Both the position numbers and the translations under genes were made by a program. Under the pieces are notes generated by a model. It was not told where the DNA came from, ran no database searches, and saw only the letters and a list, made by a program, of their open reading frames with translations. Positions 1-43,069 of a DNA stretch of 43,069 bases are shown one piece after another (position 1 is the stretch's first letter; each line of letters starts with the position of its first letter). The stretch is from the IMG/VR virus record IMGVR_UViG_3300037245_000958, positions 1 to 43,069 of that record; one strand, written 5' to 3'. The stretch is from a virus.

Positions 1-120
1 TAGTAGGATAGTAGTGTTAGGTAGCTAGAGGATAGTAGTAGCTAGTAGATAGCTATGTAGTATAGGGGGAAATGACGTCACCCATACACACCCCCCCCCC
101 TCGAAAATGTGTCTTTAGTG
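1..120. repeat. Left copy of the terminal direct repeat
   Basis: Bases 1-100 are identical to 42950-43049, and bases 101-120 match 43050-43069 at 15 of 20 positions. The exact part contains a TAG-rich tract (1-64), a run of five G, the palindrome TGACGTCA (73-80) and a run of ten C (91-100). Mismatches begin right after the C run. This is either a short direct terminal repeat of the packaged genome or the overlap left when a circular genome was assembled linearly. The sequence alone cannot decide. Confidence 0.95.
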
Positions 121-149
121 ACTTTAATGGCTATTTCAGTGATTAAGAA

Positions 150-178
150 ATAAATTATTGAGGAAAAACAATCACTTA
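150..178 (+). repeat. 29-base element, inverted copy at 42532-42560
   Basis: Exact 29-base match to the reverse complement of 42532-42560. Its core GAGGAAAAACAATCACTTA has relatives GAGGGAAAACAAGCACTTA (minus strand, 42640-42658) and a weaker form near 260-273. Copies on the two sides face opposite directions, each oriented relative to its own gene arm. These may be operators or origin repeats. Confidence 0.85.
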
Positions 179-415
179 GAGTGAAAACGTAAATTGATAT
201 TAGTGAAATGTCTTTGTGATCAGTGACTTTAATGAGATTTGACCGGATATTTCCGTTGAAAATCAAGCACTTAGAAATTTCATGATATTGATGATATCCC
301 CTTTAACGACATTGATGACATTGAATGGTATCTCTGCCTCTAAGCTGCGCTAAGCTGTTCAATGACTGAATAGATATTAATACAAAGGGTAGGATCAAAG
401 GCTCAATAGTGTGGT

Positions 416-432
416 TCTCAGGCGGTCTGAGA
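416..432 (+). other. Small hairpin in the control region
   Basis: TCTCAG and CTGAGA form a six-pair stem around a five-base loop, followed by GGGTTTTG. It resembles a weak rho-independent terminator for any transcript entering from the terminal repeat, but the T run has only four bases. Confidence 0.4.
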
Positions 433-525
433 GGGTTTTGCCTCATTTCTGCCCCCATTTTCCAGTCACCAGCCAAAACACTAGCTAGTAGCTACACCTA
501 GCTAGTACTTATCTATAAATAGTAC

Positions 526-554
526 TTGACAATAATCAGGCTCTCCCCCATAAT
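526..554 (+). promoter_or_regulatory. Sigma70-type promoter of the rightward arm
   Basis: TTGACA (526-531), a 17-base spacer, then CATAAT (549-554). Transcription would start near 561 and give a 40-base leader before the gene at 601. A tandem repeat TAGTACTT overlaps the -35 region (520-527) with a copy 17 bases upstream, suggesting an operator. The match to host-type consensus, with no phage RNA polymerase seen, implies use of host polymerase. Confidence 0.8.
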
Positions 555-600
555 ACCTACACATTCACAGTAACTCATAATAAGTAAGAGGATAAAGAGC

Positions 601-840
601 ATGAATAGAAGCATACGAGATACCCGCGCCCAATTAGTAGTAGCCACTAAAGCCCTAGCAAATTATCAGTGGAAACGCAAGGGGGATAGTAAAGAAGCGG
701 TATGCAGGAGAGTAGCCATCCTAGCAGCCTGGTTGCATATCATGTTGCATGTAGCAGGGATAACCAAAACCACGCCAGCTACTAAGCATTATACTTTAGC
801 TGCATTAGACTCAGCTTTACTTAGTAATCAAGCTAGCTAG
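601..840 (+). CDS. Small hypothetical protein, first rightward gene
   Basis: Encodes 79 residues, basic near the N-terminus, with a hydrophobic stretch around residues 38-54 (AILAAWLHIMLHVAG) that could be a short membrane or buried helix. AAGAGGATAAAGAGC precedes the ATG and supplies the ribosome site. It is the first gene downstream of the promoter at 526-554, and a parS-like palindrome begins two bases after its stop. I do not recognise the family. First position behind a host-type promoter suits an early host-directed protein, but this is inference. Confidence 0.75.
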   Translation: MNRSIRDTRAQLVVATKALANYQWKRKGDSKEAVCRRVAILAAWLHIMLHVAGITKTTPATKHYTLAALDSALLSNQAS

Positions 841-841
841 T

Positions 842-857
842 TGTTCCACGTGGAACA
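842..857. promoter_or_regulatory. Perfect parS-like palindrome (ParB-binding site)
   Basis: TGTTCCACGTGGAACA is a perfect 16-bp inverted repeat. It fits the bacterial chromosomal parS consensus TGTTNCACGTGNAACA in the C/G form known from Pseudomonas-type ParB sites. It has no loop, so it is not a terminator. No ParB, ParA or Noc-like protein was recognised in the window, so the host ParB is the likely ligand. Only one copy was found. Confidence 0.8.
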
Positions 858-868
858 TACTGTAGGAT

Positions 869-885
869 TCTGGCCTATAGCCAGA
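869..885 (+). other. Short hairpin downstream of the parS-like site
   Basis: TCTGGC and GCCAGA pair around the loop CTATA. No T run follows, so it is not a standard terminator. It may stabilise or process the RNA between the first two genes. Confidence 0.4.
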
Positions 886-974
886 TAAGCCGTTATATGA
901 GATAATGTTTTTTCAGTAGCGGATTTGAAAACAAAAGGCACTTTGCCGATTCAACCTTTAGAGGAATATCAATC

Positions 975-1634
975 ATGACTGACCAAACTGAAAACCAAAC
1001 TGAGGCCGTCGAAGTCTCAACAGCAACCCAAACTGGTGAACCAACTTTCCATTCTGTAATCATGCGGATCAATGAGCGAGTAGCTGGTAAGAATGTATTT
1101 AAGAAGTTTTTAACCTATGGTATCCCCACTTTGGATATGGTAGATAGTAACCTACCTAAGCCAGATAGCTGGGAAGAGAAGGAACTCAAAGAAGGGGAAG
1201 AGACAGCTATTATCTCTAGTCCTGTCTATGCCGCTGACCATCTACAATATGTACAAGACTCCATCATCCAGCGTCTACAAGGGCTGGCACGTAGCCGAGA
1301 TAATGCAGGTATGGAGCCTTGCACTAACTGGACAGAAGTAGCAGAGTCAGGTGGTGCAGGTACTAAGTACCCTGTTCAGCTCAAAGCGTTTCGTGAAGGC
1401 TTTGCTACTTGGCTTAAAGAAGTATCCACGTACTCGGATGTACAAGCGGCTGCTATTATGTCCTATACGGATACCAAGCGGCTGTTAATGCAGGATGCTA
1501 GCAAGAAAGAGAAGTTTGCTGGTGTAGTATCCCAGTATGTAGAATCGCTGGGTGATGCAGCTAGTGAGGTATCAAGTGTTATAGCTGCCATTAACCGTGC
1601 CATCACCACAGAAGATGAAGCACTGGACTGGTAA
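975..1634 (+). CDS. Hypothetical protein, 219 residues, own terminator
   Basis: Acidic Thr/Glu/Gln-rich N-terminus (residues 1-22), then a mostly helical soluble protein with no recognisable motif or membrane segment. AGAGGAATATCAATC precedes the ATG. A strong terminator lies about 20 bases after the stop, so this gene and the one at 601 form a separate short transcript ahead of the morphogenesis genes. The isolated unit suggests high or distinctly timed expression. I do not recognise the family. Confidence 0.8.
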   Translation: MTDQTENQTEAVEVSTATQTGEPTFHSVIMRINERVAGKNVFKKFLTYGIPTLDMVDSNLPKPDSWEEKELKEGEETAIISSPVYAADHLQYVQDSIIQRLQGLARSRDNAGMEPCTNWTEVAESGGAGTKYPVQLKAFREGFATWLKEVSTYSDVQAAAIMSYTDTKRLLMQDASKKEKFAGVVSQYVESLGDAASEVSSVIAAINRAITTEDEALDW

Positions 1635-1653
1635 GGATTAGCTAGTATCTATC

Positions 1654-1700
1654 AAGGCTTGCTGCTCATAGATGGAGGGGGTAGCAAGCCTTTTTATTTT
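1654..1700 (+). terminator. Rho-independent terminator
   Basis: AAGGCTTGCT (1654-1663) pairs perfectly with AGCAAGCCTT (1683-1692), a ten-pair stem with a 19-base loop, followed by TTTATTTT. It separates the two leader genes from the terminase and head genes. No convincing promoter with a -35 box was found in 1701-1807, so downstream genes may depend on readthrough or a non-consensus promoter. Confidence 0.9.
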
Positions 1701-1807
1701 CCCCTAATGTCCGTATATCAAAGGGATCGTGAAAAATTTACTAAATATTTTTAGATTAGCTATCTCTACTAACTATAGCTACGCCACTAACTAGGAATAC
1801 ATACCTT

Positions 1808-2023
1808 ATGATATATTCTAGCTTAACTATAGCTGAATTACAAAATTTAGGTAATAGCGGAGATAGTAAAGCTTTAGAAGAATTAGGTAAAAAGGTGTGT
1901 AATATAAAATTCTGCCATGAAGAGACCTATTGTAGCTATGAAATTGAACTTCATGATCTACAACGTACACTAGAAAATGAAATGCCTCCAGAATGCCCAC
2001 ATTGTGGTAAATTTGTAAGCTAA
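1808..2023 (+). CDS. Small protein with a C-terminal Cys pair
   Basis: A 71-residue acidic protein. It has Cys and His around residues 31-42 (CNIKFCHEETYC) and a C-terminal CPHCG knuckle near residues 63-67, so it could bind zinc as a small ribbon. AGGA lies about a dozen bases before the ATG, a weak site. It sits 17 bases before the terminase small subunit gene. Function unknown; a DNA-packaging or regulatory helper is possible but unproven. Confidence 0.6.
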   Translation: MIYSSLTIAELQNLGNSGDSKALEELGKKVCNIKFCHEETYCSYEIELHDLQRTLENEMPPECPHCGKFVS

Positions 2024-2040
2024 GAAGGATAAGAATTCTG

Positions 2041-2580
2041 ATGGCAATTGATTCCGGTAAACTTATAGATCTAGCGGCTAGGGGACTCCCAGGCACGGTA
2101 ATAGCCAAAGCACTAGGGATCACCGATGGAGCTGTTACCCAACTGCTAGATAGGGAAGATGTAGAGCGTAAGGTTAAAGAGAAACAAGCTGAGTTATCCT
2201 CTGCTGATTTAGAAGCACTCAAAAGCTTAGAGCAAGTAAATTGCTCCCTATTAGCTAAGATTTCTGATCTAGTAGAGGAAACAGGATCCTTAGGTGAAGC
2301 AGTAGGAGCTTATGAGAAGCTATCTCGGATGCACGCCCAGAAGCAAAGTGGTAATGCTGGAGGAACTGAGGAGGGTATTAAGAAGATAACTGTATCCGTA
2401 CCAACTTTTATTCAAAACATTGTACATATTCATACCTCTACTAATAATGAGATAATAGATATTAATGATAGATCTATGGCTACTATGCCTACTCTAGCAG
2501 TACATACTCTAATCAAAGAAAACCATGATGCAAAAACTCCTATCTCCAAAGATATCGACCTTGATAGTGTTGCCTTTTAG
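2041..2580 (+). CDS. terS: Terminase small subunit
   Basis: A 179-residue protein that probably recognises the packaging site and presents DNA to the large subunit. The N-terminus has a helix-turn-helix pattern (about residues 14-36, GLPGTVIAKALGITDGAV), followed by a Lys/Glu-rich coiled-coil-like central region (about 40-95), the usual architecture of small terminases. It directly precedes the large subunit gene. Assignment rests on the HTH, length and position. Confidence 0.7.
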   Translation: MAIDSGKLIDLAARGLPGTVIAKALGITDGAVTQLLDREDVERKVKEKQAELSSADLEALKSLEQVNCSLLAKISDLVEETGSLGEAVGAYEKLSRMHAQKQSGNAGGTEEGIKKITVSVPTFIQNIVHIHTSTNNEIIDINDRSMATMPTLAVHTLIKENHDAKTPISKDIDLDSVAF

Positions 2581-2695
2581 GAGAGATACAACTCTATTGG
2601 CTAGCCTGCCTATTAAGACGGTAAGTGCTAAGCCATTGACTGGAGCAGAGTTAGCTCAAGTAAGGAAGTTGCAAAAATTATTAGGTAAAGGATAA
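2525..2695 (+). CDS. Small overlapping ORF between terminase genes
   Basis: A 56-codon frame starting ATGATG inside the end of the small terminase gene and stopping ten bases before the large terminase gene. Its last third is charged and helical (GAELAQVRKLQKLLGKG). The first ATG lacks a good ribosome site. AGGAGA at 2579-2584 could instead serve an in-frame TTG at 2597, giving about 32 residues. It fills an otherwise empty 125-base gap, which favours its reality. Function unknown. Confidence 0.5.
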   Translation: MMQKLLSPKISTLIVLPFRRDTTLLASLPIKTVSAKPLTGAELAQVRKLQKLLGKG

Positions 2696-2704
2696 GCAGA
2701 TCCG

Positions 2705-4219
2705 ATGAGTGAGCAAGTAGATTTCTCTCCTGAACAAGTAGCTACTCATATTCGGGATGATTTAGATTACTTAGCTGCTATATTAATACCAGAAGCGGCT
2801 ACATCCCCTTTTCCTGCTTTTTATAAAACAGTATGGATCTATATTTTACAAAATCTCCATACTCTAGGGCCGCAAGAAGTATTTAGATTTGCTTTAGGTC
2901 TACCTCGTGGTTATGCTAAAACAGTATTCTTAAAACTTTTAGTTTGCTACCTTATTATACATGATTATGAAATATCTTTTATTGTTATAGTATGTGCTAC
3001 AGAAAGATTAGCTAAGAATTTTCTAGCTGATGTAAGCACTATGATGCAGAATACTATTATCTCCCAGGTATACGGAAATTGGGAATCTTCTTTAGAGAAA
3101 GATACCGTGGATGATAAGAGAGCTAGATTTAATGGTAGGCTTATTATTCTTGTTAGCTTATCAGTCGGCACTTCAGTACGGGGATTAAATATAGATAATA
3201 AACGTCCCCATCTAATAATCTGTGATGATGCTCAAACAAAGGAATGTGATAACTCTGATACAGAACGAGCAGCACTCAAGCAATGGCTAGTAGGAACCCT
3301 ATTTAAGTGTCTAACTAAAACAGAAAAGAAAGCTATACTATATATAGGGAATATGTATTCTACTGAATGTATCCTATATATGTTCTCCAAGATGAAAGCT
3401 TGGGTATCCCTAATCACTGGAGCTATCCTAGCTGATGGTAAGGTATTATGGGAGCAAATTCAAACCTTACAAGAGCTTATGGATGAGTATGAGCATGATA
3501 ATGAATTAGGAGAAGGAGCTACTTGGTTTGCTGAGATACAAAACGATCCTACAGGAGCTGCATGTGGACTACTAGGACTAGGGGAAACAGTTCCAGCGTG
3601 TGCCACAATAGAAGATCCTAATATCTATCCTATTAAGTTTATTACAGTAGATCCATCAGGGCGTAAAGTAACCTCAGATGATAATGTAGTAGCTACTCAT
3701 GCTTTAGTAGATGGGGAGATAGGAGTAACCCTTAAGATAAATAATGGTAAATGGTCACCAGACCAAGTTATAGACGAGATAGTAAACCAATGTATAGAAT
3801 TCAGAGTCCCAATCGTGTTTATAGAATCCGTAGCCTATCAGGAAACTCTGGCATATTGGTTAGAGCGACGCCTGGAGGAACTAGGCCTGAAGATAACTGT
3901 GATACCTATAGGTACAGGAGTAGCTTCAAAGTATCGTCGGATCAAAGCTTGGGTCAAACAGCTAGTAGGGGGTAAGTGGTTTATAGTAGATAAACTATCT
4001 TATAACCTAGCTACATTTCAATTATATAAATATAAAACAGATCGAACAGATAATACGGATGATGTCTTAGATGTCCTAGCTCAAGCTAGATTAGCTATAA
4101 CTAAGCATTATAAGGATATCATCCAAGCTACTCCCTTAGAGGAAGAAGTATCAAAGCCTAAAGCTAAAGTAATGCGAAATAATACCTCACTAGATAGATT
4201 GCGGAGAGCAAGTAGATGA
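2705..4219 (+). CDS. terL: Terminase large subunit, DNA-packaging motor ATPase and nuclease
   Basis: A 504-residue motor that pumps DNA into the prohead and cuts it. The ATPase domain has Walker A GLPRGYAKT (65-73) and Walker B LIICDDA (170-176). The nuclease domain shows the RNase H-like acidic residues D316 (TVDPSG), E374 (FIESVA) and D452/D453 (TDDVLD). Length is usual for podovirus terminases. The stop overlaps the portal start in ATGA, so translation is coupled. Confidence 0.95.
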   Translation: MSEQVDFSPEQVATHIRDDLDYLAAILIPEAATSPFPAFYKTVWIYILQNLHTLGPQEVFRFALGLPRGYAKTVFLKLLVCYLIIHDYEISFIVIVCATERLAKNFLADVSTMMQNTIISQVYGNWESSLEKDTVDDKRARFNGRLIILVSLSVGTSVRGLNIDNKRPHLIICDDAQTKECDNSDTERAALKQWLVGTLFKCLTKTEKKAILYIGNMYSTECILYMFSKMKAWVSLITGAILADGKVLWEQIQTLQELMDEYEHDNELGEGATWFAEIQNDPTGAACGLLGLGETVPACATIEDPNIYPIKFITVDPSGRKVTSDDNVVATHALVDGEIGVTLKINNGKWSPDQVIDEIVNQCIEFRVPIVFIESVAYQETLAYWLERRLEELGLKITVIPIGTGVASKYRRIKAWVKQLVGGKWFIVDKLSYNLATFQLYKYKTDRTDNTDDVLDVLAQARLAITKHYKDIIQATPLEEEVSKPKAKVMRNNTSLDRLRRASR

Positions 4220-6087
4220 TGAAATTACCTAAGGTAACTCATGATAAGTTACTAAAACTTGTTTTAGAGATACAAGAGCATCAAAAGAAGTTCTCAGAAT
4301 TTAGAACTAAACTAGAATCTATTGATGAAGCTTATGCTAAAACTAAAGTTACTATAGATGATACAGATGTTTGTACCGGAGCTAATTCAACTGTGTCAGA
4401 AAATGTAGCTATAAAAGTTCCAATTGTAAACTCTGAAATAGATTCAGTAATAGCTTTTCTATCTGGAATCTTCGTTAATCGTTCTCCTTTATTCCAGGTT
4501 ATATCTGATGAAGCTCATCCACAGATGGCTATGGAGTTCCAAGCATTAATATCTAAGGATGCTAGACAGCAAGGTTGGGGTCGACAACTGCTCCGTTTTA
4601 TCTCTAAAGCAGTACGCTATAATATAGCAGCTATTGAAGTAGAGTCGGATACTCAGAAAGATTTTAATCTAGCTTCTACTGGTATTGAGGGAGCTACTTC
4701 TTTAGAAATAGAGTATGTCCCTGTTACCCGACTTAAAGCTTTGGATATGTATAATGCTTTATTTGATTATAGGGTATCTCCAGGAGATATAGCTGCCAAA
4801 GGAGAGTATGTTGGATATAATGAGATTATATCTAAGGTAGAACTTAAAGCTCTTGGTAATCGTAGGTCTGAAGAGAAGATTGCATACAATCTTAAAGAAG
4901 CCTACTCTTCTACTATGGCTGGCACTGATGAGTACTGGAATACTCCTCCTAATATTGCAGAGGCGACTCATCTATCAGCAGAAGAGAAAACCGATTGGTT
5001 TGATTGGGCAGGTATTACAGAGAGTACTAATCTAAAGATGGCAGCTTCTAGCTATTTTAAAACCAAACTCTATATCAGGATCATACCTCATGAGTTTGGT
5101 TTACAAATAGTAAATCCTACGATCCCTCGTATTATTCGTTTAGAGATTATTAATAATACGCATATAATTTCGTATAAAGAGATGGTAACTCCCTTAGATC
5201 TTTTACCTATATTCTTTGCAGATACTAGGGAGGATGGGTTTGATTATCAAACTAAATCAATTGGAGAGACCGTAACTCCTTATCAAGATGTAGCAACAGA
5301 GCTTTTGCATGTTAGATTAGAAGGATCTAAGAGAGCATTAAATGATAGAGCTATCTATGATCCTGATTATCTTGATACCTTGGATGTAAATAGTCCTACT
5401 GCTGCAGCTAAAATGCCTCTTAAGAAAGCTCTTAGGAATGCTGGAGATAGGGCACCTATGAGTCAGATTTACTACCAGATACCCTTTGAAAGCCAAGGAG
5501 TAGTTAATGCCCTAACTGATCTTGGAACCATAATGGAGCTTAAAGATCAAGTAAATGGAGTAGGTATGGGAATGCGAGGGCAGCATAGAAAAGGTAATAG
5601 AACCTTAGGAGAGTTTGATGCAGTAGAAGGAGGATCAGAAGCTAAGGGTATGCCTTATGCTATCAGGATCGAAGAACAAGTAATGACCCCCCTTAAACTC
5701 TTTGTTAAGTATTTTATCTTATCTTCCTCTAAGGTAGAGCAGGAAATACTAGATATAGAATCGCAACAAGTAGTTAAGGTTAATTTAGTTGAGCTGCGTA
5801 AAGCTATGTTAGAGTTTAGATTAACAGACGGTCTACGCCCTAAAGCTGCATTAACTGATCCAAATGTATTATCTACTGCATTGCAGTTTGTACAAAACTC
5901 TCCAGAACTAAACCAGGAATATTCTTCAGGGGCCATCTTTGCAGATATGATGGCCGTACTGGACATAGATATATCTAAACATAAAAGGCAGATACCTAAT
6001 GCAAATATCCCCCCAGATACTAGCCAAAATGTACAACCCAAGCCTGCTAACCCTCCAGACACAGGAGGAACTGAACAGGATACTTAG
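4216..6087 (+). CDS. Portal protein
   Basis: A 623-residue protein immediately after the large terminase, matching the size and position of podovirus portals. The portal forms the dodecameric ring through which DNA enters and leaves and to which the adaptor binds. It has a helical N-terminus, a long alpha/beta middle and a helical stem region. The last 35 residues are Pro/Asn/Thr-rich and probably disordered. Assignment is from position, length and overall character; no short motif is diagnostic. Confidence 0.85.
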   Translation: MMKLPKVTHDKLLKLVLEIQEHQKKFSEFRTKLESIDEAYAKTKVTIDDTDVCTGANSTVSENVAIKVPIVNSEIDSVIAFLSGIFVNRSPLFQVISDEAHPQMAMEFQALISKDARQQGWGRQLLRFISKAVRYNIAAIEVESDTQKDFNLASTGIEGATSLEIEYVPVTRLKALDMYNALFDYRVSPGDIAAKGEYVGYNEIISKVELKALGNRRSEEKIAYNLKEAYSSTMAGTDEYWNTPPNIAEATHLSAEEKTDWFDWAGITESTNLKMAASSYFKTKLYIRIIPHEFGLQIVNPTIPRIIRLEIINNTHIISYKEMVTPLDLLPIFFADTREDGFDYQTKSIGETVTPYQDVATELLHVRLEGSKRALNDRAIYDPDYLDTLDVNSPTAAAKMPLKKALRNAGDRAPMSQIYYQIPFESQGVVNALTDLGTIMELKDQVNGVGMGMRGQHRKGNRTLGEFDAVEGGSEAKGMPYAIRIEEQVMTPLKLFVKYFILSSSKVEQEILDIESQQVVKVNLVELRKAMLEFRLTDGLRPKAALTDPNVLSTALQFVQNSPELNQEYSSGAIFADMMAVLDIDISKHKRQIPNANIPPDTSQNVQPKPANPPDTGGTEQDT

Positions 6088-6262
6088 TACTCCTGAGATG
6101 CAACAAAAGCTTATGCAGGTAGGCATTCAGATGTTACTGGAAAATGGCGTAGATTTAGAAAAGAATATAAATGTTAATCCTCATATAATAAAAGGATTAA
6201 ACATGGGAGTACTTTTGATACTTAACGAATTGCTGGATATTCCAGCTAACCTTAGAGGATAA
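5999..6262 (+). CDS. Small helical protein overlapping the portal end
   Basis: Up to 87 residues, largely helical (residues about 20-85). The frame overlaps the last 89 bases of the portal gene and then continues alone for 175 bases, so a gene is needed there. Its start is uncertain: ATG 5999 and 6029 lack ribosome sites, while AGGAGG at 6063-6068 precedes an in-frame ATG only at 6098 (54 residues). It lies between portal and scaffold and may assist head assembly. Unknown family. Confidence 0.65.
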   Translation: MQISPQILAKMYNPSLLTLQTQEELNRILSTPEMQQKLMQVGIQMLLENGVDLEKNINVNPHIIKGLNMGVLLILNELLDIPANLRG

Positions 6263-6266
6263 GACA

Positions 6267-6977
6267 ATGCCAATAGTAGATGGTAGTATTACTCCAGGAT
6301 TAAGTCCTGATATGAATCCTGCTGCACCTGCTGTAGCTCCTGTAGTTCCTATTGTAGATGCTATACCTGCACCAGAACCGAAACCCGAAGGGCTTGACAA
6401 ATTTGCATTCTTGACCGATAATGACAAGGACAAAAAAGGTTCAAAGGATACACCTCCTGAGCCAGAAGCCCCGTTTGATCCAGTAGCTCTCTTATCTAAT
6501 GAAGAGGCTACCACCGCATTACTTTCAAAGATTGACTTCAGTAAAAGCATCTCTGAAGATACACAAAAGCTAATAGCAGCTGGAGATCCAAGTGCGCTAT
6601 TAGCCCTCTCCAATGATATAGGCAAACAAGCGTACTTAATGGCTGCACAACATTCGGTAGCTATAAATAAACGCTATGTAGATGAACAACTTGCCAACCA
6701 ATCCACCGCTGTACAATCTAAGATTAACTCTACTATTGATGATACCGAACTGGCACGTCTAATTCCAGAGATAAAGAATCCTATTCTGGGAGAAGCAGTA
6801 AACGGGTTTGTGGCCAAGTATCGTGCTCAAAATCCTACAGCTAGTGCAGATGATGTTGCTAAACAGGTTAAATCATATTTAGGTGAGCTTAATTCTACTG
6901 TAAATAAACCCGAACCTGAATCTAAACCAGAAGATGAAGGCATTAACTGGCTTAAAGATTTAGGTATCGATACCTAA
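6267..6977 (+). CDS. Capsid scaffolding protein
   Basis: A 236-residue acidic protein with a long Pro/Ala-rich N-terminus (about 1-70), a helical Gln/Ala-rich middle and a charged C-terminus. These are the composition and position typical of podovirus scaffolds, directly before the major capsid gene. It would guide prohead assembly and then leave the shell. The final segment GINWLKDLGIDT is the likely capsid-binding helix, by analogy with other scaffolds. Confidence 0.8.
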   Translation: MPIVDGSITPGLSPDMNPAAPAVAPVVPIVDAIPAPEPKPEGLDKFAFLTDNDKDKKGSKDTPPEPEAPFDPVALLSNEEATTALLSKIDFSKSISEDTQKLIAAGDPSALLALSNDIGKQAYLMAAQHSVAINKRYVDEQLANQSTAVQSKINSTIDDTELARLIPEIKNPILGEAVNGFVAKYRAQNPTASADDVAKQVKSYLGELNSTVNKPEPESKPEDEGINWLKDLGIDT

Positions 6978-6995
6978 CTATAAGGATACTATCTA

Positions 6996-8228
6996 ATGGC
7001 TACATTAGGCTCACTTAACCCGAATGGCTTCTTTCGTACTAGTTTTAATCCAACAGAACTAAACAAGAAGTCATTCTCTGACACCATTATGCGGTTGTTT
7101 CCTAATGGTTCAGCCCCTCTCTATGCTCTTACAGGAGAGATCAACAAGAAGAAGGCTGTTGCTGCTGAGCACGGCTACTTCGCTAAGCACTTTGCTCTTA
7201 GCTCTATGACTGTAGATGATGGCTCTGATCTAGCAGCAGGTGATACTACCCTGGTAGTTGACTCTACTGTTGGTATTGTAGCTGGAATGGTATTTCAAGT
7301 ACCTACAACACGAGAAAATATCCGTGTTAATACTATTACTAATGCTACTACTGCGGAAATTGATCGTAGCTTTGGTCGTGTAGCTGCAGGGGTTATAGGA
7401 GATAATGACGTTCTTAAGCTGGTTGGTAACTCTCATGTAGAAGCCAGTGATCGTCCAATAGCTCGTAGCATGGTATCTACCTACGTACCTAACTACACTT
7501 CTATCATCCGTAATGCCTGGCATATTTCTAATACGGCTCGTGCATCTCTAGCAGAAGCTGGGTTTAATAATATAGCAGAATCTCGTCAGGATTGTATGGA
7601 ATTCCATAGTACTGATTTTGAAGGTCAGCTACTTTGGGGCCAAGCAGTAGCTCCTGCAACTGATGCTACTACTGGTAATCCTATTCATTCTACACAAGGA
7701 TTAGTGGATGCTATCTATGAGCATGCTTCTGGTAATGTGAATACTGCTGGAGCTACTACCACTTATGCTCAGTTGGTAACTCTTGTAGAACCTATGTTTG
7801 CACACTCTACCTCTAAAACTGGTGGTGGATTAAAGGAACGTATGTTGTTTTGCGATTCTACAGCCATAAAGGTTATCCATGATATTGGACTAGCTTCTGG
7901 TCAAGTTACTATGACTACCAAAGAAACTAGCTTTGGTATGATGTTTACTGAATTTAAGATCTATAAGGGTATTATTCGGTTGATGGAGCATCCATTACTT
8001 ACAGAGACGGCTACTGCAACAGGTATTGCTATTGGAGTAGATCTTACAGCTGTAGGTGTTGCATATCTAGAAGGTCGGGATGTTAAGAAAGAAGACTATG
8101 ATGGTTCTGCTGATGGGAGCAATTCAGGACAGGATGCTTCTGGTGGATCATTACTCTCTGAATTTGCTACAGAGTTTACTAGTCCTCAAACCTGTGGTAT
8201 TATAAATGGAATAACCGCCGCTGCCTAA
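6996..8228 (+). CDS. Major capsid protein (SU10-like/DUF5309 type)
   Basis: A 410-residue protein directly after the scaffold, the usual place for the HK97-fold shell subunit. A beta-rich insertion at about residues 75-150 (including TLVVDSTVGI and RSFGRVAAG) followed by EASDRPIA and a helical C-terminal half resembles the SU10-type capsid family (DUF5309), from memory of that family. AAGGATACTATCT precedes the start. Codons are more host-like here (GGT, CGT, GCT), as expected for the most highly made protein. Confidence 0.88.
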   Translation: MATLGSLNPNGFFRTSFNPTELNKKSFSDTIMRLFPNGSAPLYALTGEINKKKAVAAEHGYFAKHFALSSMTVDDGSDLAAGDTTLVVDSTVGIVAGMVFQVPTTRENIRVNTITNATTAEIDRSFGRVAAGVIGDNDVLKLVGNSHVEASDRPIARSMVSTYVPNYTSIIRNAWHISNTARASLAEAGFNNIAESRQDCMEFHSTDFEGQLLWGQAVAPATDATTGNPIHSTQGLVDAIYEHASGNVNTAGATTTYAQLVTLVEPMFAHSTSKTGGGLKERMLFCDSTAIKVIHDIGLASGQVTMTTKETSFGMMFTEFKIYKGIIRLMEHPLLTETATATGIAIGVDLTAVGVAYLEGRDVKKEDYDGSADGSNSGQDASGGSLLSEFATEFTSPQTCGIINGITAAA

Positions 8229-8279
8229 GGGAATGCCTAGCCAAGGATGGCACCTTACCTTCTATCTTACGAGGAATGA

Positions 8280-8675
8280 ATGATGAATGAGATTACTATG
8301 CCAGTTGCAGGAGCTGCCCCCGAAGCAGCTACGCCCCCGAAGAATGCTCCAGTAGCTGATGCTACCTCAATTCGTACTGGGGTTACAAGCTCTATCAAAG
8401 GGGACTCCATTAATGCCACTAAAGCTAATGCAGCTAAGATGGCATTAGAAGCACAGCAAGCAGCTAAGGTTACAGCTGAGTTATCAGTAGGTCAAACTCT
8501 TTATACAGTAAAGGGCGGACTTGTTTTTAACTGTTTTACTGATAAGGGTAAACCTATTTGCTTTGCAGGTGGCTGCTTTATCGTGGAAGAATCTGATCCT
8601 AATGCTAAAGCTTATATCGAAGCCTTGGATTACCATGTATCTACTGGTAGTCTAACTAAGACTATTGGAGAGTAA
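8280..8675 (+). CDS. Small head protein, possible decoration protein
   Basis: 131 residues with an Ala/Pro-rich, probably flexible first half and a compact second half with two Cys (NCFTDKGKPICFAGG). GAGG precedes the ATGATG start by five bases. Position between capsid and adaptor suggests a head-completion or decoration role. I cannot assign a family. Confidence 0.65.
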   Translation: MMNEITMPVAGAAPEAATPPKNAPVADATSIRTGVTSSIKGDSINATKANAAKMALEAQQAAKVTAELSVGQTLYTVKGGLVFNCFTDKGKPICFAGGCFIVEESDPNAKAYIEALDYHVSTGSLTKTIGE

Positions 8676-8681
8676 GTACTA

Positions 8682-9281
8682 ATGTCTACCTTTGGTGAAC
8701 TCGAAACGGAGATACTAGCTATAGTTCCCCGTACTAATCAAACTACTATGATTAGAAATAAGATAAATCAGATTATTAGATTTATCTCATCTTCTGGTTA
8801 TTTTTGGAGAGATATAGTTGAGTCCACCATTGGTAGCTCTGAGGGAGTAGTAGCTACAGATAAAATTCAAGCTATCCCTATTACCACTGCTATACGTAAA
8901 ATGGTCTATGTACAGTATACAAATGATGATACTAGAATTACTTGTGTATCTTTGAATGGAATAAAGAAAAGGGAAACTTGTGGTAGCTTATTAGATATAG
9001 CTTACCTATCAGGGAATGCATTACATATAAGACATTCTATCTTAACACCAGATTTTAATATTGGGTATTATACTAATCCTGTTAACTTTGCTATAGACGG
9101 CTCAGAAGATGATGATACTAATTGGATAACAGAGTTAGCTCCTGGATTAGTAGTAGATATGACAGCTGCTTACTTGCTTAACTTAGTCGGAGATAATGAG
9201 GATTCTAAGCGAATCTCCGATCTTGCTGCTCTGATGCGTTCTACTTATATCAGGGATTTTATGGATTCTGTAGATACCTAG
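8682..9281 (+). CDS. Head-tail adaptor protein
   Basis: A 199-residue, largely helical protein with an N-terminal helix (TFGELETEILAIV) and a C-terminal helical stretch (GLVVDMTAAYLLNLVG). This matches podovirus adaptor proteins that sit below the portal and receive the nozzle. It lies six bases after the preceding gene and within the head-to-tail gene order. Assigned from architecture and position. Confidence 0.7.
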   Translation: MSTFGELETEILAIVPRTNQTTMIRNKINQIIRFISSSGYFWRDIVESTIGSSEGVVATDKIQAIPITTAIRKMVYVQYTNDDTRITCVSLNGIKKRETCGSLLDIAYLSGNALHIRHSILTPDFNIGYYTNPVNFAIDGSEDDDTNWITELAPGLVVDMTAAYLLNLVGDNEDSKRISDLAALMRSTYIRDFMDSVDT

Positions 9282-9313
9282 TTATCATAAAACAATTTTA
9301 TTAGGAGATTAGT

Positions 9314-9553
9314 ATGACCGACTTCGCAAGTAAACCTGCCACAGATGCTTCTGCCATTACCCCACATGATAGTGATGATTTAGCAAAAGTCCCTAGAGCT
9401 TTATATGTAGGAACTGCAGGAGATGTAAAGGTAGATATGGCAGATGGTACAGCAGGTGTTATATTTGTAGGAGCCATAGGTATCTTACCTATTAGGGTTA
9501 CTAGGGTGTATGCTACTCTGACTACTGCATCTGATATTGTAGGACTGTATTAA
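9314..9553 (+). CDS. Head-spike base protein, RCAP_rcc01079-like
   Basis: A 79-residue protein with the pattern HDSDDLAKVPRALYVGTAG followed by VDMADGT and a C-terminal half with GAIGILPIRVTRV. I recognise this as the small spike base family typified by rcc01079 of the Rhodobacter gene transfer agent, which anchors head spikes on the capsid. The gene follows AGGAGATTAGT and its stop overlaps the next start in TAATG, so base and spike are made together. Confidence 0.85.
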   Translation: MTDFASKPATDASAITPHDSDDLAKVPRALYVGTAGDVKVDMADGTAGVIFVGAIGILPIRVTRVYATLTTASDIVGLY

Positions 9554-11004
9554 TGACTGCTTTAGGTCTAGGATTAAGTATTGATCTTAGAAACAGGAAG
9601 GATTATAGCTCAGTTATCCTATCCCAGTTACCGCAGGTTGACGCTACAGGTAAAATCAATCTTGGATTGTGGGAAGATGTCAGGGATGATGATATTCGTC
9701 TGCTTGATCATGAGGGAGTTATTAGGATTATACCCGGTGCATTGAGCGCAATAGTTCCTGGAGGGATTGTACCCTATCAGGATGCGAGGATTATACAAAA
9801 TCTTTGGCCCTCGTCTGATGATTCAGATACGCCAACTACGCAAATAATTACTACTATCTCTGGGCATGAGTATCAATTAACCATTGGTGCGGATAGTGCA
9901 AACGGGTCTACTGCTGTCTGTTCAGGTGCGTTCGTCGGTACGCTTACAGGCGATGCGGTAGATAGGCAGAGCTGGAATAATGGCATACCTAAAACCGCGA
10001 CAACGACAAGTTTAACTGTAACTATTACAGGTGCAGTGACAAAAATCTCTTTAGAAGATGTAACAGGCCAAGCAAATCAAAATCCCGGAGAGTATCAAAA
10101 AGTTGATGCAGCAAACAGCTTATATGGCTTTGCATATTACGCTACAGAAAATGGGAACACCGTTGATGGTAGTGGAGTAGTGACAGAAGCAGTTGGTGCT
10201 AATTTATCTCCAGCACCTACAATGGTTCATTGGCCGAGTAGTACAAATTATTATATAAATTCTGATGCACCAGTAACTCAAACAATTGATCTTACTGCCA
10301 CAGGAACAGGTGACTATACCTTATCCGTAATTGGTGGCGGTACAGTTACAAGTGCAGATGTAGGTGCGACGGGAACAGGACATGGAGCAGCAAGCGCGGG
10401 CACAGATATTACATTTAATTTGTCTGTCGCTGGTACTGTCTCGTTTACTGTGGCAGCTGGAATTCCTGATTATGTGCAGGTCGAGAAGAAAGCATTTTCT
10501 ACCCCTCCTATAGTAACAGCAGGCTCATCAGTATCTCGTGATGTTACAGGTATACGTCATCCGTTTGCTGGATATTTTAATCAAGTTAGTGGAGTTTGTC
10601 TGCTAGATTTTGCGGTAGGTCATTTAATGACCACGAATGCGGGAGTATTAAGCATAAGGGAAAATTCTGCTAGTGTTGTGTATAACTTAACAACCAATGG
10701 GTTATATGCATATGATGGATCTGGAGCTTCTGGTGGTGGGTTAACAATAACTACTGTAGATGACATATATCGTACAAGTGTTCGCTGGGAGACAGATGGA
10801 GATCTACAGATTGGGCGTAAAAATATAACAGGGGCCGGAGATTGGTTTTGGGATGTCACTCTTGACAGCTATGATGGTGCATTTACTGAAGGAGCGGGTT
10901 GGATAAATATTGGTTATGGAAATAATTATCACTTAGTTATCCATAAGTTGAGCATCTACAACAAAGTTATGACTATAACTCAAATAGAGGCGCTCCCAGA
11001 ATGA
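9553..11004 (+). CDS. Probable head spike or fibre protein
   Basis: A 483-residue protein, Thr/Ser/Gly/Asn-rich and beta-stranded with low charge. A possible carbohydrate-binding domain at about 100-170 (WNNGIPKTATTTSLTVT) is followed by another beta-sandwich-like section, and the C-terminus ends YHLVIHKLSIYN, a lectin/laminin-G-like ending. Directly coupled to the spike base gene, it is probably the receptor- or capsule-binding spike. The gene has a different codon style and is nearly free of CTAG, suggesting acquisition by exchange. Confidence 0.75.
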   Translation: MTALGLGLSIDLRNRKDYSSVILSQLPQVDATGKINLGLWEDVRDDDIRLLDHEGVIRIIPGALSAIVPGGIVPYQDARIIQNLWPSSDDSDTPTTQIITTISGHEYQLTIGADSANGSTAVCSGAFVGTLTGDAVDRQSWNNGIPKTATTTSLTVTITGAVTKISLEDVTGQANQNPGEYQKVDAANSLYGFAYYATENGNTVDGSGVVTEAVGANLSPAPTMVHWPSSTNYYINSDAPVTQTIDLTATGTGDYTLSVIGGGTVTSADVGATGTGHGAASAGTDITFNLSVAGTVSFTVAAGIPDYVQVEKKAFSTPPIVTAGSSVSRDVTGIRHPFAGYFNQVSGVCLLDFAVGHLMTTNAGVLSIRENSASVVYNLTTNGLYAYDGSGASGGGLTITTVDDIYRTSVRWETDGDLQIGRKNITGAGDWFWDVTLDSYDGAFTEGAGWINIGYGNNYHLVIHKLSIYNKVMTITQIEALPE

Positions 11005-11510
11005 TAAGACGTACAGTAATTATTCGTATGTCTGACACTGTAGATATGTCTATCTACAGGTTTAGCGACGGTTTAGAAGGCGATGATCTTGATATCTTTA
11101 ATATGCTTCGAAGCATTAATGCGAGCTGGGTGGCGGATAGAATGCCAGGAACCCATACAGGGGCAAATAAGCAACTTGTACTAATGCGAGTAGATACCGA
11201 CGCTACTAATCTCCAGGCGCTTTTTGCTTCTAATACCTCGCCCGCGTGGATAATTAGCCGTATGAAGCAGATACTTCCTCAAGTGATTGTGAACGGCGAA
11301 GGAGAGCCTATTTTAGATGAGGATGGTAACTTTCAGTATGAAGTTATCCACGAGGTAAAGAGTAATGCGCTTGATAGCCAGATTAAACAATTTATGGTGC
11401 CAAACAAAGATGCAGATGGCAACGATATACCTTTTACTGGGCTGGTAAGGCTGCATTATCATGATAATGCAGCCGAACGTGATTACCCTGAAACTGTGGA
11501 TTTTGGGTAA
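11001..11510 (+). CDS. Hypothetical protein of the spike module
   Basis: 169 residues, acidic, no membrane segment. Contains NGEGEPILDEDGN, a repetitive acidic hairpin-like segment. The start overlaps the spike gene stop in ATGA and the next gene begins at the base after its stop. It shares the unusual codon style of the spike gene. It may be a spike subunit or an assembly chaperone; I do not recognise a family. Confidence 0.7.
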   Translation: MIRRTVIIRMSDTVDMSIYRFSDGLEGDDLDIFNMLRSINASWVADRMPGTHTGANKQLVLMRVDTDATNLQALFASNTSPAWIISRMKQILPQVIVNGEGEPILDEDGNFQYEVIHEVKSNALDSQIKQFMVPNKDADGNDIPFTGLVRLHYHDNAAERDYPETVDFG

Positions 11511-12803
11511 ATGCCTAGTTATCATAAAGCCACACTATCAGGAGAGTTAATCCCAGGTAGATCTACTGGCTCCGATGGTGAGGTACAATGGGCAGATAAA
11601 GGAAGGCTAAATTCTTCTCCTAATTTTGTGTGGAGTGATACTGATAATACTTTGATAATTAAAGCTAAGGATGGGCAAAGTGCTAATATACTTGAAATAC
11701 AGGATAAAGATAGTAACTCTGATATATTTACAATAGATGCTAATGAGAGAACAGTAATTGGAAAAAGTTTAATCCTAACCTCTAATACAACTCAAAGCTT
11801 GGATGCAGCAGATACGATTCAGATAGTAAATTCTATTGCTCCTATTCAAGGAAATGGGGCACCCGTTGTTCTTACATCTGATCCTCAAATAGTAGCGGGC
11901 ATAAATGGGCAGCTACTATTAATAGAAGGGGAATCTAATGCTAATACAGTAACCCTACTAGATGGTAATGGGATTCATCTCCATAGCAGAGCTGAGTTAG
12001 GAGCGAGTGATACATTACTCTTACGCTATGATCTAGGAGATCTTAAGTGGCATGAGATATCTAGAAATTTTCAAACTACTGAGAAATCATGGACTTTTGA
12101 ATCTCCTTCTGGCTCATCGGGTATATTTTATGCAGATGGTTTCTATGACTTTGGTTCCCCCGCAGATGATTTTAATCCTACTATCAATCTAGGAACAGCT
12201 AATAAATCACAGGCAGCTCATGTCTTATTTGTACAAGCTGCTGGGGGAGCTGGAGGAACTGATACGGTTGTTAGAGTAGCAGGTACATCTATTACATCTA
12301 CAGGTATTAGGACAGCAGCAGATACCGAGGATATAATTATAGACGATGCAGGAGCCGCAGGCACTTATTATGAAACTGTAAAGAAATGGTTAGGACTAGT
12401 TACTATTACAAAAATCTCAGGGCCAGACTTATTATGTAATTATGGTTTTTGTAAATACTGGGATAACAACAATAATAATTATAAAGTTAGGGGTTTAGAT
12501 GTAACATGGTTAGGTGGAGCAAATGATGCAGGTGCTGATATGATATTAAGACATCACACAGCTACCGGTTGGACATATAATGCAGGAGCAGCTCCTACAC
12601 CACCTACTCCTATTGCTCAAATGTCGGCAGATCATCTTACTGAAGTTGAAACTCGTAATGGTGAGATGCACGCATGGAAAAGAACTGATCTTAATACTCA
12701 TATAGAAGGTAGCCTTTTAGAAGGAACTATAATTGAAGTACTAACAACTGCTAATAAAGCTATAGAGATTGGAAACTTTCTTTTAACTATTCGTCCTGAT
12801 TAG
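11511..12803 (+). CDS. Fibre-like structural protein
   Basis: 430 residues, beta-rich with many Asn, Asp, Thr and Gly. The N-terminal section (ATLSGELIPG, GEVQWADKGRL) resembles virion-attachment segments of phage fibres, and the middle repeats short strands such as DTLLLRYDLGDLKWHEI. The C-terminus is globular. Position in the spike/tail module supports a fibre or spike. Base composition returns to the phage norm at its start, marking the edge of the CTAG-poor island. Confidence 0.65.
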   Translation: MPSYHKATLSGELIPGRSTGSDGEVQWADKGRLNSSPNFVWSDTDNTLIIKAKDGQSANILEIQDKDSNSDIFTIDANERTVIGKSLILTSNTTQSLDAADTIQIVNSIAPIQGNGAPVVLTSDPQIVAGINGQLLLIEGESNANTVTLLDGNGIHLHSRAELGASDTLLLRYDLGDLKWHEISRNFQTTEKSWTFESPSGSSGIFYADGFYDFGSPADDFNPTINLGTANKSQAAHVLFVQAAGGAGGTDTVVRVAGTSITSTGIRTAADTEDIIIDDAGAAGTYYETVKKWLGLVTITKISGPDLLCNYGFCKYWDNNNNNYKVRGLDVTWLGGANDAGADMILRHHTATGWTYNAGAAPTPPTPIAQMSADHLTEVETRNGEMHAWKRTDLNTHIEGSLLEGTIIEVLTTANKAIEIGNFLLTIRPD

Positions 12804-12832
12804 AAATATTTAAACCTAAGAGGCATACACCA

Positions 12833-13222
12833 GTGGCAATGCAAAAAGAAATAGAAGTACACAATTCTGGTATTACAGCTTCCTATTGGAGAGTGCACTT
12901 TTTTGCGGTAGATTGGAATAAGAAAGAAGGTAGGATAGGAGTTGTGGCTTATGCTAATAAAGCAGCTAGGGCAGCGGGTAAACAACCTGTTCCTGGAGCT
13001 TCTATTTCAATTACCTTAGGTTCGGAGGATATAGAGAAACTTGGCGCTATTAAGCAAAAGGATCTCCAGGGGGCTAACAATGCTAAGGATATAGATCTTA
13101 AAAAATCTTACCATTTTTTACGCAACCAACAAATTAGGAATCCTAGATTCGGAGAAACCCTTGATGAACCAGAGTCTATCCCTGGTCTGTTTGCTACCTC
13201 AGATACCACGGATGTAAAGTAA
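12833..13222 (+). CDS. Small virion-region protein with GTG start
   Basis: 129 residues. GTG at 12833 is preferred because AAGAGG (12818-12823) lies nine bases upstream; the ATG two codons later is too far. It has a basic, mixed alpha/beta character and a Pro/Asp-rich tail. The stop overlaps the next start by one base (TAATG). Function unknown. Confidence 0.7.
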   Translation: MAMQKEIEVHNSGITASYWRVHFFAVDWNKKEGRIGVVAYANKAARAAGKQPVPGASISITLGSEDIEKLGAIKQKDLQGANNAKDIDLKKSYHFLRNQQIRNPRFGETLDEPESIPGLFATSDTTDVK

Positions 13223-13509
13223 TGAGTAGAGATATGGATCAGTATTTAAAGGAGAAGATTGATTCCTTTGAGATGCAGTTATCTAAGATGACCGAGGCTA
13301 TCATCACTCTAGCCAAGGTAGAAGAAAGGCAACTTACCCACTCTAAAGAATTAGATACTACTAAGAGAGATATAGCTGCTATACAAAAAGATATAGTGAA
13401 TTTAAAAGTGCATATCTCCTCTACTGCATCTAAACTTAAAATGGGTGAACGAGCTTGGTGGTTAATCTTTGCAGCTGTTTTAGCTGCTGGAGTTAAATAT
13501 GGCTTTTAA
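13222..13509 (+). CDS. Coiled-coil protein with one C-terminal membrane helix
   Basis: 95 residues: a heptad-like charged coiled coil (about 5-72) then one membrane helix (about 77-93, AWWLIFAAVLAAGVKYG). This layout resembles XhlA-type hemolysin/holin accessory proteins and some inner-membrane spanins. It is the best lysis-associated candidate in the rightward arm, but no endolysin lies next to it. A virion or injection role remains possible. Confidence 0.65.
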   Translation: MSRDMDQYLKEKIDSFEMQLSKMTEAIITLAKVEERQLTHSKELDTTKRDIAAIQKDIVNLKVHISSTASKLKMGERAWWLIFAAVLAAGVKYGF

Positions 13510-13882
13510 AAACTATCCTTTAGTATCAGCTGAGGGCGTACCAATCCCAATTGATATCTTAGAGCCAGAAGAGGCTTTGGATAATATAGCTTTAACTGAG
13601 AATCCTCTTGGGGCCGCCGTAGCGCTTACTAGCCATGAAAGTAGCTTACTTGAAATCTGGTGTACAGCTGAGTGCTGGATAGGTTTTAATGAGACCCCTG
13701 TAAATGGGACTACTGAGAAAGGTATTTATCATCTTAGGGCAGAAGATCCACGTTTATTAGTTCCTGTAGGAGCTTATATAAGCGGTATAACACCTACAGG
13801 AGAAACTGGTGTTTTAAAAATTAATCGTCTTGTTAGATGGGATTCTACTAAGAAAGATTATCAAACTGAATCAGCTGAGTAA
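13499..13882 (+). CDS. Small beta-rich structural protein
   Basis: 127 residues, low charge, with a beta-strand-rich C-terminal half (RLLVPVGAYISGITPTGE). The gene overlaps the preceding membrane-anchored protein gene by 11 bases. Its general style resembles small spike-base or fibre-cap proteins, but I cannot assign a family. Confidence 0.65.
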   Translation: MAFKNYPLVSAEGVPIPIDILEPEEALDNIALTENPLGAAVALTSHESSLLEIWCTAECWIGFNETPVNGTTEKGIYHLRAEDPRLLVPVGAYISGITPTGETGVLKINRLVRWDSTKKDYQTESAE

Positions 13883-13885
13883 GCT

Positions 13886-14029
13886 ATGAAGCGGGTTTAC
13901 ATGGGAAGGCAAGTGATAGCGTGTAGCGGCGGGTGGGCTTGCCCCGACCGTTGCTTTCCCGCCATCACGCAGACAGGCTCACATGTACAACCCCAAATAG
14001 CGGATATTTATAAATCATGTCAAAGATAA
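13886..14029 (+). CDS. GC-rich 47-codon ORF with Cys cluster, or structured RNA
   Basis: A frame of 47 residues with Cys at 13, 19, 23 and 45 (ACSGGWACPDRC), overlapping the first 13 bases of the nozzle gene. No clear ribosome site precedes it. The interval is visibly richer in G and C than anything around it and contains a strong stem-loop at 13913-13970, so it may act as RNA rather than protein. It fills an otherwise empty 134-base gap. Origin outside the phage is likely. Confidence 0.4.
   Translation: MKRVYMGRQVIACSGGWACPDRCFPAITQTGSHVQPQIADIYKSCQR
13913..13970 (+). other. GC-rich stem-loop before the nozzle gene
   Basis: GGCGGG (13928-13933) pairs with CCCGCC (13958-13963), extended outward by GCGTG (13919-13923) with CACGC (13966-13970). 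An alternative outer pairing is GTGAT (13913-13917) with ATCAC (13964-13968). Two mutually exclusive outer stems could allow switching. No T run follows, so it is not a simple terminator. It lies 47 bases upstream of the nozzle start codon. Confidence 0.5.
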
Positions 14030-17000
14030 CGTCACAAGCTAATATAAAAGAGGGTTTACAGATCCTAGATGAGGAGTTAATGCCTTCATCTAAAGGTAGA
14101 GTATCGGATCGAGGAATGCATATTCCGGATTTAGATCTTATTGATGCTAGAAATACTTTACCTACCATAGCAGGATATACCTCTTTCTTTGGTACTGATG
14201 ATACCTTAGAGATTACTCCCTTAGCTACTACTATAAATATCCAAGAGGAGTTTATCTATAAAACCTTACATGGAAATGTTATTCAGTTAGCATTCTGTGA
14301 GGAAGGATTATATATTAGGGCAGTAGCTGGTGATGCAGTAGCTGTTAAAACTAATGTACCAGCAGCAGGAAGTGACCCAGAGTATGATAAAATAGATCTA
14401 CCTTTTGGTAAAGGTGCTTGGATACTTGTTTTATCTACCATTCCTGTATCTCCATGGAAACAATGGACATTTACTCTAATGTCTAATGCTTTGTATGTTT
14501 ACCAGAAAGGTATGGATTTTATAGGTAAGATAACTTCCTATCAAGCTGATCAGGTTATCTTTGAGCATTTACCTCCTACTCATATTCTCTCTGCTCATGA
14601 GCGTCATATCTTTACTTATTCCTTAGAGGAGGATTCTACAGGAGATGATACTTATAAAGATATAACAATAACTACAGATACAGGATTAAATTTTGGAACT
14701 CAACGAGTATTAGTTGGATCAGCTACTGAGGTATCCAATGCTATACAATCTTGGGAAGCAGTATTTCAAAGTATTAACTTTTTTACAACTAAATTTACTG
14801 AGACGCTAAGAACTGAGGTAGAGATAGATGCTTTTATTTCTATAAATCTTGCTACTGAAGCTGAACTTCAAACCATAATAGATGCTACTGCTTATGATGG
14901 TAATGGTAGTGAGCTAACTCTAGCCTCTGTATGGGATGTTAGTGAGATATATGCACCACTTAGCTATGATGGTGTTTTTTCTGCAATTCCTATTGGTAAT
15001 GTGCTAAGAGATATAGAGATAAGCCCTGATGGTCTTTTATTATATGTATCTGATGTATCTGGAGATAATATTAGACAGTATGATTTAACCATAGCTTGGG
15101 ATATAACAACTATTGTTTATAGTAAGTACATAGTATTAGGAAATTATGGAGGAGAACCTGATATATATGCTAAGGGTCTTTCATGGAGTCCAGATGGACT
15201 ACATTTTTATTTCGTCAATCACGGTAGTTCAAAAATATATCAACATGATGTAGGAGTAGCATGGGATATAACTTCTATTACTTATATAGGAGAGTTCTTT
15301 TCTACTTATACACAGGATAGTGAACCCTATGGTGTAAGTTTTAATCCTACAGGAAGTAGGATGTACATACTAGGAAGGGCTACAAGTACTATATATCAGT
15401 ATGATTTAGGAACTAAGTGGGAGGTAGAATCAGCTGTATATAATGGAGTTAGTTTAGATATTAGTTCTGAAGTTACAGATGTAAAAGATATAGAGATAAG
15501 TATTGATGGTTTACATTGGTATGTTATTGATGATACTACTAAGGGTATATTTCAGTATACTACGACCAATGCTTGGGATTTAAATCTTGCGTTTTATGAT
15601 AGCAGATTCTCTTCTGTTATCACTGAGAATCAAAATCCAGTAAGTTTAAAATTAAAATCTAATGGTTTAGAGTTATTTACCTTAGATACTACGGATAAAA
15701 CTATACATCAGTACTCTTTACCTGATTATTGGTTGGTATTTGCTCTTATAATAACAAAAGGAATTCAAATAACAGGATTTAAAAAGAACTACCCCACCTA
15801 TCTATCCTATGGAGCAAATACTGTTACCTTATCTCCTAGTGATGATTCAAATACTCTAGCTATAGCCTTACGTAATCTTTATTTAGCTGATGCTACTATA
15901 TCGCCTTATGTAGGGACCCTAACAGTAACTACTCCTGCTACCGCTATTCTACACTACTCATTTACTTTAACCTTTACTTTATCTTCTGCTACTCCTGTAC
16001 CTTCTTCTTTAGAAACCCAGGATGGAACTTCCGTATTTACGGAGGATAGCCATACTCAAGTTACCTTAGCTATGGGACATGTAGAGGGTATAATGTCTGG
16101 TAGATCCAGATTAGCTGCTTGGGATATAGATGATCTTATCTATTGGTCATCTGCATCTAATCTAGTTGATTTTACTCCTAGTGCTAGCACAGGAGCTAAC
16201 CAAGTATCTGTACCAGCAATAAAAGGAAAGATTACTTCTTGTCAAGGATTTACTAATGGATTCATAATATATGCTACAGGTAATGTAGTAGCCGCTACCT
16301 TTAAACGATCTGCTACTTCTATGTATGATTTTGCTCCAATAGGAGAAGCTGAAGGGCTTATAGATTATCGTCATCTTGCTACTTATAAGAACCTACATTA
16401 CTATTGGACTAATTCAGGTTTTATGGTTCTCGATCCTACTAATAAGAAAAGTACAAAGATTTTGGAGGAGATTACAGATTGGATAAAGAAGCATAGATAT
16501 CCTATATCTTTATCCCTGCTTGCTGGGCGTTTCTTAGTTATCTCTCTTCAAGATAGAGATGAGGTATTTAGTAATAGGGTGGTAAGATTAGGTGGGGTTA
16601 CTACGGTGGTTAAACCACCACATGCAGCTTTATCACCAATAGAGTTTGAGTATCCCGTACCTAGTATAGGTTTGTACCCTACGTATCAAAGAGCAATAGT
16701 ATTTGATATTCAGCTATCCAAGTGGGGTACTTGTGATGTACCTCATAAGCTTTTAATCTCCTTATCTCCCTATAATCAAGATGGTTATAGCCTGGATAAA
16801 AACTATCAGCTTATGTCTGCAACCTTAGATAACGAACAACGAGAGCTGGCACTACTATTAGGAGATGGGTACACTAGATTATGTACAACTTTTCCTGCTG
16901 ACTCCTATGTCTTATTTGGACATTATGCTGCACATAGGGATAAACTTACTAAGTTGGTAGAGCTTTCAGCAGAGTTTGTAGATTACCCTAATGGGACTAT

Positions 17001-17184
17001 TGAGATTGAGCAATCATTAGATGGAGCTAAAGTAGATTTCACCTCTTTAGTTTCCACACCTGTTACAACTTTAGCTCATGATATGAATCCTAACCTTGCA
17101 GCTAGGTGGTTTAATATTCTCGTTAAAGGTCAATACCATCTTAAACGTTTATTAGCTAAAGGATATTCTTATGGTCGCCGATAA
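14017..17184 (+). CDS. Tail nozzle-like protein with beta-propeller insertion
   Basis: 1055 residues. The N-terminus (NTLPTIAGYTSFFGT) and C-terminal part (GRSRLAAWDIDDLIYWSS, then LAGRFLVIS) look like podovirus nozzle proteins that extend the tail tube. Between about residues 300 and 575 lie five repeats of 52-56 residues. They are marked VWDVSEIY (305), AWDITTIVY (360), AWDITSITY (415), KWEVESAVY (467) and AWDLNLAFY (519), with ISPDGL/SPDGLHFY segments, a pattern of lactonase-like propeller blades. This long insertion probably projects from the tail and may bind a ligand. Confidence 0.7.
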   Translation: MSKITSQANIKEGLQILDEELMPSSKGRVSDRGMHIPDLDLIDARNTLPTIAGYTSFFGTDDTLEITPLATTINIQEEFIYKTLHGNVIQLAFCEEGLYIRAVAGDAVAVKTNVPAAGSDPEYDKIDLPFGKGAWILVLSTIPVSPWKQWTFTLMSNALYVYQKGMDFIGKITSYQADQVIFEHLPPTHILSAHERHIFTYSLEEDSTGDDTYKDITITTDTGLNFGTQRVLVGSATEVSNAIQSWEAVFQSINFFTTKFTETLRTEVEIDAFISINLATEAELQTIIDATAYDGNGSELTLASVWDVSEIYAPLSYDGVFSAIPIGNVLRDIEISPDGLLLYVSDVSGDNIRQYDLTIAWDITTIVYSKYIVLGNYGGEPDIYAKGLSWSPDGLHFYFVNHGSSKIYQHDVGVAWDITSITYIGEFFSTYTQDSEPYGVSFNPTGSRMYILGRATSTIYQYDLGTKWEVESAVYNGVSLDISSEVTDVKDIEISIDGLHWYVIDDTTKGIFQYTTTNAWDLNLAFYDSRFSSVITENQNPVSLKLKSNGLELFTLDTTDKTIHQYSLPDYWLVFALIITKGIQITGFKKNYPTYLSYGANTVTLSPSDDSNTLAIALRNLYLADATISPYVGTLTVTTPATAILHYSFTLTFTLSSATPVPSSLETQDGTSVFTEDSHTQVTLAMGHVEGIMSGRSRLAAWDIDDLIYWSSASNLVDFTPSASTGANQVSVPAIKGKITSCQGFTNGFIIYATGNVVAATFKRSATSMYDFAPIGEAEGLIDYRHLATYKNLHYYWTNSGFMVLDPTNKKSTKILEEITDWIKKHRYPISLSLLAGRFLVISLQDRDEVFSNRVVRLGGVTTVVKPPHAALSPIEFEYPVPSIGLYPTYQRAIVFDIQLSKWGTCDVPHKLLISLSPYNQDGYSLDKNYQLMSATLDNEQRELALLLGDGYTRLCTTFPADSYVLFGHYAAHRDKLTKLVELSAEFVDYPNGTIEIEQSLDGAKVDFTSLVSTPVTTLAHDMNPNLAARWFNILVKGQYHLKRLLAKGYSYGRR

Positions 17185-17506
17185 CTACAATCTTCTTAAA
17201 GAACTTAAGGAACCTAAAAAAAGACGACTATCAACAGTAGATAGGAAGATGCAGGATATACTTCGTAGAGCTTTGAGTAATCCTCAAGGTATGGAAAAGG
17301 AGGAGCTATTTCGTACCCTTACAGATAGTACCTTACCTTTTTCTCCTCAACATAGGCAGTTCGCATTAGATACTTTAGGCCCAGATACAAGAGCTACTAA
17401 GTTAGGTGATCCTTATAAAAACAAGGAGGTTCTTGGGCTTTTTGCTCAGTTTAATCCTGGTGATTTATATTTTAAAGCTCTTCTTGCAGGGCTAGGAGGT
17501 AAATAA
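17171..17506 (+). CDS. Small basic protein before the ejection proteins
   Basis: 111 residues, Lys/Arg-rich in the first 35 residues, helical. The gene overlaps the nozzle gene by 14 bases. It lies immediately before the three internal virion protein genes and may be a tail or core assembly factor. No family recognised. Confidence 0.65.
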   Translation: MVADNYNLLKELKEPKKRRLSTVDRKMQDILRRALSNPQGMEKEELFRTLTDSTLPFSPQHRQFALDTLGPDTRATKLGDPYKNKEVLGLFAQFNPGDLYFKALLAGLGGK

Positions 17507-17508
17507 TT

Positions 17509-18555
17509 ATGTCTTTTGACTTTGGTACTATGTTTGCAGCTAGTGGTGGTAGAGGTGTACCCTCTGCTGGAGGCAAAGCCCTTAAACCTGGTAGTACGGG
17601 AAATTTTCTTTCTTATGGAAGGGTTGGTGCTCCTGGTAGTGCTGGGCCTATTTCCCTCCCCCCTCCTACCACAGTAGCTAGTACTTCTAAGGCTAAAACA
17701 AAGAAGAAGCAGACAGAGAATGTAGCTCAAGCTCAGAAGTCTTCTACAGATACCTTACGTGATATTACTAATATTGGAACTACCGCCAATATGACTCCTG
17801 AAGCTTTAAGTGCTCTTCAGGGGATATTAACTGGGAGAAATGTTGATCCGCTTATATCGGCTAAAGATACAGCTGCTATGGGTAATATCTCTTCTATGCA
17901 AAATATACTATCAGGGCTTAGTCCGGCAGGGGCTGAGCAAAGAGCTTCAGGGCGTACCGCTGATTTAGGTAGACAGTTAATGGAGCAGTTACTCCCGGAG
18001 ATTTTTGGTGGAGCCGAATTAGCGGGTACTGGAGGTAATGTAGCTGCACAGCTGTTAGGGCAAGATGCTGCTATTCGTACTGGTGAGGCACAATCCAGAG
18101 TTATAGAGGAGGCTAGGAATGCTGAGATACAAAGTCAGTTAAATGCTGTTTCTACTTTAGGTCAACTTACCCAAGGTACTTCTGGAGCTAATGAACAATT
18201 AATGGCAGCTCTGGGTATTTCTAAAGGAGCTATAGAAGATAAAGCAAGTAGTACTCGCGAAACTGCAGCTACTACAACTAGTGGGGATGTTAAATCAACA
18301 ACCACAGATACTGGAACTACATCTAGTACTGGAGATACTACTCAAGAAACAGTAGATCCTTTAGCTTGGGCTAAGTTACAGCAAGCTTTAGCTCTATCCG
18401 GAAGTGGTGGTGGTGCAACTAGTGGGGATAAAGCCTTAGCTACCTTTATTGCTGCAGGCGGAGATCCCTCTAAGTTAGTAGGAGGCACGCCTTTTGATTC
18501 TGGGTTAGGGCAGTATAATAGAGATTTAATGCAAGGAATTAGGGGTTACGTATAA
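17509..18555 (+). CDS. Internal virion (ejection) protein, small
   Basis: 348 residues with Gly/Ser/Ala-rich flexible termini, a helical middle (about 80-235) and a Thr/Ser-rich linker (about 245-280). First of three consecutive genes in the place of the T7 gp14-gp15-gp16 set, so it is probably ejected into the cell to help form the DNA channel. AGGAGG precedes the start. The stop overlaps the next start in TAATG. Assigned from position and composition. Confidence 0.65.
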   Translation: MSFDFGTMFAASGGRGVPSAGGKALKPGSTGNFLSYGRVGAPGSAGPISLPPPTTVASTSKAKTKKKQTENVAQAQKSSTDTLRDITNIGTTANMTPEALSALQGILTGRNVDPLISAKDTAAMGNISSMQNILSGLSPAGAEQRASGRTADLGRQLMEQLLPEIFGGAELAGTGGNVAAQLLGQDAAIRTGEAQSRVIEEARNAEIQSQLNAVSTLGQLTQGTSGANEQLMAALGISKGAIEDKASSTRETAATTTSGDVKSTTTDTGTTSSTGDTTQETVDPLAWAKLQQALALSGSGGGATSGDKALATFIAAGGDPSKLVGGTPFDSGLGQYNRDLMQGIRGYV

Positions 18556-19889
18556 TGGCTATCGAAGACCTGTATGATGTTGGGGCGCTTAGGGATTATG
18601 TTGCTCAACAGCAAGGAGCTGGCTTGGTTCCGGAGTTTACCAATATTCCTGGAGCTGCAGGATTCTTTGTAGATGATGTGTCTCCCCCTAACCTAGATGA
18701 GGAGGATCCTTTAGCTGAGCTTCCAGATATTGAATCTTTTACTGATTCTTATTCTGCCAAAGAGACACATAGGCAGTTATCTCAAGAATTAGATATAAAA
18801 AAAGAAACTCGACAAAGAGAGTTAGAATTAGCAGCTGGTATAGAAGACTTACGTTCTAATGTTGTTACTTGGAAAGCTACAGGTCTAGCTAATTCTCCTC
18901 TAGTTCAAGATACTGAAAAGCAAATTATAGCTAAAGAGCAAGAGATTAAGCAAACTTTAGCTTTAGATGAACGTGGGTATAGGGATGCTTATCGTTATTT
19001 AGATCGTTTATCCGATAAAGCAGATCAATTAGCTCCGCCTTTAACTCCTGAACAGCGATTTATACTTGCTGATAAAGCTGGGATTTCTGGAGATGATGGA
19101 GCACAGCTAACTGATAATCAGCTTAAAATGGCAGCTACTATTACAGGACAAGAAAGACAACCGGCTATTGCATTAATCAATGCTGGATTACAAATTAAAC
19201 ACGGGCAAATTGCTTCTAAGTATCTAGGTCATACTCCTACTGATTTAGATATAGCTAGTTGGAATAAGGATACTAAATCTTTTCTAATAAACGAAGAAGA
19301 ATCTGGGGGCACAACTACTTTAACTCAGGTATTAGGAGAGATACCTGATAGCTTTGATATGTATGTTAAGAAATTACCTTTAGATTATGATAAAGCAGAA
19401 GCAGCTCTAATGTTGCAAGAAGCTACAGCACTAAAGAAGGATGTATTAAAAGCTAAAGCAGAAGCTACTATACCAAAGAAAGATAAAACTCCTTCGTTTG
19501 GACTAGCTGATAGAAAGAAAAGTGATGCTTTAGAGTTAGAGGCAGCAAGAGATAAAGCTGTTGTTAATGCATTAAATACATTTAATACAAATTTTATTGA
19601 TACCTATTTTGAGGTAGACACTTCTAAGTATGCAGAGTTAGGGGCGTCAATAGATGAGCTATCAAAACTTCTTGCTGATCCAGATACTAAACCTAGTACT
19701 CTTATGTGGTATAAAGCTAGATTACAAACTACCATAGATAATGCAGAAAAGGCTACGGGTACTTCCTATCCCCCAGTACAAACCATTATAAATGATATAA
19801 TGAGCACTTCTATAAATACGTTTAATACTAAGTATGCTACTATGGGTGTCTTTCATTCCTTAGCTAATCTTTCTCCTGGAGTATTGTAA
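18555..19889 (+). CDS. Internal virion (ejection) protein, middle
   Basis: 444 residues, acidic, with long helices rich in Gln, Lys and Glu (about 55-160 and 280-400), likely coiled coil. No membrane segment or enzyme motif seen. It corresponds in order to the middle ejection protein of T7-type phages. Both ends overlap neighbours in TAATG, indicating balanced translation of the three-gene set. Confidence 0.65.
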   Translation: MAIEDLYDVGALRDYVAQQQGAGLVPEFTNIPGAAGFFVDDVSPPNLDEEDPLAELPDIESFTDSYSAKETHRQLSQELDIKKETRQRELELAAGIEDLRSNVVTWKATGLANSPLVQDTEKQIIAKEQEIKQTLALDERGYRDAYRYLDRLSDKADQLAPPLTPEQRFILADKAGISGDDGAQLTDNQLKMAATITGQERQPAIALINAGLQIKHGQIASKYLGHTPTDLDIASWNKDTKSFLINEEESGGTTTLTQVLGEIPDSFDMYVKKLPLDYDKAEAALMLQEATALKKDVLKAKAEATIPKKDKTPSFGLADRKKSDALELEAARDKAVVNALNTFNTNFIDTYFEVDTSKYAELGASIDELSKLLADPDTKPSTLMWYKARLQTTIDNAEKATGTSYPPVQTIINDIMSTSINTFNTKYATMGVFHSLANLSPGVL

Positions 19890-22800
19890 TGTTAGCTAGA
19901 AATCAATTATCCTACATGTCTGCTCAAAATGAAATGGGAGCTACTAATAAAGATCCATTTGAGTTTGATGATATAGTTGATTATGCTGGAGCTACTGCCT
20001 TAGATGTAGGAGTTACACTTATTAATTCCCTTTCATGGTTAGGTACTCTAGGACAGGCAGGTACTGAGTTTGATACAGGGGAGATTCTTCATTCTATCAA
20101 TGAAGATGCGGGTAGATATTATGACCAGCATAAAGATCTAGTACAACTATCCTCTTTTATAGGTGGGATGTTTATACCCGGAATGGCAGCATCTAAGACT
20201 ATCCAATGGGCTAAAGGTGGGCGTACCTGGATAGGTGGATTAGAGAATACAATTAGAAAATCTGAATCTCAAGCTATTGCCCAGTTTGCCGAGTTTGGTA
20301 AACGTACAGCTAAGTATAATGAAGCTAGGAATTCTATGCGATTAGCTACATTAAAATCAGGGGTGGCTGAGGGTGTAGTATATGAAATAGAATTTGCAGC
20401 TATGATGAATAAGCATGCGTATATGGATAATGATTATGATCTAGCTGATTTTGCTATAGGTGCAGCATTGGGAGGCTTAGTTGCCCCTTTACGTCTTATT
20501 CAACAGACTAAAAAGTTTAAAGCCTTAGAGCGTATAGAGGCTACTTCTCAGGTATCAGATAAAGCATTTACCCAACCTATGCATCTTCAAGGTAAGGATG
20601 CAGGACAGACATTATCTTATAGGGGTATGCTATATACTAATTATACCTTAGATGATACAACTAAGCTTTCTGTAGAGCTACAAGAGCAGCATAAAATAGC
20701 TGGGTATGAGCATATAAATGGTATTTCCTATCAAATCAATAAAATGGCTAGAGGAGATAAAGCGTTACAGGGTAAAATTAATTTTACTATATCCCATGCT
20801 GAGCAGTCTACTCCTAGAAGCTTTGATCTTAAGGATGCTTTTGATTATACCCCAGATGAGTATATAGGTAGATTTGCTATATCTGATGCCTCTGCATTAA
20901 ACGGAGTAGAAACCCTACGTTACTATAATGCTGAAACTCCAATGTGGAGTACTATGGAAGGTATTGTAAAGCAATCAGATGATGGGGCTATTGAGATAAT
21001 TACTGGACAGGTAGCTAGAAATACTTTATTTTCTAATTTTACCCAAAATTTTATCCGGTCTCATGATGAAGTAGTACGTAGTATTCCAGAAGGGGTAGAG
21101 ATAGTAGAAGCTGGATTGCAAGTTACAGCAAAAGAAACCTCTAAGGATATGCGTAGATGGATGGCCGAGTATGTATCCTTACCTCATATCTCAACCAGAC
21201 CTATTACCATTACAGGAGCTGCTAAATTTAATCTTTCTGAAGCAGCTGTAAAGCGTGAAGCTGTGTGGAAGGAGATGTCAGCTACCCTGACCCACGGGGA
21301 TTTTGTAACCCATACTAACCTAATAAACCAACTTGGAATAGAGTCTTCAAGAGCAGCCATAGCTGATCCTTATTATGGTCAAAGAATACTCTCTGAGGTA
21401 GATGCACTTGCAGGTGCGGGTATTAATTCTTATCCCTCTATAGCTATCAACAAGCAAGCTACTTTATCTACTAAGTTAGGAATGGCCCCCTTTAAGCAAT
21501 CGGTTCCTATGTCTGATAAAGCTTATCATGAAGCTATGATTGCTGTAAATAGGCTTCCGGCTAGGATCAAACAGATAGAATTAAATTTCTCTTCTGATGA
21601 TGTAATTCCTCAGCTACAAGCTCTGCTTAATAAATACTCCCCTGATACCTGGCCTACAATATTAAGCAAGGATGCTAAAATTACATTAGGAAATAGAACA
21701 GAAGCTGCTAGGTTTCTATGGGAAGAAAAGCAAGCTATGGTTGCAGTAGGCAAAGCAACAGGAGCTTCATCTACACAGATAGCTAGAGTAGCTAATCTTG
21801 ATATAACTACCGCAGAAACTATTCTAGCAGCTAGAGGGACTAAGCTTCCATTTGATGAATCTTTACCTGTAGCCCGCTATCTTTCCAATGATCAAGCTAA
21901 GTACTATTCTCAGAAACCTATTCAGTTAGAAGGAAAGATAGGGTCTTATGGGCAGGTAGAAGAAGTATCTATAACTACTATGCATGATGTAGATACACTC
22001 ATTAATGCTGATATAGCTATATCCAGAAACATTATAGATACTTCTGGTGTACCGCAATTAGCAAAATTTATGAATGAGGTGCTATTTACCCCTATCTCTA
22101 AGACAATGAGGGAACAATTGCCTGAAGCTCTAGCAGCTACAGAAAATGTATGGAATACTGTAACCTCTGCTGATCATGGAATGAGGATATTAAAAGAGTA
22201 TGGAAACTGGGTAACTGCCTATGGCCATAGCTTATCAACATTTACTAATAAACATGTAACAGATATTAAAGAAGCTATAACTCCTACGTTATCCGCAGTA
22301 GCACAGCACCCAGTTTCTAGGTTACAATTCTCACAAGTACGACAGGCACTTCATGCTATTCCTATTGAAGATGCTGTAAAGCTGCAATACGAAGAAGCTA
22401 CAGGAAAGATCATTACAGGGATAGTAGATGATCAACCTCAGTACCTTAAGTACTATAATAAAGAACAAGATTTAGAACTCACTAGGCAGATGCAAGAATT
22501 TATGCGATCTTGGCTTCCTCAACAACAAGAGTTGTTAGCTGTTTATAATGTTGATAGACAATTGCATGGGCTACCTAAATCTAGAGGTGCTGGTATTTGG
22601 TTTCCTTACTCAGAACTTAATAAGGATATAGTAGCATATAAAGTACCTAAGTCAGGACAGGCCGGACAGGTAGAACTTATTACTGCTAATAATGCTAAAG
22701 ATCTAGCAGAGGATATAGCAGAAGCTAATCAGCTATATGGCAATACCCATGAAATAGTTTCTAAAGCTGATTCTTCTGCTTGGAATCAAATCAATAGGTA

Positions 22801-24787
22801 TGCAGATTTAGAGCAATTCAAAGTCTCTGATTTTTCTAATAGAAAGAGGGGCATTACTTCTTTAGGTATTACCCCTGGTATTACAGATATAGATAATTTT
22901 ATGGGGTCTGTGCAGAGGGAAATTACAAGTCAGTATCGTAGAATAGCCAGAGCTTCTAATGCTTCGTTGCATGATCGTTTAGATTTCTTTGCTAGAAGAG
23001 AATCTGCAGCTACCAAAGGTGGTAAGTGGCAACAACAAAAAGTATCTATGCCAGAGCTAGTCTCTAAAACTATGCTTAATGAGTCTATGGTAAGTCACAC
23101 CCCAATATTGGATACAGCTAATAATTGGACAACCACGGTAATTAATACTATAGCTGATAAACTAGATATAGCTAAGAAAAGTATAGTTGGAAAAGGTAAG
23201 GGGGTAGAGAGGGAGTTTGAAGAATTAACTAAGAGTGCTGCGGAAGCAGGGGTTCCATTACCTTATCCTAATATTGAAGCTTATACAGCTGCCCTGAAAA
23301 AAGGTAAGATAGAGGATGTAGCGTTACATAGAATTCAAAAAGCCCAAAGCTTGCTAGTTATGTTTAACCTAAGATTGCTAGAAGCTAGTCATGCAGCTGT
23401 AACTACTGCTTCCTTACCTGTGATTTTACAGGGGGAGTTAACGCATGTTACTGGACAAGGTGGACTTAATCCTCTAAAGCATATGATGGAAGCAGGGAAG
23501 TTTTGGGGAGGTAATAGTGCTGAAGTTACTGCACTTAGAAAGATAGCTAGTGAGCATAAGTATGTACAATCTATTGTAGCGGAGACAACTAAGGCTATGG
23601 ATAACTTTCATAGCTCGCAGCTACCTTTTGAAAAATTTATGGAAGAGCATCCTATCCTAAAGAAGATAGCTGTAGGTGCTTCTGATTGGTCTGAGGGGTG
23701 GACTAGAGAGCAAACTTTTGCTAATGGTTATTTGCTTGCTAAAGCTAAATCTCCTACAGCTCCTATGGAATTATTAGCAGCGGAAGCTTATGCTTTTACC
23801 CAACGGACTATGGGTAACTATTCTCCACGTCAACGTCCTACTATGTTTCAAGGAACCTTTGGGGCCATGATTGGGCTTTACCAAACCTTCATGCTCACCA
23901 TGGGCCAGAACATGTTTAGGTATCTTGAGGCTGGAGATACTAAAGCTATGAGAAACCTTTGGGGCGCTCAAGGTTCTATGTTTGGTATTGAATCCTTACC
24001 CATGTTTCAACAGTTTAACCAGCTATTAGGAGGTTATGTATCTGATGATCATGAAGATTTTAGATCTACTATTTATGGTGCCTTCGGAGAAGACTCAGAT
24101 CAAAGTAGATCGGCTGCTGAACATATTCTTTTTGGTGTACCAAGCGCTGCTTTTGGTGCTGGGATATATACTCGTGGTACTTTGGATCCTCGTTCACCCC
24201 TTACGGTAACTGACAGAGCTGGCTTTGCTTTTAAACCTGCTATCTTTGATGCTGCTACCCAGGCTGCCCAGTTAGTGGGTAATCTAGCTCAAGCTGCTGG
24301 ATCAGAAGATTTAGGTAGGGCTATCTTGCAGGGATTCGCAGCTCAGAGTCTATGGCGGCCCGCAGCTAGATATGCTGAATTAGGATTAGGAGCAAGTTTT
24401 GACCAGAAGGGAGAATTGATTAGTACTCAGGAAGAGGTATCAGAACCCTTTGCTGTGCTATCCAGAGTTATAGGGGCTAGACCTCTTAGGGAGCAAGCCC
24501 TTCGTAATCTCCGTTTTTCTAACACTTATTATAATTCTATTGATAAGGATAGAAGAGCGGTATATACTAAGGAGCTTAGAAGGATTGCAACCTCAGAACC
24601 TAATCCAGCTAAGATTGATGAGTTGTTTATTAATTTTATAGAGTCCCCAGGAGGGACATATAGGGGATGGAAGCAGATCTATAATGAAGCTTATAGTGCA
24701 GCAGAGACTCCATATGCAGATAGGTTAGTGAGTGATGTAAAGCGACAGCCTACGATACAACGGATTGTGGATACTTATGCTCAATAG
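19889..24787 (+). CDS. Large internal virion (ejection) protein
   Basis: 1632 residues, the largest protein, last in the rightward arm. Hydrophobic Gly/Ala-rich stretches near residues 90-105 (FIGGMFIPGMAA) and 188-200 (FAIGAALGGLVAP), and amphipathic segments near 1325-1480, fit a protein that enters the cell envelope and forms the DNA channel. I found no lytic transglycosylase (SLT) signature, which T7 gp16 has. The gene ends about 90 bases before a terminator. Confidence 0.75.
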   Translation: MLARNQLSYMSAQNEMGATNKDPFEFDDIVDYAGATALDVGVTLINSLSWLGTLGQAGTEFDTGEILHSINEDAGRYYDQHKDLVQLSSFIGGMFIPGMAASKTIQWAKGGRTWIGGLENTIRKSESQAIAQFAEFGKRTAKYNEARNSMRLATLKSGVAEGVVYEIEFAAMMNKHAYMDNDYDLADFAIGAALGGLVAPLRLIQQTKKFKALERIEATSQVSDKAFTQPMHLQGKDAGQTLSYRGMLYTNYTLDDTTKLSVELQEQHKIAGYEHINGISYQINKMARGDKALQGKINFTISHAEQSTPRSFDLKDAFDYTPDEYIGRFAISDASALNGVETLRYYNAETPMWSTMEGIVKQSDDGAIEIITGQVARNTLFSNFTQNFIRSHDEVVRSIPEGVEIVEAGLQVTAKETSKDMRRWMAEYVSLPHISTRPITITGAAKFNLSEAAVKREAVWKEMSATLTHGDFVTHTNLINQLGIESSRAAIADPYYGQRILSEVDALAGAGINSYPSIAINKQATLSTKLGMAPFKQSVPMSDKAYHEAMIAVNRLPARIKQIELNFSSDDVIPQLQALLNKYSPDTWPTILSKDAKITLGNRTEAARFLWEEKQAMVAVGKATGASSTQIARVANLDITTAETILAARGTKLPFDESLPVARYLSNDQAKYYSQKPIQLEGKIGSYGQVEEVSITTMHDVDTLINADIAISRNIIDTSGVPQLAKFMNEVLFTPISKTMREQLPEALAATENVWNTVTSADHGMRILKEYGNWVTAYGHSLSTFTNKHVTDIKEAITPTLSAVAQHPVSRLQFSQVRQALHAIPIEDAVKLQYEEATGKIITGIVDDQPQYLKYYNKEQDLELTRQMQEFMRSWLPQQQELLAVYNVDRQLHGLPKSRGAGIWFPYSELNKDIVAYKVPKSGQAGQVELITANNAKDLAEDIAEANQLYGNTHEIVSKADSSAWNQINRYADLEQFKVSDFSNRKRGITSLGITPGITDIDNFMGSVQREITSQYRRIARASNASLHDRLDFFARRESAATKGGKWQQQKVSMPELVSKTMLNESMVSHTPILDTANNWTTTVINTIADKLDIAKKSIVGKGKGVEREFEELTKSAAEAGVPLPYPNIEAYTAALKKGKIEDVALHRIQKAQSLLVMFNLRLLEASHAAVTTASLPVILQGELTHVTGQGGLNPLKHMMEAGKFWGGNSAEVTALRKIASEHKYVQSIVAETTKAMDNFHSSQLPFEKFMEEHPILKKIAVGASDWSEGWTREQTFANGYLLAKAKSPTAPMELLAAEAYAFTQRTMGNYSPRQRPTMFQGTFGAMIGLYQTFMLTMGQNMFRYLEAGDTKAMRNLWGAQGSMFGIESLPMFQQFNQLLGGYVSDDHEDFRSTIYGAFGEDSDQSRSAAEHILFGVPSAAFGAGIYTRGTLDPRSPLTVTDRAGFAFKPAIFDAATQAAQLVGNLAQAAGSEDLGRAILQGFAAQSLWRPAARYAELGLGASFDQKGELISTQEEVSEPFAVLSRVIGARPLREQALRNLRFSNTYYNSIDKDRRAVYTKELRRIATSEPNPAKIDELFINFIESPGGTYRGWKQIYNEAYSAAETPYADRLVSDVKRQPTIQRIVDTYAQ

Positions 24788-24879
24788 GTTAAAGATCCCA
24801 GAAAGCTAACATCAAGTATCCTATTAAGGATAAAATAGTTATACTTATAAATAGTAGTTCCATTTTAATTTCCTCGGTA

Positions 24880-24921
24880 AAGCACCTAGCGTAATCCCTT
24901 TTTGCTAGGTGCTTCTTTTTT
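24880..24921 (+). terminator. Rho-independent terminator closing the rightward arm
   Basis: AAGCACCTAGC (24880-24890) and GCTAGGTGCTT (24904-24914) form an 11-pair stem with a 13-base loop, followed by CTTTTTTA. The T run overlaps the stop codon of the last leftward gene. On the minus strand the stem is followed by TTACCGAGG, not a T run, so it should act only on rightward transcripts. Confidence 0.92.
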
Positions 24922-25219
24922 AGCGAATCAAATAGATCCCATAAATAAAACTTCTTTCACTCTCAGTCAGCGCATCATCTAAGTCAGCTACATCTGCGTT
25001 TTCATCCTCAGATTGAGGCTGGACTGCAATAGCTGTAGATAGCTTATTGAGTATGTGGCTAAACTTTACCCCAGCATGGAAACTAAGTAAGGAGGTTACA
25101 TTAGATGCTTGCAACTCCTGGTAAATCTCCATTATTGGCTTAATATCTTCTAGTATTACAGGAGAGTTAGGGGCCTCTGCCTCACTAACTGAGATTAAAT
25201 CATAGATACTTGTACCCAT
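24920..25219 (-). CDS. Hypothetical acidic protein, last leftward gene
   Basis: 99 residues, acidic and helical, with a Glu/Asp-rich stretch at about 68-85. GGAG precedes its start. It is separated from the MazG-like gene by a short hairpin. No family recognised. Its stop lies within the T run of the rightward terminator. Confidence 0.65.
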   Translation of the reverse strand: MGTSIYDLISVSEAEAPNSPVILEDIKPIMEIYQELQASNVTSLLSFHAGVKFSHILNKLSTAIAVQPQSEDENADVADLDDALTESERSFIYGIYLIR

Positions 25220-25248
25220 TATAGTGCTCCGTTACTGCTTAGTTATAA

Positions 25249-25266
25249 GATAGGAGGATTCCTATC
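25249..25266 (-). other. Intercistronic hairpin
   Basis: GATAGGA and TCCTATC pair around a four-base loop; on the minus strand TTATAA follows. It begins at the stop of the MazG-like gene and could attenuate transcription or protect the upstream RNA from decay. Too weak a T run for a confident terminator. Confidence 0.4.
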
Positions 25267-25628
25267 TATCGTAATCGGTTTACTCTTTTAGAGTATTCCA
25301 TATACTTTTCTACTTTTAGCTTTTTCTTCTCTAGCCTATCTTGATCTAAGCTAATAGGAAAACATACTCCATAGGTTTTTTGATACTCTATTAATGCCAT
25401 TTCATATACTGCTACTATGTCATGAACTTCATGCATTAATACTATCATATTTGCTAAGTTATTATACTTAGGATAGTCATTTTGTGGGCCGAATCTTAAT
25501 ATCTTACCTACTACCTGTTGCACCTCCCCGCACTCTTCTCCAAGGGTAGCAATTAGGTAGTCAAATTCAGTAAGCCCTTCTCTCCTAGCTACATCTTTAT
25601 CATTACGCTCTCTAGCTTCTTTGGTCAT
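25266..25628 (-). CDS. MazG-like nucleotide pyrophosphohydrolase, second copy
   Basis: 120 residues. EECGE (31-35) and EVHD (67-70) form the EExxE...ExxD metal-binding pattern of the all-alpha NTP pyrophosphatase (MazG-like) superfamily. These enzymes hydrolyse (d)NTPs to monophosphates and pyrophosphate; phage versions may adjust nucleotide or alarmone pools. The start overlaps the stop of the other MazG-like gene in ATGA. The two proteins are divergent, so this is not a recent duplication. Confidence 0.75.
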   Translation of the reverse strand: MTKEARERNDKDVARREGLTEFDYLIATLGEECGEVQQVVGKILRFGPQNDYPKYNNLANMIVLMHEVHDIVAVYEMALIEYQKTYGVCFPISLDQDRLEKKKLKVEKYMEYSKRVNRLR

Positions 25629-25909
25629 AGGTTTCTCCTCATCGGTTTACTCTTTTCTTTAAGCTTTAAATTAGCTTTATCATGTATCATCATAGCGAAG
25701 TTAGCTACATCGGCACACTCATCCATAACTTCTTGGTAGGGAGCACCCTTATCCATAGCTTCTTCTAACTCTCTCATCTCTTCATATAGTCGCTGCACTA
25801 ACCAATCAAAAGAGCAGGTACGCCAATGTTTTTTCTCTTGATTAGCTACTAATTTCTTATACATGTCCTGCATAAAAGGTTTAAGATTTATCTCTCTCAG
25901 GCTAGTCAT
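25625..25909 (-). CDS. MazG-like nucleotide pyrophosphohydrolase, first copy
   Basis: 94 residues. EEMRE (43-47) and ECAD (64-67) give the EExxE...ExxD motif, with the helix VANFAMMIHDKA following as usual in this family. Basic N- and C-termini. Coupled by ATGA to the second MazG-like gene. Substrate cannot be predicted from sequence. Confidence 0.8.
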   Translation of the reverse strand: MTSLREINLKPFMQDMYKKLVANQEKKHWRTCSFDWLVQRLYEEMRELEEAMDKGAPYQEVMDECADVANFAMMIHDKANLKLKEKSKPMRRNL

Positions 25910-25921
25910 ACTTAGGCTCCT

Positions 25922-27166
25922 TTAATACTTATGTTCATCATCTCTTAGTAGCCCAAAATCTATTAACCCTTTAGGCCATCTAGAGTTTACTTGATTGTGG
26001 GCGATATATACTGTACCCGCTTTACCTTGTACCTCCCTTTGTACCTTCTCAGCAATCACTAATCCATCTAGTATATCTTTTAAATCTAAGAACTTATTTA
26101 GATCCCTAGATACATACCTCCATATCTGCTTCATAGTTAATGCTCCTACTCCTGGAGCATTTAATGCTGATAAGATTGTATTGGCTACCTCCGCATGTTT
26201 ACTTTTACCATACTCGCCTAATGCGGAGGACATAGATAACTCCGCATTATATAAAATAGTGTTTGCTAATATGCAATCATCTACTGTTGTTTCTAGTGAT
26301 CCCCTAGAAGCTGTTATGACTATTAATAGTTTTAATAAATGTGTGAATCTTCTTTGACTATAGTATTGGAATCGGGAATCTTCCATTCGTGGACAGGATT
26401 TATATAAAGAATCTAGGATAGTTCTTACTTCTTCAGATAGTATTAGTTCACCTTCAAGTTCTTGGATAGAGATAAGATTTTCTATAAGTTCAGTTTCTAA
26501 GGCTTTATTTGGTGGATCAGGAAAGGTTATTTTTATCTCAGTCGGTTCAGAGAATATAAATAGTACTCTGGAAAAGAATCCCCCACCTAAAGCTATAGCT
26601 TTAAAAGTATCCGCTATACCTTCTGGGGTAATACCAGACAGTATATTAACTGTTGGTTTATTGATTGTTATATCCGGCCCTCTAGTTTTAGGATTAGTAA
26701 AGGATGGAAGGTTATCCCATAGGTTAGCTAGGTTAGTAATAAAGGCATCATCCCCTATACCTACAAAATCTAGGAACTCATCATGAGCTACATAAGCTTC
26801 TGTGATAGTTTCATCTTTATCAACATCCCAATCTAGCATAGTATCCGCATCATCTATCTCTTCAAGGGATGATTTACTAGACATCCATTTCCAGAAAGAT
26901 TCTTTAACAGCTTTGTTAGGGGCTGTATGTTTATACCCTAGGGATTCTACTAGGTTCTTCCCAATCTTTATAGCTGTGCCTTTTCTTGCTCCCGGTGATC
27001 CAGTTAACATAATGTATTGGTTAGGATAAATTCTATTATGCCCAAAGGGAATATAGACTGATCTACCAATAAGTGATCCTACTAGAGATAGAAGCGCCCA
27101 GCGATGAAAAGTACTAGGCGCTTCATTGGTTCCCACGTAGCTAAAATAGAGGGAGAATATATCCAT
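25922..27166 (-). CDS. DUF3987-like P-loop ATPase, probable replicative helicase
   Basis: 414 residues. The start APSTFHRWALLSLVGSLIG and YPNQYIMLTGSPGARKGT with Walker A at 56-64 match DUF3987-type ATPases often found with phage polymerases. A Walker B-like AHDEFLD lies near residue 128, and the C-terminus carries a winged-helix-like segment (about 320-400). No primase domain is seen. Likely role: replication helicase or helicase loader. No Shine-Dalgarno site is visible; the start overlaps a 14-codon ORF stop (TAATG), so translation is probably coupled. Confidence 0.7.
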   Translation of the reverse strand: MDIFSLYFSYVGTNEAPSTFHRWALLSLVGSLIGRSVYIPFGHNRIYPNQYIMLTGSPGARKGTAIKIGKNLVESLGYKHTAPNKAVKESFWKWMSSKSSLEEIDDADTMLDWDVDKDETITEAYVAHDEFLDFVGIGDDAFITNLANLWDNLPSFTNPKTRGPDITINKPTVNILSGITPEGIADTFKAIALGGGFFSRVLFIFSEPTEIKITFPDPPNKALETELIENLISIQELEGELILSEEVRTILDSLYKSCPRMEDSRFQYYSQRRFTHLLKLLIVITASRGSLETTVDDCILANTILYNAELSMSSALGEYGKSKHAEVANTILSALNAPGVGALTMKQIWRYVSRDLNKFLDLKDILDGLVIAEKVQREVQGKAGTVYIAHNQVNSRWPKGLIDFGLLRDDEHKY

Positions 27167-27210
27167 TAAAAGGGGGGCAAAGGAGTATGATGCATTAGGG
27201 TTACTTTCAT
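27166..27210 (-). CDS. 14-codon coupling ORF between DHH and helicase genes
   Basis: MKVTLMHHTPLPPF then TAA. The ATG overlaps the stop of the DHH phosphoesterase gene (ATGA), GGAG lies six bases upstream, and the TAA overlaps the start of the helicase gene (TAATG). The helicase gene has no ribosome site of its own, so ribosomes probably reach it through this mini-ORF. Confidence 0.5.
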   Translation of the reverse strand: MKVTLMHHTPLPPF

Positions 27211-28088
27211 ATCATTAACTCCGCAAACTGTTTAGGGGAAAGATAGAAACCCGCAGCTGCAGGATGCCCCCCGCCTCCATAACTTTCTGCTATTTTAGCT
27301 ACATTAACCTCTCCTTTCCTGCCTCGTAAAGAGAATTTCCATTTATGTTCTTCTCTTTGATATATAGCTACATAGGGGGCAAGAGATTCTTTAAGCAGTA
27401 TTGTTGCTCCTAGCTCGGAAGCTAAAAACATAGGGGCATTAATAGCTGGAATATAATATCCTCCTAGCTCTATGCCTATCAATCCCTTCTCAATAAGCTG
27501 TTGAATCTGGTTAGCTTGCTGCCTTAATAAGGGTTCCCCTTCTGCCTTCAGAACCATAGCTCCCATAGGATCATCTATATGAATAGCTAACAGCTGCACT
27601 GTAGGAGTATAAGAATAGAGTGCAGCACAGATAGCCCTTGTATCTTCTAACTCGAAGAGCCATAGGTCTCTATCGGCTATGGCTAGGAGAATATCTGGAA
27701 TAATTGAATCAGCAGGCGGATAAAGGTAGTTCCAAGCTAAGATACATCCAGCCTTTGTAGTATCCAAAGTAAGTTTTAGGTTATCCGGTAGGGCATTAGC
27801 CTCCTGATACACATCTAGCTTTCTTACTGCTGATTCATGATGATCGAATACATGAACCTGAGTAGCTAGTCCAGCCAGTAACACTAACTCTTCTGGTTCA
27901 TAGCTAAAATCTACAATATAAACTTCTCTCCCGTCTATCATTTCTGCAGGTGGAGGTGCGTCCCCATATTGAGCAGGGAGTAAGTCCACATCCTGATCAA
28001 ATCTATCCCAGAAGCACCATGCAGCAGCTATGCCATCTAAGCAATTTGCATGGTGAATGATTAGCGGGCGACTAATTTGCATACTCAT
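27207..28088 (-). CDS. DHH-family phosphoesterase (NrnA/RecJ-like)
   Basis: 293 residues. N-terminal motifs NCLDG (15-19), VDFSY (59-63), FDHHES (81-86) and a later ADRD provide the metal-binding residues. The C-terminal DHHA1 signature YGGGGHPAAAGF is near 269-280. These enzymes degrade short oligonucleotides or cyclic dinucleotides, or act as 5' exonucleases. In a phage it could recycle nanoRNA or remove signalling nucleotides of defence systems; which is not shown. AAGGAT precedes the start. Confidence 0.88.
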   Translation of the reverse strand: MSMQISRPLIIHHANCLDGIAAAWCFWDRFDQDVDLLPAQYGDAPPPAEMIDGREVYIVDFSYEPEELVLLAGLATQVHVFDHHESAVRKLDVYQEANALPDNLKLTLDTTKAGCILAWNYLYPPADSIIPDILLAIADRDLWLFELEDTRAICAALYSYTPTVQLLAIHIDDPMGAMVLKAEGEPLLRQQANQIQQLIEKGLIGIELGGYYIPAINAPMFLASELGATILLKESLAPYVAIYQREEHKWKFSLRGRKGEVNVAKIAESYGGGGHPAAAGFYLSPKQFAELMI

Positions 28089-28255
28089 AGTTGTATATCC
28101 TTTAATGCATTAAAAATAGAGGAACGAATATGGTTAACTTCTACAGATTCAGTTTCTTCTAAGGAATTTTGTACCATAGACTTAATAAACTTAGCCTCTT
28201 CTTCATCAAGAATTAGAGTTACTTTAGTCACAGCTTCTATTATCCCGTTAGCCAT
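28085..28255 (-). CDS. Small phage protein, 56 residues
   Basis: Starts MANGIIEAV, with the segment KVTLILDEEEAKFIKSMVQN and a C-terminal HIRSSIFNALKDI. This looks like the widespread small phage family with a TLT-x-EEA start and SIF-AL end (from memory, function unknown). Its stop overlaps the DHH gene start in ATGA, and its ATG overlaps the stop of the gene upstream. Too short for a 60-codon cut-off. Confidence 0.75.
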   Translation of the reverse strand: MANGIIEAVTKVTLILDEEEAKFIKSMVQNSLEETESVEVNHIRSSIFNALKDIQL

Positions 28256-28391
28256 GAGATAGTACCTCTCTGATTGAAATAGCTAGGATAGATAGTGGGA
28301 TACCATGCCCACTCCTAAGTAAAACACGTGGATGTAACCTTAGCCACTCTAGTTCAGCTGCTTTGGTATTCCAGTGGGTTCTCTGGTTCAT
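28248..28391 (-). CDS. Small hypothetical protein, 47 residues
   Basis: Starts MNQRTHWNTK and ends with a hydrophobic helix ISIREVLSHG. GAGGAG lies nine bases before the ATG, a strong site, and the stop overlaps the next gene. Together with the 56-codon gene it fills the 335 bases between the DHH gene and the next annotated gene. Unknown function. Confidence 0.7.
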   Translation of the reverse strand: MNQRTHWNTKAAELEWLRLHPRVLLRSGHGIPLSILAISIREVLSHG

Positions 28392-28423
28392 ATTTTATCT
28401 CTCCTCAAATTGAACTAAAATTA

Positions 28424-28855
28424 TTATATTTCAAGTAATAGCTTACTAACATGCCCCCTTATTTCGTGACGAGCTATCCTTATCCCATCTTCTTTTCCGT
28501 ATATTCGCCCTCTGGTAAACCCATAAGATATACACGCGCTTATTAGCATTTGTATAGGCGGACGACCTTGGCAAGTATCATCATATGCAATGTGTGACAA
28601 AGATACTGTGCTAACAAAATTTACCCCATCATCGCCATCATTAAAGCCGTTAAACTCATCTTCTTGTTTTCCACGTTCGTTATCTGCCCATTTTTCCATG
28701 CCATCAAAGTCGCAGTAATCCTTACAGAATTTTTCATACCCTTTGGGTTTAACCTCATCCAGTCCATCCCAGTGCTTTCGGAGAAAATTCAATAGCGCCT
28801 CGCTATCACTCCCATGAGATCGAAGGTCTTTAGTGGTTGTAGGTTTTTTCTTCAT
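28424..28855 (-). CDS. Hypothetical protein, 143 residues
   Basis: ATG at 28855 is chosen because GAGGAG lies ten bases upstream; a TTG at 28873 lies in the ribosome site itself. N-terminus MKKKPTTTKDL, an acidic stretch (EDEFNGFNDGDDG) and a basic C-terminal half with GKEDGIRIARHEIRG. The gene lacks CTAG, unlike its neighbours, so it may be a recent arrival. No family recognised. Confidence 0.65.
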   Translation of the reverse strand: MKKKPTTTKDLRSHGSDSEALLNFLRKHWDGLDEVKPKGYEKFCKDYCDFDGMEKWADNERGKQEDEFNGFNDGDDGVNFVSTVSLSHIAYDDTCQGRPPIQMLISACISYGFTRGRIYGKEDGIRIARHEIRGHVSKLLLEI

Positions 28856-28856
28856 G

Positions 28857-29144
28857 TTATCTACTCTCCTCAAAGTGAGTTAATGCTATCTTATAATACT
28901 TCTTACCTTCTCTTCTGCCTCCATCCAATTTATGTCTCCACTTAGTTCCTAGATAGTCAGGAAGAAAACTATCCCATATCATACCACAAGGGAAGATTAC
29001 TATGCGAGGGAAGAGATTAGTTTCCATAGTTTGTATTACTTTTTGTGGTTTACCTCTTATGGGTAACTGTGTAGGTGAGAATTGCCCTCCTTCTTCACTT
29101 GCTATAAATACAAGCTGTCCTCTGTTAATCTTTAACCAGTGCAT
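28857..29144 (-). CDS. Hypothetical protein, 95 residues
   Basis: Beta-rich N-terminal half (LKINRGQLVFIASEEGG) and a basic Gly/Lys/Arg-rich C-terminus. GAGGAG lies nine bases upstream of the start. The stop is adjacent to the next start. Unknown function; the basic tail could contact nucleic acid. Confidence 0.65.
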   Translation of the reverse strand: MHWLKINRGQLVFIASEEGGQFSPTQLPIRGKPQKVIQTMETNLFPRIVIFPCGMIWDSFLPDYLGTKWRHKLDGGRREGKKYYKIALTHFEESR

Positions 29145-29172
29145 ATAGGTTTACTCCTCTTACTACCAGCCC

Positions 29173-29382
29173 TTAGGGTTTAATAAATCTAATCATAATT
29201 ATCGCATCTTGTGCTCCTAGGTCAAAGTAATCCATTCTCCCATAGCTATAGCTCTCTATCTCATCAATGCTTACATTCTTAGAATAGAATTCTGTCATAG
29301 CCCAACCATAGCCTCTATCGTATTCTTCTTTAGCTAGTCTGCGACGTCTTTCTTCTAGGTATTGTTTTATATACTTTAACAT
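29173..29382 (-). CDS. Small basic/acidic protein, 69 residues
   Basis: The ATG at 29382 (MLKYIKQYLEERRRR) is chosen since GAGGAG lies eight bases upstream; a GTG at 29397 overlaps that site. A very basic N-terminal helix is followed by a Tyr/Asp-rich section. Unknown function. Confidence 0.65.
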   Translation of the reverse strand: MLKYIKQYLEERRRRLAKEEYDRGYGWAMTEFYSKNVSIDEIESYSYGRMDYFDLGAQDAIIMIRFIKP

Positions 29383-29386
29383 AATT

Positions 29387-29501
29387 CTACTCCTCACTTT
29401 TAGCTAGTAATTGCCCAAGCATAAAATGTAGCTGTTCAGTCATAACTTTACTACGTATCTCAATAGTATCACATATCAGGAAGGTAGGATTACTCTTACA
29501 T
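29387..29501 (-). pseudogene. Probable broken small gene: start codon followed at once by TAA
   Basis: AGAGAAAG is followed by ATGTAA (29501-29496). If one base after ATG is skipped, an open frame of 36 codons continues (KSNPTFLICDTIEIRSK then MTEQLHFMLGQLLAKSEE) and ends two bases before the ribosome site overlap of the next gene. Either a one-base insertion has disabled the gene, the ATG-TAA is a deliberate start-stop element, or translation begins at the internal ATG (18 codons). Confidence 0.35.
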
Positions 29502-29522
29502 AGTTCGCTTTCTCTTATTTTA

Positions 29523-29669
29523 TTATTCTATACAAGTTAGACAAGCCTTATTACTATTTCTATCTAAGGGTTTATCCCCATTGATGTTATCTCTTGTATG
29601 ATACTCTCTACAACCAGTAGATATACTGAGCATAAATACTAATAAAAGTGTTTTGAGTGTCAGTGTCAT
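29523..29669 (-). CDS. Small predicted lipoprotein, 48 residues
   Basis: Signal sequence MTLTLKTLLLVFMLSISTGC with a lipobox-like STGC (Cys20), then a short polar tail with two more Cys (CLTC). AGGAGA precedes the ATG. It lies directly downstream of the polymerase gene in the leftward arm. Small phage lipoproteins serve as outer-membrane spanins (Rz1-like) or as receptor-blocking exclusion proteins (as T5 Llp). The tail is not proline-rich, so Rz1 is not evident. No inner-membrane partner adjoins it. Confidence 0.7.
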   Translation of the reverse strand: MTLTLKTLLLVFMLSISTGCREYHTRDNINGDKPLDRNSNKACLTCIE

Positions 29670-29680
29670 TCTTGCTCTCC

Positions 29681-31912
29681 TTACTTCTTCCAGTAATAAC
29701 TAATATCAGTCTCTAAGGGAATTCGCATAACCCCAAAAGGGGTTTCTTGTTCTATATCCATTATCTCTTCTTGCTTCTTAGCATATTCCTTAGCCTTACC
29801 CTCTATCGCTTGGCTAACAATACTATCATGTATCTGCCCTTTGAGTCTATACTCTCCCTTACTTGGTACTTGTACATAATAGAACAATTCCCAGAAAGCT
29901 CTATTAATTCCTACTACTGAGAAATGTTGGGACTTATGGGCTACACAGCTACGCATCACAGCATGAGAATGAACTATATCTCCTAATATTATACGAGTCC
30001 AACCATCAGGGGTTACTATCTTACCTGTGGTTGCTACTTCTTTAACCGTAGTTTCCCACCCCTCTTTTACCTCTGGGTAAAGCTCATGGTATAGAGCTAA
30101 GCAATGAATAGCAAATTCCTTTATTGTCCCTTTAAACCCAACTAACTTCCTATAATGCAATAACTTCTCTAGTCCTACAGAATCTATAAATGTAGCCCAA
30201 CCCATAATATAATTAGTACCATGGATAATCTTCTTAACAGCTTGCCTAAGATCGTGGGCTTTATCAAATTCTATACCAAAGAATCTATATCCTGTGTAAC
30301 AATAGAAATCTTTAACACCTGCTATCTCTGGTGGATTCTCCAATGCTTCTCGTAAGGATTCTGAAGCTGCTAAGTAAGCTGTACATCTAGCTTCACTTTG
30401 GGACTTATCAGTATCTATAAGAAGATACCCTTCCTCTGCTCGCATAGCTTTCTTTAAGTACTCCGGTATATTCTGTAATTGCGTTCCCATATTTTGTGCA
30501 GATGTAAAGGTTAATTTTCTACCAGTAGTAGAGGGAGCGAATAAAGAGGAAGCACTACAAGCAAACCTGGAGGTTTCAGTACCATCTAACTGTAGAGAGT
30601 AGAGTAGTAAGTCATTATCGGTAAGTCGAGCATTATAATATGTACCAATAGCCTTTTTTAATTCTCTGTGTTTAATAATCTTAGTAGTAAATCGCTCAAA
30701 TAATGGATGCTGCCTAGCTACTTTTGTTAATTCTAATTCTCCGGTAGCAGCTTTTGATTTAGCTCTTGCTGGAATCTTAGCACCTAGTACATCATATATC
30801 AATGCATGTACCTGTTGCCATGACCCAGGATTAAAATCATTGAACCCGGTCATAGCTAATAGCTCTAGTTTTATCTGGTCTAGCTCTCCTTGGGCTTCTA
30901 GCTTGGCTCTCTCCCTTAGTGTGGTATCAGTCTTAAAGCCTTCAAAACAGGTATAAACCACCGGAGCTATATTAGGACAAAGCTGGGAGTAATTTTTCCA
31001 TACCCATCTAGGAGCTTTTTGTACTAACTTAATAAATATCCTAGCTGTATTAATAGTATCTTTAGCATTGTATTCTAACGGATTAAGCTCTGATTCGTAC
31101 TTCCAATAATAATAATCTGGGAGAATAAAAGAAGCAATCTTTGCTAGAGCTTTAGGTAACTCAGCGTACCAGCAACGCCAGATATACTCTGTGTCATAAA
31201 GATAATTATTAATCACACAATGGAAACGTAGTAAATGGAAGGTATCAAAGCAACCATTATGGAATACCTTAGGAATAGAACTAGCACATATCTCTTGAAC
31301 TAGCTCCCAAGCTAAGTATAATTCTTCTATCTCTCTCCAATGATCTGGCATAAGGGAGATAGTATAGGTGCTACCTATCTCATAATCATCTGTGATAGCT
31401 GTAAAAGCTATAGAAGAAATCTTGTTTTCTAATGTAGTTTCTATATCTACTGTAAGTACTGCAACATCTGAAAAGCTGGAAAGTAAATCCATCCTAGCTT
31501 TCTCTAAGTGCTCTACTGACTTAGCTATAGTGTAATCATACTTCCATGCTCCTGTAGCTGTAGCACTTAGCTTTCTAACATCAATCTGGAAGAGGAGTTT
31601 ACCAGTAGAAGTAGTTCGTATATGAGATAAAGGTTGTCCTATTACAATAGGAGTAGACATAAATACCGTAGTACCTCTCCAGTCACTAAGATTAATTCCT
31701 CCCCTAGTATTAGTTGGTACTACATTAGCTAAGGTTTTAGGGTTAGTGCAATAGATTGCATCGGCCCCAAGGCTTTCAGCTAGATCCATTAAACCTTCTA
31801 TCCCATAGGTTTTATAAGTACACTTAGCTTGGTGGCCTAAGGTCTTGAACTCTTCAAGTACATAGCCTTGGTAATTCTTATCCGCTGAAGTAAGGTTAAG
31901 AAGGATACGCAT
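29681..31912 (-). CDS. polA: DNA polymerase, family A, with 3'-5' exonuclease
   Basis: 743 residues. Exonuclease: VDIETT (D156, E158), HNGCFD (N219, D223), YNAKD (Y281, D285). Polymerase: motif A DKSQSEAR (D502), motif B R556-QAV-K560-KII-H564-GTN-Y568, motif C HDS (695-697). It replicates the phage genome. Two oddities: the O-helix position equivalent to E. coli Phe762 is His564, and motif C reads HDS instead of the usual HDE. No 5'-3' exonuclease domain. The start overlaps the upstream stop in TAATG. Confidence 0.97.
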   Translation of the reverse strand: MRILLNLTSADKNYQGYVLEEFKTLGHQAKCTYKTYGIEGLMDLAESLGADAIYCTNPKTLANVVPTNTRGGINLSDWRGTTVFMSTPIVIGQPLSHIRTTSTGKLLFQIDVRKLSATATGAWKYDYTIAKSVEHLEKARMDLLSSFSDVAVLTVDIETTLENKISSIAFTAITDDYEIGSTYTISLMPDHWREIEELYLAWELVQEICASSIPKVFHNGCFDTFHLLRFHCVINNYLYDTEYIWRCWYAELPKALAKIASFILPDYYYWKYESELNPLEYNAKDTINTARIFIKLVQKAPRWVWKNYSQLCPNIAPVVYTCFEGFKTDTTLRERAKLEAQGELDQIKLELLAMTGFNDFNPGSWQQVHALIYDVLGAKIPARAKSKAATGELELTKVARQHPLFERFTTKIIKHRELKKAIGTYYNARLTDNDLLLYSLQLDGTETSRFACSASSLFAPSTTGRKLTFTSAQNMGTQLQNIPEYLKKAMRAEEGYLLIDTDKSQSEARCTAYLAASESLREALENPPEIAGVKDFYCYTGYRFFGIEFDKAHDLRQAVKKIIHGTNYIMGWATFIDSVGLEKLLHYRKLVGFKGTIKEFAIHCLALYHELYPEVKEGWETTVKEVATTGKIVTPDGWTRIILGDIVHSHAVMRSCVAHKSQHFSVVGINRAFWELFYYVQVPSKGEYRLKGQIHDSIVSQAIEGKAKEYAKKQEEIMDIEQETPFGVMRIPLETDISYYWKK

Positions 31913-32229
31913 TAGCTAGGATTAACCTTAGAAATCTCCCCTGGATTAACTCTAAATCTACCGGAATTACCTATGTGAGCTACAGTATAACTTCCATATT
32001 TAGATTCATGTATAATAACTTTATCTCCTTCTTTAGCAAAATATCCTGGAGGATGATGATCCTCTCCGTCATCCCATATATCTTTTACTATATAAACTTC
32101 TTGTGTGGGTTGAAAGTTTAAAGGAAGTGCCCACCATTCCTTAAATCCTTGTTCAGTATTAGTACCTGGCTGATTATGCCACCAATAATAAAAAGCTATA
32201 GCTATTTCTTCTATCTTATTTTCATTCAT
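31912..32229 (-). CDS. Hypothetical protein with SH3-like C-terminal half
   Basis: 105 residues from ATG at 32229, whose ATGA overlaps the stop of the peptidase-like gene; the longer frame from TTG 32259 is unlikely. Trp-rich N-terminus (FYYWWHNQPG) and a C-terminal half with strand pattern GDKVIIHESKYGSYTVAHI, resembling a small beta barrel. Stop overlaps the polymerase start. Function unknown. Confidence 0.65.
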   Translation of the reverse strand: MNENKIEEIAIAFYYWWHNQPGTNTEQGFKEWWALPLNFQPTQEVYIVKDIWDDGEDHHPPGYFAKEGDKVIIHESKYGSYTVAHIGNSGRFRVNPGEISKVNPS

Positions 32230-32630
32230 TGACTTAGTACCTTTGTAACCTCTGACCAAGATTTTAAATTATCTATAGTATAATACTCTATATCTGTAAT
32301 TCCTTTATTAGGATCATATACATTGATTATCTCTTGAGTATTAGTTTGTAGTACTATATAATGAGATATTCCTTTTCTATTTAAAGAAGGAGTAACTACT
32401 ATATAAGTACTATTCCATTCTAATCTAGGGTATAGTTGATGTTCAAATTCTATATCTAGCAAGGTTAATAGGTTTTCTAATCCCCAGATATTTACTCCTG
32501 TATCATCTATATCTGGTACACCTACAGCTAAGTCTTTTATAGCTTCATAGTAACTGTCAGCTACCATAGCTACGCAAGCTATACCACAGCCATTAGGATC
32601 TTCTTGTTGTACATGTTTTATCTGTCTCAT
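32226..32630 (-). CDS. C39-like/papain-like cysteine peptidase
   Basis: 134 residues from ATG 32630, which has GAGGAT upstream; a TTG start ten codons earlier is less likely. Q8-Q9, GCGIACVAM with C15, SHYIVL with H90, and VYDPNKG with D106 fit the Gln-Cys-His-Asp arrangement of C39-like peptidases. The family cleaves peptides or isopeptides, for example double-glycine leaders. Its place in the replication arm suggests an intracellular target rather than prohead maturation. Substrate unknown. Confidence 0.65.
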   Translation of the reverse strand: MRQIKHVQQEDPNGCGIACVAMVADSYYEAIKDLAVGVPDIDDTGVNIWGLENLLTLLDIEFEHQLYPRLEWNSTYIVVTPSLNRKGISHYIVLQTNTQEIINVYDPNKGITDIEYYTIDNLKSWSEVTKVLSQ

Positions 32631-32641
32631 AGTCCCCATCC

Positions 32642-32848
32642 TCAACCTATAATCCTGCAAACTCGCTCTTGTTCTTCATAGCTAAAATGCCCATGCAGAT
32701 TCTGAAGCTTAATTCCAGATAATCTTCTAAGTCTCTCTACTCGTTCTTGTCCTTCTAATGGGAGATAGATATAAGCTTGAGGCCCAACCCCTAATCCATT
32801 AGCTATACCCTCAGCATGTTTCTTTGTTTTAGCAGAGATTAAGATCAT
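32642..32848 (-). CDS. Hypothetical protein, 68 residues
   Basis: Alpha/beta protein starting MILISAKTKKHAEGIANGLG, with YIYLPLEGQERVERLR later. The pattern suggests a small fold with a strand followed by basic helix. Between two other small genes of the replication arm. Unknown function. Confidence 0.6.
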   Translation of the reverse strand: MILISAKTKKHAEGIANGLGVGPQAYIYLPLEGQERVERLRRLSGIKLQNLHGHFSYEEQERVCRIIG

Positions 32849-32850
32849 GG

Positions 32851-33213
32851 CTAGTGCCAGTGCTTAGAAAAATTAGATCCAGCTAGTAGTGCTTCCTTAA
32901 GCTCAGCTTGAGCCATAGCATCTATCAGAGGAATAGTTTTCTCTTTAAAGTTAGCATCCTTAAAGATAATTCCCCAAGCTACATCTAGTAACTTCTTTGG
33001 AAAAGTTATATTAGATGTATTAGATGCAGGACAATAGACAAATTCACAAGGTATATTACTACCATTACAAGCTAATATAAATTCATTAACTATAAGATGG
33101 TAAGCTTTTTCTGCTTGGCCTATCAGGGGGATATCAGTATCTCTTTGCATCCATATAAACTCCCCCCATCCCTCTTCAGAGCTATGATCAATTTGCGGTT
33201 TAATAGTTCTCAT
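32851..33213 (-). CDS. Hypothetical protein, 120 residues
   Basis: Soluble protein with three Cys (residues about 49-61), Trp-containing N-terminus (EEGWGEFIWMQ) and a helical C-terminal half. The gene overlaps the upstream membrane protein gene by 14 bases. GGAG precedes the start. No family recognised. Confidence 0.65.
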   Translation of the reverse strand: MRTIKPQIDHSSEEGWGEFIWMQRDTDIPLIGQAEKAYHLIVNEFILACNGSNIPCEFVYCPASNTSNITFPKKLLDVAWGIIFKDANFKEKTIPLIDAMAQAELKEALLAGSNFSKHWH

Positions 33214-33391
33214 TAGGATTTACTCCGTTTTGTAGATTCTGCCATAACTGTATAGGTAATGCAAAGAACCAAATTACAGATAGTAAGGTGGAAATGCAAG
33301 TGGCTTTAGGTGTTACAGGTTTAGTAGTAAATACTAACCATAACCAATAAAGTATCATACCTGCAAACCAATAGCCTAGGAGATCTTCCAT
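33200..33391 (-). CDS. Two-helix membrane protein, holin candidate
   Basis: 63 residues from ATG 33391 (TAATG overlap with the upstream stop); the GTG at 33400 is less likely. Two hydrophobic helices, about 6-23 (YWFAGMILYWLWLVF) and 33-51 (ISTLLSVIWFFALPI), with a short basic loop and polar C-terminus. This layout suits a class II holin, but no endolysin gene is adjacent and it lies in the replication arm, so a host-membrane role is equally possible. Confidence 0.6.
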   Translation of the reverse strand: MEDLLGYWFAGMILYWLWLVFTTKPVTPKATCISTLLSVIWFFALPIQLWQNLQNGVNPNENY

Positions 33392-33612
33392 TAGATCCAC
33401 CCATTATTCTTAGCTACCCATTCAGGTATGATAACTTCTATACAAGCTAAAGGTTCTAACTTTGCTATCTCATCTTCTAGGTCTTCTAAGTTTTCTATCA
33501 AAGACTTAGCTAGCCACCCCTGATTCATACCTTCCCCTTCGGAAAGAAGTAAAGCATCTTGAGTAGCTGTGACTAACTCTAGTGATAATTCTACCATCTC
33601 TGCTGTTGCCAT
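33391..33612 (-). CDS. Small acidic protein, 73 residues
   Basis: Glu/Leu-rich helices (LSLELVTATQDALLL, LIENLEDLEDEIAKLE) and a beta-strand C-terminus. GAGG lies about ten bases upstream of the ATG. The stop overlaps the membrane protein start. Unknown function; the acidity recalls DNA mimics but no evidence supports that beyond charge. Confidence 0.6.
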   Translation of the reverse strand: MATAEMVELSLELVTATQDALLLSEGEGMNQGWLAKSLIENLEDLEDEIAKLEPLACIEVIIPEWVAKNNGWI

Positions 33613-33616
33613 TATC

Positions 33617-33739
33617 TTAGTTCCTCATTGTGATAACTAAAAGTTTATATGTATAGCAGCTTTGATAAGTGAGTTGAAGCTCTCCATAAAAATTCTTAGC
33701 TTCTATAAATCTAAACTCTGAAGGATTAGGTAAGGTCAT
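33617..33739 (-). CDS. Small protein, 40 residues
   Basis: Starts MTLPNPSEFRFIEAKNF and ends with hydrophobic KLLVITMRN. No strong ribosome site at the ATG. The frame remains open upstream for 17 more codons with plausible composition (QGQGRPPTKRTKL) but without a start codon, so the real N-terminus may lie there after a frameshift. Its stop is followed closely by the next gene. Unknown function. Confidence 0.5.
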   Translation of the reverse strand: MTLPNPSEFRFIEAKNFYGELQLTYQSCYTYKLLVITMRN

Positions 33740-33816
33740 TAGCTTAGTTCTCTTAGTAGGCGGACGTCCTTGTCCCTGGGTAGTTCCTTCTCAGATAGGG
33801 TGGTGGTTATTCTTAG

Positions 33817-33831
33817 TCAAGGCCACGTCAT
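33817..33831 (-). other. Minigene MTWP-stop with strong ribosome site
   Basis: AACTAGGAG (33849-33841) then ATGACGTGGCCTTGACTAAG. Four codons end in TGA with CTA following; reading through TGA the frame stays open for 25 more codons. It parallels a second copy 86-88 bases upstream (33905-33919). See findings. Confidence 0.45.
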
Positions 33832-33904
33832 GGGAGGCTACTCCTAGTTGAAGGGCGGTAAGAAGGCAATTATTTATTAGGGTCAATTTTTAGCGATTAC
33901 TTAG

Positions 33905-33919
33905 TCAGTACCAAGTCAT
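33905..33919 (-). other. Minigene MTWY-stop with strong ribosome site
   Basis: AACTAGGAG (33935-33927) then ATGACTTGGTACTGACTAAG. Shares ATGAC-TGG and TGACTAAG with the copy at 33817-33831. After TGA the frame has only four more codons. It lies 48 bases downstream of the probable ssDNA-binding protein gene stop. The interval 33740-33966 holds no other gene. Confidence 0.45.
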
Positions 33920-33966
33920 TAGATATCTCCTAGTTAGGCAGGTGATAATATGGCAGGAGCTAACCC

Positions 33967-34509
33967 TTAATCAGTCTTAGGTTCGTACTCAAACTGCTCC
34001 CATTTAGGTGGAAGTTCCATACAAGCTACAGGTACTAGAGCTTTAATACGGACATTCTCATAGGTTTTATCTTTCTTATCTCCCTTACCCCTAGAGATAT
34101 TAATCTGGGTAGTTAGCTGAAGATGAAAGGCTGACATCTTCTGTTCCTGTAAGCTTTCAAGCCAGGGACGAAAAACCCCACCAGTATAAGCTTCACCAAA
34201 GATCTGCTTAAGACGTGCTTTAAGCAGTTGCTTGCCCATATCATTGCCAGTGAAGTTCTCTGTAAAGAGAGAGCTATCTGGAGCATCTAAATCTCCCTTG
34301 TTAGCTTTTTCAATAGTAGTGATCTTCTGATAGATAAGTCGTACTCCAATAGGAGCATCATCCGCAGCCCAGGCTTTATCCATACCACAGAATACAAGCC
34401 CATAGATATGTATACCATTTGGTGGGTTAACGTAGCTTATTAGATCGGACACTTCATCGGAATCAAAGTCTAGATCAAAATCAGGAGTGGTGTTTTCGGT
34501 TTCAGACAT
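33967..34509 (-). CDS. Probable single-stranded DNA-binding protein
   Basis: 180 residues with an acidic N-terminus (DFDLDFDSDE) and a beta-rich core with aromatic strands (GIHIYGLVFCG, FHLQLTTQINISRG). It lies immediately downstream of the Sak4-like ATPase, where OB-fold binding proteins are often found. I assign SSB from context and composition only; no diagnostic motif is visible. An acidic end is usual for SSBs, although typically at the C-terminus. Confidence 0.45.
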   Translation of the reverse strand: MSETENTTPDFDLDFDSDEVSDLISYVNPPNGIHIYGLVFCGMDKAWAADDAPIGVRLIYQKITTIEKANKGDLDAPDSSLFTENFTGNDMGKQLLKARLKQIFGEAYTGGVFRPWLESLQEQKMSAFHLQLTTQINISRGKGDKKDKTYENVRIKALVPVACMELPPKWEQFEYEPKTD

Positions 34510-34518
34510 AGTTTATAC

Positions 34519-35490
34519 TCACTTTTTAGAGGGTATTGTAATAGAGATAGTAGGTATTTTAATTCCTACTGGATTAGTTTTAGCTTGTTCCGTAGCTTTC
34601 TGCTCTTCTTCTTCACTAAAGAAGATTTTCTCTAAGGAAGGATCTAAATCCCCCTCAAAGGAAATTGGTCTACGAGAAGCAACTTGTACCTTCTCTATCT
34701 TACCTACTTTACAAGTTGCTTTATAGGTTGTACCATCTACATAGGTATAGATCTTATAGCCAAAATACTTCCCAACCTTATTAGAGAAGGGACGTGACCC
34801 ACACATAGGTACTGTCTGTAGTAGCTTCTCATATTCTTGCTTAGTTCCTTTATTTACTACCTTTGTAATATCTATTGTGTGTGTGCATACTACTACAGTA
34901 GCTTTAGTAGCTTGGATGCCAGATAGAATAGCCCCTAGATCTGGGTTAGCTTGACCAAATATCCGTCTTGCGTCTGGCTTATCTAAGTCTAGAGTATTAT
35001 TAGCTAGGGTAATAACCGAGTCAGCAAGCTGGGAGAGAGAGTCTATAACGATAGCATCTGAATCGGTTAAGGTGAAGATATTAAGGGGGATTCCACTTCC
35101 ATTAATAGAATTAACTCCTATATCCCCTAATACCACTCCAGTTTCTGCATCAATAGTAACTCCCCTTTGTGCAGTAAATGTTTTAAGCGCTGTTTCTGCA
35201 AATCTAGGAAGTTCCTTGGTATCCTCTATACGAATAGGGATAATCTTAGCCATTTGCTCATTGGTAAGCAAAGGTCTACCCTGACTATCTTTAGCATAGA
35301 TTACAGTTTCAATACCATTCTCTGCATCAAACCAAAAGATACGAGTGATGCTAGGAACCTTAGCAATGGTGGCAGCTATGTGAGTCTTAGCTGATCCCGG
35401 CGCCCCAAAAAGAATTATCTTTCTAGGTAAGGACTCCTCGTTAGCATGAATCTTATTAGCTAGCTGAAGGAGATTGTTAGGCGGAGGCAT
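34519..35490 (-). CDS. Sak4-like RecA-fold ATPase
   Basis: 323 residues. Walker A GAPGSAKT (29-36), FWFDAENG (52-59), Walker B AIVIDS (146-151) and VVVCTHT near 200 match the AAA_24/Sak4 group of RecA-like phage recombination ATPases, which promote single-strand annealing with an SSB. The last 12 residues IPTISITIPSKK form a detached tail similar to the helicase N-terminus. CAGGAG precedes the ATG. Confidence 0.82.
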   Translation of the reverse strand: MPPPNNLLQLANKIHANEESLPRKIILFGAPGSAKTHIAATIAKVPSITRIFWFDAENGIETVIYAKDSQGRPLLTNEQMAKIIPIRIEDTKELPRFAETALKTFTAQRGVTIDAETGVVLGDIGVNSINGSGIPLNIFTLTDSDAIVIDSLSQLADSVITLANNTLDLDKPDARRIFGQANPDLGAILSGIQATKATVVVCTHTIDITKVVNKGTKQEYEKLLQTVPMCGSRPFSNKVGKYFGYKIYTYVDGTTYKATCKVGKIEKVQVASRRPISFEGDLDPSLEKIFFSEEEEQKATEQAKTNPVGIKIPTISITIPSKK

Positions 35491-35689
35491 AAAGAGTACT
35501 CCTGATTATACCCTGAGCTATTTGTTCCTTACGTCTAGCACACTCTCTACCTGCTTGATAAGCTTTTTCAGTATGTGTGTTATATCTAAGAGTGTAACTT
35601 GGGCTATAGGAGTGGTGAAAACTGATAGTAGAACCTCTACCAAAAATAAGATCCCAAATACCGTTTATTTTTCTAGGATACTTTTTCAT
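35477..35689 (-). CDS. Small basic protein, 70 residues
   Basis: Basic, Tyr/Ser-rich N-terminal half and a helical C-terminal half (YQAGRECARRKEQIAQG). GGAG precedes the ATG. It overlaps the upstream gene by 17 bases and the ATPase start by 14. Unknown function. Confidence 0.6.
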   Translation of the reverse strand: MKKYPRKINGIWDLIFGRGSTISFHHSYSPSYTLRYNTHTEKAYQAGRECARRKEQIAQGIIRSTLYASA

Positions 35690-36101
35690 CTTGACACTCC
35701 TTCTCTCCTAGCTTAGCATAACCTCCAATATCTATCCATGAATCATCATAGTTAGGATCACCATTAAGTATCCTACCTATTTTATGGACTATCATTTCTA
35801 ATGCTTCTTTGTGAGCAAAGGATAAAGAGTTCCAGTTAGAGGTATAAGAGCTATGCATAACTGCTTTAAGCTCTTGTGTTATCTCTGCATGTCCAGCAAA
35901 TTCTCCATAGAGTTTACCTCTCTCTGCTAAGGTAGCATCTAAGGGACTAGCAGGTAACTGAGAGGGAGCTTTGTGCAGCCTATCTAGTTCCTCCTGCATC
36001 TTAATTATAAAGGTAGCCTGTCTAGCTATTCGTTTATTATGCTTTCTACGTTCAACCTCTAAAGCTGATATAGTTGCTTCTAATTGTGCCTTTGTAGCCA
36101 T
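35673..36101 (-). CDS. DUF6378-containing protein
   Basis: 142 residues. An N-terminal coiled coil (about 6-42) is followed by LDATLAERGKLYGEFAGHA, then FAHKEALEMIVHKIGRILNG and DPNYDDSWIDIGGYAKL, the signature of the phage DUF6378 domain. Function is not known; it occurs widely in phage replication and nucleotide regions. GAGG lies nine bases upstream of the ATG. Confidence 0.82.
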   Translation of the reverse strand: MATKAQLEATISALEVERRKHNKRIARQATFIIKMQEELDRLHKAPSQLPASPLDATLAERGKLYGEFAGHAEITQELKAVMHSSYTSNWNSLSFAHKEALEMIVHKIGRILNGDPNYDDSWIDIGGYAKLGEKECQDEKVS

Positions 36102-36103
36102 GA

Positions 36104-36280
36104 TTAATACCTCGTTATCTTGTTAAAGGTTTCTACTAACTCTTCATGCCCTAGGATAAGTAGAAACCTAAGCATGATCTTCTCTGCGGCAAATTCCGCT
36201 TTTTCTGGATCTGCCTTATCAGCATTATTTATCATTAGACTTTTAAGATCTTTAATAGCTTGCTTCTCTGCTTCTATCAC
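36104..36280 (-). CDS. Small helical protein with GTG start, 58 residues
   Basis: GTG at 36280 is chosen because AGGGAGG lies eight bases upstream; the longer frame from TTG 36310 contains that site. Helical, with KAEFAAEKIMLRFLLILG in the middle. It lies between the Cas4-like nuclease and the DUF6378 protein. Unknown function. Confidence 0.65.
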   Translation of the reverse strand: MIEAEKQAIKDLKSLMINNADKADPEKAEFAAEKIMLRFLLILGHEELVETFNKITRY

Positions 36281-36293
36281 TAGGTTATCCTCC

Positions 36294-37295
36294 CTAGGCT
36301 GCTCTCTCAATTAGTTCCTCTAAGGTAAATATAAAATCCCATTCCTCTTCCGGTCTAATCATTGCATCTGGAGCCTCTAAGCTTACTAGGTCACAGATAC
36401 CATAGATAGGACAAGGACGACTCCAAGCTAAGCAACTTCCGCCACGCATGGGCCAGTGATCCATCTCTAGTAGTTGTAGTATCCGCTCATGGTCTATCTT
36501 CATATCCAGTAACCAAGATAGTCTATCACGCAGATGCTTATCAAAGGGAATGAGGTGTATCTTAGGAAGTATATTTTGTGCTTTAAGTTGATTTACTAAG
36601 TAAAGAACTTCCCAAGCGGATTGTTTTGATCCCGCTATAGAATCTAGAACAATAGAATAGCCTAAAGCTTGGCCCGAGTTTCTATACAGCGGACGGATAT
36701 CCTCTAGTTTTAATCCGGTAGTCTTAATCTCAATAATAACATGTAAGCCTGACAGCTTATTCTTTAGTACTAAATCAATATAACCACAGTAGTAATCTTG
36801 TGTCGCTTCATCTAGTATTATCTTGAAGGATACCTCAGCCGCTGGCTTCCCGTTAAAGTAGGCTATCTCCCAGAAATCAGCGTCCCACTCTGCGGCAAAT
36901 GCCTGTATTCCTGCTACTAAAGATAAGGCATTTTTAGCTGCTGATTCATTAGCAAAGTTATAGGACTTAATAGTTTCCCAGATAGCTTGTTCTAAAGACT
37001 GGGTTATTATATAGGTTTGAATACCTATACCAAAAGCTGAACCATAATCTAGATTTACATTATTCTTCTTAGAATCAAAATAGATATCCTGGTTTTGTAT
37101 GTTTTGTAATTTTAATCTTTGAAACTTTCGCTCACAGCTATTAAATAAATTTAAGGTAGAATGAGATAAGCGTAAAGGCTTACGGGTTAAGGTAGGATAG
37201 ATGGAGTGCCAATGGGAGAGTTCTACATCTTCTTCAAAACGATCATCTAACCAAGAGCCATCTAGGGATACTATATCAGAGGAGGAGTTATCCAT
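36294..37295 (-). CDS. PD-(D/E)XK nuclease with Cas4-like Fe-S cysteines
   Basis: 333 residues. SHSTLNLFNSCERKF places C54; GYIDLV gives D174, IIEIKT gives E189 and K191, and QALGY gives the Q209/Y213 motif. Cys288, Cys295 and Cys301 near the end complete a four-Cys set like that of Cas4/AddB Fe-S nucleases. Probably a 5'-3' exonuclease making single strands for the Sak4-like ATPase. No Cas1 or CRISPR array is present, so it is a replication or recombination enzyme. Confidence 0.9.
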   Translation of the reverse strand: MDNSSSDIVSLDGSWLDDRFEEDVELSHWHSIYPTLTRKPLRLSHSTLNLFNSCERKFQRLKLQNIQNQDIYFDSKKNNVNLDYGSAFGIGIQTYIITQSLEQAIWETIKSYNFANESAAKNALSLVAGIQAFAAEWDADFWEIAYFNGKPAAEVSFKIILDEATQDYYCGYIDLVLKNKLSGLHVIIEIKTTGLKLEDIRPLYRNSGQALGYSIVLDSIAGSKQSAWEVLYLVNQLKAQNILPKIHLIPFDKHLRDRLSWLLDMKIDHERILQLLEMDHWPMRGGSCLAWSRPCPIYGICDLVSLEAPDAMIRPEEEWDFIFTLEELIERAA

Positions 37296-37297
37296 GG

Positions 37298-37852
37298 TTA
37301 GAACTCCACTTCATCTAGATCAACAGTCTTAGCTATTACTGCTAATTCTTTAACAGCTTTCTTTGCCGTAGTTTTCTTCTTACCTGTTACTATCCGTTGT
37401 ATCTCTGCACCTGCTGTAAGGGTATACCCCCGAACTATTAACTTAATACTTTCTGGTTCTAGCTCTAAGATACTACCCTCATTATCTTTTAGGCATCGCA
37501 TTACATCCATGAGTCCTGCTCTTAGTCTTGGAACTGGGATATCCTCTGCACCAAGTAATGCATCTATCTTACCTAATTTCTCCGTTATACTATCTGTGGG
37601 AGAAAAGGTGGCTTCAGCTGAATCCAGAAGGATATCTTGAGAAGGAGCTACTTTAGCAGGTTCAGGATTAGTAAGCTTAGAGTTAGTAGCTATGGATGCA
37701 GCAGTAATCCCAACTTTAGGCTTAGGGATTACCCCCTTAGTAAGCTTGGAGGTAGCTACAGGAATTATCACTTTAGGGGTAGGTGCTAGCTTATTAGTAG
37801 CAATAATGGGCTTAGGCTTAACCTTAGTTGGGAGCTTAATTTGAATAACCAT
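37298..37852 (-). CDS. Hypothetical protein with Pro/Lys-rich N-terminus
   Basis: 184 residues. Residues 1-75 are disordered and rich in Pro, Lys, Ile and Thr (KLPTKVKPKPII). The rest is a helical domain with an acidic core and a basic stretch GKKKTTAKKA, ending DLDEVEF. The N-terminus resembles that of the helicase. AGAGGGAG precedes the start. Likely a replication accessory protein; family unknown. Confidence 0.65.
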   Translation of the reverse strand: MVIQIKLPTKVKPKPIIATNKLAPTPKVIIPVATSKLTKGVIPKPKVGITAASIATNSKLTNPEPAKVAPSQDILLDSAEATFSPTDSITEKLGKIDALLGAEDIPVPRLRAGLMDVMRCLKDNEGSILELEPESIKLIVRGYTLTAGAEIQRIVTGKKKTTAKKAVKELAVIAKTVDLDEVEF

Positions 37853-38161
37853 TTAAAATTCTCCCTCTTTTGCTTTTACAATCTCTACATCTAATATTGG
37901 CTTAGCTCTACTACGCCTCATACCAACATACATTAGCCATTTGTGTTTATCCTTACCTTCTGTAATCTGAGTCATAGTAAAATCTAAAGAGAATTTACCC
38001 AGCTCTGCTGCTAGTTCTGGATTAGATTTTAAAGCTCTAGTCTTATAAGTAGATAAAGCTCCTTTGATATGAATGCAAGCATCATAAGATTGTAATTTTA
38101 GAAGTAACTCATCTTCCGCAGATAAGAAAGCTTCCCATAAATCTGGGATAGTAGTGGACAT
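37853..38161 (-). CDS. Hypothetical protein, 102 residues
   Basis: N-terminal helix (PDLWEAFLSAEDELLLKL), a basic middle and a beta C-terminus (KWLMYVGMRR, ILDVEIVKA). TAATG overlap with the upstream stop. No family recognised. Confidence 0.65.
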   Translation of the reverse strand: MSTTIPDLWEAFLSAEDELLLKLQSYDACIHIKGALSTYKTRALKSNPELAAELGKFSLDFTMTQITEGKDKHKWLMYVGMRRSRAKPILDVEIVKAKEGEF

Positions 38162-38355
38162 TAGGAGGATTCCTCAGTTAAAAGTTTGTTAGCATATTTT
38201 ATTAAGTAATAGAAATCTCCGGAACTATTAAGAATATTGCTAATTCTTTCTTCATAGAACTCTTCCATTTTATTATTCTTCTTAAGATATTCCCTAGCTT
38301 CTATGTAACCTTTGGAAGTAGCAGGGAATAGTTGAGGAAATTTAGTATTGGTCAT
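38161..38355 (-). CDS. Small hypothetical protein, 64 residues
   Basis: ATG 38355 is chosen because it forms a TAATG overlap with the upstream stop; an ATG ten codons earlier lies inside the upstream gene. Helical, with YIEAREYLKKNNKMEEFYEE. Unknown function. Confidence 0.65.
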   Translation of the reverse strand: MTNTKFPQLFPATSKGYIEAREYLKKNNKMEEFYEERISNILNSSGDFYYLIKYANKLLTEESS

Positions 38356-38738
38356 TATCTTATCCTTAGGCATTGATAGCACCATTGCATTAGAACTCTT
38401 CTATCCATACCTTCTGTCTCTAAGCCTAGTTGATAACCTAGGAGACATAGCTTGTATTGCGCCCCAAATGTCCCACAAGAAGAACATCCTATCATGAATT
38501 CAAGGGATTGTCCATATCCAGTTTGGGTTAAACACTCTAAACATAGCTCCTGATAAGGTTTGCTAAGTGCTAAGATTAGCTCCTTACTTGTAGGGAGGGA
38601 TAGAGGATTGTTCTCAATACTTAGATCCTGTCTAATTCTATATAGAGTACCCTGATCTATAGATTCTCCATATAGAATAGCTAGAGTTAGGATTCGTTGT
38701 GCAGGGAATATCACTACCTGCCACCTACCATCTTCCAT
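38355..38738 (-). CDS. Cys-rich protein, possible zinc ribbon
   Basis: 127 residues. CLEC (residues about 66-69) and CSSC (about 84-87) could form one zinc site; further Cys occur at CYQC near the C-terminus. The gene overlaps the upstream gene by 25 bases. May be a small nucleic-acid-binding factor; family not recognised. Confidence 0.6.
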   Translation of the reverse strand: MEDGRWQVVIFPAQRILTLAILYGESIDQGTLYRIRQDLSIENNPLSLPTSKELILALSKPYQELCLECLTQTGYGQSLEFMIGCSSCGTFGAQYKLCLLGYQLGLETEGMDRRVLMQWCYQCLRIR

Positions 38739-38956
38739 GAGTGGTTATTGAGATGAGCACTAGAAAAATTTAAGGGACAACTAACCTCTATTCCTATATC
38801 ATTTAGGATATAATACAGCTGTATAGTATGTCCATCTTGCCGTATTAACTTATATCTCTTATTAGGAGTAAGATCTCGTAGTTTGCTAAGATTTAAGGTT
38901 GAATATGTAGGAAAGAATACTTCTCTTCCTACATAGTTTGTGTTTTTAGCTTTCAT
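38714..38956 (-). CDS. Hypothetical protein, 80 residues
   Basis: Basic beta-rich protein with the barrel-like pattern NKRYKLIRQDGHTIQLYYIL, typical of small KOW/SH3-like phage proteins. Start overlaps the stop of the 38-codon membrane ORF in ATGA. Unknown function. Confidence 0.6.
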   Translation of the reverse strand: MKAKNTNYVGREVFFPTYSTLNLSKLRDLTPNKRYKLIRQDGHTIQLYYILNDIGIEVSCPLNFSSAHLNNHSWKMVGGR

Positions 38957-39069
38957 TCTGTCTTACTCCCCTTTCTATTTAGATAATCAATATACGCTTT
39001 AAATAGATCTGAGATTTCATCATTGAAAATAAGTATAAAGAGTAATAAGAATATCGCTAGTTCGTTCAT
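38953..39069 (-). CDS. 38-residue single-helix membrane protein
   Basis: MNELAIFLLLFILIF forms one membrane helix, followed by a charged helical tail (NDEISDLFKAYIDYLNRKG). The ATG overlaps the helicase stop in ATGA and the stop overlaps the next ATG in ATGA. This double coupling and the clean hydrophobic/charged division argue for a real gene. Unknown function. Confidence 0.7.
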   Translation of the reverse strand: MNELAIFLLLFILIFNDEISDLFKAYIDYLNRKGSKTE

Positions 39070-41120
39070 TCTATTTCCCCTTTCTCTTCTCTCTTAGTAA
39101 TATCAATCACTTGATTCAGATAACCGCCATTAAAGTACTCTATCTTAGCCTTCAAACTATCTCCTTTAATCCGCTGGTTAGCTTGAGCCTTCTCAATCAC
39201 ATGCTGCTGCGCTATAATATCTAATCTAAATCTAGCTCTGGTCATAGCTGTATAAAGTAGTTCTCTGAATAGTAATATAGCATTAGAGTCATGTAGAGCT
39301 ACTATAACATTAGGCCATTCTGAACCTTGGGCCTTATGTACAGAGAGAGCATAACCTAGGGTTAAGGATGCAAAATCCCCAATAGTGTTACATTGATGAT
39401 CATTAAGCTCTTGCTGATCCTGCTGCCAGTTTCTAGGTTTAATATGTACTATATGGCTAGCACTACGTTTTTTCTCATCATCTTTATCATCCGCATCTAG
39501 CATTGCATTAATATCTAAGGCTGAATAGTCGTACTCTCCAAAATCCCCGGTATCTGCTTCAGCTTTGTTACCGATAATCTGTCCGGTATAGTCCATATTA
39601 GTGGAAGCAGGTCTAGGAATCTTACCTGTATACCCAGAATTAATCTCTATCTTAGAAACTACACCTTCCATCTTATCCAGGTAAACTCTATCTCCTACAG
39701 CTAGGTAGAGGGTTTGGAATCCTGCTTTTATTTCATACACAGACCTATTATGTTTTTGAGCCATAATAGTAGCTACTCCTTTAGCTAGATTCTTAGCAGA
39801 GACTGAATATTCGTTATCTTTAAAGAAAGGAGATAAGATCATATCCTCCATAGGATCAAACTCTTCAGCTATAATTAGCTTTTCTACTAATCTGCCAAAA
39901 GCTACTTCAAAGTTAGGGGTAGCTATTTTAATCTTTTGTTTACCACTAAATATTCGTACTCCTTTCTTACTATCATAATCCTGGACAATAGGTTTACCCT
40001 CTAGGCAATTAAGAGCTTGTCTGATAATAGGATTATCTAAAGCGGTACGATGTACAGTTGTTAGTTCTGCAATAGGTATTTGCTGTAAGGCATAAGCTAA
40101 GATAGATTTACCAATTACGGGTGGAAGCTGATTTATATCCCCTAGGAACATAATTTGGACGCCCCTTGGTAAGGCATCGAAGAGTTGCTGCCAAAGAGAT
40201 AGATCCCCTACTCCTAGCATACTAGCTTCTTCTACTACTAGATGGGTTATAGTAAGCTTATTAGTTTTATCCTTTTGTGGGTAATACCTTCGCTTTTTAT
40301 TCCCCTCTTCATCCACTATAAATTCTACAGTGTACTCTAGCAAGTTATGTACCGTAGTTATGTTATATCCAAATTTCTCAGCTAGGATGGGATGGGAGAT
40401 TAGTTTATTTTTGATATTATCCGCAGCTTGGTTAGTAAACGCTACAACAGCTATGCTAGGAGCAGTAGTATGCTTACCCGCTCCTTTGATCCGATACTCT
40501 GTATATTCCCATGGATGTCTGGCTAGCCATAACAAAGAGATAGCTTGCACTAGGGTGGATTTTCCCGTTCCAGCTTTGCCGATGATTGAGAAGTCGGCCC
40601 CGGAAAGGGCAAGCTCTAAAGCATCTACCTGGGAAGGATCTAATATTATAGGACTACCCGCAGCATCTACTAAGCTGGTAAGCTCATGATAAGGGTTGGT
40701 AGCAGGGATAGGTGAAGGGCTGATAGAAAGTTTAGATACCTTTTGCACTCTAATAGCTATAGCCTTAGGAGATACCTTAATTGGAATAGCTGGGGGAAGG
40801 GCTTTAGCTGGTAAGGTTACTATAGCGGCTTTCTTCAATAAGGAAGGTAATATTTTTACAGTGGAGGTATTAGGAATAATAGGTTTAATTGGAGTGGTAA
40901 TAGCTGGAGGCTTAAAGGGATTTTTACCCTCTAATACTATCTCTTTAAACCCTGACCCTTGATGTAGATCAGGCTTGTCCTTAATCCCGAACCAGGGAAT
41001 AGTAGCTGGGGTGATATGTACTCCAGAATCTTGTTTAAGATTTTTGGATGGCTGGCTAGCTGCTATCTTTGGGACTAAAGTTCTCTTCTTAGGAATAGTG
41101 ATTGTAGGTAGGTTACTCAT
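39066..41120 (-). CDS. SF1B DNA helicase, RecD/Dda-like
   Basis: 684 residues. Residues 1-150 are Pro/Lys/Ile-rich and probably disordered (PTITIPKKR at 5-13). Helicase motifs: Walker A GKAGTGKST (181-189), motif II VVEEAS (295-300; Glu where Asp is usual), motif III GDINQLPP (327-334), VHRT (357-360), HKAQGSEW (595-602), YTAMTRAR (623-630). It unwinds DNA 5' to 3' in this family. TAATG overlap with the upstream gene. Confidence 0.93.
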   Translation of the reverse strand: MSNLPTITIPKKRTLVPKIAASQPSKNLKQDSGVHITPATIPWFGIKDKPDLHQGSGFKEIVLEGKNPFKPPAITTPIKPIIPNTSTVKILPSLLKKAAIVTLPAKALPPAIPIKVSPKAIAIRVQKVSKLSISPSPIPATNPYHELTSLVDAAGSPIILDPSQVDALELALSGADFSIIGKAGTGKSTLVQAISLLWLARHPWEYTEYRIKGAGKHTTAPSIAVVAFTNQAADNIKNKLISHPILAEKFGYNITTVHNLLEYTVEFIVDEEGNKKRRYYPQKDKTNKLTITHLVVEEASMLGVGDLSLWQQLFDALPRGVQIMFLGDINQLPPVIGKSILAYALQQIPIAELTTVHRTALDNPIIRQALNCLEGKPIVQDYDSKKGVRIFSGKQKIKIATPNFEVAFGRLVEKLIIAEEFDPMEDMILSPFFKDNEYSVSAKNLAKGVATIMAQKHNRSVYEIKAGFQTLYLAVGDRVYLDKMEGVVSKIEINSGYTGKIPRPASTNMDYTGQIIGNKAEADTGDFGEYDYSALDINAMLDADDKDDEKKRSASHIVHIKPRNWQQDQQELNDHQCNTIGDFASLTLGYALSVHKAQGSEWPNVIVALHDSNAILLFRELLYTAMTRARFRLDIIAQQHVIEKAQANQRIKGDSLKAKIEYFNGGYLNQVIDITKREEKGEIE

Positions 41121-41959
41121 TATGCTGTCCAGTCCTCTTCCAGAGTGGCATCTTTCAGCTCTCCAGTAAGATACTTAATTAGTAGATCAATACTTTTCAT
41201 ATTCAAGCTATCTCTTTCCAGTAAGTAACTTTTCATAGCTTCAGTCGCTATTATCTCTAAAATCTCTATTATCCTAGTCTTAATCTTAAGGTTAACACTT
41301 AGGAACCGTGGGGAGCCAATAGCATCATCCCATCGGATCAAGCTAGCTACTTTCTTGATACTGGCTAACTCTAATTCTGTAGTAGCCAGTCCATTATGAA
41401 GCTTAGGAAGTAAGGTAGCTATCCTATCGCAAACTGTTTTTAGATCCATCCTAACCCTTACCCTTGCCCTAGCTTTCTTTTTTAGGGTAGACCTAGAACG
41501 AAAATAGGTATCCATATCGGCTTTGCATACATCTTGGCAAGCTATAGCTTTAATAGATTTATATAGTCCGTATGCTTTTTGCGTCCCCGCTGTGGTAAGA
41601 TTAATGGTAAGGGGAGAGGAATTAAGATGCGCTCTAGTATTTCTGCAATCCCAATATAGCTCTACTAGATGGTAATGAGGTATAGTTTGCAACGCTTCAT
41701 TAATTCCACCACGAAGATATTGAGGTTCTAGGTGCGGATTAACAATCAACTCTTGCTCTGTGAGTTGTAATAAGATCCCAGCTATAAGATAGGATCTAGG
41801 AATAGAGTTAACCTTAGTTTCTATTAATTTATAAAGTTTAGAGGGATCAGCAACTATGAGGTGAGTTCGTTCCCATAAGTCATTATGAAGATAATCATCT
41901 TGGATAGTAGAGGATAGCCCGGTTATGGGGCATACAGCATAGTGGATAGTAGATGACAT
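41120..41959 (-). CDS. Hypothetical protein coupled to the helicase, 279 residues
   Basis: Begins HYAVCPITGLSS, a Cys-containing start, then a helical protein with a very basic centre (RSTLKKKARARVRVRM, about 154-169), likely to bind nucleic acid. The end EEDWTA is acidic. It is translationally coupled to the helicase, suggesting a primase, loader or accessory role, but no catalytic motif is visible. Confidence 0.7.
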   Translation of the reverse strand: MSSTIHYAVCPITGLSSTIQDDYLHNDLWERTHLIVADPSKLYKLIETKVNSIPRSYLIAGILLQLTEQELIVNPHLEPQYLRGGINEALQTIPHYHLVELYWDCRNTRAHLNSSPLTINLTTAGTQKAYGLYKSIKAIACQDVCKADMDTYFRSRSTLKKKARARVRVRMDLKTVCDRIATLLPKLHNGLATTELELASIKKVASLIRWDDAIGSPRFLSVNLKIKTRIIEILEIIATEAMKSYLLERDSLNMKSIDLLIKYLTGELKDATLEEDWTA

Positions 41960-41991
41960 TAGGTAGTACTCCGAATTCAGAAGCTAGTAAA

Positions 41992-42045
41992 TAGCTGGGT
42001 TATCAGGTAGCTGGGTTATCAAATTAATACGTAGTTTGGTTATTA
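41992..42045 (-). repeat. Imperfect triple repeat in the leader of the 279-residue gene
   Basis: On the plus strand TAGCTGGGTTATCA occurs at 41992-42005 and 42008-42021, with a variant TAGTTTGGTTATTA at 42032-42045. The repeats fill the 87-base gap between 41959 and 42047. They may be a protein-binding or RNA regulatory site for the downstream replication genes. Confidence 0.6.
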
Positions 42046-42046
42046 A

Positions 42047-42235
42047 TTATTGCTTTGCAATAAAGCAACCTATCAATCTTTCTAAAGGTATAGTTCCAAT
42101 ACCTGGAATTAATACATTTATAAGAGTGGGATACGTTCTTATAATCTTATCCTTAGTTTCTATTTCTGTAACTCTTGGAAGGATAGTAAGGGATATAACT
42201 TGATTATTAATAAGTCTAGGTTTCAGGGTAGCCAT
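42047..42235 (-). CDS. Small hypothetical protein, 62 residues
   Basis: Beta-rich and hydrophobic (VISLTILPRVTEI, LINVLIPGIGTIP). AAGGAA lies about ten bases upstream of the ATG. Second gene of the leftward arm. Unknown function. Confidence 0.6.
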   Translation of the reverse strand: MATLKPRLINNQVISLTILPRVTEIETKDKIIRTYPTLINVLIPGIGTIPLERLIGCFIAKQ

Positions 42236-42246
42236 TATTGTATTCC

Positions 42247-42456
42247 TTATTCTTGTTTCAGGGTTAGTAAGTTAATCACCGAGTAGCGTGCTTGCTCTGA
42301 AACTATCTTGTAGTCCCAAAGTTGGCCAGCGGCTAAGCTTTCTATCTTGTCTGTGATATTCCTTATAAAACAAACTCTATTACTCCGAGTTTTAGCTATA
42401 TAACCATCCTGGCTATGCTTATCCCTTACTATGCGTACTTGGCTAGGTAAAGGCAT
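42247..42456 (-). CDS. First leftward gene, small basic protein, 69 residues
   Basis: Basic, beta-rich (VRIVRDKHSQDGYIAKT, NRVCFIRNI), suggestive of a small OB/SH3-like barrel that could bind nucleic acid. AAGGAG lies six bases before the ATG, about 32 bases after the predicted transcription start. As the first gene behind the leftward promoter it is probably expressed immediately after infection. Family not recognised. Confidence 0.7.
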   Translation of the reverse strand: MPLPSQVRIVRDKHSQDGYIAKTRSNRVCFIRNITDKIESLAAGQLWDYKIVSEQARYSVINLLTLKQE

Positions 42457-42494
42457 TTAATACTCCTTAGATATCAGATTTCAATGGAAACCCG

Positions 42495-42523
42495 ATTATC
42501 TCAAATATCACAAAATCTGTCAA
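42495..42523 (-). promoter_or_regulatory. Sigma70-type promoter of the leftward arm
   Basis: On the minus strand TTGACA (42523-42518), 17-base spacer, GATAAT (42500-42495). The predicted start lies near 42488. The 29-base element lies directly upstream of the -35 box. Architecture equals that of the rightward promoter. Confidence 0.85.
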
Positions 42524-42531
42524 ATGGGATG

Positions 42532-42560
42532 TAAGTGATTGTTTTTCCTCAATAATTTAT
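42532..42560 (-). repeat. Inverted partner of the 29-base element
   Basis: Reverse complement of 150-178 without mismatch. It ends nine bases upstream of the -35 box of the leftward promoter (TTGACA on the minus strand, 42523-42518), a typical position for an activator or repressor site. The left copy lies much further from its promoter, so the two arms may not be regulated identically. Confidence 0.85.
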
Positions 42561-42949
42561 CTCCCTTCCCTCTCAGATATCCCTAATCTCACTGATCACA
42601 ATATCATTTCATTGATATCATTTTTCAATTCTGCCTTAAGTGCTTGTTTTCCCTCATTATCTTCAACTCAGATGTCTGAAATAGCCAGTAATTACCCTAA
42701 ATCGCCTTTTTCCGGGGTTGGGTGTGCCTGGTTTGACCTGTTTTCCCAGTACTACTACCTTCCTTATCTCCTTATCCCTCTCTTAGTATTTCCTAGTAGT
42801 GGCTACTCTCCAGAGGCTTGGTCGATAGCTCTCCTAATATTTCCTAGTCATACTCATCCTTATACTTGTTCCGGCTGTATTTTATGATATGTGGCATTGT
42901 AAAAAACTCTATAATACACCCTATATTAGGTAGCTATAGATAGTAAGGT

Positions 42950-43069
42950 TAGTAGGATAGTAGTGTTAGGTAGCTAGAGGATAGTAGTAGCTAGTAGATA
43001 GCTATGTAGTATAGGGGGAAATGACGTCACCCATACACACCCCCCCCCCGCGAAGTTGTGTCGTTTGTG
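42950..43069. repeat. Right copy of the terminal direct repeat
   Basis: This is an exact copy of bases 1-100, followed by 20 bases with five differences from 101-120. The aligned stretch runs to the last base of the window. It lies between the divergent gene arms, where a packaging start or replication origin would be plausible. The divergence after the C10 run could be read error, strand slippage or true population variation. Confidence 0.95.

Follow-up and report, generated by a model that had tools for sequence, protein, structure and literature searches.

Published surveys divide viral family A DNA polymerases by the residue at position 762 (Escherichia coli numbering) into Phe, Tyr, and Leu types, which are tied to particular helicase and ribonucleotide reductase neighbors (PMC6302109). 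The 43,069-nucleotide stretch of viral DNA analyzed here (IMG/VR record IMGVR_UViG_3300037245_000958; "the window") encodes a family A polymerase that was proposed, from its sequence, to carry His at this position. Is the His correctly placed, is it peculiar to one phage, and what kind of enzyme carries it? The premise of the original prediction, that known viral enzymes have Phe, Tyr, or Leu, is borne out by three studies (PMC6302109, PMC9069017, and PMC13228545), one of which, Keown 2022 (PMC9069017), discarded any sequence whose residue 762 was not F, L, or Y and so excluded His762 enzymes by design.

The polymerase gene is an exact, intact open reading frame (ORF) with an ATG start, whose 743-residue product comprises 3′-5′ exonuclease and polymerase domains. 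It belongs to Pfam DNA_pol_A (84.9 bits; cutoff, 34.3), is the only match to that family within the record, and also matches PHROG 17 (DNA polymerase). Comparison with an 80% relative gave dN of 0.14 and dS of 1.71 (dN/dS, ∼0.08); the gene is under purifying selection, and its conservation together with this ratio rules out a chance or damaged ORF. The AlphaFold model (pLDDT 91; its numbering is one lower because the initial Met was omitted) has the Pol I fold: both domains superpose on the E. coli Klenow fragment over 542 residues (Z 31.9; 3.3 Å), at ∼20% sequence identity; Klenow differs in having F762, N845, and HDE in motif C. The gene sits in an operon-like block with genes encoding DUF3987, DHH, nuclease, and SF1 helicase proteins (Table 1).

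Table 1. Coordinates of the polymerase gene, its active-site motifs, and neighboring genes in the window
Feature	Position	Strand	Basis
Family A DNA polymerase gene, His762 type	29681..31912	(-)	ORF, Pfam, PHROG, predicted model
Exo I, D156-I-E158 (E. coli D355, E357)	31439..31447	(-)	Alignment
Exo II, N219-D223 (E. coli D424)	31244..31258	(-)	Alignments
Exo III, Y281-D285 (E. coli Y497, D501)	31058..31072	(-)	Alignments
Motif A, D502-K-S-Q-S-E507 (E. coli D705, E710 steric gate)	30392..30409	(-)	Alignments
Motif B / O-helix, R556 to Y568, with K560, H564, N567	30209..30247	(-)	Alignments, model
Codon CAT of His564 (762, E. coli numbering)	30221..30223	(-)	
A658-H-K-S-Q662 (E. coli N845-Q849); Ala845 goes with His762	29927..29941	(-)	Alignments
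Motif C, H695-D696-S697	29822..29830	(-)	Alignment
DUF3987 AAA+ ATPase gene, 414 aa, MCM-like predicted fold; probable replicative helicase, conserved partner	25922..27166	(-)	
DHH/DHHA1 phosphoesterase gene, between polymerase and DUF3987 genes	27207..28088	(-)	
SF1 helicase (Dda/RecD2-like) gene, same replication half of genome	39066..41120	(-)	

Motif B reads R556-QAV-K560-KII-H564-G-T-N-Y568, in which R556, K560, and Y568 are equivalent to E. coli R754, K758, and Y766. A MAFFT alignment of 16 sequences placed H564 on E. coli F762 and T7 Y526, an L-INS-i alignment of 21 sequences gave the same placement, and a phmmer alignment put it on Taq F667. In the model, H564 lies within a single helix that begins near R556 and stops just short of Y568. 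The three alignments, this helix placement, and the Klenow superposition agree that His occupies the 762-equivalent position, as had been proposed, and a misaligned His is ruled out. Other active-site residues are retained: the motif A Asp, motif B Arg and Lys, and motif C His-Asp are present (D502, R556, K560, H695, and D696), as are equivalents of R668, D705, Q708, E710 (the sugar steric gate), K758, Y766, and Q849. The exonuclease acids D156, E158, D223, and D285 are all retained, again as claimed, together with Tyr281. The window polymerase has in common with the Phe, Tyr, and Leu types (Nasko 2018; Keown 2022) the family A fold, the catalytic Asp pair, R754, K758, Y766, and Q849, but differs from them in Ala845 and in His762, which places it outside all three.

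The other active-site feature singled out by the original prediction, HDS rather than HDE in motif C, was read correctly; it is not special. Among the sequences we collected, 98 of 159 Phe762 enzymes and 150 of 159 His762 enzymes have Ser after the HD dyad; the sample is nonrandom but nevertheless suffices to show that HDS is common. Ser at this position was also noted for phiVC8 DpoZ, with the same residue in T5 (PMC8599892). We therefore dropped HDS as a noteworthy feature.

Two IMG/VR scans yielded 160 relatives. The first, aimed at the clade of the window polymerase, used patterns that include the His motif and is partly biased for that reason, although it also recruited loci without a match to the His-motif pattern, all of which have His. 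The second used patterns distant from position 762 that do not cover it. His762 was found in 80/80 loci from the first scan and in 70/70 readable loci from the second, so that with these two baits it is fixed in 150/150 relatives; when shorter ORFs were allowed in the second scan, the count was 77/77. Two bait scans for other types recovered 153 Phe and 6 Leu enzymes and no His at 762. Members of the clade include Pseudomonas phage 119X and its kin, Polaromonas phage Tiera, EBPR podovirus 3, Aeromonas phage P5, Caulobacter phage Kuura, Microcystis phage Mel-JY34, a Desulfofustis phage, and Vibrio phage VS-ABTNL-3. The polymerases of the Fredfastierviridae (Pseudomonas phages 119X, PaP2, and PaMx), Tiera, and EBPR podovirus 3 are 33 to 35% identical to that of the window over nearly their full length and likewise have His762, Ala845, HDS, and a downstream DUF3987 gene; those of 119X, Tiera, and EBPR podovirus 3 differ in having one extra residue between the R754 and K758 equivalents. 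His762 is thus not one phage's peculiarity but the mark of a large, broad, and very diverse clade. The possibility that a His/HDS clade had already been characterized proved half right: the clade exists in GenBank and IMG/VR, but we found no paper in the open-access literature that names or tests it. The same literature yielded no relevant report of His762, H762, or F667H, and no activity data for any clade member. A scan of 84,980 species genomes from bacteria and archaea, limited by its search patterns, returned two relatives only, both on metagenome-assembled genome contigs (3.8 kb and 42 kb), and so gave no sign of a prophage reservoir of His762 polymerases.

The O-helix itself varies within the clade. 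An extra residue between the R754 and K758 equivalents (RNKVLKKIVHG) is found in loci L004 to L006 and many of loci L026 to L083, but is absent from the window polymerase and its nearest kin. R754 binds the dNTP γ-phosphate; among 68 readable second-scan loci, 21 have Tyr at the equivalent position. Some loci from that scan have two extra residues before K758, and the alignment of the R754 region is tentative there.

Other residues travel with His762. In our first survey, whose rows contain some duplicate loci, Ala845 accompanied His762 in 159/159 cases and Asn845 accompanied Phe, Leu, or Tyr762 in 168/168; exceptions found later are two His762 loci with Ser845 and the polymerases of ctLwi270 (Tyr762/Ser845) and vir526 (Phe762/Asp845). 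Positions 765 (mostly Asn in the His762 clade) and 857 also split the groups. According to a review (PMC3347538), the N845A change makes Klenow less selective, and N845 may be a sensor of primer-terminal pair shape.

A tree of 64 representatives, built with a mixture model and excluding columns 762, 765, 845, 846, and 883, needs only a single change to His762 (support 90/76). All His762 sequences plus ctLwi270 grouped together with support of 99/99 in a first tree and 96/80 in a second, and His762 alone as one clade was not rejected (p-AU 0.46). The window polymerase has His762 and Ala845 and groups within this clade. While ctLwi270 adjoins it, vir526 and the long-branched T7 do so less surely; on the nearest branches, residue 762 is Phe or Tyr. 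The best reading of these trees is that His762 arose once. If so, the link between His762, Ala845, and DUF3987 reflects one historical event, and the counts given here are not independent tests of it.

The gene that accompanies the polymerase encodes a DUF3987 protein. With equal flanks on metagenomic contigs, a DUF3987 gene lies ≤1,300 nucleotides downstream of the polymerase in 111 of 140 His762 loci versus 0 of 141 Phe/Leu loci; it is on the polymerase strand in 133/133, and these downstream genes form one DUF3987 subfamily. Every named His762 phage that we examined has a DUF3987 gene after the polymerase. In the window it is farther away, with two small ORFs and the DHH gene in between. 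Recruitment in reverse, by DUF3987 alone, gave His762 in 80/80 and 23/23 metagenomic loci (103/103), many of the 80 being contigs that the first scan had also recovered. Two DUF3987 queries each retrieved the same 26 of 50,697 GenBank phage records, whose main representatives have His762 polymerases except ctLwi270 (Tyr) and vir526 (Phe); as for two fresh DUF3987 records used as a test, Vibrio phage VS-ABTNL-3 has His762 and vir526 does not. Conversely, eleven His762 contigs, chosen because they lack a nearby copy, had no DUF3987 match anywhere on the contig (nine were searched again with a clade-specific DUF3987 profile), which indicates that the partner is not obligatory; the eight that were also searched for a DnaB-type helicase gave no match. 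These contigs, together with vir526 and ctLwi270, break any strict one-to-one rule between His762 and DUF3987.

The exceptional loci have their own structure. In vir526 (BK063670; assigned an archaeal host, Methanomicrobiales), the Phe762/Asp845 polymerase is paired with DUF3987 (locus L447, 2181-4760 and 4773-6263), an arrangement that may resemble the state preceding His762. The polymerase of ctLwi270 (MW202554) is split into two ORFs, an exonuclease part and a polymerase part (locus L349, 27-1286 and 1438-2664), and the DUF3987 gene follows. The His762 polymerase gene of VS-ABTNL-3 (MF497422; locus L446, 1825-3531, 3531-4085, and 4063-4959) is interrupted between the region preceding motif A and motif A itself by a 184-residue ORF, PVS_28, which slightly overlaps both sides; an intron, an intein-like element, or a split enzyme are possible explanations.

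What the DUF3987 protein does is suggested by its predicted structure. It contains a Walker A-like stretch (GSPGARKGT), and its model (pLDDT 85) resembles the AAA+ core of MCM over 263 residues (Z 19.8; 3.2 Å); each of the 50 fold matches listed is an MCM protein or a complex containing one. The predicted model thus has an MCM-like AAA+ core. At 414 residues, the protein aligns to the ATPase part of the chains of MCM replicative helicases. No MCM sequence match was significant: Pfam returned DUF3987 only, and a profile search gave MCM3 at an E value of 0.12. DUF3987 proteins are annotated as primases in several phages; Pfam shows no primase domain in this one. We found no DnaB-type helicase gene within the window. 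Kazlauskas et al. (PMC5862659) predicted a helicase function for DUF3987 domains on the grounds that these take the place of MCM, RepA, or DnaB beside primases, and this prediction together with the MCM-like predicted fold makes the DUF3987 protein a likely candidate helicase.

Taken as a whole, the window polymerase is of an ordinary kind; what sets it apart is an active-site variant that is uncommon and defines a clade, together with a notable partner gene. The account that we favor, with good though not full confidence, is that it is the replicative, proofreading polymerase of a tailed phage and belongs to a monophyletic viral PolA clade in which position 762 would have become His once, along with Ala845 and mostly Asn765, and that the DUF3987 AAA+ ATPase, with its MCM-like predicted fold, probably unwinds the fork beside it. 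Judging from its position, His would replace the Phe or Tyr residue that stacks against the incoming dNTP's sugar. We infer the helicase role, a direct partnership between polymerase and DUF3987 protein, and the effect of His on selectivity. The DUF3987 pairing and the MCM-like predicted fold suggest a distinct replisome with an MCM-like helicase; for Phe, Tyr, and Leu types, by contrast, gp4-type or SF2 helicases are the reported neighbors. We would expect the enzyme to be a competent replicase whose His762 is tuned to its own site (Ala845 and Asn765), such that a lone swap of His762 to Phe or Tyr should impair rather than improve it.

Alternatively, His762 could be a near-neutral lineage marker that hitchhiked when the clade was founded, in an enzyme that behaves like an ordinary Phe762 replicase. 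A single origin would be consistent with this, because all of the linked residues then share one history, as would the Phe or Tyr on the nearest branches; however, His is invariant in 150 loci of a very diverse clade in which the R754 column varies (Tyr in 21/68), and T7 Y526F and Y526L, which lower activity by 50% and 97%, also alter infection (PMC13228545), so that position 762 evidently matters. We regard such neutrality as unlikely, if still credible. Bacterial PolA works mainly in repair and in Okazaki fragment processing, and the window polymerase could by analogy be a repair or accessory enzyme while a different polymerase copies the genome. This seems improbable, since it is the only DNA_pol_A protein in the record and lies in the operon-like replication block, and since no other polymerase family was seen among the ORFs scanned. 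More improbable still is that His762 suits an unusual substrate such as a modified dNTP, as DpoZ suits 2-aminoadenine: phiVC8 DpoZ also has Ser after the HD dyad and an unusual motif B (PMC8599892), but its hallmark Phe in place of the steric-gate tyrosine at 766 is absent from the window polymerase (Tyr568), which scores 17.5 bits against the NCBIfam DpoZ model (cutoff, 500) and is thus not DpoZ-like, and no nucleotide modification gene was seen among the subset of window ORFs scanned.

There is also a bolder proposal, toward which we remain tentative and lean slightly to the skeptical side: the His762 enzymes may add a fourth functional type to the viral family A replicases. Their dNTP site would be reorganized (His762, Asn765, and Ala845), and they would have evolved in a replisome with an MCM-like helicase rather than DnaB, gp4, or SF2, the lineage having gone unnoticed partly because surveys admitted only F, Y, or L. 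Position 762 serves as a marker by which the sequence of a viral polymerase is tied to its speed and fidelity, its helicase partner, and the life cycle of the virus, and a whole clade with another residue fell outside that scheme. That these polymerases often occur with one DUF3987 subfamily extends a published rule linking 762 type to helicase type, and suggests that some bacterial viruses copy their DNA with a bacterial-type polymerase beside an MCM-like motor. The relatives also offer natural His762 templates for work on ddNTP use and fidelity.

Several other features of the window are worth recording. A direct terminal repeat of 120 nucleotides (1-120 and 42950-43069; 96% identity) suggests that the record represents a nearly complete genome. 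Immediately upstream of the polymerase gene, 32226-32660(-) encodes a peptidase C39-like protein (Pfam E value, 6e-10), unusual within a replication block; the gene overlaps a small ORF. The structural block ends with a gene for a 1,632-residue protein (19889-24787[+]; PHROG 16165, unknown function), and a giant protein is encoded at the equivalent place in 119X, Tiera, and EBPR podovirus 3.
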